This document shows, piece by piece, positions 1 to 64,000 of a DNA stretch of 64,000 bases. The stretch comes from Lysinibacillus sp. FJAT-14745 (GTDB lineage: Bacteria; Bacillota; Bacilli; Bacillales_A; Planococcaceae), in assembly GCF_001275675.1 (NCBI RefSeq), contig NZ_LITM01000007.1:12868-76867 (forward strand). Direction: 5' to 3'. Position numbers and translations under genes: made by a program. Every line of letters starts with the position of its first letter. The first letter of the stretch is position 1. Under the pieces are notes generated by a model that saw nothing but the letters and a program-made list of their open reading frames with translations, did no database searches and had not been told where the DNA came from.

Positions 1-33
1 CTGTCTGTAAACGCCCGATTGGTGAAGACTAAT

Positions 34-63
34 AATCAGTGGGGATAGAGCTCCCCACTGATT
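34..63 (-). terminator. Hairpin downstream of yugI
   Basis: A perfect 12-bp stem (34-45 with 52-63) and 6-nt loop lie just past the yugI stop codon at 75. The T run after the stem on the minus strand is weak (ATTATTAG), so this may be a poor terminator or a 3'-end stabiliser. Confidence 0.5.
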
Positions 64-74
64 AAAGTTTCACT

Positions 75-452
75 TTAATGTCCTGACTGCTCGATCCAGT
101 CCTGTAATTTATCTTTTAGGGAATTAAAACCATTCGCATCCGATTCATCTACACGGTCCTGCAATGATTTACGTGGTAGTGCATCTTTTTTACGCAATGT
201 AGCTGGGCGCTCCTGTAAAGCTCGAATCGATAAACTAATTTTTTCGGCATCTTCATCGATTTCAAGTATCTTCACGTCTACCTCTTGTCCAACTGACAAA
301 AATTCACTAACGTCCTTTACAAAGCCGTACGTAATTTCGGAAATATGCACAAGGCCTTGTGTATCTTCATCAAGCGCAACAAATGCACCATACGGCTGTA
401 TACCTGTAACTTTTCCGCTCAACACGTCCCCTAATTCATATTTTTTTCCCAT
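75..452 (-). CDS. yugI: S1 RNA-binding domain protein, YugI / general stress protein 13 family
   Basis: The 125-residue protein has one S1-type OB-fold domain at about residues 6-77. Typical strands are visible: GDVLSGKVTGIQPYGAFV, then GLVHISEI, then a KISLSIRAL-like end. A charged tail of about 45 residues (DALPRK...DWIEQSGH) follows. The single S1 domain plus short tail matches B. subtilis YugI (about 130 aa), a ribosome-associated general stress protein. The neighbouring yugE and patB support the assignment. A role in binding RNA or ribosomes is family knowledge; nothing here shows a specific target. The Shine-Dalgarno sequence before the ATG at 452 is weak. Confidence 0.88.
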   Translation of the reverse strand: MGKKYELGDVLSGKVTGIQPYGAFVALDEDTQGLVHISEITYGFVKDVSEFLSVGQEVDVKILEIDEDAEKISLSIRALQERPATLRKKDALPRKSLQDRVDESDANGFNSLKDKLQDWIEQSGH

Positions 453-537
453 AAACTTTGCCCACTTTCTTTTTGTTTGCTACGTATATATCACCATAAA
501 TTATAACATACGCGTATTAGTGGGGCAAAAAATCTCC

Positions 538-2199
538 TTATTCGTTAATGGCACTAATTAGGTAATGCTGTTCACCATTTTTAGTTACTACAGAGGTTAA
601 TTTAAAGGATAATTGCTGTCCAATTACTCCACGTGCCTCACTTCTTACTTCAGCTTTAATATGAAGTGACGAACCCCCTATTTCATGAAGAGCTTTAAAA
701 TTTTCCATCCCCTCAAACTGAACAACTGTATCTATATCCAAATCATCAGTCAATAGTCTCTGAGCTATTTCTCGATCACCAGTCCCATGAGCATATAAAA
801 ATAAACTAACAATATTAATTGGATTTAAAGTGTTAATAATTGTATCATCCCTCGTCTCTACATACGAATTGTAAAGAGTTTTAGTTTGCTCTATCCAATC
901 AGGATTAATTGCTATACTTGTTGTCCCATCCTCTGTCTGCATAAATAAGTCTTCTCGTGCATATAAAATCCCCATCCATATATCGTATGTTGTTAACTGT
1001 TCTAGAGTCTTAGATTGTCCCGTTAACTTTATTTCATCTAGTATTAATTGGGCTGTTTTGCGCATTGCCTCACCATATTCCCCATTCGCAATGGTAGTTA
1101 ATAAATCCATGTATTCAGGTTTGAATTGCCCAGTTTTTGTACGAATTGGATTGGTGTCAGTCCCTTTAAAAATGGTAAGCCATGTATTTTCAAACTCTCC
1201 CTTTAATACGTTGAACTTATCCATATCTGTAGAATTATCCGCTACAAGTGTTTTTTCATAGAGCCGTAGAATAGTTGCCGAATCCTCTCTAGAATAGAGT
1301 AAATCTCCACCAACAAGCAATGAGCCTGTAGCCAAGTATTTAAAATATCCTAATACATTTGGGTGAAGGCGGTCAATATATTCGGGCGCGTCTTTCCCGA
1401 ATACAGGGTTTGGTCGAAAACTATAACTTTGTCCATTATATTGCAATTCCAAATATTGCTTTTCAGCCGTAGCAATTAATTTATTTAGGTCTGCTGGGAG
1501 ACTTTTTGGTTTTTGAGATAATACTTTTTCATACGGAGCAAGCTTATTAGAATAATAGCTTGCAATTTCTTCTGCTGAGTGAGAATATCCACTATAAAAG
1601 TAATAAGATTCTTCAAATGACATAGGATTTTCGTAAGTTTCGATACTCTGTATTCGCTCACGTGGCGTTTGTAGATTGTCCAATATATCTGTTTCTACAC
1701 CTTTTCTATAGTTGTCATTTGCGTTCTGTATTCTTAAAACCATCTCTTTTCTTTTAGATAAATCGTACAATTCATTATCTGCAATTTGAACTATTTCACT
1801 AAACTCTTTCTCTGGTATGTCGAGCTCTTTACTCATTTGTTCACGTTTTTCTTGATATTTTTTTGTAAGGTTTGAAAGCCATTCGTCATACGCATTTTCT
1901 TTTGCTTGTTCCTGTTCTTGTTCAGCTGTTTGAACAAATGTCGATGGATTAATCACATACGACGAAACGAAAACGCCTACTAAAAGTACACTTGCAATGC
2001 TCGCTATCCAGACGGCTGGCTTTTGCCATCTTGAAGGGGGCTTTTTTGTTGTTATGATTCCTGGCGAATGTTGTGTTGCATTTTCTGCCTCGATTTGTGC
2101 GAAAACGGCTTCTGGATCTAACTGTGATTCCATGCGATCATAGGATTTTTTTAGAAGCTCCATTCGTTTTTCAAATTGTTTATCATCCATTTTCAACAC
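538..2199 (-). CDS. Membrane-anchored anti-sigma factor-like protein with large extracytoplasmic domain
   Basis: The 553-residue protein has a cytoplasmic amino end (residues 1-60) rich in charged helices, one membrane segment at about 62-83 (PAVWIASIASVLLVGVFVSS) and about 470 residues predicted outside the cell. The start (TTG at 2199, or ATG at 2190) overlaps the end of the upstream ECF sigma gene and has a strong GGAGGGG site inside that gene. This architecture and coupling are typical of anti-sigma factors that hold an ECF sigma at the membrane. I recognise no named domain in the outer part. It carries a helical Glu/Lys-rich stretch at about 90-190, and a Gly/Ser-containing C-terminal region resembling the lipoprotein-like sensor domains of such proteins. 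Function is inferred from context. Confidence 0.6.
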   Translation of the reverse strand: MLKMDDKQFEKRMELLKKSYDRMESQLDPEAVFAQIEAENATQHSPGIITTKKPPSRWQKPAVWIASIASVLLVGVFVSSYVINPSTFVQTAEQEQEQAKENAYDEWLSNLTKKYQEKREQMSKELDIPEKEFSEIVQIADNELYDLSKRKEMVLRIQNANDNYRKGVETDILDNLQTPRERIQSIETYENPMSFEESYYFYSGYSHSAEEIASYYSNKLAPYEKVLSQKPKSLPADLNKLIATAEKQYLELQYNGQSYSFRPNPVFGKDAPEYIDRLHPNVLGYFKYLATGSLLVGGDLLYSREDSATILRLYEKTLVADNSTDMDKFNVLKGEFENTWLTIFKGTDTNPIRTKTGQFKPEYMDLLTTIANGEYGEAMRKTAQLILDEIKLTGQSKTLEQLTTYDIWMGILYAREDLFMQTEDGTTSIAINPDWIEQTKTLYNSYVETRDDTIINTLNPINIVSLFLYAHGTGDREIAQRLLTDDLDIDTVVQFEGMENFKALHEIGGSSLHIKAEVRSEARGVIGQQLSFKLTSVVTKNGEQHYLISAINE

Positions 2200-2731
2200 T
2201 CCCCTCCTGCATTAACAACGCTTTGAGCTTTTCCTTTGCACGCAATATACGAACTTTGACAGTTGATAACGAAATATTTAGTACCTCGGCTATCTCCTCA
2301 TACTTTAATTCATGGAAGTAAAATAATATAAGAGGATAACGATACTTTTCATCAAGTTCTTTAATAGCATTATGTAATAACCTATCCTCTTCAAAATTAA
2401 GGACATGCTTTTCTGCTGAAGATGAGGGCATTTGTTGCTGAGCACTTAGCTTTTCTCCCTTTGCCTGCTCTCGTTGTTCTTTGCGATAATAATCACGTGT
2501 TGCATTCAATGTGATTTTATAGAGCCATGTCGTAAAACGATCCTGCTTAAATTGATGTAAAAAACGATAGAGCTTCACAAATACCTCCTGCGAAACATCT
2601 GCTAAATCATCACTATGTACGCCGCATTGAAAGGCAAATTTTTCAACTGTTCGTTGATGTATTCGGATCAGCTCTATATAGGCGTCTTTGTCTCCTTGGT
2701 GAGCCCGTTCTATTAATTCAGTTTCTGTCAC
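2183..2731 (-). CDS. ECF-subfamily RNA polymerase sigma factor (sigma-70 family)
   Basis: Region 2 is visible as DLADVSQEVFVKLYRFLHQF followed by RFTTWLYKITLNATRDYYRK. Region 4 is visible as an HTH (YEEIAEVLNISLSTVKVRILRAKEKL). Two helices separated by a variable Gln/Ser-rich linker and no region 3 define the ECF class. Upstream in-frame ATGs at 2764 and 2737 exist, but a GGGGGG Shine-Dalgarno lies 6 nt before the GTG at 2731, giving 182 residues. It is followed with a 17-bp overlap by a membrane protein with anti-sigma architecture, so the two probably form a stress-response pair. I cannot assign a named sigma factor. Confidence 0.88.
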   Translation of the reverse strand: MTETELIERAHQGDKDAYIELIRIHQRTVEKFAFQCGVHSDDLADVSQEVFVKLYRFLHQFKQDRFTTWLYKITLNATRDYYRKEQREQAKGEKLSAQQQMPSSSAEKHVLNFEEDRLLHNAIKELDEKYRYPLILFYFHELKYEEIAEVLNISLSTVKVRILRAKEKLKALLMQEGSVENG

Positions 2732-2959
2732 AGTCATCCCCCCTTTGCACATGTAACGAATCATTCCTCCTAATTGTTACATATTTAAATAGATTTTACT
2801 TTTTTAATAATAGCTCCAAACACTAATTACGTCGCTAAAATTACCTCCACTGTTCAAACAAAATTATTCCAGAATATCTATAAATCATTTTCTGAAATTA
2901 CTTGTGAAACGAGAATATTGCTGTAAAATGAAACTTTAGTATAAGGAGGATTAATTTTT

Positions 2960-4294
2960 GTGTCTTCGAGAGATCAATTTACATCTAAAATTGGGTTTAT
3001 TTTAGCTGCCGCTGGAAGTTCTATAGGGTTAGGAGCTATTTGGAAGTTTCCTTACATGGCGGGTACTAACGGCGGAAGTGTCTTTATTTTTCTATTCATC
3101 CTATGTACATTTTTCATCGGTTTGCCAGTGTTAATTGCAGAATTTATGATTGGTCGTCGTGGGCAAAAGGATGCTGTCACGTCGTTCAAGGAACAGGCGC
3201 CAGGAAAACCATGGTACTTCATAGGATGGGGTGGCATGATTATAGCCGGTCTAATACTGTCATTCTACAGTGTTGTTGGTGGCTGGATTTTAAGCTACTT
3301 AGGCCGCGCCATAACATTCCATCTCAAAAATTCAAATGGTAATTATGCAGATTTATTCAATAACATCATTTCAAGCCCATTTGAAGCAGTGCTTGTACAA
3401 GGATTATTTATGTTGTTAACTGTAGTAATTGTATCAGCAGGCATTAAAGGTGGGATTGAAAAAGCTAGTACATGGATGATGCCACTGTTATTCATCTTTT
3501 TCATCGTATTAGTTATACGTTCTTTAACATTGGACGGTGCAATGGAAGGTATTAAATTTATGTTCGTCCCTGATTGGTCCTATTTAAATGCAGAAACATT
3601 TTTAAAGGCACTTGGACAAGCTTTCTTCTCGCTAAGTGTTGGGATCGCGGTAATGATCACATATGCTTCCTATTTATCAAAATCAGAAAAGATCGGAAAT
3701 TCAGCCATCAATGTGGCATCAATGAATATCATTATTTCTTTACTTGCAGGTCTAGTAATTTTCCCAGCAGTGTTCGCACTTGGCTATACACCTGATCAAG
3801 GTCCTGGCCTCGTATTTATTATTTTACCTGCTGTTTTTGAACAATTACCTCTTGGTGGACTGTTCTTAACGATTTTCTTTGTACTCTTACTATTTGCTAC
3901 AGTTACTTCTTCCATTTCCATGTTAGAAATTGTCGTGGCTATCGCAATTGGAGATAAGCCTGAAAAGCGTAAAAAAATCGCTTGGATTGGCGGTATTATT
4001 ATTTTTATCGTTGGTATTCCAAGTGCACTATCATTCGGCATCTTATCTGATGTAAAAATTTTAGATCGCTCTATTTTCGACTTTGTAGACTTTTTGACCA
4101 ATAGTATCGGTATGCCAATTGGTGCCTTATTGATTTCTATCTTTGCAGGCTATTATTATACAAAGGACATTTCTCGTAAGGAGCTTGCAACATCTAGTCT
4201 GATGTTCAATATTTGGTATATTTTAATTCGTTATGTTTCTCCGATAGCGATACTAATTATTTTCATTCAGGGAATTTTACCGTTGTTTAAATAA
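2960..4294 (+). CDS. Sodium-dependent transporter of the SNF (neurotransmitter:sodium symporter) family
   Basis: The 444-residue integral membrane protein opens with the family hallmark SKIGFILAAAGSSIGLGAIWKFPYMAGTNGG (TM1 with the unwound Na+ site). About eleven to twelve hydrophobic segments follow. Bacterial members (YocR/YhdH in B. subtilis, MhsT, LeuT) import amino acids with Na+. The substrate cannot be read from sequence. The GTG start at 2960 is preceded by AAGGAGGA at ideal spacing; a TTG two bases upstream is out of frame. It is a single-gene unit ending in a strong terminator. A Na+-coupled carrier fits a genome region that also encodes the Mrp Na+ antiporter. Confidence 0.88.
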   Translation: MSSRDQFTSKIGFILAAAGSSIGLGAIWKFPYMAGTNGGSVFIFLFILCTFFIGLPVLIAEFMIGRRGQKDAVTSFKEQAPGKPWYFIGWGGMIIAGLILSFYSVVGGWILSYLGRAITFHLKNSNGNYADLFNNIISSPFEAVLVQGLFMLLTVVIVSAGIKGGIEKASTWMMPLLFIFFIVLVIRSLTLDGAMEGIKFMFVPDWSYLNAETFLKALGQAFFSLSVGIAVMITYASYLSKSEKIGNSAINVASMNIIISLLAGLVIFPAVFALGYTPDQGPGLVFIILPAVFEQLPLGGLFLTIFFVLLLFATVTSSISMLEIVVAIAIGDKPEKRKKIAWIGGIIIFIVGIPSALSFGILSDVKILDRSIFDFVDFLTNSIGMPIGALLISIFAGYYYTKDISRKELATSSLMFNIWYILIRYVSPIAILIIFIQGILPLFK

Positions 4295-4302
4295 AAAAAA
4301 AC

Positions 4303-4332
4303 GAGGTTGTCTCAAAATTGAATGACAACCTC
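4303..4332. terminator. Bidirectional intrinsic terminator between SNF transporter and yugE
   Basis: A 9-bp stem GAGGTTGTC/GACAACCTC is flanked by an A run on the left and a T-rich stretch on the right. It serves the transporter on the plus strand. On the minus strand (T run complementary to 4293-4301) it serves yugE, whose stop codon lies 280 bp away beyond an F1 repeat. Confidence 0.85.
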
Positions 4333-4348
4333 ATTTTCTATAGAAAAG

Positions 4349-4616
4349 CAGAAGCATTATTGCGTCCGGATTCGGCTTTGTGCTTAGGCCAACATGATGT
4401 TTTTTGCGCGAAAGCGTAGTGCTAACGTAGCGGCAGCAAGGTGTTTTGTCTGTGCGAAAACGAAGCGACAGCAAAAGTGTTTTATCTGCGCAAAAGCGAA
4501 GCGGCAGCGGCAACAACATGATGTTGGTCACTTAGTCGTTGCCACAGGTCGTGGCGTTCTTAGACTGAGTTCCTCTATTTCAGCGGATGTTTTGACACCC
4601 ACTAGAAGAAGTTAAA
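4349..4616 (-). repeat. F1 structured intergenic repeat, copy A
   Basis: Read on the minus strand it begins at TTTAAC (4611-4616), which also contains the yugE stop codon. It ends near 4349 with CCGGACGCAATAATGC. It contains the P0 hairpin (CCAACA-TGA-TGTTGG type, here AACAACATGATGTTGG). It also holds the nested hairpin at 4531-4569: outer stem CTTAGTC/GACTGAG, inner stem GCCAC/GTGGC, loop AGGTC. Three copies of a GCGAAAGCGAAGCG-type cassette fill 4405-4510. It lies between the yugE stop codon and the yugE terminator. Translated frames here are repeat shadows, not genes. Confidence 0.8.
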
Positions 4617-4881
4617 TAATGCATTTTGCTTCAAATTTTATCGCGATAAGTTTGTAAGAAATGGCTACACAATCTTCATATGGTATCCATTCTTCAAATG
4701 AATGCTCATATGTTTCTTGAATAACCTTTGCAAGAGTAGATGGATCATCAATTCCTTGCAATGCTGCTACAACATCTGCAGTTTCAGTATCATAATGATC
4801 TGGACCTAAGTGGAATGGATCCCACTCCTCTAGCAGGTGTACGGCTGCTTGATTCATTTTTATATTTTCCAAAATACTCAC
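4612..4881 (-). CDS. yugE: DUF1871 family protein, YugE-like
   Basis: This 89-residue acidic helical protein has the core MNQAAVHLLEEWDPFHLGPDHYDTETADVV characteristic of the YugE/DUF1871 family. The function is unknown. It is divergent from patB, as in B. subtilis, which supports the name. The GTG at 4881 is preceded by AAAGGA at 6-nt spacing. The stop TAA falls inside the TTTAAC boundary of the adjoining F1 repeat, so the last codons and stop could have been shaped by the repeat insertion. Confidence 0.8.
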   Translation of the reverse strand: MSILENIKMNQAAVHLLEEWDPFHLGPDHYDTETADVVAALQGIDDPSTLAKVIQETYEHSFEEWIPYEDCVAISYKLIAIKFEAKCII

Positions 4882-4944
4882 CTATTATCCTTTTATCATA
4901 CTCGTATGATACCATAGTAAATAAAAAAGAAAAGAGTGATTTGC

Positions 4945-6117
4945 TTGTCTATTTTCGATCAAACTATTAAACGTCGTTGTACAAACTCGGTAAAATGGGA
5001 CGCAATGGAAAACGTATATGAGCTACAAGAGGCTTCAGACATACTTCCAATGTGGGTAGCGGATATGGATTTTTCTGCACCAATAGCCGTATCAAAAGCG
5101 CTACAAGAGCATGCTGAAAAGACTGTTTTCGGCTATAGCTTTGTTAGCGATGAAGCGGTACAGGCGATCGTAGACTGGCAAAATGCTCATCATGATTGGC
5201 ACATTGACAAAGAATCAATTGTTTTCTGTAACGGTGTTGTTGCTGCTTTAGCGGATAGTATCAAAGCACTGACAAATCCAGGAGATAAAGTACTTATTTC
5301 CTCACCTGTCTACCCACCATTCTATAACATCCCGAAAAGTAATGGTCGAGAGATTGTTAATTGTCCTTTAGTAGAAAAAGATGGGACATTTGTCTATGAC
5401 TTTGAAGCCTTTGAACAAGCACTTGCTCAAAACGTGAAAGCCTACATATTGTGTAATCCTCATAATCCAGGAGGATATGTATGGGATGAAGCTACATTAA
5501 AGGAAATCGTACGACTATGTGCAAAATATGATGTAGTGATTATTTCAGATGAAATTCATTCGGATTTAATGTTAGATGGCTCTAAACATACACCATTAGC
5601 AAAAATCGCTGGTGATGAAATTGATCGTATTATTACGTGTATGGCACCGACAAAAACGTTTAATTTAGCTGGTATTCAAGTTGCCTATATGATTGTACCG
5701 GATAAAGAAAAGCGAATGTTACTAGAAGCAGTTCATATGGCTAGTGGGCAAGGCTCATTAAATACCTTTGCTTCAGTTGCACTTCATGCTGCTTATTCAG
5801 AGGGGTCCCCATGGTTAAGTGACATGCTTACTTACATTTCAAATAATATGGACTATGTGATTGCTGAATTAGGTCAATTACCCGGCATCCATATTAAAAA
5901 ACCCCAGGGCACTTATTTACTTTGGATTGATTATCGAGAATTAGGACTTGATGAAAAAGAAATCATGAAACGCTTGCTGGAAAATGGCAAACTTGCATTA
6001 GAGCCAGGGACAAAATACGGCGAAGAAGGTTGCGGCTTCCTACGTATGAACGTCGCTTGCTCATTTGACACAGTAAAAGATGGTGTTCAACGCTTTAAGC
6101 AAGCACTTCAGCAATAA
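4945..6117 (+). CDS. patB: PatB family pyridoxal phosphate-dependent C-S lyase (cystathionine beta-lyase)
   Basis: This 390-residue fold-type I aminotransferase-like enzyme cleaves the C-S bond of cystathionine or cysteine conjugates in the cytoplasm. Visible motifs are LPMWVADMDF near the amino end, CNPHNPGG, VIISDEIHSDLML and TKTFNLAG with the PLP lysine, then the C-terminal FLRMNVACS. The collinear resemblance to B. subtilis PatB runs from the first residues. The TTG at 4945 is preferred because it gives MSIFDQ...SVKWD, aligning with PatB MNFDK...SVKWD; an in-frame GTG lies at 4936. Divergent from yugE. A strong terminator follows. Confidence 0.92.
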   Translation: MSIFDQTIKRRCTNSVKWDAMENVYELQEASDILPMWVADMDFSAPIAVSKALQEHAEKTVFGYSFVSDEAVQAIVDWQNAHHDWHIDKESIVFCNGVVAALADSIKALTNPGDKVLISSPVYPPFYNIPKSNGREIVNCPLVEKDGTFVYDFEAFEQALAQNVKAYILCNPHNPGGYVWDEATLKEIVRLCAKYDVVIISDEIHSDLMLDGSKHTPLAKIAGDEIDRIITCMAPTKTFNLAGIQVAYMIVPDKEKRMLLEAVHMASGQGSLNTFASVALHAAYSEGSPWLSDMLTYISNNMDYVIAELGQLPGIHIKKPQGTYLLWIDYRELGLDEKEIMKRLLENGKLALEPGTKYGEEGCGFLRMNVACSFDTVKDGVQRFKQALQQ

Positions 6118-6131
6118 AAAGTAAATAGTGA

Positions 6132-6170
6132 AGGATATCTCTCAAGCTTTTCTGAGATATCCTTTTTTTT
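6132..6170 (+). terminator. Intrinsic terminator of patB
   Basis: A 10-bp stem AGGATATCTC/GAGATATCCT is followed directly by eight Ts. Confidence 0.93.
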
Positions 6171-6270
6171 GTTTAGAAAATATATCTCATAAGGAAATTA
6201 AGCATCTGGAGAATGGAGTGAAGACACACAATACATGAGGTGTTTTAGCATAAGATTAATGAGAATGAAT

Positions 6271-6304
6271 GATGCCCCGCAGTCCTTAATGGCTGCGAGG
6301 CATC
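6271..6304 (-). terminator. GC-rich hairpin after the ppiB unit
   Basis: A 12-bp stem with one mismatch (6271-6282 with 6293-6304) lies just past the stop codon of the small gene at 6329. The T run is poor (CATTCATT), so termination is plausible rather than certain. Confidence 0.5.
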
Positions 6305-6328
6305 TGGCTTCCCACGAAAAATGTGTTT

Positions 6329-6541
6329 TTAAATGTTTTGCTGATTGTTTGTATTATTTTTCTCTGAAAGAATACGTGCTTCGATTTCCTTTGACTTCAT
6401 TTCTTGTTTCTTAGAAATCTTACGGAAAACAGTAAATACAACAATACATAAAATAAGCATGATTAAAAATTCAAAAGCTGCAGGAATATAACCTGATTTA
6501 TCTTCTGGGAAATATAAAAATTGATACATTAAATGTTTCAT
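6329..6541 (-). CDS. Small single-pass membrane protein, function unknown
   Basis: The 70-residue protein has one clear membrane segment at about residues 21-40 (AAFEFLIMLILCIVVFTVF), then a basic, Glu-rich cytoplasmic tail likely to form a helix (KISKKQEMKSKEIEARILSEK). AGGACG lies before the ATG. It begins 22 bp after the ppiB stop codon on the same strand and is probably co-transcribed. I do not recognise a family. Confidence 0.65.
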   Translation of the reverse strand: MKHLMYQFLYFPEDKSGYIPAAFEFLIMLILCIVVFTVFRKISKKQEMKSKEIEARILSEKNNTNNQQNI

Positions 6542-6563
6542 GTTTTACACGTCCTTACAATTA

Positions 6564-7151
6564 TTATTCAAAAACTGTAATTGACTCGATTTTCACATCT
6601 TCTACTGGTTTATCACGGAAGTCTTTTTCTACGTCTGCAAGTTTGTCGACAACGTCCATTCCTTCAACAACATGACCAAATACTGTGTGTTTATGATCTA
6701 ACCAAGGAGTACCACCATTTTGAGCATATGCTTCAATAATCTCTTCTGGGAAGCCAGCACCTTGTAATTGGCGAAGCATATCACTTGGAAGGTGCTTCAT
6801 TTGTACGATAAAGAATTGTGAACCATTTGTATTTGGACCCGCATTTGCCATTGAAAGGGCACCGCGAAGATTAAATACTTTTTCAGAGAACTCATCTTCG
6901 AAAGAGTTACCCCAAATTGATTCGCCGCCCATACCTGTACCAGTTGGGTCACCACCTTGAATCATAAAGTCTTGGATCACACGGTGGAAAATGATGCCGT
7001 CATAGTATCCTGACTTTGCATGGCCTAAGAAGTTTTCAACAGTTTTTGGTGCATGCTCTGGGAATAATTTAATTTTGATGGCACCTAATGTTGTTTTCAT
7101 TTCTACAAGTACTTCGCCTTCTAGTACTTCTGTTGTTAATTGTGGAAACAT
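6564..7151 (-). CDS. ppiB: Cyclophilin-type peptidyl-prolyl cis-trans isomerase
   Basis: The 195-residue cytoplasmic cyclophilin accelerates proline isomerisation during folding. Motifs in order: [54 protein letters not shown] (active-site Arg in FHRV), [16 protein letters not shown], and [17 protein letters not shown]. It is longer than B. subtilis PpiB (about 143 aa). The extra length is an insertion around residues 115-140 ([27 protein letters not shown]), a form common in related genera. No signal peptide is visible. Confidence 0.93.
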
Positions 7152-7290
7152 TGAAGTCTCTCCTTTAAATGTAAAATTTCAGTTTCAATGAAAATGATAG
7201 TACTATCATTTCTGACCTTATTTTAGTCTAACACACTTCTTACTGGTTTTCTTCACCAAAGTATTGACGATTTATTGCACTTTTAATTTT

Positions 7291-7471
7291 TGGACTTATC
7301 ACCATACTGTGGAGTTGATTTCCGTTCCAGCTGGGCTCTTTCCTGCGGGCGTCCGTTGAGCCGCTTGGGCCAATAAGTGTTTTTGTGTGAAAGCGAAGCG
7401 GCAACAGCAGAAGTTTTTTGCACGAAAGCGTAGTGCTAACGTAGCGGCAGCGGCACGATGTTGGTCACCGG
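7291..7471 (+). repeat. F2 structured intergenic repeat, 5' half (copy a)
   Basis: It begins with the F2 left core (CATACTGTGGAGTTGATTTC..GGCTGGGC), then GGGCGTCCGTTGAGCCGCTT, two GCGAAAGCG-type cassettes (7385-7440) and the P0 hairpin CACGATGTTGGTCA. It stops where the P1/P2 hairpin should begin, so it is truncated. It lies between ppiB and the divergent gene at 7592. The remaining intergenic bases to 7591 show nothing further apart from a Shine-Dalgarno sequence. Confidence 0.7.
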
Positions 7472-7591
7472 TTAAGAAACATTCTTTCATATTAACCCCC
7501 TTAGTATATTTTTTATGATTGTTCATATATCCCCTTGATCAATAATAAAGATGGATTATATGGATAATAGTAGAAAAATGGAGGGATTGAA

Positions 7592-8299
7592 ATGAAATTT
7601 ATACAAAAAATAAGTGTAATCGGACTGTCGGTATGTCTGTTGAGTATCGTTTTTTCATCTGCTAGCATGGCAACAACAATCGTTACAGAAGAGCATCTGA
7701 ATTCAGTAAATAATAAAAATAAAAAAGAAGTTCATTATTACAAAAACGACTCCGCCAAAATAGTAGCAAAAGAAACAAAAACGGTACTGATTAAAACAGA
7801 AAAAGAAGATAAATCATTATTAGAACAAAAAACAAAAGAATTTGAAGAAAAAATGAAAATGGAACAAATAGCCTTTATTGAAGAGGGATTGAAAAAAGCA
7901 ACAACGCTTCAAGATGTAGAAAAAGTAAAAAGTGATGCAGCCAACTTATTAAAAAAAGAAAAAGAATTGTTTAAAGCAGAAAGTAAAAAATATGTAAAAA
8001 CAATGATTGATACAGAAAAAGTGAACTTAGCGATGATTTCAAGTTCATATAAGACGGTTAGAGATGACTTTTTCACCTTTAACAAACACGGATTCTATTA
8101 CTATGATGTAGATAAAAATGAATTTGTTCCAAACGATAAAGTAAATACAACAGAAGAAGTAAAAGAATTTGAAAAAAAACACAAAGAAGATACAAAATTA
8201 AAAGATAATCCAATCAACACCTTAATCCTGTTCATTCTCCTTGGATTGTTATGTATAATTCCTCTTTTCATAAGTAACAGACAAAAAAACAGAGCGTAA
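7592..8299 (+). CDS. Secreted coiled-coil protein with C-terminal membrane anchor, unknown
   Basis: The 235-residue protein has a signal peptide (residues 1-27, MKFIQKISVIGLSVCLLSIVF then SSASMA|TT). A Lys/Glu-rich region with strong coiled-coil character covers about 60-150. A Tyr/Phe-rich patch (FNKHGFYYYDVDKNEF) precedes a single membrane helix at about 208-226 (PINTLILFILLGLLCIIPLFI) and a short basic tail. This is a type I membrane protein with its bulk outside. GGAGGG precedes the ATG at good spacing. The gene is unusually A-rich. I do not recognise a family; it could be an envelope scaffold or a pilus/secretion accessory protein, but that is speculation. Confidence 0.7.
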   Translation: MKFIQKISVIGLSVCLLSIVFSSASMATTIVTEEHLNSVNNKNKKEVHYYKNDSAKIVAKETKTVLIKTEKEDKSLLEQKTKEFEEKMKMEQIAFIEEGLKKATTLQDVEKVKSDAANLLKKEKELFKAESKKYVKTMIDTEKVNLAMISSSYKTVRDDFFTFNKHGFYYYDVDKNEFVPNDKVNTTEEVKEFEKKHKEDTKLKDNPINTLILFILLGLLCIIPLFISNRQKNRA

Positions 8300-8410
8300 G
8301 CGTTATTGATGCTTTTAGCCTTCGTTCCTCTATCGCTAATCCACAAGAAGTCATCCACACTCCAATCGACCTATTCACATGACATACGTTTTTACAACAT
8401 GACATCCAAC
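8300..8410 (+). repeat. F2 repeat, 3'-half fragment (copy b)
   Basis: Starting at the stop codon of the preceding gene it carries the F2 distal half: GCGTTATTGATGCTTTTAGC, CTTCGTTCCTCTATCGC, then ACTCCAATCGACC and the tail with ACATACGTTTTTACAAC. It lacks the first half. Confidence 0.65.
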
Positions 8411-8414
8411 TTTT

Positions 8415-8475
8415 TAGTTTTATCGGAATACTTTCAGGAATTATCGCCCAACTTTTAAATTTTATCGACATCCGC
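8415..8475 (+). repeat. Degenerate 21-bp tandem repeat remnant
   Basis: About three units of the type TTTTATCGGAATACTTTCAGG, AATTATCGCCCAACTTTTAA, ATTTTATCGACATCC occur about 21 bp apart. They are related to the array at 19650-19755. Confidence 0.5.
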
Positions 8476-8490
8476 CTTCCAAAGAGCAAA

Positions 8491-8524
8491 AAAAGGATTC
8501 ACAAAACTATTTGTGAATCCTTTT
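8491..8524 (+). terminator. Intrinsic terminator after the 7592 gene
   Basis: A perfect 14-bp stem AAAAGGATTCACAA/TTGTGAATCCTTTT with 6-nt loop and flanking A and T runs, so it could act in both directions. Confidence 0.88.
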
Positions 8525-8533
8525 ACTTTATTA

Positions 8534-8595
8534 TGTCGCCCAGCCTTCACTCCAATCAATTAATACATTTTAACAAACGTCATCTCCAACTTCGT
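8534..8595 (+). repeat. F2 repeat right-end fragment
   Basis: GTCGCCCAGCCTTCACTCCA and the following tail (AACAAACGTCATCTCCAACTT) match the right end of the full F2 copies. Nothing else is evident from here to the pbpD Shine-Dalgarno. Confidence 0.55.
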
Positions 8596-8699
8596 AGCAA
8601 AATTATTTGATAAATACAAATTAGGTCTGAACGCGTATTTGGAAACAATCCAAATTATGTTATTCTGTTCAATGACTCATATTTAGAGTGGAGGCACAC

Positions 8700-10550
8700 A
8701 TGAAAAAGGCTTTTGGTTTTTTTATCATTTTACTATCCTTGCCTGCCCTTTGGTGGATTAGTACAAATATTAGGACAGAAATCAATATGGCACAAGCGCA
8801 CGAGGAGCAAATTGCTAGCGCTATTCATTTACCGGAAGTACAGCCACAGCTTCCAGTAACACTTATTGATCGAAACGGCAAAACATTTAGCGAAGAATAT
8901 GTCGAATGGCGGCAACCTTTACCATTACAGAAAATCCCAAAAATTGCCCAGGAAATTTTTATCGCAAGTGAGGACGCTCATTTTTATGAGCATATCGGCT
9001 TTGACTTCAGTGCTATCATCCGTGCAGTTGTTGCTAACTCAAGCACAAATTCATCTTCTCAAGGTGCTAGCACCATTACACAACAGCTCGTTCGTATGCG
9101 TTATTTATCCGACGAAAAAACATATGAACGAAAATTAACAGAGATTTTTTACTCTCATGAGCTTGAGAAAGAATTTGATAAAGACGAGATTTTAACGATG
9201 TATCTAAATGAAGCCTATTTTAGCAATCAAGTTTATGGAATCGGTGGGGCAGCTACATATTATTTTCAGAAACCACTCCAAGAATTATCTATAGCTGAAA
9301 TTGCATTTATTGCTGCCATTCCAAATAACCCCTCACTGTATAATCCTTTAAAAAACTTTGATAAAACAAAGGCGAGACAGGAGCGGCTGTTAGATACACT
9401 CGCAGCAAGTGGCGCTATAACAAAAGAAGATGCTATTACATATAAAGCAGAAACGATAACGTTACATGTAAAAAATAAAGTACAAAGCTACCCTATGTAC
9501 AGCACTTACGTCTTACAAGAGCTTAGATGGTTAGTTGCAGAAAAAGAAGGTTATTCAGATCGACTTGCCAAAACACAAAGCGAGGAAGAGCAGAAAAAAA
9601 TCAAAGCGCAGCTAGACAATCGACTCAATACATTATTTCAAAATGGATTAACGATTTATACCGCGCTAAATCCAGACAAACAAGCACATGATGAGAAGAA
9701 AATGACTGCAATTCTAGGTTCAGGCAAATTACAAGCAGCTGGAGCAGTTATTGATAATACATCTCGTGAAGTTGTTAGTCTTTATGCTGGGAAAAACTAT
9801 GAAAAGTTTGGTTATCATCGTGCCTTTCAAGGTACGCGTCAGCCAGGCTCTGCTTTTAAGCCACTAGCGGTATATGCTCCTTTCTTTGAAACGACAGCAC
9901 ACACACCCGATTCTATCGTTAGTGGTGGCAGTTATTGTGTCGGTTCATTTTGTCCACAAAACTATGGAGGCTTTAAATACGGTGATGTACCAATTCGAGT
10001 AGCATTTCGATATAGCTATAATACATCGGCTCTCCGTCTCTTTAACACAGTCGGAGTTGACAAAGCCTTCAGTTACTTAGATCGTTTTCACTTCCGCTCT
10101 ATCGGGGCAAAAGATCATAATTATGCGGCCTCTCTAGGAGGATTAACGTATGGTGTTACAGCACTTGAACTAGCAGACGCCTATACAAGTTTTATAGACG
10201 GCTCATACGTACTGGCCCATAGCATCCGTAAAGTGACAGCAGCTGATGGCACAGAGCTTTACAGCTGGGATTCAGAACGCGATCAAATTTGGTCACCGAA
10301 AACCGTTAAGTATATGCGTTCGATGCTTGCAGATGTTGTTACTAAAGGTACAGGACAAGGCGTTTATAGTAGAAGTAACTATGTCGGTGCCAAAACGGGA
10401 ACAACTAACGACTATCGTGACTACTGGCTCGCTGGATTAAATGATGAATACACTGCAGCAGTATGGCTTGGCTACGATAAGCCACAATCTATGGAGAGAT
10501 TAGAAGCGTATAAGATTCATCACAAGCTATTTAATGTTCTACTGGAATAA
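8700..10550 (+). CDS. pbpD: Class A penicillin-binding protein, PBP4 (PbpD)
   Basis: The 616-residue bifunctional peptidoglycan synthase acts outside the membrane. One membrane anchor (residues 4-22) is followed by a GT51 glycosyltransferase domain with the catalytic Glu in SEDAHFYEHIGFD (about residue 92) and QGASTITQQLVR. A penicillin-binding transpeptidase domain then shows RQPGSAFKPL (nucleophile Ser about 385), SYNTS and AKTGTTND (about 563). The cysteine pair in the insert before SYNTS (YCVGSFCPQNY) is also present in B. subtilis PbpD, and yufK/mrp follow as in B. subtilis. The ATG at 8700 has GGAGG at 5-nt spacing; an in-frame GTG at 8688 is upstream of that site. Confidence 0.93.
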   Translation: MKKAFGFFIILLSLPALWWISTNIRTEINMAQAHEEQIASAIHLPEVQPQLPVTLIDRNGKTFSEEYVEWRQPLPLQKIPKIAQEIFIASEDAHFYEHIGFDFSAIIRAVVANSSTNSSSQGASTITQQLVRMRYLSDEKTYERKLTEIFYSHELEKEFDKDEILTMYLNEAYFSNQVYGIGGAATYYFQKPLQELSIAEIAFIAAIPNNPSLYNPLKNFDKTKARQERLLDTLAASGAITKEDAITYKAETITLHVKNKVQSYPMYSTYVLQELRWLVAEKEGYSDRLAKTQSEEEQKKIKAQLDNRLNTLFQNGLTIYTALNPDKQAHDEKKMTAILGSGKLQAAGAVIDNTSREVVSLYAGKNYEKFGYHRAFQGTRQPGSAFKPLAVYAPFFETTAHTPDSIVSGGSYCVGSFCPQNYGGFKYGDVPIRVAFRYSYNTSALRLFNTVGVDKAFSYLDRFHFRSIGAKDHNYAASLGGLTYGVTALELADAYTSFIDGSYVLAHSIRKVTAADGTELYSWDSERDQIWSPKTVKYMRSMLADVVTKGTGQGVYSRSNYVGAKTGTTNDYRDYWLAGLNDEYTAAVWLGYDKPQSMERLEAYKIHHKLFNVLLE

Positions 10551-10560
10551 AGTAAACTAA

Positions 10561-10606
10561 AAGGAGCAGCCCTGAGTGAAATTCTTCACTCTCGGGCTGC
10601 TCCTTT
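10561..10606. terminator. Bidirectional terminator between pbpD and yufK
   Basis: The stem AAGGAGCAGCCC / GGGCTGCTCCTTTT has an additional inner pairing, with T runs on both strands. It serves convergent pbpD and yufK. Confidence 0.92.
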
Positions 10607-10654
10607 TATTGTATAACGTTACTATGTAATTGAATAAGATGTAAACCGTAGCGT

Positions 10655-11218
10655 TTAATGAGCAAACGGTAAGCTTGCTAAGATGCCATTATACAATTTT
10701 AAAACAACATAAACAAATAGCGATAATAGTATAGTCCACATAAAAAGTTCAAATACTAATAAGCCAATCGTTCCACCCATCGACATAAAATGACTCATTT
10801 TATAGATAAGGTAAATAAAGTAGATAAGAACGGTTAAGACAAAAATACCTACTAAAACGTAAATAAATTGAATAGCAAAGGCTGAACATATTGCACCAAC
10901 CAATAAAATGATATATCCGCCTCGTGCTTGATTAACTGTCGCACCATCATTATCCTTGGAGAAAAATAACATTCCTAGCTCATGAATAGTTTCCCCTACT
11001 AATTTTAATGCTGAAAATAACATAAAAAAGATCCCAGCAAAGACAATTAGCAAAAAAACACGGAGCTCGAAATCGGATAAAAACTCCCGCATGCCGGAAT
11101 ACACACCGATTGCATGAAAAACTTGCAATGATTCACTTACAGCATACATCCCAAATGTCAAACTAAACAATAAAATTGTGATTAATGGTAGATAACCATA
11201 AATATAAGGATTCTTCAT
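10655..11218 (-). CDS. yufK: YufK family integral membrane protein (DUF5366)
   Basis: The 187-residue protein has about five hydrophobic helices (residues 8-25, 52-75, 97-115, 118-138, 150-172). Its length and position between pbpD and mrpA match B. subtilis YufK. No catalytic or transport motif is visible and the function of the family is unknown. It is transcribed away from mrpA. Confidence 0.8.
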   Translation of the reverse strand: MKNPYIYGYLPLITILLFSLTFGMYAVSESLQVFHAIGVYSGMREFLSDFELRVFLLIVFAGIFFMLFSALKLVGETIHELGMLFFSKDNDGATVNQARGGYIILLVGAICSAFAIQFIYVLVGIFVLTVLIYFIYLIYKMSHFMSMGGTIGLLVFELFMWTILLSLFVYVVLKLYNGILASLPFAH

Positions 11219-11333
11219 AAAAATTTTTTCCCTCTATTGTTATTGATAACTTCCTATTTATAATATAGCCAAAATTCTTCCACTATCGCAAGCTAAATCC
11301 AATGAGTACAATGCATTCATACAAGAAGTGCGT

Positions 11334-11339
11334 TATAAT
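11334..11339 (+). promoter_or_regulatory. Possible sigma-A -10 box of the mrp operon
   Basis: TATAAT at 11334-11339, 32 bp before mrpA. No convincing -35 box lies at 17 nt, so only the -10 is supported. Confidence 0.35.
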
Positions 11340-11371
11340 TAACATACTTATCTGCATAAAGGAGGATTTTT

Positions 11372-13786
11372 TTGTTACAAGTACTTTATATTTTCATTCC
11401 AATGCTTGCCGCAATATTTGTGCCATTTTTATATAAAAGCATTAAAAATATTCACACAGGCTGGTTTGTTCTTGCAGTACCTGCTACACTCGCGATTATT
11501 TACGCATCTTATATCGGAAAAGTAGCAGATGGTAAAGTATTTCTTGAAGAGCTTCCTTGGATTCCATCGCTTGATATTTCCATCGTTTCTTATTTAGATG
11601 GACTTAGCTTGCTTTTCTCATTGCTAATTACTGGAATTGGTTCATTGGTCGTACTTTACTCTATTTTTTACTTAGACAAACATAAAGAAAAATTACATAA
11701 TTTTTATGTTTACTTATTACTATTTATGACAGCAATGCTCGGAGTAGTACAGTCAGATCATTTAATTACTCTGTACTTCTTTTGGGAGCTAACATCAATT
11801 TCATCATTTTTACTGATTGGCTATTGGTATTCTCGTGATGCCTCTCGCTTTGGTGCACTTAAATCAATGATGATTACAGTCGGTGGCGGCTTAATGATGT
11901 TAGGAGGATTCATTCTTCTTTATTTAATGGGAGGAACGTATTCAATCCGTGAACTTATTGTCATGACACCTAATTTAGTGCAGCATCCGATGTTCACCTG
12001 GTCGCTTGTTTTAATACTTCTAGGAGCATTTACGAAATCTGCCCAATTCCCATTCTACATTTGGTTACCAGATGCAATGGAAGCGCCAACACCAGTTAGT
12101 GCATACCTACACTCTGCAACAATGGTAAAGGCAGGTATTTATTTAGTTGCACGCTTTACCCCGATTTTCGCTGTTTCTGAGCTTTGGATATGGCTCGTTA
12201 CAGGCGTAGGTATCTTAACGCTATTCTGGGGTTCGTTCTTCGCAGTGAAGCAAACAGATTTAAAAGGAATCCTCGCTTTCTCTACAGTGAGTCAGCTTGG
12301 ACTTATTATGTCGTTGCTCGGCGCTAGTGCTTTAGCGTTTCATGGCAATGGGGCAACAGATACTATTAAATTTGCTGCCTTTGCGGCGATCTTCCACCTT
12401 ATCAACCATGCAACGTTTAAAGGAAGCCTATTCATGATTGCTGGTATTGTCGATCATGAAACAGGTACACGTGATATTCGTAAACTCGGTGGCTTAATGA
12501 GTCTTATGCCACTTAGCTTTACAGTAGCGGCAATCGGAAGCTTATCAATGGCTGGTCTACCGCCATTTAACGGCTTCTTGAGTAAGGAAATGTTTTTTAC
12601 TGCAATGCTTGCACTACGAAATTTCGAATTTTCAGGCTTTGAAACATGGGGAGCACTTTTCCCGATTGTTGCTTGGATTGCAAGTATATTTACATTTATC
12701 TATAGCTTCTATTTTGTTTTCAGAACATTCACTGGTAAATATAAACCAGAGAAATTACCTCGTAAACCACACGAGGCACCGATTGGCATGCTCATTTCGC
12801 CGATGATTTTAGCAGCATTAGTCGTAACAATATTCTTTATTCCGAATCTAGTTGGGGATACTTTTGTAAAGCCAGCAGTACAAGCTATTCAGCCATTCTT
12901 ATACGATTCACCAAAGGATATTGATATTCATGTGGCAGCTTGGCATGGTGAAATTACACCTGAATTACTCATGACATTTGGCATAGTACTTGTTGGGGTT
13001 CTATTGTTTGTAGCATTACCGAAATGGCAGGGTATTTATCAAAAATTCCCACGAGCTTTAACATTAAATAATGCATACGACAAAATTATGCTCGGACTAG
13101 ATGTTGGGTTAAATCGTGTATCACGTCTTTATATGACAGGCTCTATGCGTCACTACCTGCTATATATGTTTAGTAGCATTGCAGCAATTGTCATCGGTTC
13201 TTTATTTGTGAAGAATGCCTTTACAGTCTCCTTCCAAGACACTGCACCTATTCGTCCTTACGAAATCATTTTAGTTGTGGTGTTAGTCATTGGAACAGCC
13301 ATTACTATTTTGGCAAAATCACGTTTAACAGCCATTATTGGTCTTGGTGCTGTGGGCTACACAGTAGCATTATTCTTCGTTATTTTTAATGCTCCTGATT
13401 TAGCATTAACACAGCTTGTCATTGAAACGATTTCTGTTGCGCTATTTTTACTAGCATTTTATCATCTGCCTAAGCTCGGAAAACGAGAAGAGCGTATGAG
13501 GTTCCAATTAAATCGTGCGATTGTTTCCATTGCAGTCGGTGTTATGGTTACGCTTTTAGCACTGTCTGCACATTCACAAAAATTGATTCCAACTATTTCG
13601 AAGTATTATGAGGAAACAGTTTATTCAAAAGCCGGCGGTGGAAACATTGTCAACGTTATCTTAGTAGACTACCGTGGATTTGATACATTATTTGAAATTA
13701 CAGTGCTAGCTATTGCTGGGATGGCCATTTTAGCAATGATCAAGCTACGCATGAATCGAAAGGAGAAAACACATGAAAACAAATGA
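11372..13786 (+). CDS. mrpA: Na+/H+ antiporter Mrp subunit A
   Basis: This 804-residue membrane protein is the largest subunit of the multi-subunit Mrp monovalent cation/proton antiporter used for Na+ and alkali resistance. The amino two thirds resemble complex I NuoL: FFWELTSISSFLLIGYW with the key Glu, PTPVSAYLHSATMVKAGIYL with the Lys-containing helix, and INHATFKGSLFM. The C-terminal third carries the MrpB-like MNH domain (NAPDLALTQLVIET and VILVDYRGFDTLFEI). The length equals that of B. subtilis MrpA (about 801). The TTG start at 11372 has AAAGGAGG at good spacing. It overlaps mrpB by 14 bp. Confidence 0.96.
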   Translation: MLQVLYIFIPMLAAIFVPFLYKSIKNIHTGWFVLAVPATLAIIYASYIGKVADGKVFLEELPWIPSLDISIVSYLDGLSLLFSLLITGIGSLVVLYSIFYLDKHKEKLHNFYVYLLLFMTAMLGVVQSDHLITLYFFWELTSISSFLLIGYWYSRDASRFGALKSMMITVGGGLMMLGGFILLYLMGGTYSIRELIVMTPNLVQHPMFTWSLVLILLGAFTKSAQFPFYIWLPDAMEAPTPVSAYLHSATMVKAGIYLVARFTPIFAVSELWIWLVTGVGILTLFWGSFFAVKQTDLKGILAFSTVSQLGLIMSLLGASALAFHGNGATDTIKFAAFAAIFHLINHATFKGSLFMIAGIVDHETGTRDIRKLGGLMSLMPLSFTVAAIGSLSMAGLPPFNGFLSKEMFFTAMLALRNFEFSGFETWGALFPIVAWIASIFTFIYSFYFVFRTFTGKYKPEKLPRKPHEAPIGMLISPMILAALVVTIFFIPNLVGDTFVKPAVQAIQPFLYDSPKDIDIHVAAWHGEITPELLMTFGIVLVGVLLFVALPKWQGIYQKFPRALTLNNAYDKIMLGLDVGLNRVSRLYMTGSMRHYLLYMFSSIAAIVIGSLFVKNAFTVSFQDTAPIRPYEIILVVVLVIGTAITILAKSRLTAIIGLGAVGYTVALFFVIFNAPDLALTQLVIETISVALFLLAFYHLPKLGKREERMRFQLNRAIVSIAVGVMVTLLALSAHSQKLIPTISKYYEETVYSKAGGGNIVNVILVDYRGFDTLFEITVLAIAGMAILAMIKLRMNRKEKTHENK

Positions 13787-14195
13787 TGTCATTATACAAT
13801 TTACAACAAAAATTGTATTCTTCATTATTTTCTTCTTCTCCATTCATATTTTCCTTGCTGGTCATTACACACCTGGAGGCGGCTTTGTTGGTGGACTTTT
13901 AACATCGAGTGCGATCGTGCTCTTAGTCCTTGCTTTTGATTTAAATACGGTTCGTAAGGTTTTACCTATAAATTATACGTATTTAACAGCAATTGGCTTA
14001 CTACTAGCACTTGCAACAGCCGCTTTCCCAATGTTTGTAGGTAAACCGTTTTTTACACATTTCTTTGATTATTTCGATTTACCGCTTCTAGGTAGACAGT
14101 CCTTACACACGGCTATGCTTTTTGATAGCGGTGTCTATTTGGTTGTTGTCGGCGTTACGATGACCATTATTCAAACGATTGGAGAGGATGAATAA
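13773..14195 (+). CDS. mrpB: Na+/H+ antiporter Mrp subunit B
   Basis: The 140-residue, four-helix membrane protein contains the subunit signature HIFLAGHYTPGGGFVGGLLTSSA. It pairs with the C-terminal part of MrpA in the complex. It overlaps mrpA by 14 bp and shares its last base with the mrpC start (TAATG), a sign of translational coupling. Confidence 0.95.
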   Translation: MKTNDVIIQFTTKIVFFIIFFFSIHIFLAGHYTPGGGFVGGLLTSSAIVLLVLAFDLNTVRKVLPINYTYLTAIGLLLALATAAFPMFVGKPFFTHFFDYFDLPLLGRQSLHTAMLFDSGVYLVVVGVTMTIIQTIGEDE

Positions 14196-14536
14196 TGGAA
14201 ATATTGATGGCGTTTGTCATAGGCTTTCTGTTTATGGCGGCGATTTATTTAATCTTATCCAAAAGCTTATTACGTATTATTATCGGGACAGGTCTTTTAA
14301 GTCATGGCGCCCATCTTCTCATTTTAACGATGGGCGGGCTAGGTGGAGAAGCGCCACCAGTTTTAAAGGAAGGGGCAAAAACTTTTGCAGACCCATTACC
14401 ACAGGCGCTTATTTTAACAGCGATTGTTATTAGTTTTGGGGTAACAGCGTTCTTCCTTGTACTTGCTTACCGTTCTTATCAGGAGCTCGAGACAGATGAT
14501 ATAAGCTTAATGAGAGGAAGTGATGAGGATGAATAA
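14195..14536 (+). CDS. mrpC: Na+/H+ antiporter Mrp subunit C (NuoK-like)
   Basis: The 113-residue protein has three membrane helices and resembles complex I subunit NuoK/MnhC: SKSLLRIIIGTGLLSHGAHLLIL, then DPLPQALILTAIVISFGVTAF. The end overlaps mrpD by 8 bp. Confidence 0.95.
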   Translation: MEILMAFVIGFLFMAAIYLILSKSLLRIIIGTGLLSHGAHLLILTMGGLGGEAPPVLKEGAKTFADPLPQALILTAIVISFGVTAFFLVLAYRSYQELETDDISLMRGSDEDE

Positions 14537-16016
14537 CTTCCTTCTACTGCCAATTATCATTCCGTTTTTCTTCGGTATGATTTTAATGTTTGGGCAAAAA
14601 AACTTAAAATACCAGCGTTCATTCGCATTACTTGGTATAGGGCTCGCACTTACATCAGCCATTTCACTGCTTTTAAAGGTGAAAAATGACGGTATCCAAA
14701 AGGTGACATTCGGAGATTGGCCTGTGCCATATGGCATTACAATGGTTTCTGATATGGTGTCCGCACTGCTGGTCACAACAACGCTGCTGATCGCCCTCTT
14801 TGTTGTTTGGTATGGCTTTGGTTCCATCACAAAGGAACGTGAACGCTTCTTCTATTATCCTGGAATTATGTTTATTTTAACTGGGGTTAACGGGGCATTT
14901 ACGACAGGCGATATTTTTAACCTTTTCGTGTTCTTTGAGGTATTGTTAATGGCCTCTTATTTACTCATCGTTCTTGGGGGCGAAAAAGGACAGCTTAAAG
15001 GTTCCATTAAATATATTTTAATTAATGTTATTTCATCTGCATTATTTGTTATTACAGTTGCCTACCTTTACTCTGTAGTAGGTACATTAAACATGGCAGA
15101 TATTGCGGTAAAGATTGCAGAAATTAATCAGCCAGGTATCGTTACCGTTATAGCTGTACTATTTTTAATGGTATTTGGGTTAAAAGCGGCTATTTTCCCG
15201 CTATACTTCTGGCTTCCAACTTCTTATGCAGCAGCACCTATACCAGTACTAACGCTATTTGGTGCACTACTAACAAAGGTTGGCATTTACGCGATTACCC
15301 GAACATATACATTGTTCTTTGTTCATGATTTATCGTATACACATGATCTACTGATGGCATTAGCAGTTGCAACAATTATTGCGGGCTGCATTGGCGCACT
15401 TGCCTATCATGATGTGAAGCTCATCATTATCTATAATATTGTCATAGCTGTAGGTGTTATTTTATTCGGTGTATCTCAAATGAATGAGGTTGCTCTAAAG
15501 GGTGCAATGTTTTATTTAATTCATGACATGCTTATTAAAGCAGCGCTCTTTATGTTGATCGGTATAATCATCTACATTACCGGCACATCCGATTTACGAA
15601 AAATGGGCGGTCTTATGAAGAAATATCCCGCTCTCGGTTGGTGCTATTTAATTGCAGCATTTGGTTTAGCAGGGATTCCTCCACTTAGTGGCTTCGTTGG
15701 AAAGCTGTTAATTGTACAGGGAGGTTTTGAAGCAGGCAGTAAATGGAGCAGTATTTTTATTTTAGCTTCGTCTCTTCTCGTTTTATTGTCTGTTATTCGT
15801 ATTTTCCTTTATGCCTTTTGGGGTGAAGAAAAAGAAACAACGGGTACTGTCGATAAAAAAGTCTACAATACACTATTTGTGCCTACTGTGCTTTTAGTGC
15901 TCATTACTGTAGCGTATGGTGTAGGCTCTGAATGGATTACTCCATTTATGGACGATGCGGCAAAACTATTAAGTGATCCATCTATTTATATAGATGCTGT
16001 AATGAAGGAGGATTAG
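14529..16016 (+). CDS. mrpD: Na+/H+ antiporter Mrp subunit D (NuoM/N-like)
   Basis: The 495-residue polytopic subunit is homologous to the antiporter-like subunits of complex I. Motifs are FNLFVFFEVLLMASYLL (conserved Glu in TM5), FGLKAAIFPLYFWLPTSYAAAPIP (Lys and Pro in the broken helix) and LIHDMLIKAALFM. Starts at 14520 (GTG), 14523 and 14529 are in frame. The ATG at 14529 gives MNNFLLLPIIIP as in B. subtilis MrpD and stands 8 nt after AGAGGAAG. Confidence 0.95.
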   Translation: MNNFLLLPIIIPFFFGMILMFGQKNLKYQRSFALLGIGLALTSAISLLLKVKNDGIQKVTFGDWPVPYGITMVSDMVSALLVTTTLLIALFVVWYGFGSITKERERFFYYPGIMFILTGVNGAFTTGDIFNLFVFFEVLLMASYLLIVLGGEKGQLKGSIKYILINVISSALFVITVAYLYSVVGTLNMADIAVKIAEINQPGIVTVIAVLFLMVFGLKAAIFPLYFWLPTSYAAAPIPVLTLFGALLTKVGIYAITRTYTLFFVHDLSYTHDLLMALAVATIIAGCIGALAYHDVKLIIIYNIVIAVGVILFGVSQMNEVALKGAMFYLIHDMLIKAALFMLIGIIIYITGTSDLRKMGGLMKKYPALGWCYLIAAFGLAGIPPLSGFVGKLLIVQGGFEAGSKWSSIFILASSLLVLLSVIRIFLYAFWGEEKETTGTVDKKVYNTLFVPTVLLVLITVAYGVGSEWITPFMDDAAKLLSDPSIYIDAVMKED

Positions 16017-16020
16017 AGAT

Positions 16021-16500
16021 ATGGCATTTCAAATTATTTTAAATGTTGTACTTGCCTTCGTTTGGATGTTCCTTTCTTCTAATTACACAGCAACAGGCTT
16101 TATCGTTGGGTTCATTCTCGGTATTATATTGCTCATTATTATGCGTAGATTTTTTACTGCTCGTCTTTACGTCTACCGTATATGGGCAATCATTAAACTG
16201 ACTTTACTCTTTTTAAAGGAGTTAGTGTTAGCGAATATACAAGTTCTTCGAGTAGTCTTAAAACCAAAGTTAGATATGCAGCCTGCGTTCTTTGCCTATC
16301 CGACTGTTTTAACACAAGAATGGGAAATTACATTATTATCGAGTCTCATTACGTTAACGCCTGGTACTGTAGTAGTGCACGTATCAGATGATGCAAAAAC
16401 TTTGTATGTGCATGCGATCGACATGAGTGATGTCGATGAAGCGATTACAGCAATTCGAGATTCATTTGAGAAAGCGATTTTGGAGGTGAGTAAATCATGA
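16021..16500 (+). CDS. mrpE: Na+/H+ antiporter Mrp subunit E
   Basis: The 159-residue protein has amino-terminal membrane helices and a soluble C-terminal domain. The family motifs KPAFFAYPT-like (DMQPAFFAYPTVLTQEWEITLLSSLITLTPGT) and LYVHAIDMSD are present. Four bases separate it from mrpD, with GGAGG inside the mrpD end. It overlaps mrpF by 4 bp. Confidence 0.95.
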   Translation: MAFQIILNVVLAFVWMFLSSNYTATGFIVGFILGIILLIIMRRFFTARLYVYRIWAIIKLTLLFLKELVLANIQVLRVVLKPKLDMQPAFFAYPTVLTQEWEITLLSSLITLTPGTVVVHVSDDAKTLYVHAIDMSDVDEAITAIRDSFEKAILEVSKS

Positions 16501-16778
16501 CAACGTTTATTATTGTTTCGATTGTAGTGATTTGCTTATCAATGATTGCAGTCATTTATCGAATGGTTAAAGGACCTTCTGCATCCGATCGTGTGGTAGC
16601 GTTGGATTCATTGGGTGTATCAGTAATCTCGCTAATTGGACTGTTTTCAGTACTGGTTGAAACAAGCTTCTTCCTGGAGATTATATTATTGTTAGCGATT
16701 TTATCGTTTATCGGTACTGTTGCTTTCTCTAAATTCATAGAGAAAGGAGACATCATTAAACGTGACAATTCTCGCTAA
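16497..16778 (+). CDS. mrpF: Na+/H+ antiporter Mrp subunit F
   Basis: The 93-residue protein has three helices and the signature YRMVKGPSASDRVVALDSLGV typical of MrpF/MnhF. In B. subtilis this subunit is linked to cholate and Na+ efflux. It starts with a 4-bp ATGA overlap with mrpE and overlaps mrpG by 17 bp. Confidence 0.95.
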   Translation: MTTFIIVSIVVICLSMIAVIYRMVKGPSASDRVVALDSLGVSVISLIGLFSVLVETSFFLEIILLLAILSFIGTVAFSKFIEKGDIIKRDNSR

Positions 16779-17130
16779 TAGCTTAGTTATCTTTTTCATT
16801 TCTGTAGGGGTGCTATTTATAGTTGTGACAGCCATTGGTCTTGTCCGTTTACCTGATTTGTACACACGTGCGCACGCTGCTTCTAAAAGTGCAACGCTCG
16901 GTGTCATGTGTATACTCATTGGCGTATTCTTTCACTTTTGGCTTATTGAAGATCACTTTAATCCCCGTATTTTGCTCGGTATACTGTTCCTGTTCATCAC
17001 TGGTCCTGTTGGGGGGCATATTATGACTCGCTCCTCATACATCGCTGGCGTAAAACCTTGGAAAGGCACAATACACGACGAGCTTGGACCTGAAATTGAT
17101 CGAATGAAAAAGGAACAAGGCATTAAATAA
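16762..17130 (+). CDS. mrpG: Na+/H+ antiporter Mrp subunit G
   Basis: The 122-residue protein has three helices with IGLVRLPDLYTRAHAASKSATLGV, the MrpG/MnhG hallmark. The GTG start at 16762 follows GAGAAAGGAG inside mrpF. It is the last gene of the operon and is followed by two consecutive terminators. Confidence 0.95.
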   Translation: MTILANSLVIFFISVGVLFIVVTAIGLVRLPDLYTRAHAASKSATLGVMCILIGVFFHFWLIEDHFNPRILLGILFLFITGPVGGHIMTRSSYIAGVKPWKGTIHDELGPEIDRMKKEQGIK

Positions 17131-17141
17131 CTTAGATACAA

Positions 17142-17175
17142 GAATCTGCTCGAATTTAATCGGGCAGATCTTTTT
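17142..17175 (+). terminator. Terminator of the mrp operon
   Basis: Stem GAATCTGCTCG / CGGGCAGATC with one wobble, followed by five Ts. Confidence 0.85.
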
Positions 17176-17181
17176 ATTTCT

Positions 17182-17219
17182 AAAAAACCAGATGTCACTT
17201 GCTGACATCTGGTTTTTTT
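17182..17219. terminator. Second, bidirectional terminator
   Basis: A perfect stem AAAAAACCAGATGTCA / TGACATCTGGTTTTTT with 5-nt loop backs up mrpG termination and serves the convergent small gene at 17239. Confidence 0.92.
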
Positions 17220-17238
17220 GAGATCTATTTTGTTTGAA

Positions 17239-17439
17239 TTAAAATCTACGATGACCTCTAAATGGTAGACCTGGTCTGAAAAACGGTGGAAACGGTCCGA
17301 AAAATGGCGAAAATGGTCCGAAAAACGGTGGGAATGGTCCGAAAAACGGCGGGAATGGTCCGAAAAACGGTGAGAATGGTCGGAAAAACGGCCCACCGAC
17401 TGGCCCAAAGCCTCCTGGAAAACCTCCGAAGAATGTCAT
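17239..17439 (-). CDS. Small Gly/Pro/Phe-rich heptad-repeat protein
   Basis: The 66-residue protein opens MTFFGGFPGGFGPVGGPFF and then repeats a seven-residue unit of the type GPFPPFF five times, ending in a basic RGHRRF. Each heptad is encoded by a 21-bp DNA repeat around GGTCCGAAAAACGG. GGGAGGAAGCTT places a good Shine-Dalgarno before the ATG at 17439, and a terminator lies downstream, so it is probably expressed. Low-complexity Gly/Pro/aromatic proteins of this size occur as spore coat or surface proteins in Bacillales. That role is a guess. The alternative is that a non-coding 21-bp array happens to be open. Confidence 0.55.
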   Translation of the reverse strand: MTFFGGFPGGFGPVGGPFFRPFSPFFGPFPPFFGPFPPFFGPFSPFFGPFPPFFRPGLPFRGHRRF

Positions 17440-17507
17440 AAGCTTCCTCCCTTTTTTTACTCTATCTTATGTAGGAGGATGCATATATCACATGTCTATT
17501 GCCTATT

Positions 17508-19016
17508 CTATTTTTCTTCTCCTAAACGTTGCACAAAATTCGCTAGTGTACGTACCATTACACCTGTACCACCTTTTGGGCCTAAGTCATGTACAGCAAG
17601 CGCATCTGACGTTCCTGCAATATCTAGGTGAATCCATGGTGTATCACCAACAAACTCACCAACAAAGCCTCCTCCAAAAATCATGTGTCCATCACGACCA
17701 GGAGAGTTATTTAAATCAGCGACGTCTGATTTACGAATTCGTTTTTTATCATTTTCTGTTAAAGGCATACGCCACACAAATTCATCAGTCTCCTGAGCAG
17801 CTTCCATGAAAGCAGCAAAGAATTCATCGTCATTAGAAAGTGCACCTGTTTTATCCATACCAAGTGCTGTAATCACTCCACCTGTTAACGTTGCAACATC
17901 GATCAGGGCAGTAGCTCCTTGTTGTTTAGCATATGTAGTAGCGTCTGCTAATACTAAACGTCCTTCCGCATCGGTATTTAAAACTTCTACCGTCTTACCA
18001 CTATATGTAGTGATGACATCATCTGGCTTAAATGCTGTGTCAGATACCATATTATCGGTAGAGCCAATAACTGCTAAGACATTTTTGTTAGGACGTAATT
18101 CACCGATGATTTTCATGGCACCTAGCACTGCTGCCGCACCGCCCATATCACCTTTCATGCCTACCATTGCATCTTTTGGCTTTAAGGAATAGCCACCTGT
18201 ATCATACGTAACCCCTTTGCCGACAAGGCCAATTGGATCATCAAAATCTTCAGTCGCTTTATATTTTAATGTGATTAAACGAGGTTCTTCACGGGAGCCT
18301 TGATTGACACATAAAATACCGCCCATACCGAGCTCCTCTAATTGTTCTTTATCTAAAATTTCAACTTCAAAACCGTACTCGACTGCAAGGGACTCTGCGT
18401 AATTAGCTAAGTCTGTCGCTGTCAGTAAGTTTGGTGGTAAATTAATTAAGCTACGTGCTTCATTTACTGCATTTGCATAAATAGCACCCACCTCAAAGCT
18501 TGCCACCACTTCATCTAAATCATTAGCAGCAGTTACAAGGTGAACAGCGTCAATACGTTTATCTACTTCATTTGATGTTGTTTTGTAATGAGGAATTGAA
18601 TAATAACCAAGTCCTGTTCCTTCACCAGCTAAAAAGGCAACATCTGTTACAGTAATCGACTCTGTCGTAAACGACTCAAGCCAAATGGAATATTCTTTAA
18701 CCTTTAAGGCTCTTAGTTCCTTGCCAAGCAATCCAAATGCTGCACGAACATCGCCTTCTGTTAAATTTTTTCGTTCATCTAAACCAACAAATAAGATACG
18801 TTTAAGATTTGTATGGTCCTTCAAGAATGGCAATTTCGTCATTTTTTTTAGTTCAGTAGAAACATCCCCTGTACTAATCCACGCGTCCAGGGATTCTCCG
18901 TAAAATGATGAAAAGCTTGCCCAATCCTGCATTTGCTCACGATGTTTAGTGACTCCTACTACTAACACTTCAGTAGAAATCGTTTCAAATGTTTTTGCTT
19001 CTTTTACAATATGCAT
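17508..19016 (-). CDS. pepA: Cytosol (leucyl) aminopeptidase, M17 family
   Basis: This 502-residue metallopeptidase removes amino-terminal residues from peptides in the cytoplasm, usually as a hexamer with two metal ions. Catalytic motifs are GKGVTYDTGGYSLKPKDAMVGMKGDMGGAAAV, the NTDAEGRLVLADA signature and DVATLTGG. The amino half is the variable M17 domain. It corresponds to YuiE in B. subtilis, next to yuiD. An in-frame ATG at 19034 contains the GGAGG site, so the ATG at 19016 (7-nt spacing) is the start. Divergent from yuiD. Confidence 0.93.
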   Translation of the reverse strand: MHIVKEAKTFETISTEVLVVGVTKHREQMQDWASFSSFYGESLDAWISTGDVSTELKKMTKLPFLKDHTNLKRILFVGLDERKNLTEGDVRAAFGLLGKELRALKVKEYSIWLESFTTESITVTDVAFLAGEGTGLGYYSIPHYKTTSNEVDKRIDAVHLVTAANDLDEVVASFEVGAIYANAVNEARSLINLPPNLLTATDLANYAESLAVEYGFEVEILDKEQLEELGMGGILCVNQGSREEPRLITLKYKATEDFDDPIGLVGKGVTYDTGGYSLKPKDAMVGMKGDMGGAAAVLGAMKIIGELRPNKNVLAVIGSTDNMVSDTAFKPDDVITTYSGKTVEVLNTDAEGRLVLADATTYAKQQGATALIDVATLTGGVITALGMDKTGALSNDDEFFAAFMEAAQETDEFVWRMPLTENDKKRIRKSDVADLNNSPGRDGHMIFGGGFVGEFVGDTPWIHLDIAGTSDALAVHDLGPKGGTGVMVRTLANFVQRLGEEK

Positions 19017-19135
19017 GTAAATTCCTCCATTCAATATTCTATTATACCTAAGTTTCAGAAAACGCGTAATATTTAGCTTTTAGAAAATAATGAATGTTAT
19101 AATAAAAATAATTATAAGTGAAGGTTGTGATGATT

Positions 19136-19612
19136 ATGAGTTTACTTCAAAATACCCCTTTACTCGTTGCCCTTTTTGCAGTCCTCTTTGCACAGTTTGT
19201 TAAAATCCCTATTCATTTTTTAATGACAAGAAAGATTAACTGGGGATTATTTACTTCCACTGGGGGAATGCCTAGTTCACACTCTGCTTCCGTAACAGGA
19301 CTAACAACCTCTATTGCCTATGAAACAGGATTAGATTCCCCAATTTTTGCCGTAGCCGCTATGTTTTCATTTATCGTCATGTATGATGCGAGTGGTGTAC
19401 GCTATCAGGCAGGTCAGCATGCAGCTGTATTAAATCAACTGCGTAAAGACTTTCAAACATTGCTTCATGATTTAAAAAAGTGGCCACAAATGGATGGGCA
19501 AGAAAAAATGGAAGAGCTAAAAACATTGCTAGGCCATAAACGGAGCGAAGTATTTTTTGGAGCATTAACTGGAATTTTTATCGCCATCATCACATATCAA
19601 TTTATTTTGTGA
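19136..19612 (+). CDS. yuiD: Divergent PAP2 family membrane protein YuiD
   Basis: The 158-residue membrane protein has FAQFVKIPIHFL, then TSTGGMPSSHSASVTGL, the conserved phosphatase-like motif of the DUF212/YuiD group, and FFGALTGIFIAIITY at the end. It is distantly related to acid phosphatase/vanadium-peroxidase proteins; the substrate is unknown. Upstream in-frame starts exist at 19118 and 19130. 19136 gives MSLLQNTPLL, which aligns with B. subtilis YuiD MELLTNFPLL. Confidence 0.88.
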   Translation: MSLLQNTPLLVALFAVLFAQFVKIPIHFLMTRKINWGLFTSTGGMPSSHSASVTGLTTSIAYETGLDSPIFAVAAMFSFIVMYDASGVRYQAGQHAAVLNQLRKDFQTLLHDLKKWPQMDGQEKMEELKTLLGHKRSEVFFGALTGIFIAIITYQFIL

Positions 19613-19619
19613 AATATAG

Positions 19620-19650
19620 ACACATCCTCATGTTGAGGCTGTGTTTTTTT
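19620..19650 (+). terminator. Terminator of yuiD
   Basis: Stem ACACATCCTCA / TGAGGCTGTGT with one mismatch, followed by a run of Ts. Confidence 0.85.
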
Positions 19651-19755
19651 ATTTATCGGAAACTTTTGTGGTTTTATCGGAAACTTTTCACGATTTATCG
19701 GAAACTTTTGTGATTTTATCGGAAGCTTTTCAAGTTTTATCGGAAACATTCAAAA
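19650..19755 (+). repeat. 21-bp tandem repeat array, five units
   Basis: Five units of TTTATCGGAAACTTTTGTGG type repeat every 21 bp with few changes. They lie between the yuiD terminator and the yuiB terminator. No open reading frame of note. Confidence 0.85.
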
Positions 19756-19796
19756 AAAAATCAGTATTCTTCTCTCCATCGAAAGAAGAATACTGA
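19751..19796 (-). terminator. Terminator for the yuiB unit
   Basis: A 13-bp stem TCAGTATTCTTCT / AGAAGAATACTGA is followed, on the minus strand, by a run of Ts (19751-19760). It lies beyond an F1 repeat that separates it from the yuiB stop codon. Confidence 0.88.
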
Positions 19797-19803
19797 AAGA
19801 AAA

Positions 19804-20022
19804 TCAATTATGCCTCGGCATAATTGCGTCCGGAATCGGCTTTGGGCCAACGTGATGTTGGTCACTCAGTCGTTACCACAGGACGTGGCGTTCTTAAACT
19901 GAGTTCCTCTATTTCAGCTGATGTTTGAACATTTGTACTTGTCGCTACGCTTTCAGTACAAAAGACATCTGTACCTGTCGCTTCGCTTTCGGTACCAAAA
20001 GACATTTGCTGAAAAAAGTTAA
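19804..20022 (-). repeat. F1 structured intergenic repeat, copy B
   Basis: The right boundary TTTAAC (20017-20022, minus strand) includes the yuiB stop codon. The left end is the palindrome ATTATGCCTCGGCATAAT and CCGGAATCGGCTTTG. Inside are P0 (CCAACGTGATGTTGG) and the nested hairpin 19864-19911: outer CTCAGTC/AACTGAG, inner ACCAC/GTGGC, loop AGGAC. Two 25-bp cassettes at 19935-19959 and 19971-19995 are closed by GTACT/AGTAC and GTACC/GGTAC. Confidence 0.85.
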
Positions 20023-20348
20023 AACATTCGATAACCACTTTTACGTAAAAAAATCATGACAATTCCAGCAACAATTGAACCGGCAAAGCCACCAGATAAG
20101 ATTGCAATATCTACAAATTGCAGCGCTTGTAACTTATCTAAAAGTGCTGGGAATGCGGAACCTGGCTTGAAAATATAATCTAAAAAGCTTACATCATCGA
20201 CAATAAAGATAACAACAATCGGATACACTATCGCCATTAACCATGTCATTCGCAAAAGCATATTCAATAAAAATCCGATCCCAAAGAACATGACGAAAAA
20301 TAACACAATTGAAATGATTAACTGTACTAATGAAACTGGACCATCCAT
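20019..20348 (-). CDS. yuiB: YuiB family small membrane protein
   Basis: The 109-residue protein has three to four hydrophobic segments (about 7-31, 35-52, 75-100) and ends LRKSGYRMF, as in B. subtilis YuiB. The function is unknown. Its stop codon sits in the TTTTAAC boundary of an F1 repeat; the natural C-terminus appears intact. Probably the last gene of a unit with the Nudix gene and the LytS remnant upstream. Confidence 0.8.
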   Translation of the reverse strand: MDGPVSLVQLIISIVLFFVMFFGIGFLLNMLLRMTWLMAIVYPIVVIFIVDDVSFLDYIFKPGSAFPALLDKLQALQFVDIAILSGGFAGSIVAGIVMIFLRKSGYRMF

Positions 20349-20391
20349 GTATGTATAACCTCCGTTTTCCTCTCATTAGTTTACATGATTA

Positions 20392-20565
20392 CTACAGCGC
20401 TTTCAATGAGCATATCCTTGATTTCGCTTGTTCGTCATATTTAGGGAGTATTACCATAACGTGTGGTTGAAGCACTCCCCGAAAGAGGCGCCATCTTGAC
20501 ATTAAAAAGGCAAACACAATGATTAGCCCTACTCGCTCTAACATAAACAAAAAAAGCTCCATCAT
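20392..20565 (-). pseudogene. LytS-type sensor kinase amino-terminal remnant (57 codons)
   Basis: The short frame opens MMELFLFMLERVGLIIVFAF then LMSRWRLFRGVLQ. This is very like the first membrane helix and following segment of LytS/5TMR-LYT sensor kinases. After about 33 residues the resemblance ends and a stop follows at 20392. GAGGGG at 5-nt spacing precedes the ATG, so translation is plausible. It lies 17 bp after the Nudix stop codon and 43 bp before yuiB, all on one strand. Most likely a decayed lytS fragment. A functional micro-protein is possible. Confidence 0.5.
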
Positions 20566-20582
20566 AGGTCCCCTCTGTCACT

Positions 20583-21080
20583 TTATTTTTTAAAGAACAA
20601 TTTATAAGAGGAATAACCAAAGACATCTCCTGGATTGATGCCTTCAATGCCCTCTAATTGGTGCTTTTCAAATTGGTTAGATGCCATTTCCTTTAACATC
20701 ACTGATGTCATTTCATCCTGTGTGAGCTCTTTAGGATACATCCACTGCGCTTCTAATAATTCATTCTCCTGAATGCAAATCTTCTGCTGCTCATCTTTCA
20801 TCTGACAATAAAATATCGCCATATTATCACTAATGTCACCACGAATCACACCCGTTCGAAAACCAATTAAGCCTGATACGTAGCAATCAATACCCGTTTC
20901 TTCCTTTAATTCGCGAACAACAGCTTCATCTACGGTTTCACCAGCATTGACAAAACCAGCTGGCAATGACCATCTTCCCTTTAATCCGCTATATGCCTTT
21001 TTGACAACTAGCCATTGTCCTAACTCATTGACAGTTACCCCTGCAACACCTAACCAAACTTTTCCTCTATCTTTTTTCAT
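20583..21080 (-). CDS. Nudix hydrolase
   Basis: The 165-residue protein has a clear Nudix box ([20 protein letters not shown] continuing TGI, about residues 44-66) matching GX5EX7REUXEEXGU, so it probably hydrolyses a nucleoside diphosphate derivative with Mg2+ or Mn2+. The substrate cannot be told. The ATG at 21080 has AGGGGTG at 7-nt spacing and is preferred to an in-frame GTG at 21089. Same strand as yuiB downstream. Confidence 0.88.
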
Positions 21081-21258
21081 AAGCTTCACCCCTATATCAC
21101 TATTATAACGGCCAATTTTCTATATATAGAAGTATTAAATCAGAATTTTATGGTTAGTTCTCACTCTCAAACATAAAGTATGCATGTAAGCCAATTTTGT
21201 AAATATGTTACACTAATTAAAATATAGAAAATTCACTCTATTCAAAGGAGGAAGTTTT

Positions 21259-21810
21259 ATGTTAAACGAAATATCACCTAGTGCAAAGCTTTTTATTTTT
21301 GCGATAGTGTTGCTTTTACTATCACCCATCATTGTTTTCATGTTGCCATTTACCATTTCCCAAACGTTTTATTATAGTAGAGATAATATCGTGCTGATCA
21401 CGCCAACATACAACTTCATTTTGCTTTTCCTAGCAATTGCGCTAATTATTTTAACGTTGATCATACTTGGGTTCAAAAGAAATAAATACACCTATTTGAT
21501 TACGCTTTTAGTAATCGTGAGCAGTCTAGTTTTAGGCTATTTTTCTGTTTTAAGTTATACCGCTATACAGAATAAACAAATTGTTTTCAAAGATTTCCAT
21601 CATCAAACTACATATGAATGGCAGGATATTAAAGAAGTCATTTATGAGTATGAAATAGGTACAGTAGGCACTTATTATTTTCAAACGAAAAATAATGAAA
21701 AGTTTGTCATTGAAGAAGACGGACAATTTGGCGCGGAGGAGAAAAGTGCCATTTACAATTTAGCAAATGACAATGGCGCTACATTTTTAGAGCGTGAGAA
21801 GGTTAAATAA
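21259..21810 (+). CDS. Three-helix membrane protein with soluble C-terminal domain, unknown
   Basis: The 183-residue protein has membrane segments at about 10-31, 49-70 and 76-97. A soluble region follows (WQDIKEVIYEYEIGTVGTYYFQTKNNEKFVI) resembling the beta-rich PH-like domains of small Bacillales membrane proteins. GGAGG lies before the ATG. No family recognised. Single gene. Confidence 0.65.
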   Translation: MLNEISPSAKLFIFAIVLLLLSPIIVFMLPFTISQTFYYSRDNIVLITPTYNFILLFLAIALIILTLIILGFKRNKYTYLITLLVIVSSLVLGYFSVLSYTAIQNKQIVFKDFHHQTTYEWQDIKEVIYEYEIGTVGTYYFQTKNNEKFVIEEDGQFGAEEKSAIYNLANDNGATFLEREKVK

Positions 21811-21814
21811 CAAG

Positions 21815-21902
21815 CTATCCTAGGAACGCCAACCTTCACTCCGATCAACTTAAATACATGGCATACGTTTTAACAAATGTCAGCTCCAACTTTATTACCA
21901 CA
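21815..21902 (+). repeat. F2 repeat right-end fragment (copy c)
   Basis: It carries only the distal F2 end: AACGCCAACCTTCACTCCGA, TCAAC and the tail with GGCATACGTTTTAACAAATG and TCAGCTCCAACTTT. Confidence 0.6.
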
Positions 21903-21907
21903 TTAAA

Positions 21908-21945
21908 AAGCCTCTTTTCGCAACGGAGAGGCTTGTAAACTTTTT
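21908..21945 (+). terminator. Terminator after the 21259 gene
   Basis: Stem AAGCCTCT / AGAGGCTT (21908-21915 with 21927-21934), then a T-rich stretch 6 nt later. Confidence 0.65.
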
Positions 21946-21986
21946 TGCAGCTGTAATTAGTCTATTTGCTAAAATTCATGTCTTTT

Positions 21987-22445
21987 CTATTCTTTCAAAT
22001 GCTCTATATTCCAATTAAGTGTTAATATTTTTTTTAATTTGGTCACTTGATCTTCCCCTATAGTATTGATCAGTTGTTGTTCAATTTCAGCTTTATAATG
22101 TTCGTTCTTTTCAAAACAGTCTTGACCAAATTCAGTCATATGAATTGCTTTATGTTTTTTACTGTGTTCGACATTTGTGACCTTCACTAAACCTTTTGCT
22201 TCCAAACTTTTTATAAATTTATGAGTTGCTTGTCTTGTAAAATCAACATCCTTAGCTACATCTGAAATCATCAGTTGCTTTTTATAAACTATCCCCAAAA
22301 TATACCATTCTGAGTTTGATATATAAATATTATTATGTTTATTCCACTTCTCTTCAGCAAGTCGTCGAAGTAGTTCGTGACGTTCGCTCAACAAATCAAT
22401 TACATCCCGATTCTGCAATGCGTCCTTCAACTGGTTCACCTTCAT
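21987..22445 (-). CDS. MarR-family transcriptional regulator
   Basis: The 152-residue winged-helix protein has the pattern ISNSEWYILGIVYKKQLMISDVAKDVDFTRQATHKFIKSLEAKGLV (HTH at about 55-90), followed by a wing and a C-terminal dimerisation helix. The start is uncertain: ATG 22445 is used, an in-frame TTG lies at 22472 and a GTG at 22439. It is divergent from a CarD-type gene. Two dyads, GTCAATAAAGTTGAC and GTCAACTAAGTTGAC, lie in the shared control region and are the obvious candidate operators. Confidence 0.82.
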   Translation of the reverse strand: MKVNQLKDALQNRDVIDLLSERHELLRRLAEEKWNKHNNIYISNSEWYILGIVYKKQLMISDVAKDVDFTRQATHKFIKSLEAKGLVKVTNVEHSKKHKAIHMTEFGQDCFEKNEHYKAEIEQQLINTIGEDQVTKLKKILTLNWNIEHLKE

Positions 22446-22487
22446 TCCATATTTTTCGTTATTAATATACAAAAAACAATAGCAATC

Positions 22488-22502
22488 GTCAATAAAGTTG
22501 AC
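22488..22502. promoter_or_regulatory. Candidate MarR operator 1
   Basis: GTCAATAAAGTTGAC, a near-palindrome that overlaps the -35 box of the carD-like promoter. Confidence 0.55.
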
Positions 22503-22526
22503 AAAATTCTTTTAAATGCTTATAAT
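22498..22526 (+). promoter_or_regulatory. Consensus sigma-A promoter of the CarD-type gene
   Basis: TTGACA (22498-22503), a 17-nt spacer, and TATAAT (22521-22526): full consensus. The transcription start would be near 22533. Confidence 0.85.
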
Positions 22527-22533
22527 TAATTTA

Positions 22534-22548
22534 GTCAACTAAGTTGAC
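22534..22548. promoter_or_regulatory. Candidate MarR operator 2
   Basis: GTCAACTAAGTTGAC, a perfect palindrome with central A, placed at about +1 to +15 of the adjacent consensus promoter, where a bound repressor would block transcription. Confidence 0.6.
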
Positions 22549-22574
22549 AATATAGTTTGTTGGAGGGAAAATAC

Positions 22575-23066
22575 ATGTACAATGTTGGCGATGTAGTCAT
22601 TTATTCATCACATGGACTTTGTTCTATTGAAGATATTTGTGAACAAACCTTTAACGACATTACAAAAACATATTACGTTTTACAACCACTAAATGAACCA
22701 CAATTAGTCATTCGTACCCCTATTGACAATTCAAAAAAACAGCTTAGAAACATTATTAAAAAAGAAGAAGCACTCAATATTTTACATTCATTCACATCAC
22801 CTGGCGTAGAATGGATTGAACAAAGCACTCATCGTTTGAGATTTCATCTAGAAATAATTAAATCCGGTAATCGCCAAAAACAAGCAAATCTTTTAAACAC
22901 ATTGTTACGAAAAAAACTCGAATATAGTGCGATTGAAAAAAAATTCCCTAACCAAGAAGAGAAATTACTGCAATCTTTACAAGATACTATCTTTTCAGAG
23001 TTTTCCATAGCTCTAAATAAATCTTCCGATGAAATTTATGATTATGTATTAACACAACTTCACTAA
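22575..23066 (+). CDS. CarD/CdnL-type RNA polymerase-interacting regulator
   Basis: The 163-residue protein begins MYNVGDVVIYSSHGLCSIEDI, the amino RNA polymerase-interaction domain of the CarD_TRCF family. TYYVLQPLNEPQLVIRTPID follows, then a helical C-terminal domain. Such proteins bind the RNA polymerase beta subunit at promoters. The ATG at 22575 has GGAGGG at 7-nt spacing; an in-frame TTG at 22557 precedes that site. It is smaller and less basic at the C-terminus than essential CarD of other groups and is probably a paralogue. Control by the divergent MarR protein is inferred from the operators. Confidence 0.78.
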   Translation: MYNVGDVVIYSSHGLCSIEDICEQTFNDITKTYYVLQPLNEPQLVIRTPIDNSKKQLRNIIKKEEALNILHSFTSPGVEWIEQSTHRLRFHLEIIKSGNRQKQANLLNTLLRKKLEYSAIEKKFPNQEEKLLQSLQDTIFSEFSIALNKSSDEIYDYVLTQLH

Positions 23067-23089
23067 TTGTGAATTGTTTGTACATTAAT

Positions 23090-23119
23090 AAGCCACGATT
23101 AGAAATAATCGTGGCTTTT
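23090..23119 (+). terminator. Terminator of the CarD-type gene
   Basis: Stem AAGCCACGATTA / TAATCGTGGCTT with loop GAAA, then Ts. Confidence 0.93.
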
Positions 23120-23791
23120 TCTTATTTAATAAGAAATACAAAAAGATTCTGCTTCATAGTTTAAGCAATGTAATAAAAATGCAAGATTGCTAAAAGAAAG
23201 AGATTCTTTATACCCTATTATTAGTTTTATTCTAATGAATTGTTGTACCTTTATGGAAAAAGAACCATCAGAAATAACTTTATATAATATGGTACTTTCA
23301 CCATTAGTTATATCACTTAGTTTGTTTTTTTCAGATTTACCATTCTTAGTGGAAAATAAAAAGTATTATTGAACTAACGGGGTCTTTAAGAAAAGGGCTT
23401 GCACTTATGATTCATTTTCATGTATGCAAGCCCTTTCCTTATTCCCTACAACGCTCACACCCTCGTTAAACAGTCAATCTTTATTTCTGCGTATTTACCA
23501 ATTATCCAATTTGTACTTTGCAATGTTACAACTTCTCCATAGATAGAATTATCGCTCCTATTAACTCTAGAAACAATCTTTAAGTTCATCGAATATCGAG
23601 TCAACATCACCCTTATATATACTCGATATCTCTATTTTCCGTAAGTTAAAATGATAAATTATTTAATTTAATAGTTCTTTAGATATTAAAATATATTCAA
23701 ATATTGGAATATATACCTAGTTAAAATTAGAATAAATTGTTATTATGTTTTATATATGTAAAATCTATATATTTGATAAAGGATGTACTTT
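23120..23791 (+). other. AT-rich intergenic region before the flagellin gene
   Basis: No convincing gene. It contains the hairpin at 23391-23437 and an inverted repeat ATATCGAGT / ACTCGATAT (23593-23601 with 23621-23629) about 165 bp before the flagellin start. A 61-codon frame at 23187-23372 lacks a Shine-Dalgarno. I see no sigma-D type -10 box (CCGATAT) in front of the flagellin gene. Confidence 0.5.
23391..23437 (+). terminator. Hairpin terminator without a clear upstream gene
   Basis: Stem AAAAGGGCTTGCA / TGCAAGCCCTTT with a 21-nt loop, followed by CCTTATT. It may mark the end of a degraded gene around 23187-23372. Confidence 0.6.
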
Positions 23792-25654
23792 ATGCGAATT
23801 AAGAATAATATCAACTCATTAAACACTAATAATAAATTACAAAAAAACAGAGGGCAACTTGAAAAAAGTCTAGAAAAATTATCATCAGGATATAAAATCA
23901 ATCGTGCTAGTGATGATGCGGCTGGCTTAGCTATCTCAGAAAAAATGCGTGGTCAAATTCGTGGTCTTAATATGGCGTCAAAAAATATTCAAGATGGAAT
24001 TTCTTTAATACAAACAGCTGAAGGAGGATTAGGAAATATTCAAGACCCTAATTTAATTCGATTAAGAGAACTAGCCATTCAAGCTGCTAATGATACTTTG
24101 ACAAACTTTGACCGTCAACTAATTCAGCAAGAAGTTGAACACATTAAACAGGGTATAAATGAGATTGCTAATAATACAGAGTTTAACGGTATCAAATTAT
24201 TAAATAACTCAAATGGCTTTACTTTCACGAAAAGTGTAGGAACAAACCGAACTTCAATTAGTAATACAACATTAATTGGAGTTCATGACACTAACAGAAC
24301 CAATGGTGATAGAGAAATCATTACTGGTGTAAATGATCAATTAACTATTAAATTCAACAATGAAACGTATTCAATAACAATCGACCCAGGAAAATACTCA
24401 AGTACTGGTTACATTAATAGTGCTGTAAATTCCAAACTTGAAGCATTAGGAGCACCATTAAAAATGAGCAGTGCTTATGGTTCTTGGGATGACACACACA
24501 TCAGAAACTTTCTTACTAGCACAATTCCAGGAGAACATTTTCTAGAAGTAGAGGGAACGGCATTTAATGAACTATTTATAGAAAAATCAACGTATAATTA
24601 TACTGAACCATATGAAGTTTGGGGGAGGGAAGCAGATTTTTCTGTAGGATATACTGTTAAAAGTGGGGTAAATGATACTCTTAATTTTAAAGTAGATGGA
24701 ATAGATAAATCTATTACTCTTACTGAGGGGGCATACAGTAGATCTGGTTTAGTCGCAGAATTAAATAAACAATTTATTGCGTCTGGTAGTAATATTACAG
24801 CATCAATGTCAGAAGCTGTAGGATTAAACGTTAGTTCCAATCTTGGAAATGAGCATTATATTTTACGTTTAACACATAACACAAGTAATTCTGATAATGC
24901 TATTCAATTAATTTCTGGTAATGCACTTAAGCCCTTATTTTTGCGTTCTGCAAAGCCGGGAGATGTATGGGCACCCGAAACAAAAAGTTCACTTGATACA
25001 AATATAGATATTTCAAATGGTCTTATATTTCAGGAAGATAAAAACGAATGGCAATTTACAGTTGATGATAATATAATCAAAACAATTACCTTGAATTCTG
25101 GTCATTATACTTCTACTAATCTAATCAATTCACTTAACGATAAGTTTAAAAAGATTAGTGCTGGTATTACAGCTGTTGATAATAATGGTAAACTATCATT
25201 TACAAGAGAAATGAATGGTAGTAGTTACTCAATTTCTGATTTTCTAATTAAAAATGCTAGTGATGAGCTAACACTTCAAATAGGTGCGAATTCTGGACAA
25301 TCTTTCTCAATTAAACTTACAAACGTAACAACAACTGCACTTAAAATTGGTAATATCGACCTTTCAACTAGAGAAGGAGCTAATTCTGCAATTTCATTGA
25401 TTGATAATGCAATGGAAAAAGTATCATTAGAGCGTAGTAAATTCGGTGCTTATCAAAATAGACTTGAACATGCCTATCAAGCCAATACGAATACATCTGA
25501 AAATCTTCAATCTGCTGAATCACATATTCGTGATACTGATATGGCAAAAGAAATGATGAATTTCACAAAAAATAATATATTAATTCAAGCTACTCAAGTA
25601 ATATTAGTTCAATCAAATAAACAGCCCGAAGGCATTTTACAATTGCTTCAATAA
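23792..25654 (+). CDS. Flagellin with enlarged central region
   Basis: The 620-residue protein is far longer than B. subtilis Hag (304). The conserved amino domain (MRIKNNINSLNTNNKLQKNR to about residue 145) and C-terminal domain (last 100 residues, ending QSNKQPEGILQLLQ) form the filament core D0/D1. The middle holds three related segments of about 45 residues, near codons 185-230, 290-340 and 420-470. These read NDQLTIKFNNETYSITIDPG, NDTLNFKVDGIDKSITLTEG and EWQFTVDDNIIKTITLNSG, similar to flagellin hook-IN repeats. AAAGG stands 9 nt before the ATG at 23792; an in-frame ATG at 23783 overlaps that site. No other flagellar genes are nearby. Confidence 0.93.
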   Translation: MRIKNNINSLNTNNKLQKNRGQLEKSLEKLSSGYKINRASDDAAGLAISEKMRGQIRGLNMASKNIQDGISLIQTAEGGLGNIQDPNLIRLRELAIQAANDTLTNFDRQLIQQEVEHIKQGINEIANNTEFNGIKLLNNSNGFTFTKSVGTNRTSISNTTLIGVHDTNRTNGDREIITGVNDQLTIKFNNETYSITIDPGKYSSTGYINSAVNSKLEALGAPLKMSSAYGSWDDTHIRNFLTSTIPGEHFLEVEGTAFNELFIEKSTYNYTEPYEVWGREADFSVGYTVKSGVNDTLNFKVDGIDKSITLTEGAYSRSGLVAELNKQFIASGSNITASMSEAVGLNVSSNLGNEHYILRLTHNTSNSDNAIQLISGNALKPLFLRSAKPGDVWAPETKSSLDTNIDISNGLIFQEDKNEWQFTVDDNIIKTITLNSGHYTSTNLINSLNDKFKKISAGITAVDNNGKLSFTREMNGSSYSISDFLIKNASDELTLQIGANSGQSFSIKLTNVTTTALKIGNIDLSTREGANSAISLIDNAMEKVSLERSKFGAYQNRLEHAYQANTNTSENLQSAESHIRDTDMAKEMMNFTKNNILIQATQVILVQSNKQPEGILQLLQ

Positions 25655-25678
25655 AAAGATGCTGTAAAAACTTTAAGA

Positions 25679-25723
25679 AGTACGAGAAATCAATTTTAGA
25701 AGAGTAGATTTTCTTGTACTTTT
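25679..25723 (+). terminator. Terminator of the flagellin gene
   Basis: Stem AGTACGAGAAA / TTTCTTGTACT with one wobble, followed by TTTT. Confidence 0.75.
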
Positions 25724-25800
25724 CTGCTGATGTGAAATTTTTCAATTTATACATATGTCCCTTGTCTCTTTTATGTATTCATAAATTTACGGACAAAAAG

Positions 25801-25849
25801 CACGAATAGTGGTGACAAATTTATTCATTCAATGTTACTACTTTTCGTG
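25801..25849 (-). terminator. Terminator of yutM
   Basis: A 17-bp imperfect stem (25801-25817 with 25833-25849, 14 pairs), followed on the minus strand by CTTTTTG. The rest of 25655-25974 is AT-rich with no gene. Confidence 0.7.
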
Positions 25850-25974
25850 AATTTATTTAAATTTTTCCTTTAACCTCATAAAAAAGCTCCCTTCATTCAC
25901 CATGTTTTACAACATCATAAATCAAAGAAGCTTATTATTTAGATCCCATTACTAATGAGCTTTATGTTTATTTT

Positions 25975-26346
25975 TTAATCACAAATCTCAGGCGTACCTT
26001 CACGTTTCGCCGTTTTAAAAGACGTGCCACAGCCGCATGATGCGATCGCATTTGGATTTTCGATTGTGAAGCCACCACCCATTAGTGATTGCTTATAGTC
26101 AATTTTTGTCCCCACTAAAATCGGCGCATCTTCACGGGAAACAAGAATTGTTAAACCATGCTGTACATCTTCAAAATCATCTTCTTTTTTCTCTTTATCA
26201 AAATGCATACCGTATGATAGGCCACTGCATCCGCCACCATTAACAACTACACGTAAAAACGAACCTTGCTCTTCATTGTGCTCCATCATTTCATTAATAT
26301 GAAAGACAGCCGCTTCAGTAACTTCAATTACTTGCTTACTTGTCAT
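25975..26346 (-). CDS. yutM: A-type iron-sulfur carrier (HesB/IscA/SufA family)
   Basis: The 123-residue scaffold or carrier delivers Fe-S clusters to target proteins. The three conserved cysteines are visible in GGGCSGLSYGM and in the terminal ASCGCGTSF. It matches YutM of B. subtilis. The ATG at 26346 has AAGG at 8-nt spacing; an in-frame GTG at 26355 overlaps the site. With NfuA-like yutI, sufCDSUB and lipA in the same window it belongs to the Fe-S and lipoate supply system. Confidence 0.9.
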   Translation of the reverse strand: MTSKQVIEVTEAAVFHINEMMEHNEEQGSFLRVVVNGGGCSGLSYGMHFDKEKKEDDFEDVQHGLTILVSREDAPILVGTKIDYKQSLMGGGFTIENPNAIASCGCGTSFKTAKREGTPEICD

Positions 26347-26426
26347 CCCAATCACCTTCCTTCTTACTTATTATCATATCAATTTTGACTATTGTATGAC
26401 AAACATTCAGCTTCAACAGGATTTTG

Positions 26427-26790
26427 GTTCATTACTAATAGTCAAGGATGACATTTGTTAGAACGTATGCTATGTAGTTGATTGGAGTGGCGGCTGGCGA
26501 CTCCTCGGGATTACCCGATCACTTTTCGCGGATACCTGATCACTTCTGGGAATTATCCGATCACTTTTCGTGGATACCTGATCACTTCCGGGGCCTACCC
26601 GATCACTTTTCACGCATACCCGATCACTTTTCGCGGATACCTGATCACTTCTGGGGCCTACCCGATCACTTTTCGCGCATACCTGATTACTTTCGGGGCT
26701 TACCCGATCACTTTTCGTGGATACCCGATCACTTTTCGGGCACGCCCCCAGGAAAGCACCCAGTCGGAATGGAAATCAACCTACCGTTAT
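26427..26790 (-). repeat. F2 repeat (copy d) whose centre is a 21-bp tandem array
   Basis: Both F2 ends are present in reverse orientation. The right end (GTTGATTGGAGTGGCGGCTG at 26477, preceded by the tail with AACGTATGCTATGTA) and the left end (GGAATGGAAATCAAC near 26782) flank the array. The usual hairpin interior is missing. The remainder up to 26915 is AT-rich and holds no gene apart from the Shine-Dalgarno of the next one. Confidence 0.75.
26513..26745 (+). repeat. 21-bp tandem array, about eleven units
   Basis: Units such as CCGATCACTTTTCGCGGATA(C) alternate with CTGATCACTTCTGGGGCCTA(C) every 21 bp. Because 21 is a multiple of three, several frames are open and give repetitive translations (ITFRGYL or PDHFSRI types). 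There is no Shine-Dalgarno and I do not call a gene. Confidence 0.88.
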
Positions 26791-26915
26791 AGTGATGACA
26801 ATGATTCATTAGTAAAAATTCTAATATTTTTCACATTTTTAGTACTTTTTATCCATGTTTATAAAATTAACATTGGTATAATAGTTTTAATCAGTCGATG
26901 AAAGAGGTATAAAAT

Positions 26916-27608
26916 ATGGAGATCTCACCTTATTACGAAAAAAAAATTCAATGTTTTCATTGCAACAAAGAATTTCCAACATTAAAAGTACGCTCTAAAT
27001 TCATTAAAGTAGATCATACAGAAACAGATTTTCATCCTATTTATGCAGACGGTCTAAATGCCCTTTATTATAATGTATTTGTTTGTGAGCATTGTGGATT
27101 TTCATTTACAGAAGACTTTTCAAAGTATTTTGCCCCTGGCACGCAAGATGAAATTCGCTCGCAAATTACAGAAAAATGGGTACACCATGACTTTAAAGGA
27201 GAACGTACTGTATTCCAAGCAATACAAGCTTATAAATTAGCGTTCCTTTGCGGTACGATTAAAAAAGAAAAATTTGTCGCTATAGCTGGGCTTACATTAC
27301 GTCTTGCATGGCTATATCGTTCATTAAAAAACGAAGGCCAAGAGCAACGTTTTATGACAATGGCCCGTGATTACTATATGGAATCTTATTCAACTGAGGA
27401 TTACAGCTCAACGCAAATGTCAGATGTACGAATTATGTATATGATTGCTGAACTATCACGACGTATCGGTGATTTAGAAAATGCTACACGCTTCTTTTCA
27501 AAGGTTATTGAAAAGCAAAGTATTGGTGGAGAAGCAAAGATCATTGATATGGCTAAGGAACAATGGGCTATTATTAGAGAAGAAAAAGAACACGCTCGAC
27601 AAGTGTAA
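26916..27608 (+). CDS. DUF2225 family protein with zinc-ribbon-like cysteines
   Basis: The 230-residue cytoplasmic protein has an amino CxxC (CFHCNKEF), a second CxxC at residues 60-63 (VCEHCGFSFT) and a helical TPR-like C-terminal half (FQAIQAYKLAFLCG and RIGDLENATRFFSKVIEK). This layout is that of the DUF2225 family, common in Bacilli and of unknown function. AAAGAGG precedes the ATG. Convergent with yutI, sharing a terminator. Confidence 0.82.
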   Translation: MEISPYYEKKIQCFHCNKEFPTLKVRSKFIKVDHTETDFHPIYADGLNALYYNVFVCEHCGFSFTEDFSKYFAPGTQDEIRSQITEKWVHHDFKGERTVFQAIQAYKLAFLCGTIKKEKFVAIAGLTLRLAWLYRSLKNEGQEQRFMTMARDYYMESYSTEDYSSTQMSDVRIMYMIAELSRRIGDLENATRFFSKVIEKQSIGGEAKIIDMAKEQWAIIREEKEHARQV

Positions 27609-27611
27609 GAA

Positions 27612-27651
27612 AAAAAGTTCTAGCCTGAATGAATCGGCTAGAACTTTTTTT
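27612..27651. terminator. Bidirectional terminator between DUF2225 gene and yutI
   Basis: Stem AAGTTCTAGCC / GGCTAGAACTT with A and T runs on both sides. Confidence 0.93.
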
Positions 27652-27658
27652 AGTCATT

Positions 27659-27895
27659 TTAGAATACTTGCTCCACTTCAATAATACCTGGTACTTCTTC
27701 TAATAATGCGCGTTCGATACCGGCTTTAAGTGTAATTGTCGAACTTGGGCAACTACCACATGCACCTAATAAACGCAATTTTACAATGCCGTCTTCTACA
27801 TCTACTAATTCACAGTCTCCACCGTCACGTAGTAAGAATGGGCGTAATTTATCTAATACCTCTTGAACTTGGTCGTTAATTGTTGTTTCTGACAT
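27659..27895 (-). CDS. yutI: NifU C-terminal-like Fe-S cluster carrier
   Basis: The 78-residue NifU-like domain has the cluster-binding CxxC in [20 protein letters not shown] and the family start [22 protein letters not shown]. It carries 4Fe-4S clusters to apoproteins. Divergent from yuzD. The identity with YutI rests on sequence and on yuzD/yutJ beside it. Confidence 0.92.
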
Positions 27896-27977
27896 TTGTC
27901 TCGACTCCTTTCCTTATAATGATTATAATGTTAGCAACAGAAAAAATCCAATATAGAATCCGAGGAGTGGAAATGAA

Positions 27978-28313
27978 ATGAGTCAAACGAAACCAATGAT
28001 TGAAATCTACGGAACAGCGGTAATCTGCGCAAGTTGTGTCAATGCACCATCTTCAAAGGATACATATGAATGGCTACAAGCAGCCATCGATCGAAAATAT
28101 CCAAACCAAGGATATGATATTCGCTATGTCGATATTGAAGGTCCAATTGAGAATGAACGCGACCAAGATTATGCTACACGCATTCAGGAAGATGAATTTT
28201 TTTATCCACTTGTCCTTATAAATGATGAAGTAGTGGGCGAAGGTTATGTACAATTAAAGCCTGTATTTACTGCACTTGAAAAGCTAGGCTTCATGCCAGA
28301 CGAAACTGTTTAA
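27978..28313 (+). CDS. yuzD: YuzD family protein (DUF1462), thioredoxin-like
   Basis: The 111-residue protein has IEIYGTAVICASCVNAPSSKDTYEWLQAAI with a CxxC on a thioredoxin-like first helix, and FFYPLVLINDEVVGEGY. It matches B. subtilis YuzD in size and position next to yutI. The biochemical role is unknown; a redox or Fe-S related role is suggested only by the CxxC and its neighbours. Confidence 0.85.
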   Translation: MSQTKPMIEIYGTAVICASCVNAPSSKDTYEWLQAAIDRKYPNQGYDIRYVDIEGPIENERDQDYATRIQEDEFFYPLVLINDEVVGEGYVQLKPVFTALEKLGFMPDETV

Positions 28314-28314
28314 T

Positions 28315-28364
28315 TCAAGCATAAAGCCGATTCTGGACGCTATTATGCCGAGGCATCATTGATA
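28315..28364 (+). repeat. F1 repeat, palindromic-end fragment
   Basis: GCATAAAGCCGATTCTGGAC, then ATTATGCCGAGGCATCATTGAT: the distal end of F1 on the plus strand, just past the yuzD stop codon and before its terminator. Confidence 0.65.
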
Positions 28365-28372
28365 GAAAAAAT

Positions 28373-28412
28373 AAGGGATTGTTTCGAAAAATAAATTTCG
28401 AAGCAATCCCTT
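28373..28412. terminator. Bidirectional terminator between yuzD and yutJ
   Basis: Stem AAGGGATTGTTTCGAAA / TTTCGAAGCAATCCCTT with one mismatch, then TTTTT. Confidence 0.9.
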
Positions 28413-28425
28413 TTTATACGACTTA

Positions 28426-29490
28426 TTAATCATTTTGACGTTTGTAGTACCATAATAATCCTGATTTCATCAAGCGTGCGATACGTCCTGTTACTGTTGT
28501 ATCTGCTAAATATACAAAGCCTTGTTTTTTACCAAGAGCCCCCATGAAGCCTTTTAATTTGATATCAGGCATTTTCTCAGGTAAGTTTTCGCCTTTCCAA
28601 CGCATGCGCAGTACTTTGACGATTTGTTCTGCTTGCTCCTCAGCTAACTGCGCAGTTGGAGGTAAGTCTGAAGCAGCACAGTCACCTACAACATATACAT
28701 GCTCATCATCAAGAAGATTGAAATATTGTGTTACAAGCGGACGACCTTGTTTATCTTTCTCAACTTCCAAATCGCGAACAATTTTAACAGGCTGTACACC
28801 AGCAGTCCAAACTACAGTATCGAGTGCAATTTCTTCTTCGTGATTGTAAATTTTACCTTGTTCAATTTTTGTAATATTTGAATTGGCAATGACTTCAACG
28901 TTATGTTTTACAAACCAATCTTTTACATATTTACTTAGCTTTTCTGGGAAGTCCTTCAAAATACGTGGACCACGGTCAAATAGCTTTATTTTTAAATCTG
29001 ATCGACTTTCACGTAGCTCACTTGCAAGCTCAATACCACTTAAGCCAGCTCCTACAATTCCGACTGTAGAGCCTGCTGGTAAACCACATAGCGCTTGGAA
29101 TGTTGAACGTGATTTCGCCATTGTCTGAATGCTATATGTGTACTCCTCTGCACCTGGTACACCATGATATTTATCCTCACAGCCAAGACCAATGACTAAA
29201 TCATCATATTCAATACGTTGTCCATCTTCTAAAATGACTACCTTATCCGTACGATCAATTTCAACAACTTCTCCATATACAGCCGATAAACGTTCATTCT
29301 CTGGGAAGCATACACGAATTTCTTTATCTGTCGCAGTCCCTGCTGCTAATGCGTAAAATTCTGTTTTTAAACTATGGAAAGGTGCTCTGTCTACTAACAC
29401 GATTTCTGTGTCTAATGGAACGTTTGGTAATAATCGAAGCATGAGACGCATATTGCCGTAGCCGCCACCTAAAAGTACTAATTTTCCCAT
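28426..29490 (-). CDS. yutJ: Type II NADH dehydrogenase-like FAD protein YutJ
   Basis: The 354-residue pyridine nucleotide-disulphide oxidoreductase fold has the FAD motif LVLLGGGYGNM at the amino end and the NAD(P)H-binding motif VGIVGAGLSGIELASEL at about 141-157. The second FAD motif is VYVVGDCA (about 270). It probably passes electrons from NADH to quinone without pumping, at the inner face of the membrane. B. subtilis YutJ has almost the same length. Two Rex-type operators lie 66-116 bp upstream of the start, suggesting control by the NADH/NAD+ ratio. Confidence 0.88.
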   Translation of the reverse strand: MGKLVLLGGGYGNMRLMLRLLPNVPLDTEIVLVDRAPFHSLKTEFYALAAGTATDKEIRVCFPENERLSAVYGEVVEIDRTDKVVILEDGQRIEYDDLVIGLGCEDKYHGVPGAEEYTYSIQTMAKSRSTFQALCGLPAGSTVGIVGAGLSGIELASELRESRSDLKIKLFDRGPRILKDFPEKLSKYVKDWFVKHNVEVIANSNITKIEQGKIYNHEEEIALDTVVWTAGVQPVKIVRDLEVEKDKQGRPLVTQYFNLLDDEHVYVVGDCAASDLPPTAQLAEEQAEQIVKVLRMRWKGENLPEKMPDIKLKGFMGALGKKQGFVYLADTTVTGRIARLMKSGLLWYYKRQND

Positions 29491-29555
29491 AATAGTCTCC
29501 TTTTATATCTCTTATATTAATTGTTCACAAAGTATCCACAAATGAGTATAACCGA
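29491..29555 (-). promoter_or_regulatory. yutJ leader and upstream region
   Basis: It holds the yutJ Shine-Dalgarno (AAAAGGAG) and a further TTGTTCACAA half-site at 29521. The rest of the 352-bp gap up to yuzB (29607-29842) shows no gene. Confidence 0.4.
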
Positions 29556-29573
29556 TTGTGAGAAGTTTCACAA
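29556..29573. promoter_or_regulatory. Candidate Rex operator 1
   Basis: TTGTGAGAAGTTTCACAA fits the Rex consensus TTGTGAAN4TTCACAA with one mismatch. Confidence 0.65.
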
Positions 29574-29588
29574 TATCAGAATGCAATT

Positions 29589-29606
29589 TTGTGAAATATT
29601 TCACAA
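29589..29606. promoter_or_regulatory. Candidate Rex operator 2 (perfect consensus)
   Basis: TTGTGAAATATTTCACAA is an exact Rex box and a perfect palindrome, placed upstream of the NADH dehydrogenase-like gene yutJ. Confidence 0.78.
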
Positions 29607-29842
29607 AAAGAATGATAACTCGCTTTTTTCGAACGTTTTTGAATCACTTGGACTTCGATGAATTGTCGTTATTGTTCGAATTTTCCTTAAATATTATTTT
29701 CTTCTCTTCACTTTTGTAAAGAAGTTAAAATCATTTTAGATGCGCCCTTTACCACTTAGTATTTGCTTTTTTCTCATGATCAACTCAAATCATTGACGAA
29801 TGTTTTAAAAGCTAGTAGCATTACTTTGGTGAGGTGACATGT

Positions 29843-30079
29843 ATGAATCCAATGGTTGAATTTTGTATAAGTAATTTAGCAAATGGCTCTCAAAAAACTT
29901 ATGAAATACTAGAGCGCGATCCGAACATCGACGTTTTGGAATATGGCTGTCTCAGTTACTGTACAAAATGTTCAGAATCATTTTATGCAGTCGTCAATGG
30001 TGAATTAGTTGAGGCTGATTCTCCTGAAGAGTTGACGAAAGCCATTTATCAATTTATCGAAGAAAATCCGTTATGGTAA
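29843..30079 (+). CDS. yuzB: YuzB family protein (DUF1450)
   Basis: The 78-residue protein matches B. subtilis YuzB in length. MVEFCISNLANGS and YGCLSYCTKCSESFYAVVNG contain four conserved cysteines (C..CxxC) that may bind metal. The ATG at 29843 has GAGGTG at 6-nt spacing; an in-frame GTG at 29834 lies in that site. Unknown function. Divergent from yutJ. Confidence 0.85.
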   Translation: MNPMVEFCISNLANGSQKTYEILERDPNIDVLEYGCLSYCTKCSESFYAVVNGELVEADSPEELTKAIYQFIEENPLW

Positions 30080-30140
30080 TGAAGGCGTAATAGCTCATTC
30101 ATATATTGATGAAACGCTTACTACTAAATTTGAACATATA

Positions 30141-30186
30141 AAAAGGATGTTATGCCAAAAAAATCGGCATAAGCATCCTTTTTTTA
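30141..30186. terminator. Bidirectional terminator between yuzB and yutF
   Basis: Stem AAAAGGATG..TATGCC / GGCATA..CATCCTTTT with one bulge, with T runs in both directions. The yutF side is separated from its stop codon by a minimal F1 element. Confidence 0.9.
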
Positions 30187-30198
30187 TATTTGAACTAA

Positions 30199-30229
30199 TC
30201 AATTATGCCTCGGCATAAAAGAAGTTAAA
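30199..30229 (-). repeat. Minimal F1 element (31 bp)
   Basis: It holds only the two F1 ends: TTTAACTTCTT joined directly to the palindrome TTATGCCGAGGCATAATTGA (minus strand). The TTTAAC contains the yutF stop codon. Confidence 0.75.
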
Positions 30230-30977
30230 TTAAAGCTTCCACCATATAGGTAGGTTGCTGCTCCTTCTCAAGTACAACTTTTGTTGGTGTAACACCTGTA
30301 TTTACATGGATTGTGTCACAGCCAAAACGAATTCCACACATAATGTCTGTGTCATAATTATCGCCAATCATCACCATCTCATCTTTCCTAAAGCCATGCT
30401 CTGTCGCAATGACTTCAAGCATTGCAGGTGATGGTTTACCGATATAGATTGGCTCAACGTCTGCAACCTCACCTACTAATCGGGCAAACGACCCATTACC
30501 TGGTAGAAATCCATGTTCTGTCGGGAATTTAATATCTTGATTCGTTGCTATAAACGTCGCACCATTTTGCACAGCAATTGTCGCCTTTGCAAGTGCCATA
30601 TAATCTAGATTTCGATCGATCCCCATAACAAATACCTCTGGCTCATCCGCGGTAGGTTCAATGCCTTCATTAAATAACGCTTTACGAATACCATCAGAAC
30701 CTAACATCGCTACTTTTTTGCCAGGGAAATTCAGGGCTACATATTTCGCTGTAACTAATGCACTAGAGTAAATATGCTCTAACGGTGCATTCACACCTAT
30801 AGCGCTTAAAGCTTCCTGCAGCTGCTCTCTTGTTTTAGAAGAATTATTCGTTACGTAAAATGGCTCGATTCCTGCTTGTTGTAAACGATGAATAAAAGTA
30901 ATCGCAGAAGGAATGCCTTCCTTTCCACGGTACACTGTACCATCTAAATCAAAGCAATATGCCTTGTAGGTTTTCAT
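30225..30977 (-). CDS. yutF: HAD-superfamily phosphatase, NagD/YutF type
   Basis: The 250-residue HAD class II phosphatase has motif I FDLDGTVYRGKE (catalytic Asp pair), motif II VTNNSS, a C2 cap and motif III/IV IGKPSPAML and MIGDNYDTDI. Such enzymes dephosphorylate small sugar or nucleotide phosphates; the substrate is not predictable. It starts with a 4-bp overlap (ATGA) with yutE. The stop codon lies within the F1 boundary. Confidence 0.9.
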   Translation of the reverse strand: MKTYKAYCFDLDGTVYRGKEGIPSAITFIHRLQQAGIEPFYVTNNSSKTREQLQEALSAIGVNAPLEHIYSSALVTAKYVALNFPGKKVAMLGSDGIRKALFNEGIEPTADEPEVFVMGIDRNLDYMALAKATIAVQNGATFIATNQDIKFPTEHGFLPGNGSFARLVGEVADVEPIYIGKPSPAMLEVIATEHGFRKDEMVMIGDNYDTDIMCGIRFGCDTIHVNTGVTPTKVVLEKEQQPTYMVEALI

Positions 30978-31426
30978 TGATGATCCTCTGGCAAAAATGC
31001 TGAAACAGGGCCAAGTTCATTTGTTACATAACTATTCACAGCTGGTGAGAATTGCTTTAACGCTGGTAAAGTCGTTGTTAACACATTTACAACTTCCTGA
31101 ACATCTACATCTGCAAATTCACGAACAAGCATTTTACGTAAGCCAACTACTGCTTTTAATGGTGCTTCCATTTCAGTAGATACGACTTTTTCATCGATTA
31201 AAATATCAATAATATCCTCATAGCTTCCTGGATCACGCATAATGAAGCCGTCAATCATTAAATTCCCAACATCCATCATTGACTCCATCACATTGTGACC
31301 AATTCGCTCGATTGCTAATTTCTTAATATCATTTTCTAGCCAGCTATCTTCTGACTCTAAAATAGCTAGTAGTCCATCTAAGTACTGTAAATTTTTTGTG
31401 ATTTTATTACGATCTACAAAATACAC
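30974..31426 (-). CDS. yutE: YutE family protein (DUF86, HepT-like fold)
   Basis: The 150-residue all-helical protein has RIGHNVMESMMDVGNLMIDGFIMRDPGSYEDIIDIL, the DUF86/HepT RX4-6HxxE-like core, and ends NELGPVSAFLPE as in B. subtilis YutE. In other contexts HepT is an RNase toxin with a MntA partner. No nucleotidyltransferase partner lies here, so a housekeeping role beside yutF is more likely. The GTG at 31426 gives MYFVDR as in YutE and follows GGGGG; the ATG at 31441 has no Shine-Dalgarno. Confidence 0.85.
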   Translation of the reverse strand: MYFVDRNKITKNLQYLDGLLAILESEDSWLENDIKKLAIERIGHNVMESMMDVGNLMIDGFIMRDPGSYEDIIDILIDEKVVSTEMEAPLKAVVGLRKMLVREFADVDVQEVVNVLTTTLPALKQFSPAVNSYVTNELGPVSAFLPEDHQ

Positions 31427-31514
31427 AAGGAAAGCCCCCATTCAAATCTTTAAAAGTTGATAGTCATTTCTCTTCTATAGTACCATATCTATAGGACTGG
31501 AAGGAGATTAAAAG

Positions 31515-31781
31515 ATGGAACGTTTTTTTTTATATGATGATGTAGAAGATACGAAAACACGCTTTGTTAGTTTTGCAGGGGACAAGTTACGTTATGATTT
31601 AGCCATTTTGCAATCGGGTCGTTTCTTTGGAAAAGTGCTTGTCATGGATATCCAATTTGGACGCTTTGCTATAATTGGTCCAGATGATGTAGAAGAGCCT
31701 GGCTATCTTGAACACGTATACAATCGCACAGAGGAAGAGACAGTCGAGCTACGTGAATATTTACGTGAATTATTAAATTAA
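31515..31781 (+). CDS. DUF3055 / SAV0927 family protein
   Basis: The 88-residue protein (LYDDVEDTKTRFVSFAGDKLRYDLAI, FFGKVLVMDIQFGRFAIIGPDDVEEPGYL) resembles the short beta-rich DUF3055 family found near yut genes in Bacillales. GGAAGGAG precedes the ATG. Function unknown. Divergent from yutE. Confidence 0.7.
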   Translation: MERFFLYDDVEDTKTRFVSFAGDKLRYDLAILQSGRFFGKVLVMDIQFGRFAIIGPDDVEEPGYLEHVYNRTEEETVELREYLRELLN

Positions 31782-31810
31782 CACCCTTCAACTTGATTAA
31801 AAAAGAATAA

Positions 31811-31950
31811 AGTGTCTATCAAAAACAAGGGTTGATTTTCACTCCGAGTTGGCGCTTTCCGCGGGTTTGGCTAAACGAGACCGTTTCGAAGCTCCTCACA
31901 AAATGCTTGCTTTATGCAATCAAATTAGCGTTTTTCGATAGTCTGTAACA
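31811..31950. repeat. F2-related hairpin element
   Basis: GTTGATTTTCACTCCGAGTT and GGCGCTTTCCGCGGGTTTGG resemble an F2 left end. They are enclosed by inverted flanks TGTCTATCAAAAAC and GTTTTTCGATAGTC. No gene is present between 31782 and 32109. Confidence 0.5.
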
Positions 31951-31986
31951 CCCCTGTGCCTATTAGCAATTAAGAATATAATACAA

Positions 31987-32058
31987 AAAAATTCCGCTTT
32001 TCTGCAGACATAGGAATATACTTTGCGTACTGTTCAACAGAAGGATAGCGGATTTTTT
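31987..32058. terminator. Long-stem terminator-like hairpin
   Basis: AAAAAATTCCGCT at 31986-31998 pairs with AGCGGATTTTTTT at 32046-32058, with additional CTG/CAG pairing inside. T runs in both directions. Confidence 0.6.
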
Positions 32059-32109
32059 TGTAAGTATCTTTAATTTGAATCTTACTTGAGGAGCATTGTA
32101 TCGTGGCCC

Positions 32110-32289
32110 CTACTTTTCATTATTTAATTTAGCAGGATTATCCTTATTGCGAGGCTTGTCTTTGTTTTCATTGTCGTTTTGTTTTTTGGCTTGTTGATTT
32201 TGCCCAATTACTGCTAAGTCATCAACACTAATATCAAAACCAAATCCATATTCTTCTCGATCTAACGATTTTTTATTTTCTTTCGTCAA
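32110..32289 (-). CDS. Small hydrophilic protein, unknown
   Basis: The 59-residue protein (TKENKKSLDREEYGFGFDIS, then an Asn/Lys/Gln-rich tail) has a folded-looking amino part and a disordered C-terminal half. The TTG at 32289 has a perfect GGAGGTGAT site at 4-nt spacing, which is strong evidence of translation; an in-frame TTG at 32304 overlaps it. Small Asn/Lys-rich proteins of this kind occur among Bacillales sporulation products, but I recognise no family. Confidence 0.6.
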   Translation of the reverse strand: MTKENKKSLDREEYGFGFDISVDDLAVIGQNQQAKKQNDNENKDKPRNKDNPAKLNNEK

Positions 32290-32368
32290 ATGAATCACCT
32301 CCAATAAATAAATTATCCTTTTTCACATGATTTATACGCTTTGTCTTTCTACCCCAACAATATTAGTG

Positions 32369-32893
32369 TTATGTTGCATCTTTAATAATCCAATCTGTAG
32401 CACTAATTAAATCTGGAAAAACCGCATCAGCCAGCGGATCTTTCTCACCTAAAAATACGCCCTTCGTTCCTGCTCGTTTTCCTGCTATAATATCTGTATC
32501 CGTATCTCCCACCATGTAGGATTTTGCCAAATCTATATTATATTTTTCACCCAAATCAACGATTAATTTACTATTAGGTTTACGGCAGGCACAGCCCGAC
32601 TTTGGTTTATGGGGACAATATACGACTTCATGAATAGTAGCCCCTTCCTTCTTCAATTCTTTTACCATATGCTCATGTATTTTTTGTAGCTGCGTTTCTT
32701 TCATATACCCCAATCCAACGCCGCCCTGATTGGTTACTACAAATATATAGTCGAAGTATTTATTCAATTTTTTGATAGCTTTCGGAACATGTGGCAGGAA
32801 ATAGAGCTCCTTTGGTTTATTGACAAATTTAACGCGATCCGTTAACACTTCATTGATGACCCCATCACGATCCAAAAATACAGCTTTTTTCAT
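32369..32893 (-). CDS. HAD-IIIA phosphatase of the GmhB / histidinol-phosphatase type
   Basis: The 174-residue protein begins KKAVFLDRDGVINE (motif I with DxD), followed by VVTNQGGVG (motif II), the Zn-binding loop YCPHKPKSGCACRKP and MVGDTDTDIIAGKRAG (motif IV). The Zn loop and size point to D-glycero-D-manno-heptose 1,7-bisphosphate phosphatase-like enzymes. No other heptose genes are present, so the real substrate is open. A monocistronic gene. Confidence 0.85.
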   Translation of the reverse strand: MKKAVFLDRDGVINEVLTDRVKFVNKPKELYFLPHVPKAIKKLNKYFDYIFVVTNQGGVGLGYMKETQLQKIHEHMVKELKKEGATIHEVVYCPHKPKSGCACRKPNSKLIVDLGEKYNIDLAKSYMVGDTDTDIIAGKRAGTKGVFLGEKDPLADAVFPDLISATDWIIKDAT

Positions 32894-32954
32894 CTAAACA
32901 ACACACACCTTTAATATAAAATAAGAGTTTGGGTATAAAAGCCAAATATACAAG

Positions 32955-33225
32955 CTCATCTCCATAGCGTGAGGTTGATTTCCGTTCCGGCTGGGCGCTT
33001 TGTAGCTGTCGCTTCGCTTTCGCACAGAGCAAAACTTCCTGGGGGCGTCCGATGAGCCGCTTGGGCCTACACGATGGAGGTCACGAAGGCGTTATCACAG
33101 GATGTGATGGTATTTAGCCTTCGTTCCTCTATTGCTGATCCCCAAGGAGTCGCCCAGCCTTCACTCCAATCAACTTATATCAATGTAATATGTTTTATCA
33201 GTGTCATCCCAACTTTGTTGAAAAG
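32955..33225 (+). repeat. F2 structured intergenic repeat, full copy f
   Basis: Left core CATAGCGTGAGGTTGATTTC and GGCTGGGCGCTTTG, a TAGCTGTCGCTTCGCTTTCG cassette, then GGGGGCGTCCGATGAGCCGC. P0 reads CCTACACGATGGAGG. The nested hairpin 33083-33123 has outer CGAAGGC/GCCTTCG, inner ATCAC/GTGAT and loop AGGAT. The right end is GGAGTCGCCCAGCCTTCACT..CCAATCAAC with tail. It sits upstream of the HAD gene and downstream of yutD. Confidence 0.85.
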
Positions 33226-33300
33226 TAAAAAATAAAACAATTTTCGAATTCACTTTTATTATTACCAAATTTTAAAAAAACCTATCACTACAAAGTAAAA

Positions 33301-33325
33301 ACCTGATGCAAATTTCGCATCAGGT
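33301..33325 (-). terminator. Terminator of yutD
   Basis: Stem ACCTGATGC / GCATCAGGT, followed on the minus strand by TTTTTAC. Confidence 0.85.
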
Positions 33326-33334
33326 CTTAAAAGT

Positions 33335-33688
33335 TTATTCTGCTATTTGTTCATCCTCAACAAGCTTTGTCACTTCATGATCTTCATTTACTTCAGCTTC
33401 TAGCTGTTGAGTAGATTTACCGGATTTACGCAAGACGAAATATGCACAGCCAAAATTACAATACTCGTATAAGTAATCTTGTAATGTACTAATCTTCGTA
33501 TCGAAAGAGGCTTTCTGATTTTTATCGTCAAAAAAGCCTTTTAAACGTAATTGATTATAGCCCCAGTCTCCCACAATATAATCATATCTGGCTAAAATAT
33601 CTGAGTATCGTTCCTTGAATGCTTCCTCTTGAAAAGCTTCTTTGTAATCTTCAATAAGCTCGTATTCATATCCTTCAATATTGATCAA
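33335..33688 (-). CDS. yutD: YutD family protein (DUF1027)
   Basis: The 117-residue protein with INIEGYEYELIEDYKEAFQEEAFKERYSDIL and YDYIVGDWGYNQLRLKGFF is a clear YutD. YCNFGCAYFVLRK holds two cysteines. The function is unknown. It follows lipA on the same strand, 32 bp after its stop codon, and probably shares its transcript. Confidence 0.88.
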   Translation of the reverse strand: MINIEGYEYELIEDYKEAFQEEAFKERYSDILARYDYIVGDWGYNQLRLKGFFDDKNQKASFDTKISTLQDYLYEYCNFGCAYFVLRKSGKSTQQLEAEVNEDHEVTKLVEDEQIAE

Positions 33689-33720
33689 AGTAACACCGCC
33701 TTCTATTTCAACATTTGTAT

Positions 33721-34644
33721 TTACTGTTCTGCTTGTAATTGACGTTCTTTTGTTGCTTCGTTAACTTGTTCATCAGCGTGATAGCTACTACGTACAAGTG
33801 GACCTGCTTCACAATGCTTAAATCCTTTTTCCATTGCGATTTTACGCAGTTTACCAAACTCTATTGGAGAATAATACTTTTTAACAGGCAAATGCTTTTT
33901 CGTTGGCTGTAAGTATTGACCAATTGTCATAATATCTACGTCATTTGCTCGTAAATCGTCCATAACTTCTAAAATTTCTTCTTCTGTTTCACCTAAGCCT
34001 ATCATTAAAGATGACTTTGTAGGGATGTCTGGTTGCATTTCTTTCGCCAAACGAAGAAAATCTAATGAGCGCTCATATTTTGCGCGTGCACGTACTCTCG
34101 GCGTTAAGCGACGTACTGTTTCAATATTATGATTTAAAATATCTGGCTTCGCATCCATTAAAATTTGAAGGTTCTCTTGCAGACCACCTAGATCTGACGG
34201 TAAAACTTCAATCGATGTAGACGGACTTTTACGACGAATCGCACGCACTGTTTCAGCTAATACTTGCGCACCGCCATCTTTTAAATCATCACGCGCTACC
34301 ATTGTAATAACAACGTGCTTCAAGTTCATAATTGCTACAGAATCTGCTACGCGTTCTGGCTCTGCTAAGTCTAACTCATTTGGTAAGCCTGTTTTAACAG
34401 CACAGAAACGACATGCACGTGTACAAACCGATCCAAGAATCATCATTGTTGCTGTACGTCGTTCACCCCAGCATTCATGAATATTAGGACAGCGTGCTTC
34501 CTCACATACTGTATGCAGATTTTTTTCACGCATGAGCTTCTTTAGCCCTTTATATTCATCATTTGTGTTTAATTTAATTTTTAACCAATCTGGTTTTCTT
34601 AAATATTCTTCTTTTCCTTTGCTTGTAGGTTTACAAGATGTCAT
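33721..34644 (-). CDS. lipA: Lipoyl synthase
   Basis: The 307-residue radical SAM enzyme inserts two sulfurs into octanoyl groups on carrier proteins such as GcvH, which is encoded in the same window. Two 4Fe-4S motifs are visible: the auxiliary cluster [12 protein letters not shown] and the radical [11 protein letters not shown]. The C-terminal RSSYHA supplies the serine ligand. One unusual residue is Met in [11 protein letters not shown], where Ser is common. The ATG at 34644 (AGGGGCG upstream) gives the standard [20 protein letters not shown] start. An in-frame extension to 34731 adds 29 hydrophobic residues without a Shine-Dalgarno. Confidence 0.94.
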
Positions 34645-34740
34645 ACGGATATCGCCCCTATCAAATATATGCAGTTTTTCTATTACTATATTCACTGTTG
34701 TCAATGTAACATAATATACGAACTCCAACAACTATAACAA

Positions 34741-34977
34741 TCAATTACGCCTCGGCATAATTGCGTCCGGAATCGGCTTTGTGCTTAGGCCTGCGTGAGG
34801 GCCAACATGATGTTGGTCACTCAGTCGTTGCCACAGGGCGTGGCGTTCCTAGACTGAGTTCCTCTATTTCAGTGGGTGTTTGGACACCTGTACCTGTCAC
34901 TACGCTTTCGGTACAAAAGACATTTGTAGCTGACGCTTCGCTTTCGCTACCCAAAATACTTGCTGAAAGAAGTTAAA
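34741..34977 (-). repeat. F1 structured intergenic repeat, full copy C
   Basis: TTTAAC boundary at 34972-34977 (minus strand), six bases after the yunB stop codon. GGTGTTTGGACACC hairpin. Two 25-bp cassettes at 34890-34914 (closed by GTACC/GGTAC) and 34926-34950 (GTAGC/GCTAC). Nested hairpin 34820-34856: outer CTCAGTC/GACTGAG, inner GCCAC/GTGGC, loop AGGGC. P0 CCAACATGATGTTGG. Palindromic end ATTACGCCTCGGCATAAT. It separates yunB from lipA. Confidence 0.87.
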
Positions 34978-34982
34978 CATTT

Positions 34983-35771
34983 CTACTTTTTAGGCGAGAC
35001 AGGTATTTGAATTGAAGGTGCCCCTTCACTACCATTTGAATAAACATTTGGAACTGCCCCCCTTACTAAGCCCATCGCCACCGGAATATCCTGAGTAACG
35101 GTTGTTGTTTTACTAGCAAACGGGACAATAATTTGGACATTTACCTCTATATGAATCCCTACCGTCATATATGCGCTATTAATACCGAATTCAGTTATTG
35201 AAGAAGTAACTTCACTATGCACATTGCCAATGACATGAAAACGTATCGGAATTTTAGGTCCTAAGTTCCCAATTAAAGGGATATTAGTCGCCTGACTCAA
35301 TGGCATATAAAAAACTACCCCATTACCTTCATTAATCTTGTTATAATCATATTCAACATTATCAACATTTGGCAAATGCGACAACTCCCCTTGCTCTGCC
35401 TGCTCTAAATACAATTTTACTTGATTGACCGTTTCTGTTCGAACTCGATTTATCGTTTCTGTATTAATTTTCAAATCAGCATGGTTGCCAGGGGATACTT
35501 CTACAAGAACATCATTAACATCCATAACACTTGAAGTACGAGAATCAATCGCTTTACTCACAACGGAGGATGCAATCTTACCCGTTTGTATTTCAGCATA
35601 ATTTAAATAAGTCGGCATAAGCTTCTCATTTAAATAATAAATAAATAAAAAGACACCAATAATCATACAGACAACTAATAGGGTTAAACGATTCAACCCT
35701 TTTCCCTTTTTTCTATAGTTACCATAATTACTATATGATCGTAATTTCATCCTTTTTCGAGGGAAAAACAA
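34983..35771 (-). CDS. yunB: Sporulation protein YunB
   Basis: The 262-residue protein has one membrane anchor at about 28-48 (LTLLVVCMIIGVFLFIYYL) and a large outer domain (YAEIQTGKIASSVVSKAI, GVVFYMPLSQATNIPLIGNLGPKIPIRF). It matches YunB, a sigma-E-controlled protein needed for efficient spore formation in B. subtilis. Start choice: the TTG at 35771 has GGAGGAG at 5-6 nt, but that site lies in the upstream terminator stem. The ATG at 35750 has only AAAAAGG. The stop codon is followed within 6 bp by an F1 repeat. Confidence 0.85.
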   Translation of the reverse strand: MFFPRKRMKLRSYSNYGNYRKKGKGLNRLTLLVVCMIIGVFLFIYYLNEKLMPTYLNYAEIQTGKIASSVVSKAIDSRTSSVMDVNDVLVEVSPGNHADLKINTETINRVRTETVNQVKLYLEQAEQGELSHLPNVDNVEYDYNKINEGNGVVFYMPLSQATNIPLIGNLGPKIPIRFHVIGNVHSEVTSSITEFGINSAYMTVGIHIEVNVQIIVPFASKTTTVTQDIPVAMGLVRGAVPNVYSNGSEGAPSIQIPVSPKK

Positions 35772-35817
35772 AAAAATCTCCTCCTGTTCCATAAAGTATG
35801 AACAGGAGGAGATTTTT
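35772..35817 (-). terminator. Terminator of the HD-GYP gene, overlapping the yunB ribosome site
   Basis: A long stem AATCTCCTCCTGTTC / GAACAGGAGGAGATT ends in a T run on the minus strand. The descending arm contains the GGAGGAG that would serve the yunB TTG start. Confidence 0.85.
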
Positions 35818-36925
35818 ATTCGATTTTCGATGGTGCAACATAATCCGCTTCAACGCTTTCAATTGTTGCGGTTGGATAGTCCATTAAATTAATTTCATAT
35901 GTAGCTGTTAATATTTGATTTTGCTCCTCAAAGATACGAATCCACGGTAATGCTGCATTCAATGTATTTTGTCTTGATACAATACCTCGACGTCCATCCG
36001 ATAATCTTAAAATAACACCGTTAGGATAATGTACAACAGTCCGTTTCAATGCTTTCACGATACGTGCATCATATATAGTTCCAGAGCCTGCTTCTACGAT
36101 TGCTAGGCCTTGAGAAGGTAACATTTTTTCACGATAGACACGACTTGTAGTCACCGCATCAAAGACGTCTGCTACACCGATAATTTTTGCAAACGGATGA
36201 ATTTCAAAATCAACTAAGCCTCGTGGATAGCCGCTCCCATCAATCCGTTCATGATGTTGGAAGGCACAATGTGCAACAATCAATGATATGGAATGTAAAT
36301 TGCGTAACAAATCAAAACCATATCGAGTATGCTGCTTCATCGTTTCAAATTCCTCACTAGTTAGGCGCCCAGGTTTTGTCAGGATCTCTTTTGGTACCAT
36401 AAGCTTCCCTATGTCATGTAACAAAGCGCCAATCCCAATTAAACGTAAATCCTCAACTGAGTATCCAAGCTCTTTAGCAATCGCTATCGAATAAAGAGTA
36501 ACTTGAAAAGAGTGTTGATATAAATATTCATCAAATAAATACGCATCTGTTAGTATTGTTAAAATTTCATCATTGCCACTAACTGCCGACAGTAACTCAT
36601 CTACAATTGAGACAATTGCTTTTGATTGTTGATCAAGCACATAAGAGGCATTTACTGGATTTAAACCATTGATTGATTGGAAAGATTCTTTAATGGTTGA
36701 AATTGCTTTATTTCGAATAACTGCTGGAACTGTTTCCTGTACTTCAATACCTTTAGAAATTTCATCATCAATATATAAATAATTCATATTTAATTGTTGA
36801 AGTCTTTGTATGATACGTTCATTAATGACAACATCTTTCTTTAAAAGAGGGTGTCCCGCCTCATTCCAAATGGTTCTTGCTAATACCATTCCTTCTTTTA
36901 ACACATCGATTGAAATTAATCGCAT
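35816..36925 (-). CDS. HD-GYP domain phosphodiesterase (cyclic di-GMP type)
   Basis: The 369-residue protein has an amino-terminal beta-rich DUF3391-like part (MRLISIDVLKEGMVLARTIW) and a central HD-GYP domain at about 110-280. Key motifs are LLHDIGKLMVPKEIL, HHERIDGSGYPRGL (the GYP motif is intact) and ADVFDAVTTSRVYRE. Metal-binding His and Asp residues are present, so cyclic di-GMP hydrolysis is likely. No membrane segment. It lies between yunD and yunB. It could act on any cyclic di-GMP signal feeding the pseudo-GGDEF polysaccharide locus at 52.8-59.3 kb, which is inference. Confidence 0.88.
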   Translation of the reverse strand: MRLISIDVLKEGMVLARTIWNEAGHPLLKKDVVINERIIQRLQQLNMNYLYIDDEISKGIEVQETVPAVIRNKAISTIKESFQSINGLNPVNASYVLDQQSKAIVSIVDELLSAVSGNDEILTILTDAYLFDEYLYQHSFQVTLYSIAIAKELGYSVEDLRLIGIGALLHDIGKLMVPKEILTKPGRLTSEEFETMKQHTRYGFDLLRNLHSISLIVAHCAFQHHERIDGSGYPRGLVDFEIHPFAKIIGVADVFDAVTTSRVYREKMLPSQGLAIVEAGSGTIYDARIVKALKRTVVHYPNGVILRLSDGRRGIVSRQNTLNAALPWIRIFEEQNQILTATYEINLMDYPTATIESVEADYVAPSKIE

Positions 36926-36966
36926 GACCTTTTCCCCAATCCGTTCTAAAAGCGTTTTATCTACTA

Positions 36967-38331
36967 TTACTGAAAGAATCTTTGCCCATAATCTATCATA
37001 ATGTTTCTTAAAAATTCTGGTAGAATATATTTTTTCTTAGCATATTTAAAGCTTGGATAAAAATAACCGAACGTAAACAAGTCAAGTGTTACTAGTTTAT
37101 AAATTCGATCGTTATCTGCAAGCTTCCCATTAATAAGTAATTGGCGATCTTCATTCATTGAAAAGCCATAAGTTAACATCTTCCCAAAGATAACGCCTCT
37201 AAACCCTAATCCCTTTAGCTCAATATAGGGCCATTCTTCATTTTTAGATTGCTGAAAAATTTCTTTCATTTCAGCAACTGATAATTCAATCGTACATAAA
37301 TTTATAGGATGTGGGAAAATTCTATGCAAATCTAGTGCCGTCACTGTTCCCTTAGGTAAACCATCTAAAAAAATACCCGCGTTAAATAACGCACAATCCG
37401 CTCCACTTTTCTCTAAAATGGCCCGCGCAAACAAATCGGATAATTGCGAATAATGGAACCATTCCTTATTGTACGATCTTTTCGTAGTGAATACTGGAAT
37501 ATCAAGTAATTGTTTGCCTTCTTTTTCTAAAGACTGAACGATTTCATCTTCATTTTTAACCGTAGGCAACTCTTTATTATGAATTAAAGTATCCTTTTTT
37601 TCAACAATTTTCCTAGAATTTTTATCATATTCTAACAAAAGATGGCCCGTATATTGTCCAAATTTCCCTCCACCTGTTAATAAAACGCCATTAATCAGCT
37701 TGCCATTTGGAAGAACATGGTGTGTATGTGAACCGAATATAACATCTATTTCTGGGCATTCCTCAGCTAAAAGCTCATCCTCTGTTATTCCTAAATGAGA
37801 CAAACAAACAATAATATCTACTTCTTTACGAAGCTGATATGCTAAGCGAATAAGTGTGCTTCGTGCAACATCTATCTCCCAATTTAATTCCTTATAATAA
37901 ATTTCAAACATAGCAGTTGCTGCAATAACCGCAACCTTTGTACCATAAGCAGTCGTTAACACAACATACGGCTTCATCCACGCTGGATTTGTTCCATGTG
38001 AAGCATTTACATTGGCAACTACTACGTCAAAAGCTGCTTCATCATATAGATGGTACAGCTCCTCATGGGACAATGTTATCCCTTCATTATTACCAATTGT
38101 CACTACGTCGTAGCCAGCTTCATTCAATAACCTTACATTGCCCTTACCGACTGTTGCTTCTGTATAAATATTTGAACGATCTAAATGATCGCCGACATCA
38201 AATAAATAGCTTGTTTCTCCTATGGTTGTTAGCTTAGAACGCATTTCTTTCACATAGCTTTGCATTCGTGGCCAATACTTAAAATGACTGTGCAAATCAT
38301 TCGTGTGAAAAATATGAATTTTTTCCAGCAA
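36967..38331 (-). CDS. yunD: Metallophosphatase / 5'-nucleotidase family protein YunD
   Basis: The 454-residue protein has an amino calcineurin-like domain (HTNDLHSHFKYW, DVGDHLDRSN, TIGNNEG, LSHLG, GSHTHHVLPNG) with the dimetal ligands, and a C-terminal 5'-nucleotidase domain from about 290. No signal peptide is present, unlike secreted UshA or YfkN, so it is cytoplasmic as in B. subtilis YunD. The natural substrate is unclear. Confidence 0.88.
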   Translation of the reverse strand: MLEKIHIFHTNDLHSHFKYWPRMQSYVKEMRSKLTTIGETSYLFDVGDHLDRSNIYTEATVGKGNVRLLNEAGYDVVTIGNNEGITLSHEELYHLYDEAAFDVVVANVNASHGTNPAWMKPYVVLTTAYGTKVAVIAATAMFEIYYKELNWEIDVARSTLIRLAYQLRKEVDIIVCLSHLGITEDELLAEECPEIDVIFGSHTHHVLPNGKLINGVLLTGGGKFGQYTGHLLLEYDKNSRKIVEKKDTLIHNKELPTVKNEDEIVQSLEKEGKQLLDIPVFTTKRSYNKEWFHYSQLSDLFARAILEKSGADCALFNAGIFLDGLPKGTVTALDLHRIFPHPINLCTIELSVAEMKEIFQQSKNEEWPYIELKGLGFRGVIFGKMLTYGFSMNEDRQLLINGKLADNDRIYKLVTLDLFTFGYFYPSFKYAKKKYILPEFLRNIMIDYGQRFFQ

Positions 38332-38392
38332 TTAAGCCACCTCTTCTTTAAAATAGCTTCTATATCTGTAGAAGACTTGCTTTAAATCAATA

Positions 38393-39214
38393 TTACAATA
38401 AACCTTCGATAATAGAACGAATTCCTAGTAATAATAAAATAACTCGAAGCGCTACTACAAGCGTATCTGATTTAATTCTTTTATTTAATGCTGCCCCTAT
38501 TTTTGCTCCAATATAAGCTCCTGGAATAACAGGAATCGTATAGAGCCATGGAACGTGTCCTAAATAAATATGGCTCGCTGAATTGACAATCGACGATAAA
38601 AATACCATGAACATCGATGTTGCCACTGCAACGTGTGGTGGGAATAAAAATAAAATAATCATGGCAGGCACGATCATCGAGCCTCCACCGATACCAAATA
38701 ATCCAGAGGCAAAGCCAATGCAAAATGTTAATGCAATGGCAAACCAAATGGGATACCCATAGACAAAGGTATTTCCTTCTTTATCTTTGAATTCCAGTTG
38801 CATGCCGTTTTTTACAAACCATTCTACAGGTTTCAATCGATCCCGTACAAGTAATATCGTCGCCAAAATGATTAGTAAAATACCAAAATACAAATTAAAT
38901 GATGGTAAATCTAGTCCCTTATTTACCCATGCACCTAGCATCGTTCCAGGAATACTTCCTATAAAAAATATCCAACCGCTTTTATAATCCACTGTTTTAG
39001 ATTTCATATAGCTTAAAGTAGAGGCCAGTCCAGTGAAAATCATCATGACAACAGATAAACCAACCACTTTTTGAGGAGTGATATCTGGAATCATCCCTAA
39101 ATTTAATCCAACGAATAATGTTGCTGGGACTAAGATAACTCCTCCACCAAGCCCAACCAACGAGCCAATTAATCCAGACAATAATGCAATAATAGCTAAA
39201 AGAATAAATTCCAT
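38393..39214 (-). CDS. yunE: TauE/SafE family anion permease (YunE)
   Basis: The 273-residue protein has about eight membrane helices and the paired family motifs GLIGSLVGLGGGVILVP and GFASGLFGIGGGSMIVPAM. TauE/SafE proteins move sulfite or organosulfonates; the direction and substrate here are unknown. The start ATG overlaps the stop codon of yunF (TAATG), so the two are coupled. Confidence 0.9.
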   Translation of the reverse strand: MEFILLAIIALLSGLIGSLVGLGGGVILVPATLFVGLNLGMIPDITPQKVVGLSVVMMIFTGLASTLSYMKSKTVDYKSGWIFFIGSIPGTMLGAWVNKGLDLPSFNLYFGILLIILATILLVRDRLKPVEWFVKNGMQLEFKDKEGNTFVYGYPIWFAIALTFCIGFASGLFGIGGGSMIVPAMIILFLFPPHVAVATSMFMVFLSSIVNSASHIYLGHVPWLYTIPVIPGAYIGAKIGAALNKRIKSDTLVVALRVILLLLGIRSIIEGLL

Positions 39215-40071
39215 TATAGTTCCCCTTCAAACATATTTAATTGTTTAGGCGCTAACCCTACATCTCTAATCGCTAAAATCCCCTGAAACTCCTTTGCATT
39301 TTTCGCAGCATGAAGTCCTGAATTATTATTAAATAATACATACAGTTCCTGTACTTCTGATTGAAGATGTTTCACATGCTGTCCAAGCTGCTGCAATTCT
39401 TCACGATTGTAATCATATAAAAAGCGAACCTTCCGCCAGTTTTCGGCATTACCAGCATTGCGCCATCCATGAATGTTACGTCCATGAATACGTACAAGTG
39501 CCTTAGCCGTAGTAACAGTAGGATAAAATGGTACAGAACCTACGCCAGCCTGTGGTTCATCACAAATTGTATGAATGAATTGATGCTCTCGTAAAAAACT
39601 CATTGTTTGCTGCACGACATTGTCCGCATACCAAGTCTTATTGCGAAACTCAATCGCTACGTCAAAGCCCTTGAGCTGCTGCCTAATATATTTTAAATAT
39701 TGTACATTTTTCGCCTGACAATCAAACCACGGTGGAAATTGTGCTAGCACCATCGCTAGCTTCCCATAACGTTTAAATTCATTGGCACATTCGATAAAGG
39801 CATTAAACATGTCATTCTTCGATTCAAACGGTATGTCACCACGTAAATGGCCTGTCATCCCTTGATAGGCCTTCACAACAAAACGAAAATTTTCGGGTGT
39901 ATCCTCACACCATTTCCGTACATTTTCTTTAGAAGGTATGGCATAAAAAGAAGTATCTACTTCGACTGTTAAAAAGTGACCTGTATAATCGAATAATTTG
40001 TCCTTTGAGGCAGTCACTTCACTATAAAGCGAAGGATGATCACCCCATCCAGATAATCCAACTATAATCAT
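39214..40071 (-). CDS. yunF: DUF72 family protein YunF
   Basis: The 285-residue TIM-barrel-like DUF72 protein has MIIVGLSGWGDHPSLY at the start, VEVDTSFYAIPSKENVRKWCEDTPENFRFVVKA, VAIEFRNKTWY and LYVLFNNNSG. The function is unknown. The ATG at 40071 has GGAGGGGG at good spacing; an in-frame ATG at 40110 contains that site. Coupled to yunE. Confidence 0.88.
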   Translation of the reverse strand: MIIVGLSGWGDHPSLYSEVTASKDKLFDYTGHFLTVEVDTSFYAIPSKENVRKWCEDTPENFRFVVKAYQGMTGHLRGDIPFESKNDMFNAFIECANEFKRYGKLAMVLAQFPPWFDCQAKNVQYLKYIRQQLKGFDVAIEFRNKTWYADNVVQQTMSFLREHQFIHTICDEPQAGVGSVPFYPTVTTAKALVRIHGRNIHGWRNAGNAENWRKVRFLYDYNREELQQLGQHVKHLQSEVQELYVLFNNNSGLHAAKNAKEFQGILAIRDVGLAPKQLNMFEGEL

Positions 40072-40214
40072 GTGACCCCCTCCTCCATGTACATTTATCA
40101 TAGCATACACTTTCTAACTAAATATAAACGTATCGTAAAAAAACACAGCTCATAATTTAGGGGCAAAGATAGAAATTACCATCATTTTCCCATATGATAA
40201 AGTAAAGGATTATC

Positions 40215-40495
40215 TCATCATAGCGTGGGGTTGATTTCCGTTCCGGCTGGGCGCTTTGTTGCTGACGCTTCGCTTTCGCACAGAGCAAAGCTTCCTGGGG
40301 GCGTTCGATGAGCCGCTTCGCTTCGCTGCAGGGTCTCGGGGCAACAGGATGTTGGTCACGAAGGCGTTATCACAGGACGTGATGCTTTTAGCCTTCGTTC
40401 CTCTATTGCTAATCCCCAAGGAGTCGCCCAGCCTCCACTCCAATCAACTTATACCTACAATTTACGTTTTTATAAATGTCATTCTAAACTTTGGT
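40215..40495 (+). repeat. F2 structured intergenic repeat, full copy g
   Basis: Left core CATAGCGTGGGGTTGATTTC, a TTGCTGACGCTTCGCTTTCG cassette and GGGGGCGTTCGATGAGCCGC. P0 CAACAGGATGTTG. Nested hairpin 40358-40397 with outer CGAAGGC/GCCTTCG, inner ATCAC/GTGAT, loop AGGAC. Right end AAGGAGTCGCCCAGCCTCCA and tail to GATGAGTCAAAAT. It fills most of the gap between yunF and the GNAT gene. Confidence 0.85.
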
Positions 40496-40542
40496 GATGA
40501 GTCAAAATATATGAAATTTAACACGAAGGGGATTTGATTGAG

Positions 40543-41367
40543 ATGATTACTGAGCTACAGCAAAATGAATTTTACAGGTGTAAAGAACTGTTGAATAAGC
40601 AAGGCCAATTAGAAGTTCAAGCAGTTGTAGAGGGAGTAAATCCTGGACGAATATTTGTGGATAATATCGACACACCACGTACAGCACTTATTTGGTTAGG
40701 CAACAATGATGGATTTTTATTTATAGGGAATGAAGATAATGAACAATTTAATAATCAAATAAATGGTTTTGTAGATCGAGTAATTGTACCCGAAGCGAAA
40801 AAAGTGGGGTTACATTACTTCGAAGGTATTGGTAACCATCCAAAGTGGAATCAAACGATTGAAAAAATATTTAAACATCGTGAACTTGGTAGTTGGAAGC
40901 AAAGAGTTTATAAGCTACATAAAAATAACTATATAGCAAATAATGAGCCCGATATTAAAGAAGGATACACTGTTTTAAAAATAGATAACGCTCTATTTAA
41001 CGATAACACAATTAAAAACCCTGAATATTTACAGTCAAAAATATTATCGTTTTGGTCTTCTCCTGAGTGTTTCTTGAATGAAGGAATTGGATATTGTGTC
41101 GTTTACAAACATCACATTATTAGTCTTTGTTTTTCAGGCTTTGTAGTTGAAAATGTCCACTGTATTGACATTGAAACATTAGAAGCTCACCAAGGAAACA
41201 AATTAGCCCAAAAGTTAGCTCATTATTTTGTAAAAGATTGTTTGGCCCAAGGTTCGACCCCATATTGGGATTGTATGGATTCAAACAAGCCTTCCATCGC
41301 TGTAGCAAAAAATATAGGGTTTACCAATGTTTTTAACTATGTAGGATACGAATTTTCATTCAACTAA
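40543..41367 (+). CDS. GNAT-family N-acetyltransferase
   Basis: The 274-residue protein has a divergent amino half (ALIWLGNNDGFLFIGNEDN) and a C-terminal GNAT core. The acetyl-CoA loop is ETLEAHQGNKLAQKLAHYFV, followed by GSTPYWDCMDSNKPSIAVAKNIGF. It resembles the two-domain GNAT_acetyltran group. The substrate is unknown. Start uncertain: ATG 40543 or TTG 40534, with AAGGGG upstream of both. It lies in an accessory interval between yunF and suf. Confidence 0.8.
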   Translation: MITELQQNEFYRCKELLNKQGQLEVQAVVEGVNPGRIFVDNIDTPRTALIWLGNNDGFLFIGNEDNEQFNNQINGFVDRVIVPEAKKVGLHYFEGIGNHPKWNQTIEKIFKHRELGSWKQRVYKLHKNNYIANNEPDIKEGYTVLKIDNALFNDNTIKNPEYLQSKILSFWSSPECFLNEGIGYCVVYKHHIISLCFSGFVVENVHCIDIETLEAHQGNKLAQKLAHYFVKDCLAQGSTPYWDCMDSNKPSIAVAKNIGFTNVFNYVGYEFSFN

Positions 41368-41472
41368 AAATGTTAAAACCTCGCTAAATATAAAGGATCT
41401 ACCACGTTTACAAACACTTGATTATTTTTAAAGGCGTCTTTTGTTTAAAAAAGAAAAAAAGTGGGGATGCAA

Positions 41473-41823
41473 ATGTACATTTTTATCGGGATAATTATCT
41501 TCTTTCTAATCATTTTTGTTGCACTATGGATATTACCACTGAAGTATCAAAAGATTGAATGGATTGAAACGAACGCGCAAATTATCGACAGTGATTTTTC
41601 ACACCGAACAGTTGGCCATGAGATTACATATGCAAAAGGAGAATCAAGGCGTAGAATAAAGTTCACAGTACAATTTACGTCATTACAAAATAAATCAATC
41701 ACTGTCACGAGCAAAGTATGGACATATACGAAAAATCGTGCTTTTTTTGAGGAAGGACAATGGGTGACGATTCTTTATAATAAAAAGAAGCCCCAACAGT
41801 TTAAACTCAAATATCAAATATAG
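41473..41823 (+). CDS. Small membrane-anchored protein, DUF3592-like, unknown
   Basis: The 116-residue protein has one amino-terminal membrane helix (residues 3-22) and a beta-rich domain (INAQIIDSDF-like, RRRIKFTVQFTSLQNKSITV, WVTILYNKKKPQQFKL). The layout recalls DUF3592 proteins, but I am not sure. The ATG at 41473 has GGGG at 6-nt spacing; in-frame ATG 41467 and GTG 41461 are alternatives. Confidence 0.6.
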   Translation: MYIFIGIIIFFLIIFVALWILPLKYQKIEWIETNAQIIDSDFSHRTVGHEITYAKGESRRRIKFTVQFTSLQNKSITVTSKVWTYTKNRAFFEEGQWVTILYNKKKPQQFKLKYQI

Positions 41824-42237
41824 AAGGTTACTGTATTAAATGAATAGGAGATAATTCTTTTTTCCACCGGTTGAATCATCATAAAATAAACATCAAGATT
41901 TCAAAAGTAGAATTTACCTACTCAGCATAGAACTACTGAAAGAAATTCAAGGTCGTTACTATCTCTTTATTCAATTTATAACCCATTTTCATTACTAACT
42001 CTTGTCCCATAGAAAAAACACCTTCACGTTGGTTACATAAGGTGTCATACCCGCTTTTCAACGAAAGGTGTTTTTATTTATCTTAAAATTTCTAGGTCAG
42101 TACATTGCTGCGCTTGACATGCCCATCTTATTCTTGCAGAATTATCACCCAACGAGGCAACACGAGAAATGATTTTGCACAACTACCTATACACAAAGCA
42201 TAAGATAAGTTGATGGTTAAACAAAAGGAGGACAATG
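41824..42237 (+). other. Intergenic region before the ferritin-like gene
   Basis: No gene seen. It contains the hairpin at 42013-42076 and the Shine-Dalgarno AAAAGGAGGA at 42225. Confidence 0.5.
42013..42076. terminator. Terminator-like long hairpin
   Basis: AAAAAACACCTTCACGTTG (42013-42031) pairs with CAACGAAAGGTGTTTTT (42059-42075) with a small internal mismatch; T runs in both directions. Confidence 0.65.
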
Positions 42238-42705
42238 ATGTATCCAAATCAATACTATTATCATTATGCTCCACAGCATAATAGTACCTATCCTATGCAA
42301 AACGATACTCAACTTGTAAATGATATTCAGAAGGCAATTAATGCTGAGTATAGTGCTACTGCTTGTTATGAGAAGTTAGCTAAGATCGCACCTTCTGAGG
42401 ATGAAAAGTATAGAATACTTGAGATACAAAAGGATGAAATACGCCATCTCGAGGAATTCAGCAAAATTTATACGAATTTAACAGGAAAAAAGCCCTCATA
42501 TCAAATAATTGAGGAATGTCCGGACAACTATAAGGCCGGAATAGAATTTGCTTTTAAAGATGAACAAGAAACCGTTGATTCTTATTTAGATATAGCAGAT
42601 AAAGCAAATGATCCAATGATTAAAGAAAGATTTCGACGTGCAGCAGCAGACGAGCAAAATCACGCTGTGTGGTTTTTGTTTTTTTTTCAAAAAGCCCCGA
42701 GATAA
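42238..42705 (+). CDS. Ferritin-like (rubrerythrin-type) four-helix protein, frameshifted
   Basis: The 155 residues comprise a Tyr/His/Gln-rich start and a ferritin-like diiron domain. One bundle half is INAEYSATACYEKLAKIA..EDEKYRILEIQKDEIRHLEEF (ExxH in EIRHLEE). The other is AFKDEQETVDSYLDIAD..ERFRRAAADEQNHAVWFLF (ExxH-like DEQNHAVW). The frame then runs through nine Ts (42679-42687) and stops 6 codons later. The overlapping frame continues for about 140 further codons, suggesting one original gene of about 292 codons (42238-43112). Similar domains bind iron or sense oxidants; the role is unknown. Confidence 0.7.
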   Translation: MYPNQYYYHYAPQHNSTYPMQNDTQLVNDIQKAINAEYSATACYEKLAKIAPSEDEKYRILEIQKDEIRHLEEFSKIYTNLTGKKPSYQIIEECPDNYKAGIEFAFKDEQETVDSYLDIADKANDPMIKERFRRAAADEQNHAVWFLFFFQKAPR

Positions 42706-43112
42706 CACTTATTAATAGGGAAACTCAAAATTACGATCATCAAGATCCATTACAACCTTCTCTATTAACATCCCCTCAAATGTTGGGTGAATACTTAACC
42801 CAATCAATTTTTGATAATTTTCTAGGAAACTTCCACTATATTAATCGTACATTGGGGCATATAAATGCTTTATTACCATTTTTCGAACGTAATTGGGTAC
42901 CGTTATCTAATGACGAATCGCAGTTATTCGTAACAAACTCAGAAAACAATAAAATAGCCTATGTGGCTAGGAGTCAGAGGGAAAAAGACAATATATCTAT
43001 GTACGAAACGTTTATAGCATTTAATGTTCCTAATGATGATTTTCCAACTGTTTTTCCTCAACTTTATAACGGCTCTTTGAACCATCAAAACAACATTAGG
43101 TACTTACCTTGA
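42669..43112 (+). pseudogene. Out-of-frame continuation of the ferritin-like gene
   Basis: The frame -1 to the ferritin-like gene, entered at the T9 tract, gives SKSPEITLINRETQNYDHQD and a further 120 residues (FHYINRTLGHINALLPFFER, YETFIAFNVPNDDFPTVFPQ). There is no Shine-Dalgarno of its own, so it is most easily read as the 3' part of the same gene after a one-base loss. The C-terminal part matches no domain I know. Confidence 0.6.
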
Positions 43113-43124
43113 AGACAAAAAAGA

Positions 43125-43155
43125 AAGGAGACGAACTTCAAAAGTTCATCTCCTT
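43125..43155 (-). terminator. Terminator of the suf operon
   Basis: A 14-bp stem AAGGAGACGAACTT / AAGTTCATCTCCTT with one mismatch, followed on the minus strand by TTTCTTTTTTG. Confidence 0.85.
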
Positions 43156-43216
43156 CAATCTAAAATTGAATCAAATCGATATGAAATTTACACATCAATT
43201 GATTATAAAGTTTTTA

Positions 43217-44614
43217 TTATCCGATAGAGCCTTCCATCTCAAACTTGATCAGACGGTTCATTTCTACTGCGTATTCCATTGGTAATTCTTTTGTGAATGG
43301 CTCGATGAAGCCCATTACGATCATTTCTGTCGCTTCTTCTTCAGAAATACCACGAGACATTAAGTAGAATAATTGTTCCTCTGATACTTTTGAAACTTTC
43401 GCTTCATGCTCTAAAGAAACATTATCATTTAAGATTTCGTTGTATGGAATTGTATCTGAAGTAGATTGATTATCCATGATTAACGTATCACATTCAATGT
43501 TAGCACGTGCACCACTTGCTTTAGGGCCGAAACGAACTTGACCCATATACGTTACCTTACCACCTTGTTTAGCAATCGATTTAGAAACGATTGTTGAAGA
43601 TGTGTTTGGAGCCATATGAATCATTTTCGCACCTGCATGTTGGTGTTGCCCTTTACCTGCTAATGCGATTGATAATGTCATACCACGAGCGCCTTCACCT
43701 TTAAGGATACAAGCTGGGTATTTCATTGTTAATTTAGAACCGATGTTACCGTCGATCCATTCCATCGTACCGTTTTCTTCAACAACTGTACGTTTTGTTA
43801 CTAAGTTGTAAACGTTGTTTGCCCAGTTTTGAATCGTTGTATAACGGCAGTATGCATCTTTACGTACAACAATTTCTACTACTGCTGAGTGTAAAGAGTT
43901 TGTTGTGTAAACAGGAGCTGTACAACCTTCAACGTAGTGTACGTGAGCACCTTCGTCTACGATAATTAACGTACGTTCGAATTGACCCATGTTTTCAGAG
44001 TTAATACGGAAGTAAGCTTGTAATGGCGTTTCCACTTTTACACCTGGTGGTACATAGATGAATGAGCCACCTGACCAAACAGCTGAGTTTAGTGCAGCGA
44101 ATTTGTTGTCAGTGTAAGGAATTACTTTGCCCCAGTATTGTTTGAAAATATCTTCGTTTTCACGTAAAGCTGAGTCTGTATCTTTGAACACAATACCAAG
44201 GTCTTCAAGATCTTGTTTCATATTGTGATATACTACTTCAGATTCGTACTGAGCAGATACACCTGCAAGGTATTTTTGCTCAGCTTCTGGGATACCTAAT
44301 TTATCGAAAGTAGCTTTGATTTCATCAGGTACTTCATCCCATGATTTTTGTGTAGCTTCAGATGGTTTTACGTAGTACGTAATTTCATCAAAATCTAAAT
44401 CACCTAAATCGCCACCCCATTGCGGCATTGGTTTTGTATAGAAAGTTTCAAGTGCTTTTAAGCGGTATTCAAGCATCCACTCAGGCTCTTGTTTCATATT
44501 TGAAATTTCACGGACGATTTCTTCAGTTAAACCACGTTTTGAACGGAAAATTGATACGTCCTTGTCATGGAATCCGTATTTGTAATCGCCAATATCAGGC
44601 ATTTTTTTAGCCAT
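43217..44614 (-). CDS. sufB: Fe-S cluster assembly protein SufB
   Basis: This 465-residue protein has the same length as B. subtilis SufB. With SufC and SufD it forms the SufBCD scaffold on which Fe-S clusters are built. The beta-helix core contains [31 protein letters not shown] and [23 protein letters not shown]. The amino end is [19 protein letters not shown]. The ATG at 44614 has GGAGGAG at good spacing; an in-frame ATG at 44632 lies upstream of it. Last gene of sufCDSUB, 107 bp after sufU. Confidence 0.96.
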
Positions 44615-44721
44615 CGTTTCTCCTCCGTTCATGCATTATTGTTATTTATCTAGTCTAAAACGAAACCCCTCGCCCTGAATGAAAACATGCTTTTATTCAA
44701 GTGATTTTCGGGATAAATTTA

Positions 44722-47673
<2,952 letters not shown>

Positions 47674-47691
47674 GCTAGTTCGTCCTCCCTC

Positions 47692-48471
47692 TTATGCTTC
47701 TTGTTCTTCTGTTTCTTCTTCGATACCTAATTCTTTTTTAATCCAGTCATAGCCTTCTGCTTCTAAACGTTGTGCTAATTCTTCGCCACCTGATTTAACA
47801 ACGCGACCTTGCATCATTACGTGTACATGGTCTGGTGTAATATAGTTAAGTAGACGTTGGTAGTGAGTGATCATTAAGCAGCCGAAGCCTTCTCCACGCA
47901 TTGCATTGATTCCTTTTGAAACAACTTTAAGTGCGTCAATATCAAGACCAGAGTCAATTTCATCTAAAATTGCGAAAGTAGGTTTAATCATCATTAATTG
48001 AAGAATCTCGTTACGTTTTTTCTCACCGCCAGAGAAACCTTCATTTAAATAACGTTGTGCCATATCTTCGTGCATCTCAAGGAATTCCATGTTTTTATCT
48101 AATTCACGGATAAATTTCATTAATGAAATTTCATCGCCTTCTTCACGTCGTGCATTAATAGCTGAACGTAAGAAATCTGCATTTGTTACACCTGCGATTT
48201 CAGAAGGGTATTGCATTGCTAGGAATAAACCTGCCTGAGCACGCTCGTCCACTTCCATTTCAAGTACATTTTCGCCATCAAGTTCTACTGTACCAGAAGT
48301 TACTTCATATTTAGGGTGTCCCATAATTGCAGAAGCTAGTGTTGATTTACCAGTTCCGTTTGGTCCCATGATTGCATGAATTTCATTTGTATTAATTGTA
48401 AGGTTTACGCCTTTTAAAATCTCTTTCCCGTCGATTTCAACGTGAAGATCTTTAATAACTAAAATTGACAT
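47692..48471 (-). CDS. sufC: Fe-S cluster assembly ATPase SufC
   Basis: The 259-residue ABC-type ATPase drives the SufBCD scaffold. Walker A GPNGTGKST, signature FSGGEKKR, Walker B FAILDEIDSGLD, H-loop MITHYQR. First gene of sufCDSUB. Fur-box-like sequences lie about 180-240 bp upstream. Confidence 0.96.
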   Translation of the reverse strand: MSILVIKDLHVEIDGKEILKGVNLTINTNEIHAIMGPNGTGKSTLASAIMGHPKYEVTSGTVELDGENVLEMEVDERAQAGLFLAMQYPSEIAGVTNADFLRSAINARREEGDEISLMKFIRELDKNMEFLEMHEDMAQRYLNEGFSGGEKKRNEILQLMMIKPTFAILDEIDSGLDIDALKVVSKGINAMRGEGFGCLMITHYQRLLNYITPDHVHVMMQGRVVKSGGEELAQRLEAEGYDWIKKELGIEEETEEQEA

Positions 48472-48648
48472 GAAAATACCTCCATAGTGTGTTCAGTGAA
48501 TGGTGTTCCATTCCTTAATTATCATCATTCTAATCTTAACTGAAAATCGTTCTCTATGCAAACCATTTCAATTACTTTCATTTTTCTCTGAAACAATCCT
48601 TAAAAACAAAGAGTTTGTAAGCATTTTCAGATAATTGTTAATCGTTAT

Positions 48649-48663
48649 TGACAATGAGAATCA
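48649..48663. promoter_or_regulatory. Fur/PerR-box-like site 1 upstream of suf
   Basis: TGACAATGAGAATCA matches the 7-1-7 box TGATAATNATTATCA at 11 of 14 non-N positions. Confidence 0.4.
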
Positions 48664-48695
48664 ACTTTCCTCATTTTCAATGAAATAAATCTAAT

Positions 48696-48710
48696 TGAGA
48701 ATGAATTTCA
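48696..48710. promoter_or_regulatory. Fur/PerR-box-like site 2 upstream of suf
   Basis: TGAGAATGAATTTCA matches the 7-1-7 box at 11 of 14 non-N positions. It lies 47 bp from site 1. Confidence 0.35.
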
Positions 48711-48869
48711 TCTACCTACATAGTGGAAACCCCGCAGAAAGCGCCAATTGTAGCGGTTTTGTGACAGAAAGTATAAATAACAATACCAATACTATAACCT
48801 TTTTTATTAGAATAGAATCAAATAAAGGAAAGAAATATCAAGAGTACTAATTCGTAAAATTAAGACTTA

Positions 48870-49195
48870 CCATCATAACGTGGGGTTAATTTCCGTTCCG
48901 GCTGGGCGCTTTGTTGTTGCTGTCGCTTCGCTTTCGCACAGATAAAACATTTGCTGCCGCTACGTTAGCACTACGCTTTCGCACAGAGCAAAGCTTCCTA
49001 GGGGCGTCCGATGAGCCGCTTCGCTGGTCTCGGGCCAACAGGATGTTGGTCACGAAGGCGTTATCACAGGACGTGATGGTTTTAGCCTTCGTTCCTCTAT
49101 CGCTGATCCCCAAGGAGTCGCCCAGCCTCCACTCCAATCAACCTATATACACGACATTCGTTTTAACCAATGATATCTCAAACTTTCGATAATGA
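48870..49195 (+). repeat. F2 structured intergenic repeat, full copy h
   Basis: Left core CATAACGTGGGGTTAATTTC, two cassettes (TGTCGCTTCGCTTTCGCACA and the GCTACGTTAGCACTACGCTT variant), GGGGCGTCCGATGAGCCGCT. P0 CCAACAGGATGTTGG. Nested hairpin 49051-49091: outer CGAAGGC/GCCTTCG, inner ATCAC/GTGAT, loop AGGAC. Right end GGAGTCGCCCAGCCTCCACT and tail to GATAATGAGTCAAAAT. Confidence 0.85.
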
Positions 49196-49219
49196 GTCAA
49201 AATAAATAATAAAAGATGA

Positions 49220-49476
49220 CAGGCGTGTTGATTAGGAAAAAATAAGTTTATTATTGAGCGATAAAAGGATTTTTTCGTTACCACTTTGCCAATATATTTC
49301 CATTTTAACTGATTGTAGCGTAGGGCTACTCGACTCCCGCGGGAAAGCGAGACAGACGAGACCCTGCACGGAGCGAAGCGGAGGAAGCGGCTCGACGCTC
49401 GCCCGCAGGAAAGCGAGTAGCCCGTAGCGGAAATCAGCCTCTTTGAATGTATAAAAATGGTTAATCAACACACCTG
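49220..49476. mobile_element. MITE-like element with 15-bp inverted ends and 9-bp target duplication
   Basis: CAGGCGTGTTGATTA (49220-49234) and TAATCAACACACCTG (49462-49476) are inverted repeats with one mismatch. They are immediately bordered by the direct repeat AAAAGATGA at 49211-49219 and 49477-49485. The interior (257 bp in all) has no transposase. It contains a GC-rich palindromic block (49326-49426) bounded by GGGCTACTCG / CGAGTAGCCC, similar in style to F2. Confidence 0.75.
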
Positions 49477-49614
49477 AAAAGATGATGTAATTTTCTTTTA
49501 ATCAATAAAGCTTGCTAGCTATCATTTGTTTAATTACAATCATTTTTCATCTTAAATAGTATATAATTGAGGTATAATCAATCGTATTTTTCGATTAATA
49601 GAGGTGAATATCTA

Positions 49615-50517
49615 GTGGAGTTACGTCAATTACGCTATTTTGTTGAAGTCGCTGAGCGGGAACACATTTCAGAAGCTGCCGAACATCTTCATGTTGCTCA
49701 ATCTGCAATAAGCAGACAAATTGCTAATTTAGAAGATGAATTAGGCACACCACTTTTTGAACGTGTCGGACGAAATGTTAAATTGACACCAATTGGAAAA
49801 ATATTTCTCGAGCACACAATTACTGCTTTAAAAGCCATTGATTTTGCCGCAAAGCAAGTTGAAGAATATTTAGATCCTGCTAAAGGTACGATAAAAATCG
49901 GTTTTCCAACGAGCTTGGCTAGCTATGTATTGCCAACTGTTATTTCAGCCTTTAAGCGGGAATATCCGGATTTGCAATTCCAGCTCCGTCAAGGCTCCTA
50001 TCGTTTTTTAATTGATGCTGTGAAAAATCGGGAGTTAAATTTAGCTTTTTTAGGCCCTCTACCACCGCATGACGAATCGATCCATTCAACAATATTATTT
50101 ACTGAAAATATCGCCGCATTACTGCCAGTAAAACATCCATTAGCCAAAAGGGAAAGTATTCAACTTGCTGATTTACGTAACGATTTATTTGTATTATTCC
50201 CAGATGGATACATATTACATAAAGTAGCTATGGATGCCTGTCGAGCAGCTGGCTTTTTGCCAAACGTCATCTCTGAAGGGGAAGACTTAGATGCACTAAA
50301 GGGTCTTGTCGCTGCAGGCATTGGGGTCAGCTTGTTACCAGAAAGCTCACTGTACGATTCAGCTGCCCGCTTCACCGTAAAGGTACCGATTACATCACCT
50401 ACGATCCCAAGAACAGTCGGTATTATTTCACCTGTAAACCGTGAAATTGCACCATCAGAAAAAATATTTTTAGACTTCGTTACAAATTTCTTTTCACGTC
50501 TTTCTCAATTCCAATAA
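49615..50517 (+). CDS. gltC: LysR-type regulator, GltC-like
   Basis: The 300-residue regulator begins MELRQLRYFVEVAEREHISEAAEHLHVAQSAISRQIANLEDELGTPLFERVGRN (winged HTH). The effector domain contains GTIKIGFPTSLASYVLPTVISAFKREYPDLQF. It is strikingly close to B. subtilis GltC, which activates glutamate synthase gltAB. No gltAB is adjacent, so either the target lies elsewhere or this is a paralogue. The GTG at 49615 has AGAGGTGA at good spacing; an in-frame ATG at 49567 lacks one. Confidence 0.88.
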   Translation: MELRQLRYFVEVAEREHISEAAEHLHVAQSAISRQIANLEDELGTPLFERVGRNVKLTPIGKIFLEHTITALKAIDFAAKQVEEYLDPAKGTIKIGFPTSLASYVLPTVISAFKREYPDLQFQLRQGSYRFLIDAVKNRELNLAFLGPLPPHDESIHSTILFTENIAALLPVKHPLAKRESIQLADLRNDLFVLFPDGYILHKVAMDACRAAGFLPNVISEGEDLDALKGLVAAGIGVSLLPESSLYDSAARFTVKVPITSPTIPRTVGIISPVNREIAPSEKIFLDFVTNFFSRLSQFQ

Positions 50518-50548
50518 AAAAATCGCCATAGCTGGCGATTTTTTTTGG
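50515..50548 (+). terminator. Terminator of gltC
   Basis: Stem AAAAAATCGCCA / TGGCGATTTTTT with loop TAGC, long T run. Confidence 0.93.
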
Positions 50549-50550
50549 TT

Positions 50551-51015
50551 TAAGGTAGTGATTCTATTAGTCAAATTGGTGATTCTATTAGTCAAATTGG
50601 CGGTTCTATCCGTCGTTTTGGCGATTCTTTCCGTCGCTTTGATGTTTCATTCCGTCGCTTCGGCTATTCTTTCCGTCGCTCTGATTTCCATCCGTCACCT
50701 TGGCTATTCTTTCCGTCGCTTTGACGTTTCATTCCGTCGCTTTGATGTTTCTTTCCGTCACTTCGGCTCTTCTTTCCGTCGCTCTGATTTCCATCCGTCA
50801 CCTTGGCTATTCTTTCCGTCGCTTTGACGTTTCATTCCGTCGCTTCGGCTCTTCTTTCCGTCGCTCTGATTTCCATCCGTCACATTGACGGTTCTATCCA
50901 CGATTTTGGCTTCTCTATCCACGACTTTGGCGTTTCTATCCGCCACTTTGCCTGCTCTATCCACGATTTCGGAGGTTCTATCCACGACTTTACCTCTGTT
51001 CTACCCGTCACTCTG
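50551..51015 (+). repeat. 21-bp tandem array, about 22 units
   Basis: Units such as TTCTTTCCGTCGCTTTGGCG repeat every 21 bp from 50551 and grade into a TCTATCCACGACTTTGGCGT(TT) variant after 50885. Several frames are open because 21 is divisible by three, but none has a Shine-Dalgarno. It lies between the gltC terminator and the convergent symporter gene. Confidence 0.87.
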
Positions 51016-51021
51016 CTTTTC

Positions 51022-52185
51022 TTAATTCGTTTTTTTACTAAAACGATCGACAATCATAGATAATGCGCCATCTCCAGTTACATTTGTAGCTGTACCAAAG
51101 CTATCTTGCGCTAAGTACAGAGCTATCATTAGTGCAATCATTGTTTCGTCGAAGCCGAGCATTGTTTTTAGTAACCCAATTGCTGCCATAACTCCCCCTC
51201 CTGGGACACCTGGTGCAGCAACCATCGTAATACCTAGCATAAAAATAAAGCCTATATATTGTGCAAAGCCTATATCCATACCGTTCATCATCAAAACGCC
51301 TAAAGAACAAGTAACTAATGTAATCGTACTACCCGATAAATGAATCGTGGCAAACAGTGGAATTGTAAAATTCGTTACTTTTTCTGAAGCTCCCGTTTTT
51401 TGCGCTTGCCGCAATGTAACTGGAATAGCTGCTGCTGAGGATTGTGTGCCCAAAGCTGTAAAATATGCAGGTAGCATAATTCGAAGTAACATGAGTGGAT
51501 TTTTCTTATTTAAAATTCCCGCAGCTGTATATTGCACTAGTAATATTACCCAATGCATCACAATTATTAGCACGAATACAATTGCGAAAACGGATAAGAT
51601 TTTTGCTACTTGACCTCCAAATGTCATGTTCAAGAAGATACCGAAAATATGGAATGGTAAAAGTGGAATAATAATGACTGAAATTAATTTTTCGATGATT
51701 ACATTAAACTCTTCAAAACCACGTTTCATAACATCACTTTGAATGGCTGTCATACCAATCCCTACGATAAACGCAAAAATTAATGCTGACATAACGCCCA
51801 TTAATGGAGGCATTTCAACTTTAAAGAATGCTTGTGCTAAAAATTCCTCCGGGTTTTTCATGCTTTCCATAGCACCATTTGAAATGAAATTAGGCAACAC
51901 ATTGCGCGCGACAAAAAAGGCGAGTATACCTGCAATGATTGTTGAAAAATAGGCAAAAAATGTTGCCAAACCTAATAATTTTCCTGAGCCTTTTCCAAGC
52001 TGTGCAATGCCCGGAGCAATAAATGCAATAATAATAAGTGGTACAACAAAATTTAAAAAGTTACCGAATAAGCCATTAAATGTTGCAAATATACGTATAA
52101 ATGGTTCTGGCATAAAGCTTCCGAGTATTACCGCTAATAAAATTGCGACAATAATTTTTGCCAATAGACCAAATTTAAGCTTCAT
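51022..52185 (-). CDS. Dicarboxylate/amino acid:cation symporter (DAACS family)
   Basis: The 387-residue protein has eight helices and two hairpins of the GltPh/DctA/SstT fold. Signature elements are AYFTALGTQSSAAAIPVTL (serine-rich hairpin HP1), GSTITLV, and MVAAPGVPGGGVMAAIGLL (HP2) with TNVTGDGAL (the D that binds the substrate amino group). It imports glutamate, aspartate, serine/threonine or dicarboxylates with Na+ or H+; which one is not predictable. Convergent with gltC. Monocistronic. Confidence 0.9.
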   Translation of the reverse strand: MKLKFGLLAKIIVAILLAVILGSFMPEPFIRIFATFNGLFGNFLNFVVPLIIIAFIAPGIAQLGKGSGKLLGLATFFAYFSTIIAGILAFFVARNVLPNFISNGAMESMKNPEEFLAQAFFKVEMPPLMGVMSALIFAFIVGIGMTAIQSDVMKRGFEEFNVIIEKLISVIIIPLLPFHIFGIFLNMTFGGQVAKILSVFAIVFVLIIVMHWVILLVQYTAAGILNKKNPLMLLRIMLPAYFTALGTQSSAAAIPVTLRQAQKTGASEKVTNFTIPLFATIHLSGSTITLVTCSLGVLMMNGMDIGFAQYIGFIFMLGITMVAAPGVPGGGVMAAIGLLKTMLGFDETMIALMIALYLAQDSFGTATNVTGDGALSMIVDRFSKKTN

Positions 52186-52324
52186 TATATTGTCCTCCCT
52201 AAAAATACAACTGTCTTTTTCCGATGCAATATTAGTAATTTAACATAAACAGTTGAGAGAATATACAGTTTGTAAAATAGACGGAATTGCAAAACTCTTT
52301 TTCATTTTCTAACAAAAAACAAAA

Positions 52325-52362
52325 AAGCTTAGAATAGGCAAAATTCACCTATCCTAAGCTTC
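52325..52362 (-). terminator. Terminator of the polysaccharide operon, beyond F1 copy D
   Basis: AAGCTTAGGATAGG pairs with CCTATTCTAAGCTT (minus strand, one mismatch), followed by TTTTTTG. It is separated from the last gene (stop at 52823) by the F1 repeat. Confidence 0.85.
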
Positions 52363-52364
52363 CA

Positions 52365-52823
52365 TTTAACTTCTTTCAGCAAAAGTCTCCCACCTCTATA
52401 GGTGATGAGATGAATGCGGATTTAAGCTACTTTACAACGGTTGTCCAAACACCAGCTGAAATAGAGGAACTCAGTCTAAGAACGCCACGTCCTGTGGCAA
52501 TTTATCTGTGCGAAAGCGAAGCGACAGCAACACACGACTGAGTAACCAACATCGGTGCTGCTGACGCTGCGTTAGCACTACGCTTTCGCGCAAAAAACAT
52601 TTGTTGGCCCAAAGCCTCCGGCGGATGTCACAGAATCGGAAAGGAGTTCTTAGGGGATGTTAGCCTAAAACCATCGCATCCATGCGATAACGGTTAAATG
52701 ACCTGCATCGGTAAAAGCGCCACGTCCTGTGGCATTACCGAAATGACCAACATCGTGTTGACCCTCACGCAGGCCTAAGCACAAAGCCGATTCCGGACGC
52801 ATTTATGCCGAGGCATAATTGAT
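52365..52823 (+). repeat. F1 structured intergenic repeat, long copy D
   Basis: TTTAAC boundary at 52365-52370 and palindromic end TTATGCCGAGGCATAA with TTGAT at 52823. It contains three nested hairpins. The first (about 52461-52535) has the GCGAAAGCGAAGCGACAGCA cassette inserted between the outer and inner stems. The second and third (52672-52750) have outer stems TCGGTAA/TTACCGA and TTAGCC/GGTTAA, with inner stems GCCAC/GTGGC and ATCGCAT/ATGCGAT. This copy lies in the opposite orientation to the adjacent operon, with its palindromic end at the stop codon. Confidence 0.83.
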
Positions 52824-55800
52824 TAATCTTTAAATAATTTTTGTAAAATATAATATGATTGTTTTAAACGCTCATCATATTTAGGAGTTTGCCATTTTTC
52901 CCAAGAATAAGCTGGAAGAGCAGGCAAGACATGGCCGTTTGTCTCTGGTAGAGATTTTACAACCTTGCCCTCTTTATCTACAAAGACAGCACCAATATAA
53001 ATATTATCGACTTTAGTCGAACCTTCCTTTCCATCCTTATATAGATCTCCCATAAACTCACGCTGACTTGGATCTTTTGCTTGGATCAGTAGCCAAGGAA
53101 TTCGTAGCTCAATAACATTATCATCTGTCCATGTATAGTCTACTAACGAATTATAATCTTTTGCTTTTGGGTTGGCATTCCCTTGAAGCAACTTCCCTGT
53201 TTCATAAGAACTAAAGTCGGTAGTAATGTTTTGCTCTGGTAAGAATAGCTGTTTATTTAACACATAGTTAATCGGTGCAAACTTACCGCTGTTTTTTGTA
53301 GGAACTGCCATACGAGGCGGAATCATATTTAAATTATGACCGTAAAAATAATCATAGAAATCATAGTATTCATCTATGACAACTCGAGAGTCTCCACTTT
53401 TATTTAATTCAACAATAAAATCTACACCATTTGAAAACGTCATATCTTTTAGTGATGTTGCCGAAGTGTTCCCTTGATTTGGTACTACATCAAGTAAAAT
53501 ACGAGGGGAAGCTTTTTCTAAAACATCACTTTTTAATTTGAAATACAAATATTTTTCATCATAATCGACAGCAAAATCTGTGGAAGCAGAAGGTGAGGTA
53601 TTGTACATTTGTGTACCTTTCCACTCTTTCGTATCGCCATCTACTTTTACTTTAAATCTATCAAAGCTTAGTACGCCAAATTGTTGTTCGTTCGTTTGTG
53701 CATTGGACCAAAACGGTCGACGATTTGGATCATCATAATCCATCGTATTCCACGTTCGCTTAAACCACTCGTCTTGCCAAGTAAAGACAAGACCTCCTAG
53801 CAAACCTTCATGCATAATATCTTCATATAAATGTTGAAGTGTTTCACCCTGCTGCTGTTCGGACATATGCCCCTGATTCCAGCCGTAAACATTTTCATGT
53901 GTCATACCACGCGCTGCAGGAATGCCAAATTCCGCAATAAGAACAGGCATACGATGAGCTTGATGTAAGTCTTTTAAATAGCCTGCATAACTATTTTTAT
54001 TGCCCCGGAAATCTTTATAATTTAAATACTTTTTGTCGAAGTTAAAGAAGTCAGGATAATATGGATACACATGGTATGAAGCGAATTGGCCTGGTGCCTG
54101 CATCTCACCTTTCGTATAGATGACATTTGGATTTACTCCTACCAAATCTTCATCTTCAGAAGGTTCAGATGGATGGTCTAGTAAATCAGTTGTTACCCAG
54201 TTTGTGAAACTCATTGGACGGATCCAATTGTATTTATCCTTCTCATAAACAGTAATAAGATCCATTTGCTCCGCTAACCAATGCTCAAATGGTGCAGCAT
54301 TTTTCGTTTCAAAATACTTCCCATTGTATTCGCCTATATTAGCGTGCTTTTCGTTCGTACCGACAACCATATGCGGATACCATTCGATTCCAAGCACCCA
54401 GCCGATAACATATTTTGAAACGTCAACATCATATAATCCTGATGCATGCCCAGCTACTGGCTTCACATAAGTATTACCGTGGATAACATCTACCATGCGC
54501 TTCATTTCAAATTGGAAATCCTTTAAAGTAGCTTCATCATAGGCATCTAGTGAATCAGCCAAGCCTTCCTCATTAATCCATACACCATGCAATACATACA
54601 ATGGTTTATCTGGATTTTCTTCATTGTATTTAGCAAGTGCCCGATAAAAACCTGGTGGATGTAATGTATATACACGAATCGTATTGGCATTCATCTCACC
54701 AATTTGACGGAACCATCGATAGTACTCTTCTTCCGTAATAGCAGCTTCGCCCGGGAATGCTCCCGGTTTTCCCATACCGATATTAACGCCCTTAAATACT
54801 ATTGGCTCCCATTTTCCATCGCGTAAGACTTCAAATGACTCTCCTTGAATACGTGCATTATAATTTAATTTTTCATGATTAACGTTGTCATGAACCTCTT
54901 TTTGCTCAAACGTTTCAAAAATTTTATGCATAACTGGTATATAAATCGACCAGTAAAATGAACTATCGGCATACTTCTCAGCGTATTTATAAATAGTCGG
55001 TAATCCCTTTATTTTGTAAAGAGACGGTACCCGTGACATATCGTTAAAGTCTCCAGCAAAATAATAGCTTGTAGTGTAGCGTTTATCCTGTGAAACGATA
55101 GCCGCAAATTGCTGTGGAATATCGTTGTCATTTAATAGTTTTGCCCCATCTTTTGTTAAGTCCCATTGATAATTAGCGAGTGCATCCTCCGCATATTTAG
55201 GTGTGATAATATCAAACCAATAGCCATACTCTGCACTAGCTGAGGTATTAAAGAATTTTTTCCCTTTTTCAGTAAATTGCACCTGAATGCCTTCTGTTTT
55301 TACATGCTTGTCCATTTCTAGCACGATGAGCTTTTCTGTCATTTCATTAAATAGAAGAAAACCACCGCCCTTATATGGCCAATTATCACCATGTTCATCT
55401 ATGACCCATTGTGGAATTTCTGAGTTTTTATGATAATCAAGCTCATCAAAATAACGCCCAATCCATCCAGACCATGAAATCCCTAAATAATCCTGTAACT
55501 CTTTTCTAACTGCCTCTGATGTAGGTGACGCAAATGTATTGTATTCAGCGATCAGCATACTTTTCTTGTTGCTTGCTAAACGGGATACTATAGACTGCCA
55601 TTCATCCATTTCCAAGCCACCAACAATTTTTTCTGAGCGTTTACCTAAGCGCTTTTCTTCATTTAAATCATCTTTATAAACCCCATACGTATCTGCCAAA
55701 TAAATAACATCATAATTACTATAGTCAGCCGGAAACTTTTTTTCTGACACTTTCTTCGTTTTATCATTCGGAAGCGTACCATAGTAATCTTTTTGTACAT

Positions 55801-55999
55801 CATACGGTTGATCATCGATTGTGTATTTATAATGGTTTAAAAACCAATTCACACCTAAATGCTCTCGATAGGTTTCATTCGGAACCGTTTTATCTAGAAT
55901 TGCAACGTTCAGCGGTTTTTCAGCGCTTAAATACCACCATGCTATAGGTGTGAGTATGAGAATTAGAATGGCTATAACCCCTATATATATTCGCTTCAT
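52823..55999 (-). CDS. Membrane-anchored glycoside hydrolase-like protein of a polysaccharide locus
   Basis: The 1058-residue protein has an amino membrane anchor (residues 4-24). A region about 30-330 of no named domain follows (LNVAILDKTVPNETYREHLG, YDVIYLADTYGVYKDD). A TIM-barrel domain of clan GH-A type spans about 385-770, and a CBM9/DOMON-like beta domain about 785-1030 (VKVDGDTKEWKGTQMY). Likely catalytic Glu residues are in VLGIEWYP (about 536) and VLIAEFGIP (about 688). It starts with an ATGA overlap with the glycosyltransferase gene. The likely role is to cut or process the polymer made by that synthase outside the cell. Substrate unknown. Confidence 0.75.
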   Translation of the reverse strand: MKRIYIGVIAILILILTPIAWWYLSAEKPLNVAILDKTVPNETYREHLGVNWFLNHYKYTIDDQPYDVQKDYYGTLPNDKTKKVSEKKFPADYSNYDVIYLADTYGVYKDDLNEEKRLGKRSEKIVGGLEMDEWQSIVSRLASNKKSMLIAEYNTFASPTSEAVRKELQDYLGISWSGWIGRYFDELDYHKNSEIPQWVIDEHGDNWPYKGGGFLLFNEMTEKLIVLEMDKHVKTEGIQVQFTEKGKKFFNTSASAEYGYWFDIITPKYAEDALANYQWDLTKDGAKLLNDNDIPQQFAAIVSQDKRYTTSYYFAGDFNDMSRVPSLYKIKGLPTIYKYAEKYADSSFYWSIYIPVMHKIFETFEQKEVHDNVNHEKLNYNARIQGESFEVLRDGKWEPIVFKGVNIGMGKPGAFPGEAAITEEEYYRWFRQIGEMNANTIRVYTLHPPGFYRALAKYNEENPDKPLYVLHGVWINEEGLADSLDAYDEATLKDFQFEMKRMVDVIHGNTYVKPVAGHASGLYDVDVSKYVIGWVLGIEWYPHMVVGTNEKHANIGEYNGKYFETKNAAPFEHWLAEQMDLITVYEKDKYNWIRPMSFTNWVTTDLLDHPSEPSEDEDLVGVNPNVIYTKGEMQAPGQFASYHVYPYYPDFFNFDKKYLNYKDFRGNKNSYAGYLKDLHQAHRMPVLIAEFGIPAARGMTHENVYGWNQGHMSEQQQGETLQHLYEDIMHEGLLGGLVFTWQDEWFKRTWNTMDYDDPNRRPFWSNAQTNEQQFGVLSFDRFKVKVDGDTKEWKGTQMYNTSPSASTDFAVDYDEKYLYFKLKSDVLEKASPRILLDVVPNQGNTSATSLKDMTFSNGVDFIVELNKSGDSRVVIDEYYDFYDYFYGHNLNMIPPRMAVPTKNSGKFAPINYVLNKQLFLPEQNITTDFSSYETGKLLQGNANPKAKDYNSLVDYTWTDDNVIELRIPWLLIQAKDPSQREFMGDLYKDGKEGSTKVDNIYIGAVFVDKEGKVVKSLPETNGHVLPALPAYSWEKWQTPKYDERLKQSYYILQKLFKD

Positions 56000-57420
56000 A
56001 CACTTTTCTCCTTTTCAGCGATGCCGACACGCTTCATATTACCCCAATCGCTTCTTCTTAGCACAAACCGAATCATTCCCTCACAGCGCCAAAAAAGAGT
56101 GAGTGGTCGATACCAAAAAATTTCAGTAAACGCTAAAAGTATCATGCGTAGTAGATCTCTCTTTCTCGGATAAGTATTCAAGATCCATGCCTCGAATAAT
56201 ATAGAGGCTATTGAAAAAATAACGCCATAAATGACAAAGAGTAGTAACAGCATGATGGCTACTTCATAATAGATTTTCCCTAAGAAAAATGCCACTACGA
56301 TATAAATATAACCACCTAGTTCAACTATTGGTCCTAGGCACTCTACTAGCCAAAAATATGGCAATGAAAGGAACCCTATTAAGCCGTATTTAGGATTCAA
56401 CGTCATCGTTTTATGCTTCCAAAGGCTTTCAAATAACCCTTGATGCCAACGTCTACGTTGGTTTCGCAAAACTCCTAATGTCTGAGGTGCTTCAGTCCAA
56501 CACACAGGATCTGGAACAAATTCAATACGTTTCTTTTCTTTTTTCTTTCTTACCAAACGGTGAATATTCACGACAAGCTCCATGTCTTCGCCAATAATAT
56601 TCGTGGAATAACCACCCGCTTCCACAGCCCATTCCTTCGAAAACACACTAAATGCTCCCGAAATAATAAGTACAAGATTGAATTTACTTAAAGCTATTCG
56701 CCCCATTAAAAAGGCTCGCGAATATTCTATTATTTGCATAATAACTAAGGAGTTATTTGGTAAATGCGTTTCCGTAACAGAACCAAGATGCATTTTCGCT
56801 CCATTGGCAATTCGGATATTTCCTCCTGCCGCAATCACTTCACCATCCGATAAAATAATCGGCTTCATCACACGAAGCAATGATTTTTCATCTAAGATTG
56901 AATCCCCATCGATAGAGCAAAAATAAGGATATTGCGAAACATTAATACCTACATTTAATGCATCTGCCTTCCCACCATTTTCTTTATCTACTAAAATACA
57001 ATTCTTATAGATTTCAGATTCATAAATTTGTTTAACTTGTTTTGTAGGGATATTTGTACGAACAATTTTATCAACGGGCTTCATTCGGAAATGCTCAATT
57101 ACGGTTTGTAGCGTAGAGTCAGTAGAACCGTCGTTAATAATGATAATTTCCGTTTGCGGATATCGTAAATTCAACAATGAATAGACTGTGTCTACAACTC
57201 CAATCTCTTCATTGTAAGCAGGGACTAATAAGGATACTGGTTTTGAGTAGAAGGCATCTATATGCGCATCATCATACTCTGAGGGATCTAATTTATAGCG
57301 TTTTCGCATAACTAGCATGGCAATGACAAACATTGTGCAATATGAAACAATAACGAATAACATATAGAACAGAATAATGCCGCCAAAGAACCACATACAA
57401 TAATCTAAAAATACTTTCAT
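55996..57420 (-). CDS. Processive family 2 glycosyltransferase (polysaccharide synthase)
   Basis: The 474-residue membrane enzyme has one amino-terminal helix (8-38). The GT2 catalytic domain has NDGSTDS (about 95), SIDGDSILD (DxD, about 171), EDMEL (about 280) and QRRRWHQG (the QxxRW motif of processive synthases, about 321). A C-terminal block of helices spans 345-440. These features place it with PgaC, HasA and BcsA, which extrude beta-linked polymers. No PilZ domain is visible. ATGA overlaps on both sides join it to the HEAT gene upstream and the hydrolase gene downstream. Confidence 0.85.
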   Translation of the reverse strand: MKVFLDYCMWFFGGIILFYMLFVIVSYCTMFVIAMLVMRKRYKLDPSEYDDAHIDAFYSKPVSLLVPAYNEEIGVVDTVYSLLNLRYPQTEIIIINDGSTDSTLQTVIEHFRMKPVDKIVRTNIPTKQVKQIYESEIYKNCILVDKENGGKADALNVGINVSQYPYFCSIDGDSILDEKSLLRVMKPIILSDGEVIAAGGNIRIANGAKMHLGSVTETHLPNNSLVIMQIIEYSRAFLMGRIALSKFNLVLIISGAFSVFSKEWAVEAGGYSTNIIGEDMELVVNIHRLVRKKKEKKRIEFVPDPVCWTEAPQTLGVLRNQRRRWHQGLFESLWKHKTMTLNPKYGLIGFLSLPYFWLVECLGPIVELGGYIYIVVAFFLGKIYYEVAIMLLLLFVIYGVIFSIASILFEAWILNTYPRKRDLLRMILLAFTEIFWYRPLTLFWRCEGMIRFVLRRSDWGNMKRVGIAEKEKSV

Positions 57421-58463
57421 TTGTTCCCCTGCTTTCTGACTACTGTTTCCTGTGCCATTTCAATTGCATATTGGTCGTTTGAGGACTCCATAAATTGCTG
57501 TAATTTTGCAATTCCTTCTTTATTTTCTGCAATTGTTTTAGCTGCCTGTGAGCGTACCCACCAATTTTCATCTTGAAGAAGCTGTTCTAAATAAGCATAG
57601 GTATAGTTTAGTGGCACATGCTTAAAGATTTTTGCAACCATTAATCTTACTTCCCACATATCTGATGTCACAAATGGAACATAAGGATCTATTTCATCTA
57701 TTACACCAATTTCATAAAGACCCTTTAATGCTCTTATATTTATTTCTGGAATCTCATGGATTAATAGCTGTTTTAGCTTATCAATATACTGCATATTTCT
57801 TTTTACAGCCGCAGTATCAATTACAGCAAATTGGATATTTTTCGTCCAACTATCAAAGTCTTCAAATAATCGAATAAATACGTCATCCTCTAACAATACA
57901 AATAATCTTCTATATTCGCTTTCAGAATAATGAACGCTCGATTCTTTAATTTTTCCGATAAACAATTCTGGTTGAAAGAGAGAGTATATTTTTAACAGCT
58001 GAAAATATTCTTCTTCCGAAATTTTGGTTTTCTCGAATTGTTGACAAGTATCTAATAAATCCTCTATCTGCAAATCAGCAATACGATATAAAGCATTCAT
58101 CCTAATGCTCCAACGTTTACTTGCTAAATCCTTTTCATAAAACTGTTTTAAATAGAGATTAGAAAACTCTTTGATTTTATGTTCAACTTTGTCATTCATG
58201 ATATTTTTCAAATAAGATGAAAAGATTATTTCTACAGCTGCTACTTGAGCTCTTTGGCGGGGTACAAGCACTATAGAGAAAATTTCATCATTGATTAAAT
58301 AGTTGTACCAATGCTGTGAATAGTTTTGTAAAAAAGTATCACGCATTTCTGCAAAACGAATCTCCCGTTGACGCTGAAAAAGTAGATATATCGTAAATAT
58401 AAATAGAACTACTAATAAAACAACGATGACCGTTAAAAGAAAAGAAAGCGACAGCTTGATCAT
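57417..58463 (-). CDS. Membrane-anchored HEAT-repeat protein
   Basis: The 348-residue protein has an amino-terminal helix (about 4-28) and a long helical region. Its C-terminal 100 residues read as HEAT repeats (NIRALKGLYEIGVIDEIDPY, VRLMVAKIFKHVPLNYTYAY, WWVRSQAAKTIAENKEGIAK). HEAT repeats are protein-docking scaffolds, so it may link the synthase to the regulator. ATG 58463 overlaps the regulator stop codon as ATGA; a TTG at 58469 is also in frame. Confidence 0.75.
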   Translation of the reverse strand: MIKLSLSFLLTVIVVLLVVLFIFTIYLLFQRQREIRFAEMRDTFLQNYSQHWYNYLINDEIFSIVLVPRQRAQVAAVEIIFSSYLKNIMNDKVEHKIKEFSNLYLKQFYEKDLASKRWSIRMNALYRIADLQIEDLLDTCQQFEKTKISEEEYFQLLKIYSLFQPELFIGKIKESSVHYSESEYRRLFVLLEDDVFIRLFEDFDSWTKNIQFAVIDTAAVKRNMQYIDKLKQLLIHEIPEINIRALKGLYEIGVIDEIDPYVPFVTSDMWEVRLMVAKIFKHVPLNYTYAYLEQLLQDENWWVRSQAAKTIAENKEGIAKLQQFMESSNDQYAIEMAQETVVRKQGNK

Positions 58464-59344
58464 AGCCAAAACCTCGCAAAAGTTCGCTTAATTTTTGCTT
58501 CTAACAAACGTAAATTAAATGGTTTTACGATATATTCATCGACGCCACCTTCATAAGCATTCAGTGTCGCCCCTTCAGAGTTTCGTTCTGACATCATATA
58601 AATGATGAATTTTTTCTCATTCGGCATTTCTCGCAAAATGTGCAAAATTTCTAAGCCATTTTTACGTGGTAAAATATCGTTCATCACAACTAAATGCATA
58701 TGACCTGTTTTATAACTATCGGACTGTAAAAAACTATAGCCATCTTCATATGTAGCCACGTCTAAAGTAAAATGAGGAATGTCTAAGTGATTGAGCGTTG
58801 TTTCTAGCACTTTTCTAAAAATTGCATTTTGTTCAATAATGCTTACCTTTACTTGCTCAGTTGGTTGTTCACTATAATCTGTAATCTGTTCTATTGACCA
58901 AGTCGGCTGTTCGCTATTTGCTAGTTTTTGTTTATTTTTTTCTAACAAAGTTTCAAAGTTAACGCTATTATTTCTTATTTCAGTAATGGAGGCTTTTAAC
59001 GCGATTTGTCTAAATTCCCTTTCTTGCTTTAGAATTGCAAAAATCCGTTTTAAAAACGCCTTTACCTCTACTTCACTACTTTGCAGAAAAAATATTCCCC
59101 AATGCACGCCATCTGCTAATTGGAAAAGTAAATCTGTTTTTCGTATTTTTGATTTTAGAAAAGCTGAAATTTGATGATTCACATGATGACGTTCTATATC
59201 AGTTCCTTGTGAGGAATTAGCTAATTTAAAAAAGACTGCTGTCATTGTTAAACGCGAGCGAATAACACTCTCACGCAAAATCTCAAAATAACCCTTCACC
59301 TCATGCTCCTGCATGAGGTCTTCTGCAATGATTAATTTATTCAT
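58460..59344 (-). CDS. Degenerate GGDEF-like / response-regulator receiver protein
   Basis: The 294-residue protein has residues about 20-140 resembling a GGDEF fold without the GG(D/E)EF motif (VFFKLANSS, RKTDLLFQLADGVHWGIFFL, VKAFLKRIFAILKQ). It ends with a receiver domain at about 172-290 (MMSERNSEGA with the conserved Ser, VKPFNLRLLEAKI with the conserved Lys). At the phosphoacceptor position VVMNDILPRKNG has Asn (about 220) aligned with the usual Asp, though an Asp follows. First gene of the operon, GGAGTG before the ATG. Probably a regulatory subunit rather than a DNA-binding protein, as no output HTH is present. Confidence 0.72.
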   Translation of the reverse strand: MNKLIIAEDLMQEHEVKGYFEILRESVIRSRLTMTAVFFKLANSSQGTDIERHHVNHQISAFLKSKIRKTDLLFQLADGVHWGIFFLQSSEVEVKAFLKRIFAILKQEREFRQIALKASITEIRNNSVNFETLLEKNKQKLANSEQPTWSIEQITDYSEQPTEQVKVSIIEQNAIFRKVLETTLNHLDIPHFTLDVATYEDGYSFLQSDSYKTGHMHLVVMNDILPRKNGLEILHILREMPNEKKFIIYMMSERNSEGATLNAYEGGVDEYIVKPFNLRLLEAKIKRTFARFWL

Positions 59345-59583
59345 TAGTATTCACTCCAGTGGATGTAAGAAGTATTTCATTCTCCCTCATTATTTTTCTA
59401 TCATTCTCTTGATTTATATACACAACAACTATAGTAATAAAGATGACTTAACAATTTCTATACAAAATTTATGGTAATTCGATTACTTTTAAAATATTAT
59501 TATATTTTTGTAGTAAACTACAGAATAAAAACTCTTTTGATGAAAAAAAGTATTTTTCTGAAAAAAGCTTTTTTAGGGCAAGA

Positions 59584-59626
59584 AAAAAGGGAACATAAGC
59601 TTTCATACTTACATTCCCTTTTTGAT
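59584..59626 (-). terminator. Terminator of metNPQ
   Basis: AAAAGGGAATGTAAG pairs with CTTATGTTCCCTTTT (minus strand, two mismatches), then T-rich. The rest of 59345-59583 is AT-rich and presumably holds the promoter of the polysaccharide operon; I see no clear boxes. Confidence 0.85.
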
Positions 59627-59635
59627 AAATTTTAA

Positions 59636-60484
59636 TTATTTAACTGGTACAACTGAGCCTTTCCATTCTTTAAGAATGAAGTCTTGGATTTCTTTAGATT
59701 TTAATACTTCTACTAATTTTTTAATTTCTGGTTTTGTTTCATCACCAGCACGTACAGCGATAATGTTTACATACGGAGATTCTTTATCTTCAAGAGAAAT
59801 TGCATCTTTCAATGGATTTAGTCCGTTGTCGATTGCAAAGTTCGAGTTAATTAGAACCGCATCACCTTCATTATTTTCATACATTTGTACAAGCATTTCA
59901 GGCGCTGTATTTGCATCGAATTTTAAGTTTTTAGGATTTTCTTTAACATCTTTAAGTTCAGCAGATGTTTTATCTACTCCATCCTTAAGTTTAATTAAGC
60001 CCTTAGCTTCTAATAATGAAAGCATACGCCCGTGATCTGCAACAGAGTTAGAAAGTAAAATTGTTGCACCATTTGGTAAATCCTCAAGAGATTTATATTT
60101 TTTAGAATAGATACCGATTGGTTCAATATGAATACCACCAGCGTTTACAAAATCATAACCCTTTTCTTTAATTTCTTTCTCTAAATAAGGGATGTGTTGG
60201 AAATAGTTTGCATCAAGGTCGCCAGATTCTAAATGTTGGTTTGGTAATACATAATCTTGATATTTTTCAATTTTAAGATCGATACCTTCTTTAGCTAAAA
60301 TTGGTTTTGCTTTTTCCAGAATAACCGCATGAGGTGTATTCGAAGCACCTACTGTTAACGTTACTTTTTCTTTACTATCACTAGATGATGAACCTGAGCT
60401 TGTATCTTCTTTTTTACCAGCACCACAAGCGGCTAAAGCCAGTACTAATACTGATAAAAATAATCCTGCTAATAACTTCTTCAT
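59636..60484 (-). CDS. metQ: Methionine ABC transporter substrate-binding lipoprotein
   Basis: The 282-residue NlpA-family lipoprotein has the signal peptide ending in the lipobox LALAAC (Cys20), a Ser/Lys-rich linker, then VGASNTPHAVILEKAKPIL and YFQHIPYLEKEIKEKGYDF typical of MetQ. It binds D- or L-methionine outside the membrane. Last gene of metNPQ, 79 bp after metP. Under SAM-riboswitch control through the operon leader. Confidence 0.93.
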   Translation of the reverse strand: MKKLLAGLFLSVLVLALAACGAGKKEDTSSGSSSSDSKEKVTLTVGASNTPHAVILEKAKPILAKEGIDLKIEKYQDYVLPNQHLESGDLDANYFQHIPYLEKEIKEKGYDFVNAGGIHIEPIGIYSKKYKSLEDLPNGATILLSNSVADHGRMLSLLEAKGLIKLKDGVDKTSAELKDVKENPKNLKFDANTAPEMLVQMYENNEGDAVLINSNFAIDNGLNPLKDAISLEDKESPYVNIIAVRAGDETKPEIKKLVEVLKSKEIQDFILKEWKGSVVPVK

Positions 60485-60563
60485 TTTATTACTCTCCCTT
60501 TTTTCTTAATATGTTAGCGGTATAAAACCGAGATAACCTCTTAGATGTAGCGAAATGTTCTTT

Positions 60564-61232
60564 TTAGCGTTTATCTGTTTTGATTGTAATCATGTCGCCA
60601 ATAAATTGGATAATAAATACAACTATTAAGATTAATATAGTCGCCATTAATGTTACATCTGTGCGATTACGTTGGAAGCCATCTAAGAATGCTAAGTTTC
60701 CTAGACCGCCTGCACCGATAATACCTGCCATCGCAGTATAGCCAACAAGTGCTACGGCAGTAACTGTAATGCCTGAAATAAGTGCTGGTAACGATTCCGG
60801 AATTAATACTTTCCAAATAATCGTTGACGTTTTGGCACCCATTGAACGCGCTGCTTCAATAACTCCTTTATCAATTTCACGTAAAGCAATTAATACCATT
60901 CGTGCATAGAATGGTGCAGCTCCAATAATTAGTGCTGGTAAAGCCGCATCTGCGCCACGAATTGTGCCAAGTAAAAATTTCGTAAATGGAATTAACAAGA
61001 TTATCAAAACGATAAATGGAATCGAACGGAAGATGTTAACGATTGAGCCTGTTAAAAAGTTCACAATTTTATTGGCCCATAGTTGGTTGGGACTTGATAA
61101 AAACAATAAGATTCCAATCACTAATCCAAGTATAAATGTGATAACCGTAGAAATTGTTGTCATGTACAATGTTTCATACGTAGCGTCCCACATTTTTTCC
61201 CAGTCGACATTCGGAAAAAGACTAGTTAGCAT
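60564..61232 (-). CDS. metP: Methionine ABC transporter permease
   Basis: The 222-residue permease has five helices. The ABC-interaction EAA loop is GVIEAARSMGAKTSTIIWKV, with the MetI-like FPNVDWEKMWDATYETLYMT at the start. It is called MetI in E. coli. The ATG at 61232 has GGAGGTGAT at good spacing; the TTG at 61238 is too close to it. It overlaps metN by 11 bp. Confidence 0.94.
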   Translation of the reverse strand: MLTSLFPNVDWEKMWDATYETLYMTTISTVITFILGLVIGILLFLSSPNQLWANKIVNFLTGSIVNIFRSIPFIVLIILLIPFTKFLLGTIRGADAALPALIIGAAPFYARMVLIALREIDKGVIEAARSMGAKTSTIIWKVLIPESLPALISGITVTAVALVGYTAMAGIIGAGGLGNLAFLDGFQRNRTDVTLMATILILIVVFIIQFIGDMITIKTDKR

Positions 61233-62250
61233 TTGCAATCACCTCCGTTTGTACTTCGACTGTATTTAAGTAACTAAGTGCAGCAGCAACATTGGCCTCT
61301 AAGCCATCAATTTGCACAATAAGTGTACCGTACGCGCCATTTTTCGTTTGCGAAATATTACCATGTACAATACTTACTTCTACATCAAACTGTTTCACAA
61401 AATGTGAAATGACAGGCTGCTCTGTTTTTTCTCCTACAAAGATTAGCTTAACAAGTTGTCCATTAGGATAATTTGCTTTAATTTGTGCCACGGTTTCCTG
61501 TGTTTCCTTCGTATCTGTAATTTGAGAAACGAATTTTTTCGTAATGGCTGCTTGTGGTGCTTGGAATACTTGTAATACTTCACCACGTTCCACAATTTCT
61601 CCAGCTTCCATAACCGCTACACGATGACAAATTTTGCGAATAACGTGCATTTCATGTGTGATTAACACAATCGTTAGACCTAATCGTTCGTTAATATCGA
61701 CAAGGAGATCAAGGATAGCATCTGTTGTCTCCGGATCGAGTGCGGATGTTGCTTCATCACATAACAATACCTCTGGATTATTAGCAAGCGCACGAGCGAT
61801 ACCTACACGTTGCTTTTGTCCCCCTGATAGTTGTGATGGATATGCTTTTTCGCGCCCTTCTAAACCAACTAAAGTAATCAATTCTTTCACACGTGCTTCA
61901 CGTTTTACCTTTGGAACACCTGCGATTTCTAATGGAAAGGCGATATTTTCTGCAACAGTTCTAGACCACAGTAAATTGAAATGTTGGAAAATCATACTGA
62001 CCTTTTGTCTAGCATCTCTGAGCTTTTGCCCCTTTATGGATGAAAATTCCTGATTGTTAACCGTCACCGTACCAGATGTAGGCTTTTCTAAACCGTTTAA
62101 CAAGCGAATCATTGTACTTTTACCAGCGCCACTGTATCCGATAATGCCAAAAATTTCACCTTTATTAATAGAAAGGTTGACTTCTTTAACTGCAGTTAAT
62201 TCGCCACTCGCTGTTTTGTATTTCTTCGTAATATTTTGAATATTGATCAT
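61222..62250 (-). CDS. metN: Methionine ABC transporter ATP-binding protein
   Basis: The 342-residue ATPase has Walker A GYSGAGKST, signature QLSGGQKQRVG and Walker B VLLCDEATSALD. A C-terminal NIL domain (about 265-340) lets methionine inhibit transport directly. The ATG at 62250 has AAAAGGAG at 8-nt spacing; an in-frame ATG at 62271 precedes that site. The leader carries an S-box riboswitch with an F1 repeat inserted between it and the start codon. Confidence 0.95.
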   Translation of the reverse strand: MINIQNITKKYKTASGELTAVKEVNLSINKGEIFGIIGYSGAGKSTMIRLLNGLEKPTSGTVTVNNQEFSSIKGQKLRDARQKVSMIFQHFNLLWSRTVAENIAFPLEIAGVPKVKREARVKELITLVGLEGREKAYPSQLSGGQKQRVGIARALANNPEVLLCDEATSALDPETTDAILDLLVDINERLGLTIVLITHEMHVIRKICHRVAVMEAGEIVERGEVLQVFQAPQAAITKKFVSQITDTKETQETVAQIKANYPNGQLVKLIFVGEKTEQPVISHFVKQFDVEVSIVHGNISQTKNGAYGTLIVQIDGLEANVAAALSYLNTVEVQTEVIANAN

Positions 62251-62271
62251 AGCGAATTCTCCTTTTCTCAT

Positions 62272-62547
62272 ATCAATTATGCCGAGGCATAATTGCGCCC
62301 TGAATCGGCTTTGTGCTTAGGCCTGCACGAGGGCCAACACGATGTCGGTCATTTCGGTAATGCCACAGGACGTGGCGTTATTACCGAAGGCTAACACGAT
62401 GTTGGTCATTTCGGTAATGCCACAGGACGTGGCGCTTTTACCGATGCAGGTCAGTTAGCCGTTATCTCATGGATGCAATGATTTTAGGCTAACATCCTTT
62501 AAGCACTCCTTTCCGATTCCGTGACACCCGCTGAAAGAAGTTAAAAA
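62272..62547 (-). repeat. F1 structured intergenic repeat, copy E, in the metN leader
   Basis: Its TTTAAC boundary (62542-62547) is formed by the poly-T of the riboswitch terminator. It contains three nested hairpins: 62351-62391 with outer TTCGGTAAT/ATTACCGAA; 62411-62449 with outer TCGGTAA/TTACCGA; and 62454-62494 with outer GTTAGCC/GGCTAAC. The first two have the inner stem GCCAC/GTGGC and loop AGGAC. The palindromic end TTATGCCGAGGCATAA lies 30 bp before the metN start codon. Confidence 0.85.
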
Positions 62548-62577
62548 ACCCCTTCACTCATAGATAAGTAGAAGGGG
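62543..62577 (-). terminator. Riboswitch-controlled terminator
   Basis: Stem GACCCCTTC..GAAGGGGTTT (CCCCTTC at 62549-62555 with GAAGGGG at 62571-62577), then a T run. It is the expression platform of the SAM riboswitch. Confidence 0.9.
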
Positions 62578-62601
62578 TCACGTAACTTATACGTTAAACC
62601 G

Positions 62602-62710
62602 TTCTCTCATCTTTCAAAGATAAATCTTTGAGTGATTTGGCACCTTTTCACGATTGTGATGGTTGCCGGGCTTCATAGGGCACTTCCCTCCGCCGCTCTT
62701 TATAAGAGTT
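62602..62710 (-). promoter_or_regulatory. SAM-I (S-box) riboswitch aptamer of metNPQ
   Basis: On the minus strand: CTCTTATAAAGAGCGGCGGA, then GGGA, GTGCCC, TATGAAGCCCGGCAACC, GGTGCCAAATC, and the closing GATGAGAG. All conserved S-box blocks are in order, and P1 forms from CTCTTAT and ATGAGAG. S-adenosylmethionine binding is expected to favour the downstream terminator and shut off methionine import. Confidence 0.95.
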
Positions 62711-62772
62711 CGATATATTTATTGTTTTTTTAATATATTTGTTACTTTACCACGCGATTAAAATTCAGTCAA

Positions 62773-63078
62773 TTAATTTTTTAATAATTCGTATAAATAT
62801 GGTACGGATTGAAAGGCATAAACCTTTTCTGTCACTTCTCCGCCTTCACATACGAGTAAACATGGTACACTTTCGATTTTATGAGCATAAGCTATTTGCT
62901 CTATAAAATTAATATTCGCTTTACCGACCTGTAGCTGTGGCAGCAATTGCTCAACAACCGTCATCATTTTCGATGCAACTGCACACGTTCCACACATAGG
63001 CGTATATAAATAAAAGGCAGCCTTTTCACCTGACTGGACAACCGCGTCCCACTGCTCTTTTGACCATTCTTCCATCAT
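62773..63078 (-). CDS. yusE: Thioredoxin-like protein YusE
   Basis: The 101-residue thioredoxin fold has the redox motif YTPMCGTCAVASKMM (CGTC) and the cis-Pro loop ESVPCLLVCEGGEV. It lies between yusF and metNPQ as in B. subtilis. Target proteins are unknown. An adjacent second ATG one codon later is an alternative start. It begins 13 bp after yusF. Confidence 0.88.
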   Translation of the reverse strand: MMEEWSKEQWDAVVQSGEKAAFYLYTPMCGTCAVASKMMTVVEQLLPQLQVGKANINFIEQIAYAHKIESVPCLLVCEGGEVTEKVYAFQSVPYLYELLKN

Positions 63079-63091
63079 TTTTCACGCAACC

Positions 63092-63433
63092 TTACAAAAT
63101 ATATTCATTATGGATTGAGAAGTGTGCACGAAGCAATATCGCTGCTAACACCTTCTTTGGAGTTGTCTCAACTTCCTTATATGTTGGCATTGTACGTAAA
63201 TGCTCAGCCTCTGGATAATGTCTGTCCATTAATGCTCGTAGTTTATCACCCGATGTATCTGCATCAAAAAACGTATAAAGCTCACAACCCTCGTATGGAT
63301 CAAGTAGCTCTTCTAATTGATGCACACCAATTGTACCATTCGTACAAAGTATTTTAACATCTTCATTTAAAATAGGTTCAATTTGAAGCTTATCCGATCG
63401 ACCTTCAACAATTAAGCATTTTCCCTCGACCAT
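63092..63433 (-). CDS. yusF: Toprim domain protein YusF
   Basis: The 113-residue protein is little more than a Toprim fold: KCLIVEGRSDKLQI (conserved Glu) and LYTFFDADTSGDKLRALMD (DxD). Similar stand-alone Toprim proteins relate to the RNase M5/primase group; no activity is established for YusF. The ATG at 63433 has GGGGGTGG at good spacing. Probably co-transcribed with yusE. Confidence 0.85.
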   Translation of the reverse strand: MVEGKCLIVEGRSDKLQIEPILNEDVKILCTNGTIGVHQLEELLDPYEGCELYTFFDADTSGDKLRALMDRHYPEAEHLRTMPTYKEVETTPKKVLAAILLRAHFSIHNEYIL

Positions 63434-63573
63434 CACGCCACCCCCAATTAGACATATCCTTTATGCTCATTATATCCATTACACTCTGTCGATGATCATA
63501 TAAGACACCCATTGATAAGGGACTACAACTGCATTCCTCTCCCCAACTATAGTGGTGGAAGGAATAAAGATAA

Positions 63574-63602
63574 TAAAAAACGCCGGTGATTTCCGACGTT
63601 TT
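63574..63602 (-). terminator. Terminator of gcvH
   Basis: Stem AAAACGTCGGA / CCGGCGTTTT with one bulge, followed on the minus strand by TTTTTTATTA. Confidence 0.8.
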
Positions 63603-63618
63603 ATTATTAGGGCTTGTC

Positions 63619-63999
63619 TTATTCAGCAATCATTTCATCGTATTGCTCAGCTGTCATAAGCTTTTCAATTTCTGATACATCAGCTGGCTCTACAACGATC
63701 ATCCATGCTTTTTCATATGGTGATTCATTAACGAATTCTGGGCTATCTTCTAAATCTGCATTTACTTCAACTACTGTACCTGAGATTGGTGCGTATAATT
63801 CAGAAACTGTTTTTACAGATTCTACGCTACCGAATGGATCATCAGTTTTGATTTCGTCGCCAACTTGTGGAAGCTCAACGAAAACGATATCTCCAAGTTC
63901 AGATTGTGCGAAATGAGAAATACCGATACGTACTTTACCATCTTCCAATTTTACCCATTCATGCTCTTCAGAGTAACGTAAGTCTTTAGGTGTGCTCAT
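63619..63999 (-). CDS. gcvH: Glycine cleavage system H protein
   Basis: The 126-residue lipoyl carrier shuttles the methylamine group of glycine and, in Bacilli, also relays lipoyl or octanoyl groups to other enzymes. [20 protein letters not shown] at the start and the lipoylation site [10 protein letters not shown] (Lys63) are intact. Complete: the ATG is at 63997-63999, with its Shine-Dalgarno outside the window. It would be a substrate of LipA encoded at 33.7 kb. Confidence 0.96.
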
Positions 64000-64000
64000 G

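What the first reader, a model, noticed from the sequence alone, without database searches (positions are those of the whole stretch)
62334..62495. Shared nested hairpin in two repeat families with compensating stem changes
Every full F1 and F2 copy holds a unit of the form GGTCA - outer stem - GTT - inner stem - loop AGGAC - inner stem - G(N)TTnTTA - outer stem. The unpaired parts stay nearly constant while the stems differ and still pair. Outer stems: CGAAGGC/GCCTTCG (33083, 40358, 49051), CTCAGTC/GACTGAG (34820), CTTAGTC/GACTGAG with a wobble (4531), TTCGGTAAT/ATTACCGAA (62351), GTTAGCC/GGCTAAC (62454). Inner stems: ATCAC/GTGAT, GCCAC/GTGGC, ATCGCAT/ATGCGAT. A preceding hairpin P0 also covaries (CCAACA/TGTTGG, CCTACA/TGGAGG). 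This pattern means the fold, not the sequence, is being kept. The unit could be an RNA or single-stranded DNA structure recognised by a protein. I know of no described element with this layout.
Basis: seen in the sequence. Interest (0 to 1): 0.85.

Follow-up and report, generated by a model that had tools for sequence, protein, structure and literature searches.

The report
Hairpin cassette riding in mini-transposons
A small double-hairpin sequence filed as a bacterial small RNA is a widely shared cassette that sits inside several unrelated kinds of miniature jumping DNA and, in other species, between ribosomal and transfer RNA genes; its folded shape is kept while its letters change.

Summary
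Across 57 units from many genomes 92% of stem cells pair, against 63% in shuffles; covariation score 0.728 against 0.197.

The setting is new. The own genome has at least 147 copies; 8 of 31 congeners show none. Copies sit inside three kinds of miniature transposon: F1 with ISL3-like ends, F3 with 9-bp target duplications (11 of 16), and F2, inserted after TTTAA (38 of 51). The finding's units belong to a 269-bp F2 element upstream of a metN-like gene; 15 of 19 relatives with both flanks are empty there. The cassette is optional and is inverted inside its carriers in other species.

In other Bacilli it also fills tRNA/rRNA spacers, often flush with mature 5' ends, and once an RNase P RNA loop. 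In a pattern sample not chosen for this, 11 of 130 lie there, all sense. Its stems show no clear G-U over A-C preference, unlike tRNA stems. What reads or moves it is unknown.

The parts
62272..62540 (-). F2-type miniature mobile element carrying the finding's units: starts CTTCTTTCAGC, ends in a hairpin CAATTATGCC...GGCATAATTGAT
   Evidence: Sequence; empty site in 15 of 19 relative loci that hold both flanks, other derivatives at the same place in the other 4; gap of 268 nt in the window against -1 nt in G005 and G001
62541..62545 (-). TTTAA target at the left junction, at the end of the T-run downstream of a CCCCTTC...GAAGGGG inverted repeat (terminator-like by eye only; the tool's scan, which allows loops of 3-8, found none)
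   Evidence: (TTTAA in 38 of 51 F2 left junctions)
62441..62503 (-). Unit A (RF01690 unit): P1 GTTAGCC 62493-62487 / GGCTAAC 62460-62454, degenerate P2, P3 5' arm CCTGC 62450-62446, P3 3' arm GCAGG displaced to 62326-62322
62391..62444 (-). Unit B inside the P3 loop of unit A: P1 TCGGTAA/TTACCGA, P2 GCCAC-GTCCT-GTGGC, P3 CCAAC-ATCGT-GTTAG (imperfect)
   Evidence: Read from sequence; not reported by Rfam as a separate hit
62334..62388 (-). Unit C: P1 TTCGGTAAT/ATTACCGAA, P2 GCCAC-GTCCT-GTGGC, P3 CCGAC-ATCGT-GTTGG
   Evidence: (62334-62389, 37.6 bits)
4513..4579 (-). RF01690 cassette in an F2-type element (left flank TTTAACTTCTTC by eye)
19847..19913 (-). RF01690 cassette in an F2-type element (about 19802-20022)
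33066..33133 (-). RF01690 cassette in an F1-type (ISL3-like ends) element
34802..34868 (-). RF01690 cassette in an F2-type element starting at about 34740 (+ coordinates)
40341..40407 (-). RF01690 cassette in an F1-type element
49035..49101 (-). RF01690 cassette in an F1-type element
52460..52711 (+). Two further cassette units (52460-52516 and 52649-52711) in an F2-type element at about 52366-52823
   Evidence: 457 nt present in the window, 2 nt in G018
62604..62708 (-). SAM riboswitch upstream of the element
   Evidence: Rfam RF00162, 86 bits
61222..62250 (-). metN-like gene whose leader holds the element; start codon 21 nt past the element's end
   Evidence: NCBIfam TIGR02314 MetN E 8.6e-110, 367 bits, below that model's cut-off of 499.7

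Best explanation
The units are copies of one portable, self-folding cassette of about 67 nt (RF01690: P1 enclosing P2 with loop RTCCT, then P3). In this genome, whose nearest named look-alikes are Lysinibacillus, it spreads mainly as internal cargo of short non-autonomous transposable elements of at least three kinds, F1, F2 and F3. SHOWN: identity, covariation, carriers with their ends and target duplications, empty sites, optional presence, inversion within carriers, and occurrence in tRNA/rRNA spacers and in one RNase P RNA of other Bacilli. INFERRED: the carriers are moved in trans (F1 by ISL3-family transposases with similar ends, F2 by an unidentified single-strand type enzyme, F3 by an unidentified TIR enzyme). 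The cassette persists because it folds on its own into compact hairpins, almost always Watson-Crick, with fixed loops. That makes it tolerable in transcribed non-coding DNA and, most likely, a binding site for a common host nucleic-acid-binding protein that reads the two RTCCT loops. The finding's copy is such an element, dropped between a SAM riboswitch and metN.
For: RF01690 identity. At least 147 copies in the own genome, 146 over the cut-off, with 150 of 655 candidates scored; 0 to at least 69 matches in 31 congeners, 8 with none at E 0.001 (stricter filters, 69 candidates scored each). Covariation. F3: 9-bp duplication in 11 of 16 elements, 0.00 expected. F1 ends resemble the inverted repeats of ISL3 elements in the own genome and relatives; repeats found at 6 of 8 ISL3 loci read (of 16 fetched), perfect 8-bp duplications at 3. 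F2: TTTAA in 38 of 51 left junctions, no duplication. Empty sites. In own-genome loci that I had chosen around RF01690 hits, 37 of 49 F2, 54 of 66 F1 and 12 of 16 F3 elements hold the cassette and the rest do not. Cassette inverted relative to both flanks in three carrier types. Embedded in several other repeat families of named genera.
Against: No transposase with F2 or F3 ends was found; the Y1 elements read in relatives have other ends. Y1 presence does not follow copy number. ISL3 transposase was not found in two high-copy genomes, G018 and G025. Orientation leans with host genes: 72 of 89 copies between co-directional genes (crude ORF calls). In a sample picked for stable RNAs it is 95 sense to 2 antisense, and in the pattern sample 11 of 11 are sense. 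A passive passenger would not need this, although leading-strand orientation would explain part of it. No protein partner was shown. The cassette's own boundaries and its own movement were not demonstrated.
Confidence: 0.6

Rival explanations
1. RNA-level element: in stable-RNA operons the transcribed cassette acts as a processing or antitermination signal just upstream of mature 5' ends; MITEs captured it because it makes their transcripts harmless.
For: Of 105 distinct modules in 65 loci that I mostly picked for stable-RNA neighbours, 97 lie by a tRNA/rRNA, 95 sense and 2 antisense; of 61 with a downstream tRNA within 300 nt, 35 end within 3 nt of it (small overlaps included), none 4-20 nt before it (many are paralogous, 15 of the 35 before tRNA-Gly). 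In a pattern sample not picked for this, 11 of 130 modules are near stable RNA genes, all sense, several flush with tRNA, 5S or 16S. It abuts 5S in own-genus genomes and 16S in G049 and G738, and sits sense-strand in a helix loop of RNase P RNA in G054. Copies lean with gene direction.
Against: No clear wobble preference: G-U 20 against A-C 26 in A1 (15 against 9 without the three outermost pairs), 18 against 37 in 99 own copies (14 against 30), 29 against 54 in a mostly stable-RNA set (14 against 13), while tRNA stems show 144 against 10. In 3 of 8 rrn operons of G049 only. Antisense beside 16S in G575 and G649. 119 of 130 pattern-sample modules are not near a stable RNA gene. Inverted in carriers.
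Confidence: 0.3
2. CsrA-binding RNA made from the opposite strand (AGGAC/AGGAY hairpin loops), a sponge for CsrA.
For: Published proposal from motif matches to the reverse complement (PMC4333381, passages). The + strand loops are mostly AGGAY.
Against: csrA is in all 23 own-genus genomes searched, including those without copies. Where the transcribed strand is known it is the other one: 95 of 97 and 11 of 11. The P1 helix and the CTA part are conserved beyond what a CsrA hairpin needs.
Confidence: 0.07
3. REP-like element recognised as a single-stranded DNA hairpin by a Y1 (RAYT-type) transposase.
For: Hairpins with fixed loops and nearly strict Watson-Crick stems; weak leading-strand lean between convergent or divergent genes, 25 to 16; F2 targets TTTAA without duplication.
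Against: No PF01797 match in G003, G013 or G015, which have at least 69, 19 and at least 69 copies; five matches in G020, which has none. Own genome has only two partial matches.
Confidence: 0.1
4. A cis-regulatory part of the metN operon, working with the SAM riboswitch.
For: It sits between the SAM riboswitch and metN on the transcribed strand.
Against: 15 of 19 relatives lack it at this site; well over a hundred further copies of the cassette are scattered over the genome.
Confidence: 0.03

Closest known systems
Rfam RF01690 Bacillaceae-1 RNA
   Same: Same secondary structure and loops; over the gathering score at 8 places in the window
   Different: Filed as a stand-alone sRNA ('Gene; sRNA'). 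Here it is an internal cassette of several MITE families and, elsewhere, of RNA-operon spacers
BOX elements of Streptococcus pneumoniae and S. suis (boxA-(boxB)n-boxC)
   Same: Modular, MITE-like, an optional and repeatable inner module, the same inner module between different end modules in S. suis, leading-strand lean of 60.8% (PMC3049150, passages)
   Different: Here the inner module is shared over many genera (37 of 145 sampled in the class have RF01690) and by carriers with TIR and non-TIR ends, and it also sits in tRNA/rRNA spacers; its stems covary strongly
MITEs of ISL3-family elements
   Same: F1 ends resemble the ISL3 inverted repeats
   Different: The cargo cassette is shared with unrelated element types
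IS200/IS605-derived palindromic elements
   Same: F2 has a fixed target (TTTAA) at its left end, no target duplication and a terminal hairpin
   Different: No Y1 transposase with these ends was found
Mobile spacer loops / intervening sequences in rRNA operons (recalled, no call)
   Same: Patchy between operons of one genome
   Different: A defined covarying motif, also within MITEs

Membership tests
Rfam RF01690 Bacillaceae-1 | Covariance-model score at or above gathering (35 bits) | tested here: met
   8 window hits, 35.3-79.3 bits
Rfam RF01690 Bacillaceae-1 | Expressed as a discrete small RNA | not testable with these tools
   No RNA-seq at hand
MITE (F3 carrier) | Terminal inverted repeats and fixed-length target duplication | tested here: met
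   TIR CAGGCGTGTTGATTA; 9-bp duplication in 11 of 16
MITE of ISL3 family (F1 carrier) | Ends match an autonomous IS in the same genome | tested here: met
   GGCTCATCACCAAAA / GGCTCATCACCATAAC repeats around ISL3 transposase genes; similar ends of F1 copies, compared by eye
MITE of ISL3 family (F1 carrier) | 8-bp target duplication at the MITE itself | tested here: inconclusive
   Seen by eye at C4:35499 only; not counted systematically
IS200/IS605-type element (F2 carrier) | Fixed target sequence at the left end, no duplication | tested here: met
   TTTAA in 38 of 51; empty sites
IS200/IS605-type element (F2 carrier) | Y1 transposase element with the same ends | tested here: not met
   Eight Y1 loci read (five of the own genus), other ends
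REP/RAYT element | Copy number goes with a RAYT/Y1 gene | tested here: not met
CsrA-sponge RNA | Binds CsrA | not testable with these tools
   csrA presence tested only
BOX-like modular repeat | Optional or repeated inner module between end modules | tested here: met
   Cassette absent from 12 of 49 F2, 12 of 66 F1 and 4 of 16 F3 elements; two or more units in some elements

The most novel reading that the evidence does not exclude
The cassette is itself a mobile unit, perhaps the smallest known. It moves as a folded single strand between MITEs, rRNA and tRNA spacers and even an RNase P loop, in either orientation inside carriers, and joins flush to mature 5' ends of tRNA, 5S and 16S, possibly through an RNA or cDNA intermediate.
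Probability: 0.18. Interest if true: 0.85.

Novelty: new variant of a known kind. Interest (0 to 1): 0.58.

Why it matters
An Rfam 'small RNA' family turns out, at least in this genus and several other Bacillaceae, to be a structural cassette amplified by mobile elements, so its entries are not independent RNA genes. One strongly covarying hairpin pair shared by unrelated MITEs, by tRNA/rRNA spacers and by an RNase P RNA points to one common reader. The G-U against A-C count is a cheap test of RNA versus DNA constraint that can be applied to other 'RNA' families found by covariation. The recurrent flush fit to mature tRNA, 5S and 16S 5' ends makes an RNA-templated origin testable.

Tried and rejected
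Stand-alone sRNA: rejected as the main reading, because copies are cargo of carriers and range from 0 to many in one genus. REP/Y1: no correlation. CsrA: csrA is in every own-genus genome searched. Pseudoknot between the upstream AGGA and the UCCU loop: considered and dropped, because families without GGA keep the loop (by eye). 'Sense strand only': dropped after L241 and L244. 'Home is the stable-RNA operon': my rich sample (97 of 105) was selected for it. A first look at 80 of the 118 stretches of the pattern scan gave 4 of 88; all 118 gave 11 of 130. So I do not claim it as the rule. In one search two short fragments of the 130 hits were left out. A regex count of cassettes per carrier missed degenerate units, three of them in the window, and was replaced. 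An ARAGORN bracket count as tRNA control was biased because mainly standard pairs are bracketed; it was redone by position. tRNAs are under stronger selection than repeats, so that contrast is indicative only. Misaligned cells add to both G-U and A-C. In own copies part of the A-C cells come from broken P3 stems (without P3: A-C 19, G-U 9), and most of the A-C excess comes from the two outermost P1 pairs; without the outermost pairs A1 leans to G-U (15 to 9), which is against a pure DNA reading. Plasmid searches: no match. Inversion of the cassette could also come from recombination between the inverted arms of a carrier, so it does not by itself prove separate mobility. Literature: 'Bacillaceae-1' gave 11 papers, several about gut bacteria, and 'RF01690' 5; I read passages of PMC2864571, PMC4333381, PMC9029176 and PMC8208703. 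None of those passages describes MITEs or tRNA spacers; the other listed papers were seen as listings only. Two further searches found nothing relevant in their listings. From PMC3049150 I read passages. That Bacillaceae-1 has been reported beside rRNA operons is recalled; no call shows it. The helix name P12 for the RNase P RNA insertion is recalled too.

Full report
WHAT IT IS. Rfam places eight RF01690 (Bacillaceae-1) matches in the window, all on the - strand, including 62334-62389 and 62419-62503. Unit A (62441-62503) has its P3 loop occupied by units B and C (62331-62441), so the finding's stretch is one nested array. A model of 57 units built here also finds + strand units at 52460-52516 and 52649-52711.

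THE FOLD IS KEPT. On a MAFFT alignment of 57 units that I chose from own-genome, own-genus and other-genus loci (A1), 92.2% of cells pair against 63.2% in shuffles, 274 cells are changed on both sides against 78, and the covariation score is 0.728 against 0.197, with 0 of 500 shuffles as high; slid partners give at most 0.133. 15 of 17 pairs change on both sides, a count that 61 of 500 shuffles also reach. The loop letters TC..TG and the CTA beside P1 are nearly constant.

IT IS CARGO. The own genome has at least 147 copies, 146 over the cut-off (150 of 655 candidates scored). Among 31 congeners, 8 show none and 10 have 54 or more (at most 69 candidates scored each, stricter filters). 132 of the 147 lie in stretches that I fetched. 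Around them are longer repeats. F3 has inverted ends CAGGCGTGTTGATTA and a 9-bp duplication in 11 of 16 elements, none expected from swapped flanks. F1 ends resemble the inverted repeats of ISL3-family insertion sequences in the own genome and relatives (repeats found at 6 of the 8 ISL3 loci that I read, out of 16 fetched, perfect 8-bp duplications at 3). F2 starts CTTCTTTCAGC after TTTAA in 38 of 51 cases and ends in the hairpin CAATTATGCC-GAG-GGCATAATTGAT with no duplication. The cassette is optional: 37 of 49 F2, 54 of 66 F1 and 12 of 16 F3 elements hold it. These stretches were chosen around RF01690 hits, so the share is biased upward.

THE FINDING'S LOCUS. The element 62272-62540 stands between a SAM riboswitch (62604-62708) and a metN-like gene. 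Of 19 relative loci with both flanks, 15 are empty; two further loci examined lacked the flanks. Four (G003, G018, G007, G010) hold shorter or different derivatives at the same place; the one in G010 has F2 ends but no cassette. Elsewhere in the window: the F2 element at 52366-52823 faces 2 nt in G018; at 34740 about 261 nt face 27 nt in G005 and G001 while G018 has the element; at 19847 G018 has it; the F1 element at 33066 faces 11 nt in G003, where an ISL3-like end remains. The 40341 and 49035 loci are tangled, and the module at 4513 found no syntenic pair.

OTHER CONTEXTS. In a sample of the class, 82 of 398 genomes and 37 of 145 genera have RF01690; in a sample of the phylum, 6 of 398 genomes. 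In several genera it lies in stable-RNA operons: flush to the 16S 5' end in 3 of 8 operons of G049, where four others that I read have another hairpin; flush to 5S in G019, G002, G012, G574 and G604; in tRNA arrays; and in a helix loop of RNase P RNA in G054. In 65 loci mostly chosen for this, 97 of 105 distinct modules have a tRNA or rRNA near, 95 sense and 2 antisense; 35 of the 61 with a tRNA downstream within 300 nt end within 3 nt of it and none 4-20 nt before it. Many of these are paralogous (15 of the 35 stand before tRNA-Gly). An exact-pattern scan of named genomes, not chosen for context, gave 118 stretches with 130 modules; 11 are near stable RNA genes, all sense, and most of the 11 stand within a few nt of a tRNA, 5S or 16S start (Bacillus paralicheniformis, B. 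changyiensis, Tumebacillus avium, Salsuginibacillus kocurii, Lysinibacillus telephonicus, and 12 nt away in Aquibacillus koreensis). Among the others I read the flanks of a part only: there the cassette stands inside other interspersed repeats, for instance in Halobacillus, Sporosarcina, Cytobacillus, Rummeliibacillus and Lentibacillus. Own-genus 16S leaders that I read lack it.

STRAND. RNA stems tolerate G-U better than A-C. The cassette shows 20 against 26 (A1), 37 against 36 (A2) and 18 against 37 (99 distinct own copies), and 29 against 54 in the stable-RNA-rich set. Without the three outermost pairs the counts are 15 to 9 (A1), 14 to 13 (stable-RNA set) and 14 to 30 (own copies). tRNA stems from fetched loci show 144 against 10. 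Within carriers the cassette is inverted in other species: F1 in G013, F2 in G483, and a third repeat between Bacillus chungangensis and Cytobacillus citreus. Against this stands the orientation bias: 72 of 89 copies between co-directional genes run with the genes (p 3e-9). The two factors could not be parted, because 76 of those 89 gene pairs are on the strand that I took as leading; between convergent or divergent genes the count is 25 leading to 16 lagging (crude ORF calls).

MECHANISM. Shown: a covarying cassette carried by elements of three kinds, with empty sites and target duplications. Inferred: carriers moved in trans; the cassette tolerated because it folds by itself; a common reader of the two RTCCT loops. 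Not shown: any reader, any transcript, any movement of the cassette by itself.

NOVELTY. The motif is known (RF01690). The MITE setting, the tRNA/rRNA/RNase P settings, the inversion and the missing wobble preference are not in the passages I read.

Noticed in passing
window 49220-49476: An F3-type MITE without the cassette, with 9-bp duplication AAAAGATGA, next to the F1 copy at 49035.
   Followed up: partly
window 52366-52823 (+): An F2 element on the + strand with two cassette units; G018 has 2 nt there instead of 457.
   Followed up: partly
L210 1453-1607 and L221 1464-1600: In tRNA arrays of G046 the cassette is followed by a second copy of the 3' end of the preceding tRNA (about 20 nt to CCA), like a long target duplication or a cDNA-type joint.
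   Followed up: no
own-genome copies, e.g. G000:C26:144364 and G000:C29:178498: Other repeat units are inserted in the P3 loop of some cassettes, mostly a 40-nt unit (GCTGACGCTACG...CAAAAAACATC); 6 cases of 121 by a strict test, with 15 more where the arm was not found. Bacillus chungangensis and Cytobacillus copies show other inserts in the same loop.
   Followed up: partly
L250 (G544): Direct arrays of related hairpin units around the cassette.
   Followed up: no
L241 and L244: Cassette flush to the 16S 5' end but on the opposite strand, in two genomes of one genus (G575, G649) in which two others (G049, G738) have it in sense.
   Followed up: partly
23S-5S spacers of G019, G002, G020 (L256-L285): Spacers between operons of one genome differ by whole hairpin blocks; only some operons of G019 and G002 carry the cassette, one of G002 in decayed form.
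   Followed up: partly
L230 1239-1723: RNase P class A RNA with a cassette inserted in the loop of one helix.
   Followed up: yes
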